From Nitrospirae bacterium CG2_30_53_67 (lineage in GTDB: Bacteria > CG2-30-53-67), in the NCBI GenBank assembly GCA_001873285.1, contig MNYV01000093.1, forward strand, positions 1-14,569: a stretch of DNA of 14,569 bases. The letters run 5' to 3'. The first letter of the stretch is position 1; each line of letters begins with the position of its first letter. Under the pieces are notes generated by a model. It was not told where the DNA came from, made no database searches, and saw nothing but the letters and a program-made list of their open reading frames with translations. Position numbers and translations under genes: made by a program. This document shows positions 1 to 14,569 of the stretch, one piece after another.

Positions 1-99
1 GTCATGGGGGAGCGGCATCTCAGGATCACCATCGGTCTGCCCCGGGAAAATCAGAGGCTGGCCGGGGCGCTGGAGAAGGTGATTGGGGGAAGAATATAA
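1..99 (+). CDS. hisC: Aminotransferase C-terminus (histidinol-phosphate/aromatic aminotransferase type), 5' end outside window
   Basis: Only the last 32 codons are present, ending in TAA. The visible stretch LRITIGLPRENQRL followed by a short amphipathic helix is the usual ending of the class I/II PLP-dependent aminotransferases of the HisC type. In that family the Arg in the R-I-T-I-G strand binds the substrate carboxylate. HisC-like enzymes convert histidinol phosphate and often also transaminate prephenate or aromatic keto acids, which suits a position just upstream of tyrA and aroA. The catalytic lysine and most of the protein lie outside the window, so the exact substrate cannot be judged; an aromatic or aspartate aminotransferase of the same fold is possible. 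Confidence 0.6.
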   Translation, partial: VMGERHLRITIGLPRENQRLAGALEKVIGGRI

Positions 100-122
100 A
101 ATAACCATAGGAGGTTTTCAGT

Positions 123-252
123 AAATCCTAAATTCGAAATCCGAAATTCTAAACAATATCTAATGACCAAAATTAAAAGTTCGAAACAGTATAATGGGGA
201 GCAGAATTGTTTAGAATATTTGAATTTTGAAATTCGAATTTGTTTAGGATTT
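123..252. repeat. AT-rich imperfect inverted repeat in the spacer before tyrA
   Basis: The 187-nt gap between the aminotransferase and tyrA is far richer in A+T than the flanking genes and is built of words such as AAATCCTAAATTCGAAAT and their complements. A perfect 12-bp inverted repeat, ATTCTAAACAAT (146-157) and ATTGTTTAGAAT (206-217), forms the inner stem. AAATCCTA (123-130) and TTTAGGATTT (243-252) form the outer arms, with imperfect AATTCGAA-type pairing between them. It looks like a non-coding palindromic repeat insertion rather than a gene. It could also serve as a stem that separates the two transcripts. No good sigma-70 hexamer pair is visible in it. Confidence 0.65.
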
Positions 253-286
253 AGATATTAGAATTTAGAATTTAAAAAGAGGAAAC

Positions 287-1147
287 ATGCCCGTTCATTT
301 CAAAAGAGTTGTGATCATCGGCGTCGGCCTGATCGGCGGCTCCCTGGCCCTGGCCGGAAAGAAAAAGGGGTTGTTCGGCGAAGTCATCGGGGTGGGGAGG
401 AACAAGGCCAATCTGGATGCGGCCGTGAACATGGGCGCCGTGGACCGGTATGTCCATGATCCCAAAGAGGTCTGCAAGCATGCGGACCTGATGGTGCTCG
501 CAACACCCGTGGAGAGGATCCTCTCCATCGGACGGGAGACCGCCCCCCTTATGCGAAAAGGGGCCTGCCTCACCGACGTGGGGAGCGTGAAGCAGGCCAT
601 TGTCTCGGGGCTGGATGAGATCCTGCCTGACGGCGTGCATTTTGTGGGAGGACATCCCATTGCCGGGAGCGAGGAGTCAGGCGCTGCGGCGGGCCGCTTC
701 GACCTCTTCGAAGGGGCACGGACCGTGCTGACGCCGACCCGTTCCACAGACCCGGAGGCGCTGAGAAAAATCCGGTCCCTGTGGGAGGGGGTCGGTTCCA
801 TGGTGGTGGAGATGGACGCCTCCGAGCATGATGTCATCCTCGCGGCTGTAAGCCATCTCCCCCATATGGCGGCCTATGCCTTGGTCAACACCCTCTCCGG
901 TATGAAGGATCGTCATCCGAGCATTCCGTCATTTGCCGCCGGGGGATTCAAGGATATCACCCGGATCGCCGGGAGCCACCCGGAGATGTGGAAGGAGATC
1001 TGCAGGATGAACAAGAAGAACATCCTGAAGATGATCGGAGACTATACCCGGGCGTTGAACAGCATTCAGGTGAAGATTGAGCAGGATCGTTTTGAGGAGC
1101 TGAGCCGCCTCTTTGAGCAAGCCCGAGGATTCAGAAAGGATCTGTGA
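287..1147 (+). CDS. tyrA: Prephenate dehydrogenase
   Basis: The 286-residue product is an NAD(P)-dependent prephenate (or arogenate) dehydrogenase of tyrosine synthesis, a cytosolic enzyme that oxidatively decarboxylates prephenate to 4-hydroxyphenylpyruvate. The N-terminus carries the Rossmann motif GVGLIGGS (residues 12-19). The catalytic segment GGHPIAGSEESG places the conserved His at residue 123. A second conserved patch, SHLPH (189-193), and the DITRIAGSHPEMW segment near 223-235 complete the C-terminal helical domain. There is no fused chorismate mutase and no ACT domain, so feedback control through an ACT domain is not expected. The ATG at 287 follows an AAGAGGA ribosome site (277-283). 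Its end overlaps or abuts the start of aroA, indicating translational coupling. The choice between prephenate and arogenate as substrate cannot be read from the sequence. Confidence 0.95.
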   Translation: MPVHFKRVVIIGVGLIGGSLALAGKKKGLFGEVIGVGRNKANLDAAVNMGAVDRYVHDPKEVCKHADLMVLATPVERILSIGRETAPLMRKGACLTDVGSVKQAIVSGLDEILPDGVHFVGGHPIAGSEESGAAAGRFDLFEGARTVLTPTRSTDPEALRKIRSLWEGVGSMVVEMDASEHDVILAAVSHLPHMAAYALVNTLSGMKDRHPSIPSFAAGGFKDITRIAGSHPEMWKEICRMNKKNILKMIGDYTRALNSIQVKIEQDRFEELSRLFEQARGFRKDL

Positions 1148-1149
1148 GC

Positions 1150-2442
1150 ATGGAACATTTGACGGTTGGAAAATCCCGGGGCATTCGGGGGGAGATCACG
1201 GTCCCCGGCGACAAATCCATCTCCCACAGGGCTGTGATCCTGGGGGCGATTGCCGAAGGGATGACCGAGGTGAGGGGCCTGCTTCGAGGCGAGGACTCCC
1301 TCAATACGCTCAGGGCCTTTCAGAAAATGGGTGTGGAGATCAGAGACAGCGGGGACCGGATCCTCATCCGTGGCGCAGGCCTTCGGGGTCTTAAGGAACC
1401 CATGGAAGTCCTGGACATGGGAAACTCCGGCACAGGGATCCGTCTTCTGTCCGGCCTGCTTGCGGGGCAGGATCTTTTTGCCGTCCTTGCCGGAGACGCC
1501 TCCCTGAGCCGGCGTCCCATGGGACGGGTCACCCGCCCGCTCCGAGAGATGGGGGCAAAGATTCTCGGCAGGGATGACGGATCTCTGGCCCCTCTTGCCA
1601 TCCAGGGCGGTGAGCTTCACGGCATAGACTATGTCTCTCCTGTGGCGAGCGCCCAAGTGAAATCGGCGCTCCTCCTGGCAGGGCTCAACGCCGAAGGACG
1701 GACCTCCGTGACCGAACCCTCCCTTTCACGGGATCATACCGAGAGGATGCTCCGCCGGTTCGGGGTCCAGGTCGAGCAGAGCGGGACGACTGTATCTGTC
1801 AACGGAGTGGAGCGCTTTTCCGGGACCAGGATCAGTGTCCCCTCGGATTTTTCTTCGGCCGCTTTCTTTATTGTGGCGGCGCTGATTGTGGACGGGTCGG
1901 ATCTCCTCATCAGAAATGTGGGGATCAATCCGACCCGGACCGGCCTGCTTGGGATTTTGAAGAGGATGGGCGCCAGGATGGATCTTGAAAACAGGGATGG
2001 CGGCGAGGAACCCGTGGCGGACATCCATGTGCAGACCTCCCATCTTAAGGGGACCAATGTTGCGCCTGAGGAGGTTCCCGCCGCCATAGACGAGTTTCCC
2101 ATCCTCTGCGTGGCCGCGGCCATGGCCTCCGGGACGACACGGATCATCGGCGCCTCTGAGCTTCGCTTCAAGGAGACCGACCGGATCCGGGCCATGGCCG
2201 TCAATCTCCAGATCGTGGGATCGGAGGTGGAAGAGCTTGAGGATGGGTTGCTGATCCTCGGACAGGAGAGCTTGAAAGAGGGGGAATGCAACAGCTTCGG
2301 GGATCATCGGGTGGCCATGGCCATGGCCGTCGCCGGGCTCCGGTCCGAACCCGGGATCACGATTCTGGATACCGGCTGTATCCGCACCTCTTTCCCTGGC
2401 TTTGAGGAGATGTTGAAGCAAGTTGCAAGGGAGGAAAAATGA
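1150..2442 (+). CDS. aroA: 3-phosphoshikimate 1-carboxyvinyltransferase (EPSP synthase), class II type
   Basis: EPSP synthase joins phosphoenolpyruvate to shikimate-3-phosphate in the shikimate pathway. Numbered from the ATG at 1150 (430 aa), the protein shows PGDKSISHR (19-27), GNSGTG (91-96), SAQVK (168-172), RDHTE (194-198), NPTR (260-263), the catalytic Asp in AIDEFP (D314), FKETDRI (340-346) and GDHR (384-387). RxHxE, GDKS, SAQxK and NxTR are together the set described for class II EPSP synthases. Length and two-domain layout are normal. A GTG at 1144, in the same frame, overlaps the tyrA stop. The ATG at 1150 is preferred because it lies about 9 nt after AAAGGA (1135-1140), whereas the GTG is only about 3 nt away. 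The stop overlaps the cmk ATG (ATGA), so the pair is translationally coupled. Confidence 0.95.
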   Translation: MEHLTVGKSRGIRGEITVPGDKSISHRAVILGAIAEGMTEVRGLLRGEDSLNTLRAFQKMGVEIRDSGDRILIRGAGLRGLKEPMEVLDMGNSGTGIRLLSGLLAGQDLFAVLAGDASLSRRPMGRVTRPLREMGAKILGRDDGSLAPLAIQGGELHGIDYVSPVASAQVKSALLLAGLNAEGRTSVTEPSLSRDHTERMLRRFGVQVEQSGTTVSVNGVERFSGTRISVPSDFSSAAFFIVAALIVDGSDLLIRNVGINPTRTGLLGILKRMGARMDLENRDGGEEPVADIHVQTSHLKGTNVAPEEVPAAIDEFPILCVAAAMASGTTRIIGASELRFKETDRIRAMAVNLQIVGSEVEELEDGLLILGQESLKEGECNSFGDHRVAMAMAVAGLRSEPGITILDTGCIRTSFPGFEEMLKQVAREEK

Positions 2443-3128
2443 AGCGCGGGTCTATCGTGACCATTGACGGGCCCTCGGGTGCAGGAAAGAGTACCGTGGC
2501 GAGACAGCTCGCTGAACGATTGGGATACCGATATATCGACACCGGCGCCATGTACCGGGCGATCGGATGGCTGGCCAGAGAAAGGAAGGTCCCATTTCAT
2601 GACGGCTCGGAGCTCCATGCGCTCCTTGAGAGCGCAAGCCTCTCTTTTGAGGAAAAGGATGGGAGTACCCGTATCCTGGTCAACGGCACGGACGTGACCG
2701 GCCTCATCCGGAAACCCGATATGGGAATGGTGGCCTCGGATATCTCAGCCATTGAGCCGGTCAGGAGATGGCTTTCCTCCCTGCAGAGAAAACTCGGCGA
2801 GCAGGGGAATGCCGTTCTCGAAGGGCGGGACATGGGCACCGTGGTCTTTCCGGATGCGGATTATAAATTTTTTCTCACCGCCTCCCTGTATGAGCGTGCA
2901 AGAAGGCGTGCCGAGCAGATCAAAGAAAAAGGAGATGAGGTTGACTTGGATGCCGTGATCAAGGAGGTCTCCCTGCGTGACAGAAACGACTCCACCCGAT
3001 CCCTTTCCCCCCTTCGCAAGGCCGAGGATGCCGTGGAGATCGACACCACGTCCATGACCATCCAGGAGGCCGTTGAGAGGCTGATCATGGAGATCCGGAC
3101 AGGCCGAGGCAAAAACAGGGGATCATAG
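2439..3128 (+). CDS. cmk: Cytidylate kinase
   Basis: Cmk phosphorylates CMP and dCMP with ATP, recycling pyrimidine nucleotides for RNA, DNA and lipid precursors. The 229-residue protein has the P-loop GPSGAGKST (11-19), the nucleotide-binding patch YIDTGAMYRA (32-41), GRDMGTVVFPDA (129-140) and the lid motif RDRNDSTR (180-187), followed by the IDTT strand (201-204) that ends the core. This is the normal length for the family. The ATG overlaps the aroA stop codon by 4 nt, and an internal Shine-Dalgarno GGGAGG lies at 2429-2434 in the end of aroA. cmk next to aroA and rpsA is a widespread bacterial arrangement. No unusual residues were seen. Confidence 0.96.
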   Translation: MKRGSIVTIDGPSGAGKSTVARQLAERLGYRYIDTGAMYRAIGWLARERKVPFHDGSELHALLESASLSFEEKDGSTRILVNGTDVTGLIRKPDMGMVASDISAIEPVRRWLSSLQRKLGEQGNAVLEGRDMGTVVFPDADYKFFLTASLYERARRRAEQIKEKGDEVDLDAVIKEVSLRDRNDSTRSLSPLRKAEDAVEIDTTSMTIQEAVERLIMEIRTGRGKNRGS

Positions 3129-3131
3129 ATC

Positions 3132-3980
3132 ATGGAAATCATTATTGCCGGCCATGCCGGGTTCTGTTTCGGTGTAAAGAGAGCGATTTCGACCGCCTAT
3201 GAAACGGTGGACAAGGCCGGGGGGGAGGTCGGCACCATCGGCCCGCTTATCCACAACCCGCAAGTGGTTTCCCGCCTTGAATCCGTGGGCGTACGGCCCA
3301 TAGAGAATATACGGGATTTCCATGGTGAGGCGCTGATCATCCGATCACACGGTGTCTCCCAATCCATGGTAAAAACAGCGGAAGATGCAGGGATTCGTCT
3401 TGTGGATGCCACATGCCCTTTTGTCAAAAAGGCCCAGGAATACGCCCGTCGGCTCAAAGAGGAAGGCTATACCGTGGTGATCGTGGGAGACAAGAACCAC
3501 CCCGAGGTACGGGGAATCCTCTCCTATGCCGGGGAGTCGGCGCTCGTTGCGGCAATCCCTCAAGACCTTGACGTTCTGAACAAGGTGCGAAAGATCGGGA
3601 TCATCGCTCAGACCACCACCACATTTGAAAAGTTTGAACAGGTTGTGAAGCAATGCCTGCATCAAGCGAACGAGATCAAGATCTATAATACCATCTGCGA
3701 CGAGACTCATGTCCGCCAGCAGGAGGCCCAGGGGATTGCGCGGCGGGTGGATGTGATGCTGGTCGCGGGAGGAAGGAACAGCGGGAACACGACACGGCTT
3801 GCCGAACTCTGCCGCCTCACCGGGACCCGGACCTTTCATATCGAGACCCGGGATGAGATCGATCCGGCCTGGTTTCATGGGGCCGGCAAGGTCGGGATCA
3901 CGGCGGGCGCATCCACGCCCGAGTGGATCATTGAGGAGATGATAGAACGGCTGAATCAAATCTCAGGGGAATCCGTATGA
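3132..3980 (+). CDS. ispH: 4-hydroxy-3-methylbut-2-enyl diphosphate reductase
   Basis: IspH (LytB) is the iron-sulfur enzyme that reduces HMBPP to IPP and DMAPP, the last step of the MEP isoprenoid pathway. The three cluster-binding cysteines are present: C12 in GFCFGVKRA, C95 in DATCPFV and C189 in NTICDETHVRQ. Conserved histidines sit in IHNPQV (H41), RSHGV (H73) and NHPEV (H123), and the TTTT run is at 161-164. The 282-residue length matches the single-domain form. In some Firmicutes IspH is fused to S1 domains; here rpsA is a separate downstream gene with its own promoter. The ATG is 3 nt after the cmk stop, with AGGGG about 11 nt upstream, so the gene is probably co-transcribed with cmk. 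Confidence 0.96.
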   Translation: MEIIIAGHAGFCFGVKRAISTAYETVDKAGGEVGTIGPLIHNPQVVSRLESVGVRPIENIRDFHGEALIIRSHGVSQSMVKTAEDAGIRLVDATCPFVKKAQEYARRLKEEGYTVVIVGDKNHPEVRGILSYAGESALVAAIPQDLDVLNKVRKIGIIAQTTTTFEKFEQVVKQCLHQANEIKIYNTICDETHVRQQEAQGIARRVDVMLVAGGRNSGNTTRLAELCRLTGTRTFHIETRDEIDPAWFHGAGKVGITAGASTPEWIIEEMIERLNQISGESV

Positions 3981-4137
3981 AACATGAGACCCGGCGGTCC
4001 ATGCCATCGGAACGGCAGGTAGGATAAAAAGATGATCATCTCCAAAAGAGTGGGTGAAAACAAAAGGGGCCAAGGGTTCTAAGGATTTTAGGGGTCAAGT
4101 GAACCCCGTTAGAGGTTGTCCTCACACTACAAAAATA
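3981..4137 (+). other. Non-coding spacer with degenerate G-rich repeats upstream of the rpsA promoter
   Basis: No gene is supported between ispH and the rpsA promoter. The stretch 4062-4107 is a string of related words (AAAAGGGGCC, AAGGGTTC, TAAGGATTTTAGGGG) ending in GGGGT (4091-4095) and ACCCC (4103-4107), which can pair around a 7-nt loop. There is no U-tract, so it is not a convincing terminator. A 10-bp perfect palindrome GATGATCATC lies at 4031-4040 and may be chance. Confidence 0.4.
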
Positions 4138-4166
4138 TTGACAAAACCTCTGAAAAATTTTATGGT
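4138..4166 (+). promoter_or_regulatory. Sigma-70-type promoter of rpsA
   Basis: A perfect -35 box TTGACA (4138-4143) is followed after exactly 17 nt by TATGGT (4161-4166), a 4-of-6 match to the -10 consensus. The start of transcription would fall near 4172-4174, giving a leader of about 105 nt before the rpsA ATG. The same two hexamers with the same spacing recur before the ABC transporter at 8567-8595. Confidence 0.7.
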
Positions 4167-4203
4167 TGCAAATGAGGGTACATCCGTTGTAAGATACAAT
4201 ATT

Positions 4204-4248
4204 TCACGGCGATCCTTTTTTCTGCCGTGACGGAAAGGCTTGCCTTTC
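4204..4248 (+). promoter_or_regulatory. Structured rpsA leader with two hairpins
   Basis: Within the untranslated leader, TCACGGC (4204-4210) pairs perfectly with GCCGTGA (4224-4230) around a pyrimidine-rich loop. GAAAGGC (4233-4239) pairs with GCCTTTC (4242-4248). An A9 tract (4251-4259) and an AGGAGG ribosome site (4262-4267) follow, the latter 12 nt from the ATG. In E. coli, S1 represses its own mRNA through stacked leader hairpins, and this layout is compatible with that type of control. The function here is inferred. The second hairpin is followed by A rather than T, so it is not a terminator. Confidence 0.5.
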
Positions 4249-4279
4249 TGAAAAAAAAATCAGGAGGTTTCAAGGGATT

Positions 4280-6067
4280 ATGAGCGATCATCAGGAAGAG
4301 AAAAATCATTCAACGATTGACAATGGCGTAAAGGAGGATCTCAATCCCGGCGTATCCACCCGGGAGGAAGATGAGTTTACCCCCGATCTGATGGCCAAAA
4401 TGTACGAGGAGACGTTTAAGAACGCCAAGGAAGGATCCGTCATTAAAGGCAGGGTTCTCAAAGTGACCAAGGATCATGTGGTCGTTGATATAGGGTTCAA
4501 GTCCGAGGGATTGGTCCTGAGCGAAGAGTTCATGGCCGATGGAGAGTTCAAGATCAAGGTCGGCGACGAAGTGGACGTCATGATCGAACAGGTGGAGGAC
4601 AGCGAGGGCCAGATCGTTCTTTCCAAGGAGAAGGCGGACCGCCTCCGGGTTTGGGAGAATATTTCCAAGGCTTATGAAGAGACTAGGAGCGTGGAAGGGG
4701 TGGTCCTTTCGAGAATCAAGGGGGGCCTCTCCGTGGATATCGGCATCCGGGCTTTTCTCCCCGGTTCTCAGGTGGATATCCATCCTGTGCGGAACCTGGA
4801 AAAATTCATCGGCAAAAAACTCCAGATGAAAATCATCAAGATGAATCAGAAGCGCGGGAATATCGTCCTCTCCCGAAGGGCGCTCCTTGAGGAAGAACGC
4901 AAGCTGCTCAAGGTGGATACCCTGAAGAACCTGGAGGAGGGGAAGGTCATCAAGGGGATCGTCAAGAACCTGACCGAGTACGGCGCCTTTATCGATTTGG
5001 GAGGAATAGACGGCCTCCTTCATATTACGGATATGTCATGGGGCCGTGTCCACCATCCATCCGAGCTTTTTTCACTCGGTGATGAAGTGGAAGTCGTTGT
5101 TCTCAAGTTCGACAGGGAAAACGAACGGGTTTCCCTCGGCTACAAGCAAAAGTCACGGGACCCCTGGGAATCCGGGGAAAAGAAGTACCCGGTGGGGAGC
5201 CGCGTCAAGGGTAAGGTGGTCAGCCTGACCGATTACGGCGCCTTTGTTGAACTGGAGGAAGGACTGGAGGGCCTGGTTCATGTCTCCGAGATGTCCTGGA
5301 CACAGAAGATTCGAAACCCATCCAAGGTGGTATCCGTGGGTGACATCGTTGAATCCGTGGTTCTCAATATTGATGTCAAGAATAAGCGGATCTCGCTCGG
5401 GATGAAGCAGGCCGAGAGCAATCCGTGGGATATTATCGTGGAAAAGTATCCTGTCGGTGCCAGGATCAACGGCGCCGTGAGGAACCTCACGGATTTTGGA
5501 GCATTCATCGGCCTTGAGGAAGGGATTGACGGGCTGGTCCATATCTCCGATATGTCCTGGACCCGGAGGATCAAACATCCCTCGGAGATCCTGAAGAAAG
5601 GGGAAACCATCGAGGCGGTTGTCCTCCATGTGGACAAGGAAAAGGAACGCCTATCCCTCGGGATCAAACAACTGGTTCCCGATCCATGGACTGACGTTGC
5701 TGAGAAATTCCGGATCGATTCTGTCGTAACCGGCCGGGTGATCAAGATCACTGATTTCGGCGTGTTTGTCGAATTGGAGAACGGAATCGAAGGTCTCATT
5801 CATATCAGTGAAGTGGATCTGGATCCGCATGCCAAGGTCGAAAACATTCTTTCCATCAACACGGACATCAAGGCCGCTGTGGTCAAAATAGACGCCGAGG
5901 AGCGCAAGATCGGCCTTTCCATCAAAAAATATCTTGAAGGTCTTGAATCGGCGGAGCTCAAAGAGTATATGGAGAGCCATGAGGCGATGCGGACGACCAT
6001 GGGGGATCTCATGGGAGGATCTTCAGGAACCGAGCCCTCTTCGGCAACTGAAACCAGTGAAAATTGA
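4280..6067 (+). CDS. rpsA: 30S ribosomal protein S1 (six S1 domains)
   Basis: S1 is the large mRNA-binding protein of the 30S subunit and helps unfold and recruit messages. The 595-residue protein has six OB-fold S1 repeats at about 51-117, 136-200, 221-288, 305-375, 392-463 and 479-549. Repeats 3 to 6 carry the typical GAFI/GVFV and GLVHISxMSW signatures and are the RNA-binding type. Repeats 1 and 2 are more divergent, as is usual for the ribosome-docking end. An acidic N-terminal extension of about 50 residues and a Ser/Thr/Glu-rich tail flank them. The ATG at 4280 has AGGAGG 12 nt upstream and AAGGG 3 nt upstream. The gene has its own promoter and leader after ispH. Six domains match the Gram-negative long form. 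Confidence 0.96.
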   Translation: MSDHQEEKNHSTIDNGVKEDLNPGVSTREEDEFTPDLMAKMYEETFKNAKEGSVIKGRVLKVTKDHVVVDIGFKSEGLVLSEEFMADGEFKIKVGDEVDVMIEQVEDSEGQIVLSKEKADRLRVWENISKAYEETRSVEGVVLSRIKGGLSVDIGIRAFLPGSQVDIHPVRNLEKFIGKKLQMKIIKMNQKRGNIVLSRRALLEEERKLLKVDTLKNLEEGKVIKGIVKNLTEYGAFIDLGGIDGLLHITDMSWGRVHHPSELFSLGDEVEVVVLKFDRENERVSLGYKQKSRDPWESGEKKYPVGSRVKGKVVSLTDYGAFVELEEGLEGLVHVSEMSWTQKIRNPSKVVSVGDIVESVVLNIDVKNKRISLGMKQAESNPWDIIVEKYPVGARINGAVRNLTDFGAFIGLEEGIDGLVHISDMSWTRRIKHPSEILKKGETIEAVVLHVDKEKERLSLGIKQLVPDPWTDVAEKFRIDSVVTGRVIKITDFGVFVELENGIEGLIHISEVDLDPHAKVENILSINTDIKAAVVKIDAEERKIGLSIKKYLEGLESAELKEYMESHEAMRTTMGDLMGGSSGTEPSSATETSEN

Positions 6068-6118
6068 CGGATCTTCGAATCCACAAGGAGCGGAACTTGG
6101 ATCCGCCCGCCCTATGAT

Positions 6119-6143
6119 CCTCCCTGCCTGCCGGCAGGGGAGG
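6119..6143 (+). repeat. GC-rich hairpin in the rpsA-sppA spacer
   Basis: CCTCCCTGCC (6119-6128) and GGCAGGGGAGG (6133-6143) pair with one bulged G around the loop TGCC, centred on the palindrome TGCCGGCA. No T-tract follows, so it is not a standard terminator. It may be a dispersed palindromic repeat or an mRNA-processing or partial attenuation stem between rpsA and sppA. The rest of the 131-nt gap shows nothing else. Confidence 0.5.
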
Positions 6144-6198
6144 TCGCTGCGTCGCCATATTTAAGAACAGGACCGCTTAGGCTGCGAGGAAAACGACC

Positions 6199-7095
6199 AT
6201 GAAAAAGAACGCTGTCATCCGTTTTTTAACTCTGGCCGTCGGGCTTGCTCTCTTTGTTTTCATTACGGTTTTTATCCTTTCCTCAATCCTGGGTAAAAAA
6301 GATCATGGTATGGCCGCGCTCGGACGGGAAAAGATCGCCGTGATCGAGATTCAAGGGATTATTCTTGATTCCAAGGATATCCTTGATCATCTGAAGCTTT
6401 TCAGCGAAGACAGAAACGTCAAGGGGATCATCCTCCGCATTGACAGCCCCGGTGGCGCCGTGGCCCCGTCACAGGAGATTTATTCCGAGATCAGGAAGAT
6501 CCATGAGAAAGGCGAGAAGAAGGTTGTCGCCTCTTTTGGGAACGTGGCCGCATCGGGGGCCTATTACATCGCCTCTGCAACGGACAAGATCGTATCCAAC
6601 CCCGGGACCATCACGGGCAGCATCGGCGTGATTATGGAGATGTCCAATATTCAGGAACTCCTGGACAAGATCGGGGTTGAGAGCTATGTCGTCAAAAGCG
6701 GGAAATACAAGGATATCGGTTCCATCACTCGGCCTATGAGTGAGGAGGAGAGCCAGATCCTGCAGAGCGTGCTTGATGATGTCCATATGCAGTTTATGGA
6801 GGACGTATCCAAAGGACGCGGGATGGCCATGGACAAGATTAAAGAGATCGCAAACGGGAGTATCTTCTCAGGGAGGCAGGCCCTCGGCCTCGGTCTTGTG
6901 GATAAACTGGGCAGTTTTCAGGATGCCGTGGATCTGACCAAGGAACTTACGGGTATTAAAGGGGAGCCCGACCTGATCTACGAGAAAAAGGAAAACCTGA
7001 AATGGCTGGACCTTCTGAAAAAGGGGGCGGTCGGGGATCTGATTCAGAAAAAAATAGGCAAAGTGAGTTCAGGGGCGCTTTATCTCATGCCCTGA
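6199..7095 (+). CDS. sppA: Signal peptide peptidase SppA, short (36K) type, S49 family
   Basis: SppA is a membrane-anchored serine protease that degrades cleaved signal peptides in or at the cytoplasmic membrane. The 298-residue product starts with two lysines and one hydrophobic segment (about residues 5-31), an N-terminal anchor. It then carries a single S49 domain with IDSPGG (81-86), the nucleophile Ser119 in NVAASGAYY, TGSIGVI (139-145) and SGKYKDIGS (167-175), where K171 aligns with the catalytic lysine of the Bacillus enzyme. This is the short form with a Ser/Lys dyad assembled between subunits, not the doubled E. coli form. GAGGA (6186-6190) lies 8 nt before the ATG. In related genomes rpsA and sppA are often followed by an IHF subunit gene; here sppA instead meets a convergent gene. 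Confidence 0.93.
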   Translation: MKKNAVIRFLTLAVGLALFVFITVFILSSILGKKDHGMAALGREKIAVIEIQGIILDSKDILDHLKLFSEDRNVKGIILRIDSPGGAVAPSQEIYSEIRKIHEKGEKKVVASFGNVAASGAYYIASATDKIVSNPGTITGSIGVIMEMSNIQELLDKIGVESYVVKSGKYKDIGSITRPMSEEESQILQSVLDDVHMQFMEDVSKGRGMAMDKIKEIANGSIFSGRQALGLGLVDKLGSFQDAVDLTKELTGIKGEPDLIYEKKENLKWLDLLKKGAVGDLIQKKIGKVSSGALYLMP

Positions 7096-7118
7096 TCCGG
7101 CTTGGATCAATTATTTTT
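7093..7118 (+). terminator. Possible weak terminator after sppA
   Basis: TGATCC (7093-7098) pairs with GGATCA (7104-7109) around a 5-nt loop and is followed by ATTATTTTT. The stem is short and overlaps the sppA stop codon and the end of the convergent gene. It is a plausible but weak intrinsic terminator for sppA. Confidence 0.35.
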
Positions 7119-7514
7119 CCCCGCTTTCGCAGGTTCTTTGGTCTCGTCTTTGACCGCCGGCTCGGACTCTGAAGAGATGCCGAGTCCATGGATCCTCCCC
7201 TCGTACTCTTCCCTGATGCGGTCCATATCCTGCTGAAGTTTATTCACATCTTCCTGAATCCTGTCAGCCTCTTTGAAGAGATCCTGGATGGTTCCGTCAT
7301 GAAAGACATTGGACTGGCTGTCCTGTGTTCGGAGTGTGTACAACCGATTCCCCATCTTCGCCATGACGCCGTCCATCTCTTTTTTCAAAGTGTTGCTCCT
7401 AAGGTTCATCCGGGTCAGTTTTGTTTTTTCCTCTGCCTTGAGGGTGATCTTGGAGGTTGCGGTCTTGATCCCCTGATAGGCATCATCCATGCCTTTTTTG
7501 ATTTTTTCCCACAT
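7107..7514 (-). CDS. Small coiled-coil protein of unknown function
   Basis: This gene is not recognised by name. The predicted product is 135 residues, highly charged, with no cysteine, no signal peptide and no membrane segment. Residues about 1-55 are Lys-rich and helical, and residues about 72-105 form heptad-like helix (DLFKEADRIQEDVNKLQQ), pointing to a cytosolic coiled coil. The tail is Glu/Lys/Pro/Ala-rich and probably disordered. The ATG at 7514 is chosen because AGGAGG sits 7 nt upstream; the next upstream ATG (7520) would be only 1 nt from that site. The gene is convergent with sppA, with their ends overlapping within the same hairpin. A GTAC-centred palindromic repeat lies just upstream. 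Its role cannot be told from the sequence. Confidence 0.75.
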   Translation of the reverse strand: MWEKIKKGMDDAYQGIKTATSKITLKAEEKTKLTRMNLRSNTLKKEMDGVMAKMGNRLYTLRTQDSQSNVFHDGTIQDLFKEADRIQEDVNKLQQDMDRIREEYEGRIHGLGISSESEPAVKDETKEPAKAGKNN

Positions 7515-7546
7515 ATTCATCCCTCCTTTTTTATACAGAGCGACAT

Positions 7547-7664
7547 AACTTTGCATACCTTTGTTGCTTCCTCGTCTCGTCGCTGCGGCGTACTATCAGT
7601 ACGCCTCACTCCTCGACTTCGTCGCGCCTCGGTCTGCTTTGTTCTATCCCTCTGTATGCGAGTT
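7547..7664. repeat. GTAC-centred palindromic element, copy 1
   Basis: The outer arms AACTTTGCATA (7547-7557) and TATGCGAGTT (7655-7664) are near-complementary. In the centre GGCGTAC (7587-7593) pairs perfectly with GTACGCC (7599-7605) around the loop TATCA. The region between is rich in CTCGTC/CGACG words that pair imperfectly. The core CTGCGGCGTAC (7583-7593) followed by GTACGCC is shared with copy 2 at 11008-11151. It holds no convincing gene and lies just upstream of the coiled-coil gene, partly in its likely 5' untranslated region. Confidence 0.65.
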
Positions 7665-7701
7665 TATTTATTACTCTATGTGTATAGCAATATCATAACC
7701 A

Positions 7702-7729
7702 AATATATCTCATATTTTCTGTTTTGCAA
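7702..7729 (-). promoter_or_regulatory. Possible minus-strand promoter upstream of the coiled-coil gene
   Basis: On the minus strand TTGCAA (7729-7724) is followed after 16 nt by TATATT (7707-7702), 4-of-6 and 5-of-6 matches. It lies in an AT-rich stretch (7665-7735) otherwise empty of genes. If real, the palindromic element at 7547-7664 would be transcribed as the 5' leader of the coiled-coil gene. Confidence 0.3.
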
Positions 7730-7809
7730 GTGCGTAAAACACCATCCTTCTTCATGAGCCTGTTTGAGCCCGTTCGGGACAGGGAGAGGCCGGAGGCAGC
7801 AACCCCTGG

Positions 7810-8391
7810 CTACTCTGAGCAGGGGATACAGAGTTTTCTCCCTTTGTCTTCCTTAATCCGGGAGGACATGACTTTTTCGCCGCATTTCTCGCAGCGCAGG
7901 CTCGGATAGATCCGGGCCATGGGCGGAGGCTCGTACTCGATTTCATGGATCCTGAGGATTTGCTCATCGTCCGCGGTTAAAATCTCCTCAACCTTCCGCG
8001 CCTTGAGTTCCCGGACCCGTTTGACCAGGTCAGGGTTTCGCTCACCGGAGAGATACCTTTCCCAGGCCTTTTTGTCCTCGGGGGATTCCCTGGGTGTGTA
8101 ATCCACGGAAATCCTGAGCCCTTTGCCGGCGGATCGGCCGAAAAAAGTATAGACTTGTTTGCCGAAATCCTTGAAGATGAGATTCCCTTTGCCGAAGGTG
8201 CACCCGGTCATGACTTGGATGGCATCCACTGAACAGGAGTCGTTCTCCACAACGGCCACGATCTCTTCATCCGCGGAGCGCTCGCCCAGGGCCTTCAATG
8301 CCGCTTTGGCCGCGCGGTAGCCGTAGGCCAGTCCCGGACAGATGTGCCCATGGAACTCGATCACCTTCCTGAGTGTGTCGTCGTATTCCAT
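7810..8391 (-). CDS. FmdE-family protein with C-terminal zinc ribbon
   Basis: The 193-residue product belongs to the FmdE family, named for a protein linked to formylmethanofuran dehydrogenase but widespread in anaerobes as a stand-alone metal-binding protein. The N-terminal domain has EFHGHICPGLAYGYRAA (H14, H16, C18) and ENDSCSVDAIQVMTGCTFGKGN (N50, C53, C64), the usual metal and active-site residues. A charged helical linker follows, and the end is a zinc ribbon, CEKC (C167, C170) and CIPC (C188, C191). An AAGGGG ribosome site lies about 8 nt upstream of the ATG at 8391. No formylmethanofuran dehydrogenase, molybdate transporter or molybdopterin gene is in the window, so the partner is unknown. 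It is divergent from the ABC exporter. Family membership is firm; the cellular role is not. Confidence 0.9.
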   Translation of the reverse strand: MEYDDTLRKVIEFHGHICPGLAYGYRAAKAALKALGERSADEEIVAVVENDSCSVDAIQVMTGCTFGKGNLIFKDFGKQVYTFFGRSAGKGLRISVDYTPRESPEDKKAWERYLSGERNPDLVKRVRELKARKVEEILTADDEQILRIHEIEYEPPPMARIYPSLRCEKCGEKVMSSRIKEDKGRKLCIPCSE

Positions 8392-8431
8392 ATCCGTTCC
8401 CCTTCAAGGATCAACGTGTTGTCAAAACCTG

Positions 8432-8472
8432 ACCACAGAGAACACAGGGTATTTCTCTCAGCACTCTGTGGT
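8432..8472. repeat. ACCACAGAG inverted repeat
   Basis: ACCACAGAG (8432-8440) and CTCTGTGGT (8464-8472) are a perfect 9-bp inverted repeat with a 23-nt loop that contains a second ACACAG word. It lies in the 278-nt divergent spacer between the FmdE gene and the ABC transporter. It resembles a short dispersed palindromic repeat; no gene is present. Confidence 0.6.
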
Positions 8473-8566
8473 TATCTCTCCCTCCCTCTGGTGTGCCTCG
8501 AGAGGAATACGGTTACTATAACATAGTTATGGGAATCCGGCTATTCTGAATCGGATATTCTCAAGA

Positions 8567-8595
8567 TTGACAGCGGACGGCCGTTTATGTATGGT
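8567..8595 (+). promoter_or_regulatory. Sigma-70-type promoter of the ABC transporter operon
   Basis: TTGACA (8567-8572), a 17-nt spacer and TATGGT (8590-8595) repeat exactly the hexamers and spacing found before rpsA. Transcription would start near 8601-8603, about 67 nt before the chosen start codon. This also argues against the upstream ATG at 8607, which would leave almost no leader. Confidence 0.65.
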
Positions 8596-8669
8596 GTAAC
8601 GGGTGAATGGCATGGCGGCTTCCCGGCCGAGGACAGAAACCGGGGGGACTTTTCCAGCAGGGTATTTTA

Positions 8670-9524
8670 ATGGACGAATGGATGATCCGGACGTTTGATC
8701 TTACAAAAAAGTTCGGGAGCTTGACTGCCGTAAACCGGTTGAATCTCTCGATTCATCAGGGGGAGATCTTCGGCCTTCTCGGGCCCAACGGCGCCGGCAA
8801 GACCACCACGATCCGAATGCTGACCACCCTCGCAAAGATTTCAGACGGCCGCGCCTTTGTAAGCGGTATCAACGTGGAGGATCGCCCGCTGGAGGTGAAG
8901 AAGATCATCGGCGTGGTGCCTCAGGGGTTGAACCTCGAGATCGAACTCACGGCAGAGGAGAATCTGGACTTTCACGGCCGGCTTCATAAGATGCCGAAGA
9001 AACAAAGGCGGGATCGGGCCTCGGAGATTCTCGGCTTTGTCGGACTCGATGATAAAAGCAAGGTCCAGGTCGATCATTTTTCAGGGGGGATGAAACGGCG
9101 GCTCCTGATCGCCAGGGCATTGATGCACAGGCCCAGGATCCTGTTCATGGACGAACCTACCGTCGGCCTGGATCCGCAGATCCGGAGAAAGATCTGGGGC
9201 CTGATCCAGGATCTCAAGGACCAGGGGATCACCATCCTGATCACCACGCACTACATCGAAGAGGCCGAGGCCTTATGCCATCGGGTCGGGATCCTGCGGA
9301 AAGGAGAGCTGATAGCCTTGGATTCCCCGAACGGACTCAAGCGGGATCTGGGCGAGTATGCCGTGGAATGCCAGAACCGCAACGGATGCGATGTCCGGTT
9401 TTTCAAGGAGCGCAGGGAGGCCGTGGCCTATGCGGGGAGCTTGAATCAGGACCTGATGATCCGCCAGACCAACCTGGAGGATGTGTTTTTGAATCTGACC
9501 GGAGAGAAGATCCATCATGAATAG
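8670..9524 (+). CDS. ABC transporter ATP-binding protein (DrrA/NodI-like exporter type)
   Basis: This 284-residue cytosolic ATPase powers the ABC-2 permease encoded next. Numbered from the ATG at 8670, it has Walker A GPNGAGKTT (38-46), a Q-loop VPQG, the signature FSGGMKRR, Walker B ILFMDEPTVGLD and the H-loop TTHYIEEAE. A C-terminal extension ends in the LEDVFLNLTGEK segment that is typical of drug, lipid or polysaccharide exporters of the DrrA/NodI/CcmA group. The ATG at 8670 is preferred over 8607 because the extra N-terminal residues do not fit the family and 8607 is next to the predicted transcription start. CAGGG lies about 8 nt upstream. Its last codons overlap the permease start by 8 nt. 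The substrate is unknown. Confidence 0.92.
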   Translation: MDEWMIRTFDLTKKFGSLTAVNRLNLSIHQGEIFGLLGPNGAGKTTTIRMLTTLAKISDGRAFVSGINVEDRPLEVKKIIGVVPQGLNLEIELTAEENLDFHGRLHKMPKKQRRDRASEILGFVGLDDKSKVQVDHFSGGMKRRLLIARALMHRPRILFMDEPTVGLDPQIRRKIWGLIQDLKDQGITILITTHYIEEAEALCHRVGILRKGELIALDSPNGLKRDLGEYAVECQNRNGCDVRFFKERREAVAYAGSLNQDLMIRQTNLEDVFLNLTGEKIHHE

Positions 9525-10260
9525 CCCCGGATTCTACACGATCTTCTGGAGGGAGATGCTCTCCATCCGGAAGAAATTCTGGAAATTTCTGGCCGGCAGC
9601 CTGGTCATGCCGTCCCTGTATCTCGTGACCTTCGGATGGGGGCTCGGGCGGGGGATCAACGTGCATGGATTAGACTATCTGGTCTTCGTGCTTCCCGGCA
9701 TCATTGCCCTCTCCGCCATGAACAACAGCTTTTCAGGCGTTGCGGTCACATTGAATATCAGCAAGCTTTATTACCGGACCATTGAAGAGATCCTGGTCTC
9801 CCCGGTAAGCCACTGGTCCATCGCCCTCGGACGCGTTCTATCAGGCTGTTTTAAGGGACTCTTCTCCGCCTTGCTCCTGATCCTGATCAGCCTGATGCTC
9901 CACATTCAGATCCGATACAACGCGGCCTTTTTCGGGATCCTTTTTTTAACCTGTTTCATCTTTGCATCTCTCGGCGTTCTGGCCGCCATGCTGGCCAAGT
10001 CGCACGAGGACATGACCAACTTCACTAATTTTGTGATCCTCCCCATGTCTTTTTTATCCGGAACCTTCTTTCCTCCCGAACGTCTTCCGGAACCCTTCGC
10101 GACGCTCATCATGGTCTACCCCCTGACCCACGCCGCGGTGTCCTTGCGCAGCCTGGTGGCAGGAAACGGCGTCCCCTTCATCTCACTTCTTGTGATCCTC
10201 TTTTATGGGGTGGTTTTATTCATCCTGGGCGGCAAAGCGATAAAACGGCTGGAGCTTTGA
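9517..10260 (+). CDS. ABC-2 type transporter permease
   Basis: The 247-residue integral membrane protein is the channel-forming partner of the upstream ATPase; two copies of each normally make the exporter. About six hydrophobic segments are visible: roughly 25-44, 53-75, 103-125, 136-158, 168-188 and 219-239. The cytosolic N-terminal amphipathic stretch (FWREMLSIRKKFWKF) and the SFLSGTFFPPERLPEP loop before the last segments are typical of the ABC-2/NodJ/DrrB family. The start overlaps the end of the ATPase gene (ATGAATAG), which implies translational coupling. The 3' end is only 9 nt from the end of the convergent unknown gene. The substrate (drug, lipid or polysaccharide) cannot be assigned. 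Confidence 0.92.
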   Translation: MNSPGFYTIFWREMLSIRKKFWKFLAGSLVMPSLYLVTFGWGLGRGINVHGLDYLVFVLPGIIALSAMNNSFSGVAVTLNISKLYYRTIEEILVSPVSHWSIALGRVLSGCFKGLFSALLLILISLMLHIQIRYNAAFFGILFLTCFIFASLGVLAAMLAKSHEDMTNFTNFVILPMSFLSGTFFPPERLPEPFATLIMVYPLTHAAVSLRSLVAGNGVPFISLLVILFYGVVLFILGGKAIKRLEL

Positions 10261-10269
10261 ACCGATGCA

Positions 10270-10875
10270 TCAGCCCCTGTTCTTGATCACTCCCTGATGC
10301 TTCTGGATAAAAGAGACAATCTTCTGAAGGCATTCCGTGGCATAGTCTTCGATCATCTCTTCGATCTGGTGAAGGTCTCCGATATTACGGGTCAGGAACC
10401 GGTCCAGGAGGTTGTCCTGTCCGATGATCAGCGGGCTCCCGTAGCGTCCGATGCGTCGTGAGAGGACGTGATGGAGGGGGATACCGATATTCCGGTAGAG
10501 GAGCAGAATCTCTTTGGCCTCTTTTTCTTCAATTAGATGATCGAGGCGGAATTTATGGATGTACCCTTCAAAAGGGAGGATGCTCTGTCCGGAAAACCTG
10601 ACGGGTCCCATATCCCGTGGATTGTCGCCATCCAGGTCTTCCTCCCTGTAATGGACGATCAGGAGATCATGGACGAACATGTCGAGAAACGAAAAGGCAA
10701 GACTCAACGCCCCGATCAGGATACCGGTTTCCAGAGAGCGTGTGATCCCGGAGATCATGTATCCGGCAGAGCCGCCCTTGAGCGTCAGACGGAGATTTTC
10801 GTATTCCTTCTGAAGTTTCTTGATTTCAGCGACCTTTTTAGGTTCAAACTGTTTTTCCAGTGGTCGGATCGGCAT
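10270..10875 (-). CDS. Uncharacterised helical protein with HEPN-like R-N-x5-H motif
   Basis: The gene is not recognised. The 201-residue product is mostly helical: a Lys/Glu-rich N-terminal helix (about 11-33), a hydrophobic segment (about 51-74, GALSLAFSFLDMFVHDLLI) and charged C-terminal helices (about 154-195). The hydrophobic segment could be one membrane span, but its Ser, Phe, Asp and His content also fits the buried first helix of a soluble bundle. Residues 127-136, YRNIGIPLHH, contain R128-N129 and H135, matching the Rx4-6H spacing of HEPN RNase domains. This is suggestive only. The start is uncertain. ATG 10875 is chosen for AAGGGG about 5 nt upstream; ATG 10896 and TTG 10947 are in frame and would add 7 or 24 residues. 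It is convergent with the ABC exporter. Confidence 0.7.
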   Translation of the reverse strand: MPIRPLEKQFEPKKVAEIKKLQKEYENLRLTLKGGSAGYMISGITRSLETGILIGALSLAFSFLDMFVHDLLIVHYREEDLDGDNPRDMGPVRFSGQSILPFEGYIHKFRLDHLIEEKEAKEILLLYRNIGIPLHHVLSRRIGRYGSPLIIGQDNLLDRFLTRNIGDLHQIEEMIEDYATECLQKIVSFIQKHQGVIKNRG

Positions 10876-10985
10876 GACACCCCTTTCTTCCTGCATTCTG
10901 AGAAGGTACTTTCTTATATCACAGAATGGGGGAAGTTCCAAGAACAAATCAACACCCCGCCAAAGATGCGGTTTCTCAATTTAGG

Positions 10986-11165
10986 ATAGGGCCACTAAGT
11001 GGTCCTGTTCGTAAATATGGTAACGTACCGAGAGTGCCGTAGAGCAGTCTCATCAAGGCGCGCGACTGCGGCGTACCCCTCTGGTACGCCGCAAGGAGTG
11101 GAACGCCGAGGAGACTGCCCTACGGCACTCGAATGCGACCGTATTTACGAATAGGGCACTAAGGT
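10986..11165. repeat. GTAC-centred palindromic element, copy 2, with flanking imperfect direct repeats
   Basis: The palindrome spans 11008-11151 (144 bp). Outer arms TTCGTAAATATGGT (11008-11021) and ACCGTATTTACGAA (11138-11151) match at 13 of 14. Middle arms (11032-11051 and 11111-11130) match at 19 of 20. The central GCGGCGTACC (11068-11077) pairs perfectly with GGTACGCCGC (11083-11092) around CCTCT. Outside the arms, ATAGGGCCACTAAGTGGT (10986-11003) and ATAGGGCACTAAGGT (11151-11165) are imperfect direct repeats, as a target duplication might leave. It has no coding capacity and shares its core with the copy at 7547-7664. It could be a non-autonomous mobile repeat or a strong RNA-structured element. 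Confidence 0.75.
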
Positions 11166-11285
11166 AAGCAGGGCCTTCAGGACGGCGTCCACAGTGCCCT
11201 CTGCGGCCTCACAATCGTCCGGGTCCATGAAAAAGAGCCGCCGCGCCCGCTGCCAGGGTTCGGGGAACCCGGCACGAATGAAACA
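11145..11285 (-). pseudogene. Possible C-terminal remnant of a minus-strand gene
   Basis: Read on the minus strand, this stretch encodes about 46 codons that look like genuine protein, including AGFPEPWQRARRLFF and a helical ending around AVLKALL, then a TAA. The stop codon lies within the outer arm of the palindromic element. No start codon or ribosome site exists for it, and the next gene's promoter occupies its upstream end. It may be what is left of a gene cut by the repeat. I do not recognise the family, and chance coding cannot be excluded. Confidence 0.3.
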
Positions 11286-11291
11286 GCGGAT

Positions 11292-11320
11292 TTGACAAGG
11301 TTCACGAAATCGGTTTTAAT
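11292..11320 (+). promoter_or_regulatory. Sigma-70-type promoter of the peroxiredoxin-like gene
   Basis: TTGACA (11292-11297), a 17-nt spacer and TTTAAT (11315-11320) match the consensus at 11 of 12 positions. Transcription would begin near 11327, about 44 nt before the chosen ATG at 11371. It is one of the best promoter matches in the window. Confidence 0.7.
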
Positions 11321-11370
11321 AAGAAGTGTTAAGAAACTGGAGATACCCGAAAATTCAAAGGAGTGATACC

Positions 11371-11925
11371 ATGACACTGACGGCTTCCAACATGCTTCCT
11401 TTGGGCACGATCGCTCCTCCCTTCACCCTTCCGGACCCGGTGGAGGGGGACGAGAAGCGCCTCAATGAACTCAAATCGGACAAGGCCACGGTGGTCATGT
11501 TCATCTGCAACCATTGCCCCTATGTGAAGCATATCCGGGAAGAGCTGGTCAGTGTCTCAAGTGAATATATCAAGAAAGGGATCTCCTTCGTGGCCGTCAA
11601 TGCCAATGATGCGGGAAACTATCCGGACGACTCGCCGCAACGGATGAAGGAGGTAGCGGAAGCATTCGGCTATCCTTTCCCCTACCTCTATGATGAATCC
11701 CAGGAGACCGCCAGGGCCTATAAGGCCGCCTGCACCCCGGACTTTTATGTCTTTGACGGGGATTTGAAGCTCGTCTACCGCGGGCAGTTCGATGATTCGA
11801 GGCCGGGGAGCGGAATCCCGGTGACCGGAAAGGATTTGCGCGGCGCCCTGGATCGGATCTTGCGGGGCGAACCCGTCAGTCCGGACCAGAAGCCGAGCAT
11901 GGGGTGCAACATCAAGTGGAAGTGA
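11371..11925 (+). CDS. Thioredoxin-fold peroxiredoxin-like protein (AhpC/TSA, PRX_like1 type)
   Basis: The 184-residue protein is a redoxin-fold thiol protein, probably cytosolic because there is no signal peptide. It has the PPFTLPD start of AhpC/TSA proteins and the active-site FICNHCPYVKH with C46 and C49 in a CxxC arrangement. ACTPDFYVFD has C121 before the cis-Pro-type strand, and GQFDDSRPGSG and the C-terminal SMGCNIKWK (C179) complete it. These are hallmarks of a common but little-studied family, often annotated as thioredoxin family protein. The likely role is thiol-dependent peroxide or disulfide reduction; the natural partner is unknown. The ATG at 11371 is chosen because AAGGAG lies about 7 nt upstream; the ATG at 11326 coincides with the predicted transcription start. 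The DJ-1 gene follows after 70 nt. Confidence 0.9.
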   Translation: MTLTASNMLPLGTIAPPFTLPDPVEGDEKRLNELKSDKATVVMFICNHCPYVKHIREELVSVSSEYIKKGISFVAVNANDAGNYPDDSPQRMKEVAEAFGYPFPYLYDESQETARAYKAACTPDFYVFDGDLKLVYRGQFDDSRPGSGIPVTGKDLRGALDRILRGEPVSPDQKPSMGCNIKWK

Positions 11926-11995
11926 CCCGCAGGCCGTGTGGGCTGCAGGGGATCTATATTTCAGAAGAGGCATCCGATATCAAAAGGAGATCCAT

Positions 11996-12553
11996 ATGGC
12001 AAGGGTAGTCCTGATTCTTGCGGATGGGTTTGAGGAAGTGGAGGCCATGGCCGTCGTGGATGTGCTGAGAAGGGCGGAGATCGAGGTGCTGATCGCCGGC
12101 CTGCATCAAGGGCCCGTGACAAGCGCCCGCAAGGTCAAGGTCATTCCCGACACGGTGGTGGATTCCATACGGGTTGAGGACTTTGATATGCTTGTCCTGC
12201 CCGGCGGACAGCCAGGCTCAGACCATCTCAATGCCGACAGGCGGGTAAGGGATCTGATCAGGGACTTCCATGATAAAGGGAAGCTTATCGGAGCGATCTG
12301 CGCGGCGCCTTATGTGCTTGCCGATGCAGGCATCCTCGACGGAAGGCGTGTGACCTCCTACCCCTCTTACAGGGACAAGCTCGGCGCCGCTCTCTATGAG
12401 GAGAAGACCGTGGTCGAGGACGGGAACATCCTGACCAGCCGGGGGCCCGGCACGGCGCTCTGCTTCGGCCTCGCGATTGTCCGGAGGATGATCGGGAAGC
12501 AAAAGGCGGAGCAGATCAGGGAGGCCATGCTGGCGCCGCAGGTCTGCGAGTGA
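11996..12553 (+). CDS. DJ-1/PfpI family protein
   Basis: The 185-residue product belongs to the DJ-1/ThiJ/PfpI superfamily (YajL/PARK7-like), cytosolic proteins tied to protection from oxidative and carbonyl stress. The nucleophile elbow GAICAAPYVLA gives C102, and the N-terminal GFEEVEA supplies E16, which aligns with the Glu that polarises that cysteine in DJ-1. LPGGQPGSDHL (68-78) and SRGPGTALCFGLAIV form the remaining conserved core. The ATG at 11996 is set by AAGGAG at 11984-11989; an upstream ATG at 11936 lacks such a site and adds residues that do not fit the family. It lies 70 nt after the peroxiredoxin-like gene, likely in the same transcript, which supports a shared redox-stress role. 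Whether it acts as glyoxalase, deglycase or chaperone is not decidable here. Confidence 0.92.
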   Translation: MARVVLILADGFEEVEAMAVVDVLRRAEIEVLIAGLHQGPVTSARKVKVIPDTVVDSIRVEDFDMLVLPGGQPGSDHLNADRRVRDLIRDFHDKGKLIGAICAAPYVLADAGILDGRRVTSYPSYRDKLGAALYEEKTVVEDGNILTSRGPGTALCFGLAIVRRMIGKQKAEQIREAMLAPQVCE

Positions 12554-12575
12554 AGTCTCTTCATCCGCGGGATCG

Positions 12576-12941
12576 TCACTTTTTTGCTTGTGAACCCATG
12601 AACCGTATATAGATAAAGAGATTGAAGGCAAGAACCAGGATGCCCAGGAGGACCTGAATCTTCCGCGTGAGCATCCCGGGATAAAGGACCGGAAGAATGT
12701 AGTGTTCTACAAACCCGCCCGAATAGCCTGCCTCTCCGCCCATCATGCGGAGCCGGTTTTCTAATGGGGTAAGCGGGCAGACCCACCCCGCAAATTCAAT
12801 AAGCGCGGCCCAAATCACGGCCGGCACATGCAGCCAAATGATTTTCGGCCGGCTGAATGTCAGCGCCGCGCCGAAAACCGCGAAGAGGATGAAGGCGACG
12901 TGGCCTATCACAAGGAGATCTGCAAGGAGACGGTAGGGCAT
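12576..12941 (-). CDS. DUF2784 family membrane protein
   Basis: The 121-residue product matches the DUF2784 family, small bacterial inner-membrane proteins of unknown function. Three to four hydrophobic segments are seen: about 4-27, 33-52 and 98-114, with a weaker one near 79-92. The family hallmarks are present: WLHVPAVIWAALIEF, GWVCPLTPLENRLR (conserved Cys-Pro-Leu-Thr-Pro-Leu-Glu) and the GYSGGFVEHYILPVLYP stretch. The ATG at 12941 is chosen because homology begins there and a GGAG lies about 9 nt upstream. The open frame extends to 13187, but those extra codons run through AT-rich spacer and do not resemble the family. It converges on the DJ-1 gene with a 22-nt gap. No function can be stated. 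Confidence 0.88.
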   Translation of the reverse strand: MPYRLLADLLVIGHVAFILFAVFGAALTFSRPKIIWLHVPAVIWAALIEFAGWVCPLTPLENRLRMMGGEAGYSGGFVEHYILPVLYPGMLTRKIQVLLGILVLAFNLFIYIRFMGSQAKK

Positions 12942-13059
12942 GGTTTTATACTCCACAAACGCCGTATCCGAATTATTGCATAAAACATGGTCCGTGTGAA
13001 TAATAAACAACACTCTTCCGCGATGACCCAAAAGATAAGCGATGGTCAAAATAATGTAG

Positions 13060-13092
13060 TTACAGATTGTAAATCGTATTGACAATTTGTAA
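13060..13092. repeat. Inverted repeat at the truncation point of the DUF4143 ATPase
   Basis: TTACAGATTGT (13060-13070) and ACAATTTGTAA (13082-13092) are inverted copies matching at 10 of 11, with an 11-nt spacer. The right arm overlaps the first codons that still read as ATPase homology (Q-F-V-K, 13083-13094). It could be the old operator of the ATPase gene, or a site involved in the deletion that removed its start. Confidence 0.5.
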
Positions 13093-13112
13093 AACTGGAA
13101 GAGCCGGACCAA

Positions 13113-14129
13113 ATGGAATTTGCCAATGAAGACCCGCGGGGCTTTCTTGCCGGATATCCTGACGGGGCGGTGCTGGATGAGGTCCAACGCTGCCCTCCAT
13201 TATTTTCTTACCTCCAGGGAATCGTGGATAAAAAAAGAGAGGCGGGTCTGTTTGTCTTGACCGGCTCCCGGCAGTTTGGTCTCATTTCCGGAATTACCCA
13301 GTCGCTTGCAGGCCGAGTGGGCATTCTGCATCTGCTGCCTTTTTCGCTGACGGAGCTCAAAACCGGCAAAATAGCGCCCGAAGGTTTGAATGAAATGCTC
13401 TTTAAAGGATTCTATCCCCCTCTCTATGACCGTGAGCTTTCACCTTCGGGGTGGTATGCCAATTATGTTTTTACCTATGTTGAGCGGGACGTCCGGCAGA
13501 TGATCAGCGTGCGGGATCTGAGCGTCTTTCAGAGGTTTGTCCGTATGTGCGCTGCCAGAACCGGACAGATCCTGAATCTCTCCGGACTGGCGAATGACTG
13601 CGGTATTACCCACAACACGGCAAGGGCGTGGCTATCGGTATTGGAGGCGAGTTATATCATATTTTTACTCCAGCCCCATCACAGAAATTTTGGAAAGAGA
13701 CTGATAAAAACCCCCAAGCTTTATTTTTACGATACCGGTCTTGCGGCATGGCTCTTGGGTATCCAGGATATCGGGCAAATGTCTATACACGCCATGCGGG
13801 GTTCTCTTTTTGAAAGCTGGGTTGTCAGTGAGTTGTTAAAGGGGAGATACAACAGGGGACTGGCTTCAAACCTTTATTTCTGGAGAGACAACACGGGAAA
13901 TGAGATTGATGTGCTGGTTGAAAAAGCGGATACCCTTATTCCAATAGAGATAAAATCAGGCCAGACCATAACAAAGGACTACTTTGCAGGGATTAAGAAG
14001 TGGCTCAAGATCACTGACAATGTTGCGAAACACCCCTATATTGTATACGGCGGCAACGAAGGCCAAAGACGACTGGGTGTAGAGGTCTTGCCTTGGAGAG
14101 ATATAGGAAAGGTGTCTGCAAAGGTATAA
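13113..14129 (+). CDS. AAA ATPase (AAA_14/DUF4143), N-terminally truncated, probable pseudogene
   Basis: Members of this family are ATP-binding proteins of about 380-400 residues, common on mobile and accessory DNA, with no settled role. This frame gives 338 residues from the first ATG. Walker B is present in GAVLDEVQR (D22, E23), followed by the LTGSRQF sensor strand (49-55) and a helical, winged-helix-like middle. The C-terminal DUF4143 part carries a PD-(D/E)xK-like pattern, GNEIDVL (262-268) and PIEIKSG (277-283). Walker A and about 50-60 N-terminal residues are missing. Homology-like codons (VKLEEPDQ) continue upstream of the ATG to about 13083 and then hit TGA at 13080. No P-loop is encoded upstream in any frame of the spacer, and no ribosome site precedes the ATG. 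It should not bind ATP normally. Confidence 0.8.
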   Translation: MEFANEDPRGFLAGYPDGAVLDEVQRCPPLFSYLQGIVDKKREAGLFVLTGSRQFGLISGITQSLAGRVGILHLLPFSLTELKTGKIAPEGLNEMLFKGFYPPLYDRELSPSGWYANYVFTYVERDVRQMISVRDLSVFQRFVRMCAARTGQILNLSGLANDCGITHNTARAWLSVLEASYIIFLLQPHHRNFGKRLIKTPKLYFYDTGLAAWLLGIQDIGQMSIHAMRGSLFESWVVSELLKGRYNRGLASNLYFWRDNTGNEIDVLVEKADTLIPIEIKSGQTITKDYFAGIKKWLKITDNVAKHPYIVYGGNEGQRRLGVEVLPWRDIGKVSAKV

Positions 14130-14161
14130 TGTATTTGTTTTTTGCGCTCACAGATTTGTTC

Positions 14162-14202
14162 TTGAAAGGGGGCCGGAATAAGGGTAAGGTATTCACCTAC
14201 CC
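14162..14202 (+). promoter_or_regulatory. Possible promoter with overlapping hairpin upstream of the sensor gene
   Basis: TTGAAA (14162-14167), a 17-nt spacer and TAAGGT (14185-14190) resemble the other promoters of the window. GGGT (14182-14185) plus AGGT (14187-14190) pair with ACCT (14195-14198) plus ACCC (14199-14202), leaving one bulged A and an ATTC loop. The near-palindrome covers the -10 box, so it could be an operator or a start-proximal stem. The assignment is tentative. Confidence 0.35.
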
Positions 14203-14241
14203 AATAATGAATGTTTTCATAACGTCGGACAGTGCAGCCTT

Positions 14242-14569
14242 ATGTTATTGAAGAGAAAGACGGCCCTAAGTTTTTTTATCAGCGCCTCGATCATTGCCAT
14301 ACTGGTAGGCTTTGAGTATGTCAGCTTCGTTAAAATCAGAAATGAAATCCATCTCCTTGAAATTACGGACACCATCAGGAGTGAGTCCTTACAACTCAGA
14401 CGGCATGAGAAGAATTTTTTCCTTTACCCTCTTAAGGCGGAAGAGGAATCAGAGGCCGTCTTCAAGCGTATCGGCGTGCTGAAGAGTATCCTGAAAGATC
14501 ATCTTTCCAAGGACAATACCGGTAGGTTTCCCCGCTTGCAGATCTACATCCAGGAGTACGAGCAGAGAT
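14242..14569 (+). CDS. Membrane-anchored sensor protein, N-terminal part (3' end outside window)
   Basis: 109 codons are present with no stop before the window ends. A short Lys/Arg-rich start (MLLKRKTA) precedes one hydrophobic segment (about 8-27, SFFISASIIAILVGFEYVSF). A long charged helical region follows, including LRRHEKNFFLYP (about 53-64), as seen in the extracytoplasmic helical sensor domains of chemoreceptors and histidine kinases, where an R-x-E-K-[DN]-F-[LF] element is common. The likely whole protein is a sensor kinase or methyl-accepting protein with a periplasmic helical bundle; the output domain is outside the window, so this is inference. No strong ribosome site is seen before the ATG, and no better in-frame start lies just upstream. 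Confidence 0.65.
   Translation, partial: MLLKRKTALSFFISASIIAILVGFEYVSFVKIRNEIHLLEITDTIRSESLQLRRHEKNFFLYPLKAEEESEAVFKRIGVLKSILKDHLSKDNTGRFPRLQIYIQEYEQR

Follow-up and report, generated by a model that had tools for sequence, protein, structure and literature searches.

A nested palindrome in Nitrospirae bacterium CG2_30_53_67 as a probable member of a bacterial MITE family

Structure and boundaries of the palindrome

The contig MNYV01000093.1 of Nitrospirae bacterium CG2_30_53_67 (14,569 nucleotides, in the following called the window) contains a long nested palindrome, about 164 bp plus flanks, with its centre near position 11079. What kind of element is it: a mobile repeat, or a folded structure that the host has kept? 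An initial annotation of the window had considered both and had described 11008-11151 as a palindrome between imperfect direct repeats. Our analysis indicates that it very probably belongs, as one of many copies, to a family of bacterial MITEs: short transposable elements, here about 164 bp long, that are non-autonomous.

The palindrome itself is real, but the described stretch covers only its inner part. Alignment with two-ended copies and the predicted fold define a complete element at 10995-11163 (+ strand), a nested near-perfect palindrome over its whole length with CTAAG on both sides. Three nested arm pairs with one centre had been proposed; we found two inverted-repeat pairs with a common centre. 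The middle arms 11032-11054 and 11108-11130 (both +) are 91% complementary to each other, the outer pair 11004-11021/11138-11155 is 89% complementary, and the loop lies at about 11076-11083. The RNA folding energy of 10985-11175 is -111.2 kcal/mol, compared with an average of -63.1 over shuffles (z -10.7), and the DNA fold of the palindrome deviates from its shuffles by z -10.0. The stretch of 160 nt starting at 11001 surpasses all others of the window in stability, by more than 20 kcal/mol. The claim that coding capacity is lacking holds: no open reading frame of 80 amino acids was found within 10995-11163.

According to alignment with other copies, the inverted ends span 11000-11021 and 11138-11158. 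The left terminal inverted repeat, TGGTCCTGTTCGTAAATATGGT (11000-11021, +), is conserved in the own genome and in relatives; the right one, ACCGTATTTACGAATAGGGCA (11138-11158, +), has lost one base of the consensus GGGCCA. Outside of them lie the target-site motifs, CTAAG at 10995-10999, whose central A is the duplicated base and whose inner AG acts like element sequence, and CTAAG at 11159-11163. Both direct repeats noted earlier exist, but they are not target duplications. One of them, ATAGGGCACTAAG, is the element's own 3' end minus one base. The other, ATAGGGCCACTAAG at 10986-10999 (+), overlaps the left CTAAG and corresponds to the 3' end of another copy, of which it is a relic; a tandem pair with one common CTAAG is available for comparison at L011 5949-6222.

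Two further features of the window were recorded. Upstream of the first gene, positions 119-275 contain a second palindromic repeat, which is AT-rich (AAATTCGAAATCCGAAATTCTAAACAA ... TTGTTTAGAATATTTGAATTTTGAAATTCG), with related stretches at L080 474-545 and 888-963. In the region 12828-14129 a frame starting at 13113 resembles an ATPase without its N-terminus and is preceded by a short open frame; this is possibly a broken gene.

Copies, forms and empty sites

The number of copies in the parent genome, a check proposed in the initial annotation, is high. A search yielded 40 scored near-full-length matches, and end-pattern searches together with retrieved regions produced 69 two-ended rows, of which one was an overlapping artefact. 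The own genome of 2.36 Mb therefore contains at least 68 distinct two-ended copies, about 70 in all, and additionally single-ended or truncated ones. The copies share terminal inverted repeats of 22 bp, TGGYCCTRTTCGTAAATAYGGT. Measured from TGG to CCA, 49 of the 68 belong to a main length class of 159-163 bp, 17 have 172-223 bp and for the most part contain additional small hairpins in one arm; the remaining two have 108 and 111 bp. Pairwise identity within the main class ranges from 78 to 99% with a mean of 89%. Three copies located at separate loci are nearly identical, with about one difference per 161 bases, so the movement is recent.

All five relatives belonging to the same GTDB family have the repeat, which was absent from both sister-family genomes searched; all genomes compared are drafts of about 70-250 contigs. 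Of 386 genomes searched, seven have the conserved 22-base core: the six of the family and, at a contig end, a distant draft. In this draft of another lineage (G064, L050 1500-1552) the core GCGTTCCGCTCCTTGCGGCGTA...TACGCCTCAGTCGCGCGCCTTG is surrounded by a different outer palindrome, and transfer, contamination or a wider superfamily come into question as its source. Exact patterns of the ends and the core gave no match in IMG/VR, and no similar sequence was found in plasmid and phage records.

Other genera of the family carry a long form, 261-266 bp in length, that has two additional hairpins, and relatives contain mini-palindromes of 44-61 bp that consist of little beyond the two ends. Long, short and mini forms may have arisen by deletion or addition within the palindrome while the ends were kept. 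Several side observations concern these forms. The additional part of the long form (L215-L220 and L223-L225, relatives) comprises about 100 bp folding as two hairpins, in one of which the genera differ by paired changes (CCCGGTGAAGG/CCTTCGCCGGG versus CCCAGCGAAGG/CCTTCGCTGGG). The mini-palindromes L213, L214 and L260 of the same-genus relative G001 have CTWAG or a near match at both flanks. Small palindromes such as CCTGTCTGCCATGGCACAGGCAGG occupy fixed places in one arm of the copies L063, L067, L069, L071, L079, L085 and L086, as if a second, smaller repeat inserted into the first. A different palindromic repeat, whose end is TTGACGGCTTCGTAAAAAGTCC and whose inner motif is similar (L035 at about 1908-2000, L094 at about 1296), is possibly a sister family.

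A comparison with relatives, also proposed earlier, revealed sites without the element. The cleanest one is the junction of rplP and rpmC, which carries a copy in L082 and is empty in four relatives (G001, G003, G004 and G005), with contiguous flanks in G001. Conversely, copies of G001 at two places (L196 and L209) have empty counterparts in the own genome, with small flanking differences at those junctions. At the window locus G001 contains no copy but a region with an intact gene of 194 amino acids (L188 3218-3802); the own genome retains 116 bp of it, the 3' part, adjoining the element at 11163-11278 (- strand). The simplest reading is a deletion beside the element, although the opposite order is also conceivable. 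A single copy conserved at the same locus in all relatives, which had been named as evidence against a mobile repeat, does not describe this family of about 70 copies with an empty orthologous locus in the same genus.

Taken together, the shortness and lack of coding capacity, the shared inverted ends of many copies, a duplicated target base and insertion polymorphism with empty sites strongly support the earlier suggestion of a non-autonomous repeat of the MITE type.

The target site and the mobilising enzyme

CTWAG or a closely similar sequence flanks each copy at both ends, with A or T as the central base in nearly all cases. Left and right carry the same central base in 86 of 103 copies from the own genome and relatives, compared with 48 expected (own genome: 58 of 68, expected 34.5; relatives: 28 of 35, expected 13.7). 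Because it is the same on both sides, whereas hairpin pairing would need complements, it is a duplicated target base; conserved pairing of the CTWAG flanks was rejected for the same reason. Nearest-neighbour copies had the same central base in 17.7 cases, with 24.4 expected. The base is not common to nearest neighbours and therefore must have been supplied by each target and not carried by the element. The same test rejects an inherited central base, as in site-specific recombination requiring identity.

With respect to the length of the duplication, 5 bp (the entire CTWAG) can be excluded, since deviations from the motif are mostly located at the outer positions (51 of 396, inner positions 8 of 396) and those of the outer C and G have no mirror on the opposite side. 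The left outer C deviates 14 times and the right outer G 19 times, the left inner G never and the right inner C once. The inner rate is about the one found inside the inverted repeats. Taken by itself, the T/A pair shows a modest difference, with 18 outer and 7 inner deviations. At the rplP site the relatives read TTATA or CTATA, and the junctions of the copy are CTAAG (left) and CTATG (right); consequently, the inner A is not derived from the target. Duplication is proven for the central base, and its length is 1-3 bp. A 3-bp TWA duplication within C..G, in the manner of PIF/Harbinger, is possible and compatible with the site, but the inner positions do not behave like the outer ones. The counts are better explained by a duplication of 1 bp, with which the rplP site agrees. 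The inner T/A positions resemble element ends more than part of a 3-bp duplication, which is a poorer match to known enzymes.

These counts and the inner A of the rplP site would suit a recombinase outside the usual DDE enzymes, which would join true ends AG...CT to the two half-sites of the palindromic target CT-W-AG and duplicate a single base pair. In this case each junction would recreate the target and any stop codon inside it. The modest difference of the T/A pair argues against such an enzyme; moreover, we know of no enzyme class that makes a 1-bp target duplication, and a single base pair is shorter than any transposase target duplication known to us. We therefore consider this mechanism unlikely.

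For the MITE-type element we prefer the following course. A transposase provided in trans would cut at the inverted ends, and these might be joined to a staggered cut C|TWA|G, as by IS5/IS1182 and PIF/Harbinger enzymes, a step we regard as about as likely as not. Insertion at CTWAG recreates a stop codon contained in the motif and leaves the neighbouring protein unchanged, and selection would have removed insertions within coding regions.

We searched for the corresponding enzyme. In six draft genomes we detected neither an autonomous element nor a cognate DDE transposase with such ends, and no long element bounded by them was seen among the single ends examined in relatives. The own genome contains three DDE_Tnp_1 (PF01609) genes, two of the IS1182 family, all with other ends; two relatives had no DDE_Tnp_1 match, and no DDE_Tnp_4 (PF13359) gene was detected in the six genomes. 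The ends of the IS1182-family elements (L093 and L094) begin with G like those of the palindrome, but otherwise GAGCCTGTTGCAC and GAGACTGTGTCA differ from them, CCTGTT of GAGCCTGTTGCAC being all they have in common. The copy in L094 reads CCCT-TAA-GAGACTG...CAGTCTC-TAA-TGGG. This is a TAA duplication, so an IS1182-type enzyme was active in the lineage. An IS5/IS1182-like transposase may be the mobiliser, although we would give the opposite outcome about the same chance.

Placement, host function and related systems

The copies are located between genes or with the stop codon of a gene inside CTWAG. The latter applies to 15 of the 68 copies, and the genes concerned include full-length rplP and dnaN, with Pfam domains matched to the end. 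The rplP product L16 covers model positions 1-132 of 132, and the C-terminal domain of the DNA polymerase III beta clamp reaches position 121 of 121, the protein ending with MPMRV. Truncation as the cause of these border stops was rejected, since all 15 genes stop inside CTWAG and none continues into the element; among the genes neighbouring the copies no truncation by insertion was seen. No gene enters the element from its 5' side, and overlapping calls are predicted gene starts. The gene calls are based on a simple custom codon-pair score, and single cases may be wrong. A mobile palindrome can thus lie at the stops of the essential genes rplP and dnaN: CTWAG holds the stop, and insertion restores it.

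Unoccupied CTWAG sites in the retrieved regions were coding in 66 cases, between genes in 47 and at stops in 13. When coding sites are left out, stops account for 22% of the unoccupied sites (13 of 60) and likewise for 22% of the copies, so the placement needs no special preference for stops. Target choice and loss of coding insertions explain it.

The frequent position directly 3' of stop codons would also be expected if the host kept the repeats as RNA or DNA elements at gene 3' ends, acting as terminator, mRNA stabiliser or regulator. The fold of the + strand is very stable, exceeding the - strand by about 15 kcal/mol in 49 of 49 copies, and compensatory changes are more frequent than in shuffles (29 cells; shuffle mean 11.2, maximum 19). 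However, the stop-codon placement equals the target distribution. A T-tract following the hairpin, as in intrinsic terminators, is present in only 2 of 69 (+) and 4 of 69 (-) cases, and no terminator was found; one copy lies inside a ribosomal operon, between rplP and rpmC. The orientation to tandem genes is balanced (21 versus 20). Paired cells amount to 93.3%, compared with 92.3% in shuffles, and several both-side changes are private to single copies. The excess of paired changes could stem from template correction between the arms, which fits as well as selection. Strand-specific RNA selection was rejected: G.T pairs occur five times in the consensus and A.C pairs not at all, yet new mismatches of both types are about equally frequent (G.T at 30 sites, A.C at 20). 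In Rfam, the window had no hit reaching the gathering score, the elements none that is credible at E<=5, and the long form of the relatives none. A role for the host is thus quite improbable; neither it nor selection on the folded form, as raised in the initial annotation, is needed to explain the repeats.

The second origin suggested there, a REP/REPIN-type palindrome moved as single-stranded DNA by a Y1-HUH (RAYT) transposase, is very improbable: the element is an intergenic nested palindrome, some REP nucleases insert next to CT, and the own genome has one full Y1_Tnp gene (327 codons, L096), but this gene is flanked neither by these ends nor by palindromes, the duplicated base originates in the target and not in the donor, and long inverted ends with a target duplication are foreign to REP, which has no target duplication and a RAYT gene with flanking REPs. 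Dispersed intergenic palindromes are common to both, whereas no RAYT locus carrying the present repeats was found.

The element shares with the bacterial MITEs Correia/NEMIS, RUP, ERIC, YPAL and MITEAba12 (PMC2229807, PMC6382973) its shortness, the lack of a protein, inverted ends, a target duplication and many mostly intergenic copies; transcripts would form long stem-loops, and also for those MITEs the mobiliser is often not known. According to the published descriptions it is set apart from them by end sequence and host group. Its target is CTWAG, compared with TA in RUP and Correia and 9 bp in MITEAba12, and unlike in these elements the palindrome covers the entire length and is not AT-rich. 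A TWA or C|TNA|G target is shared with PIF/Harbinger, NuwaII, Tourist MITEs and the bacterial IS5 family (PMC4482050, PMC2213677). For NuwaII the length of the duplication is stated as uncertain, 3 or 5 bp, whereas the present family excludes 5 bp and allows 1 bp. Except for IS5 these systems are eukaryotic, and no transposase of the PIF/Harbinger, NuwaII or IS5 type with the ends of the palindrome was found here. The kind of element is therefore already known; the family appears to be new in sequence as far as the searched literature shows. The main text of papers on repeats of Geobacter-type genomes, which the palindrome may resemble, did not contain its sequence.

A gene-bearing element with TGGYCCTRTTCGTAAATA ends would identify the mobiliser, and its absence would mean that the mobiliser is extinct or encoded by the host. 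The repeat represents a large, recently active MITE family with clean empty sites in a poorly sampled bacterial group, and it raises a testable question, the identity of its mobiliser and the length of the target duplication which this enzyme makes.
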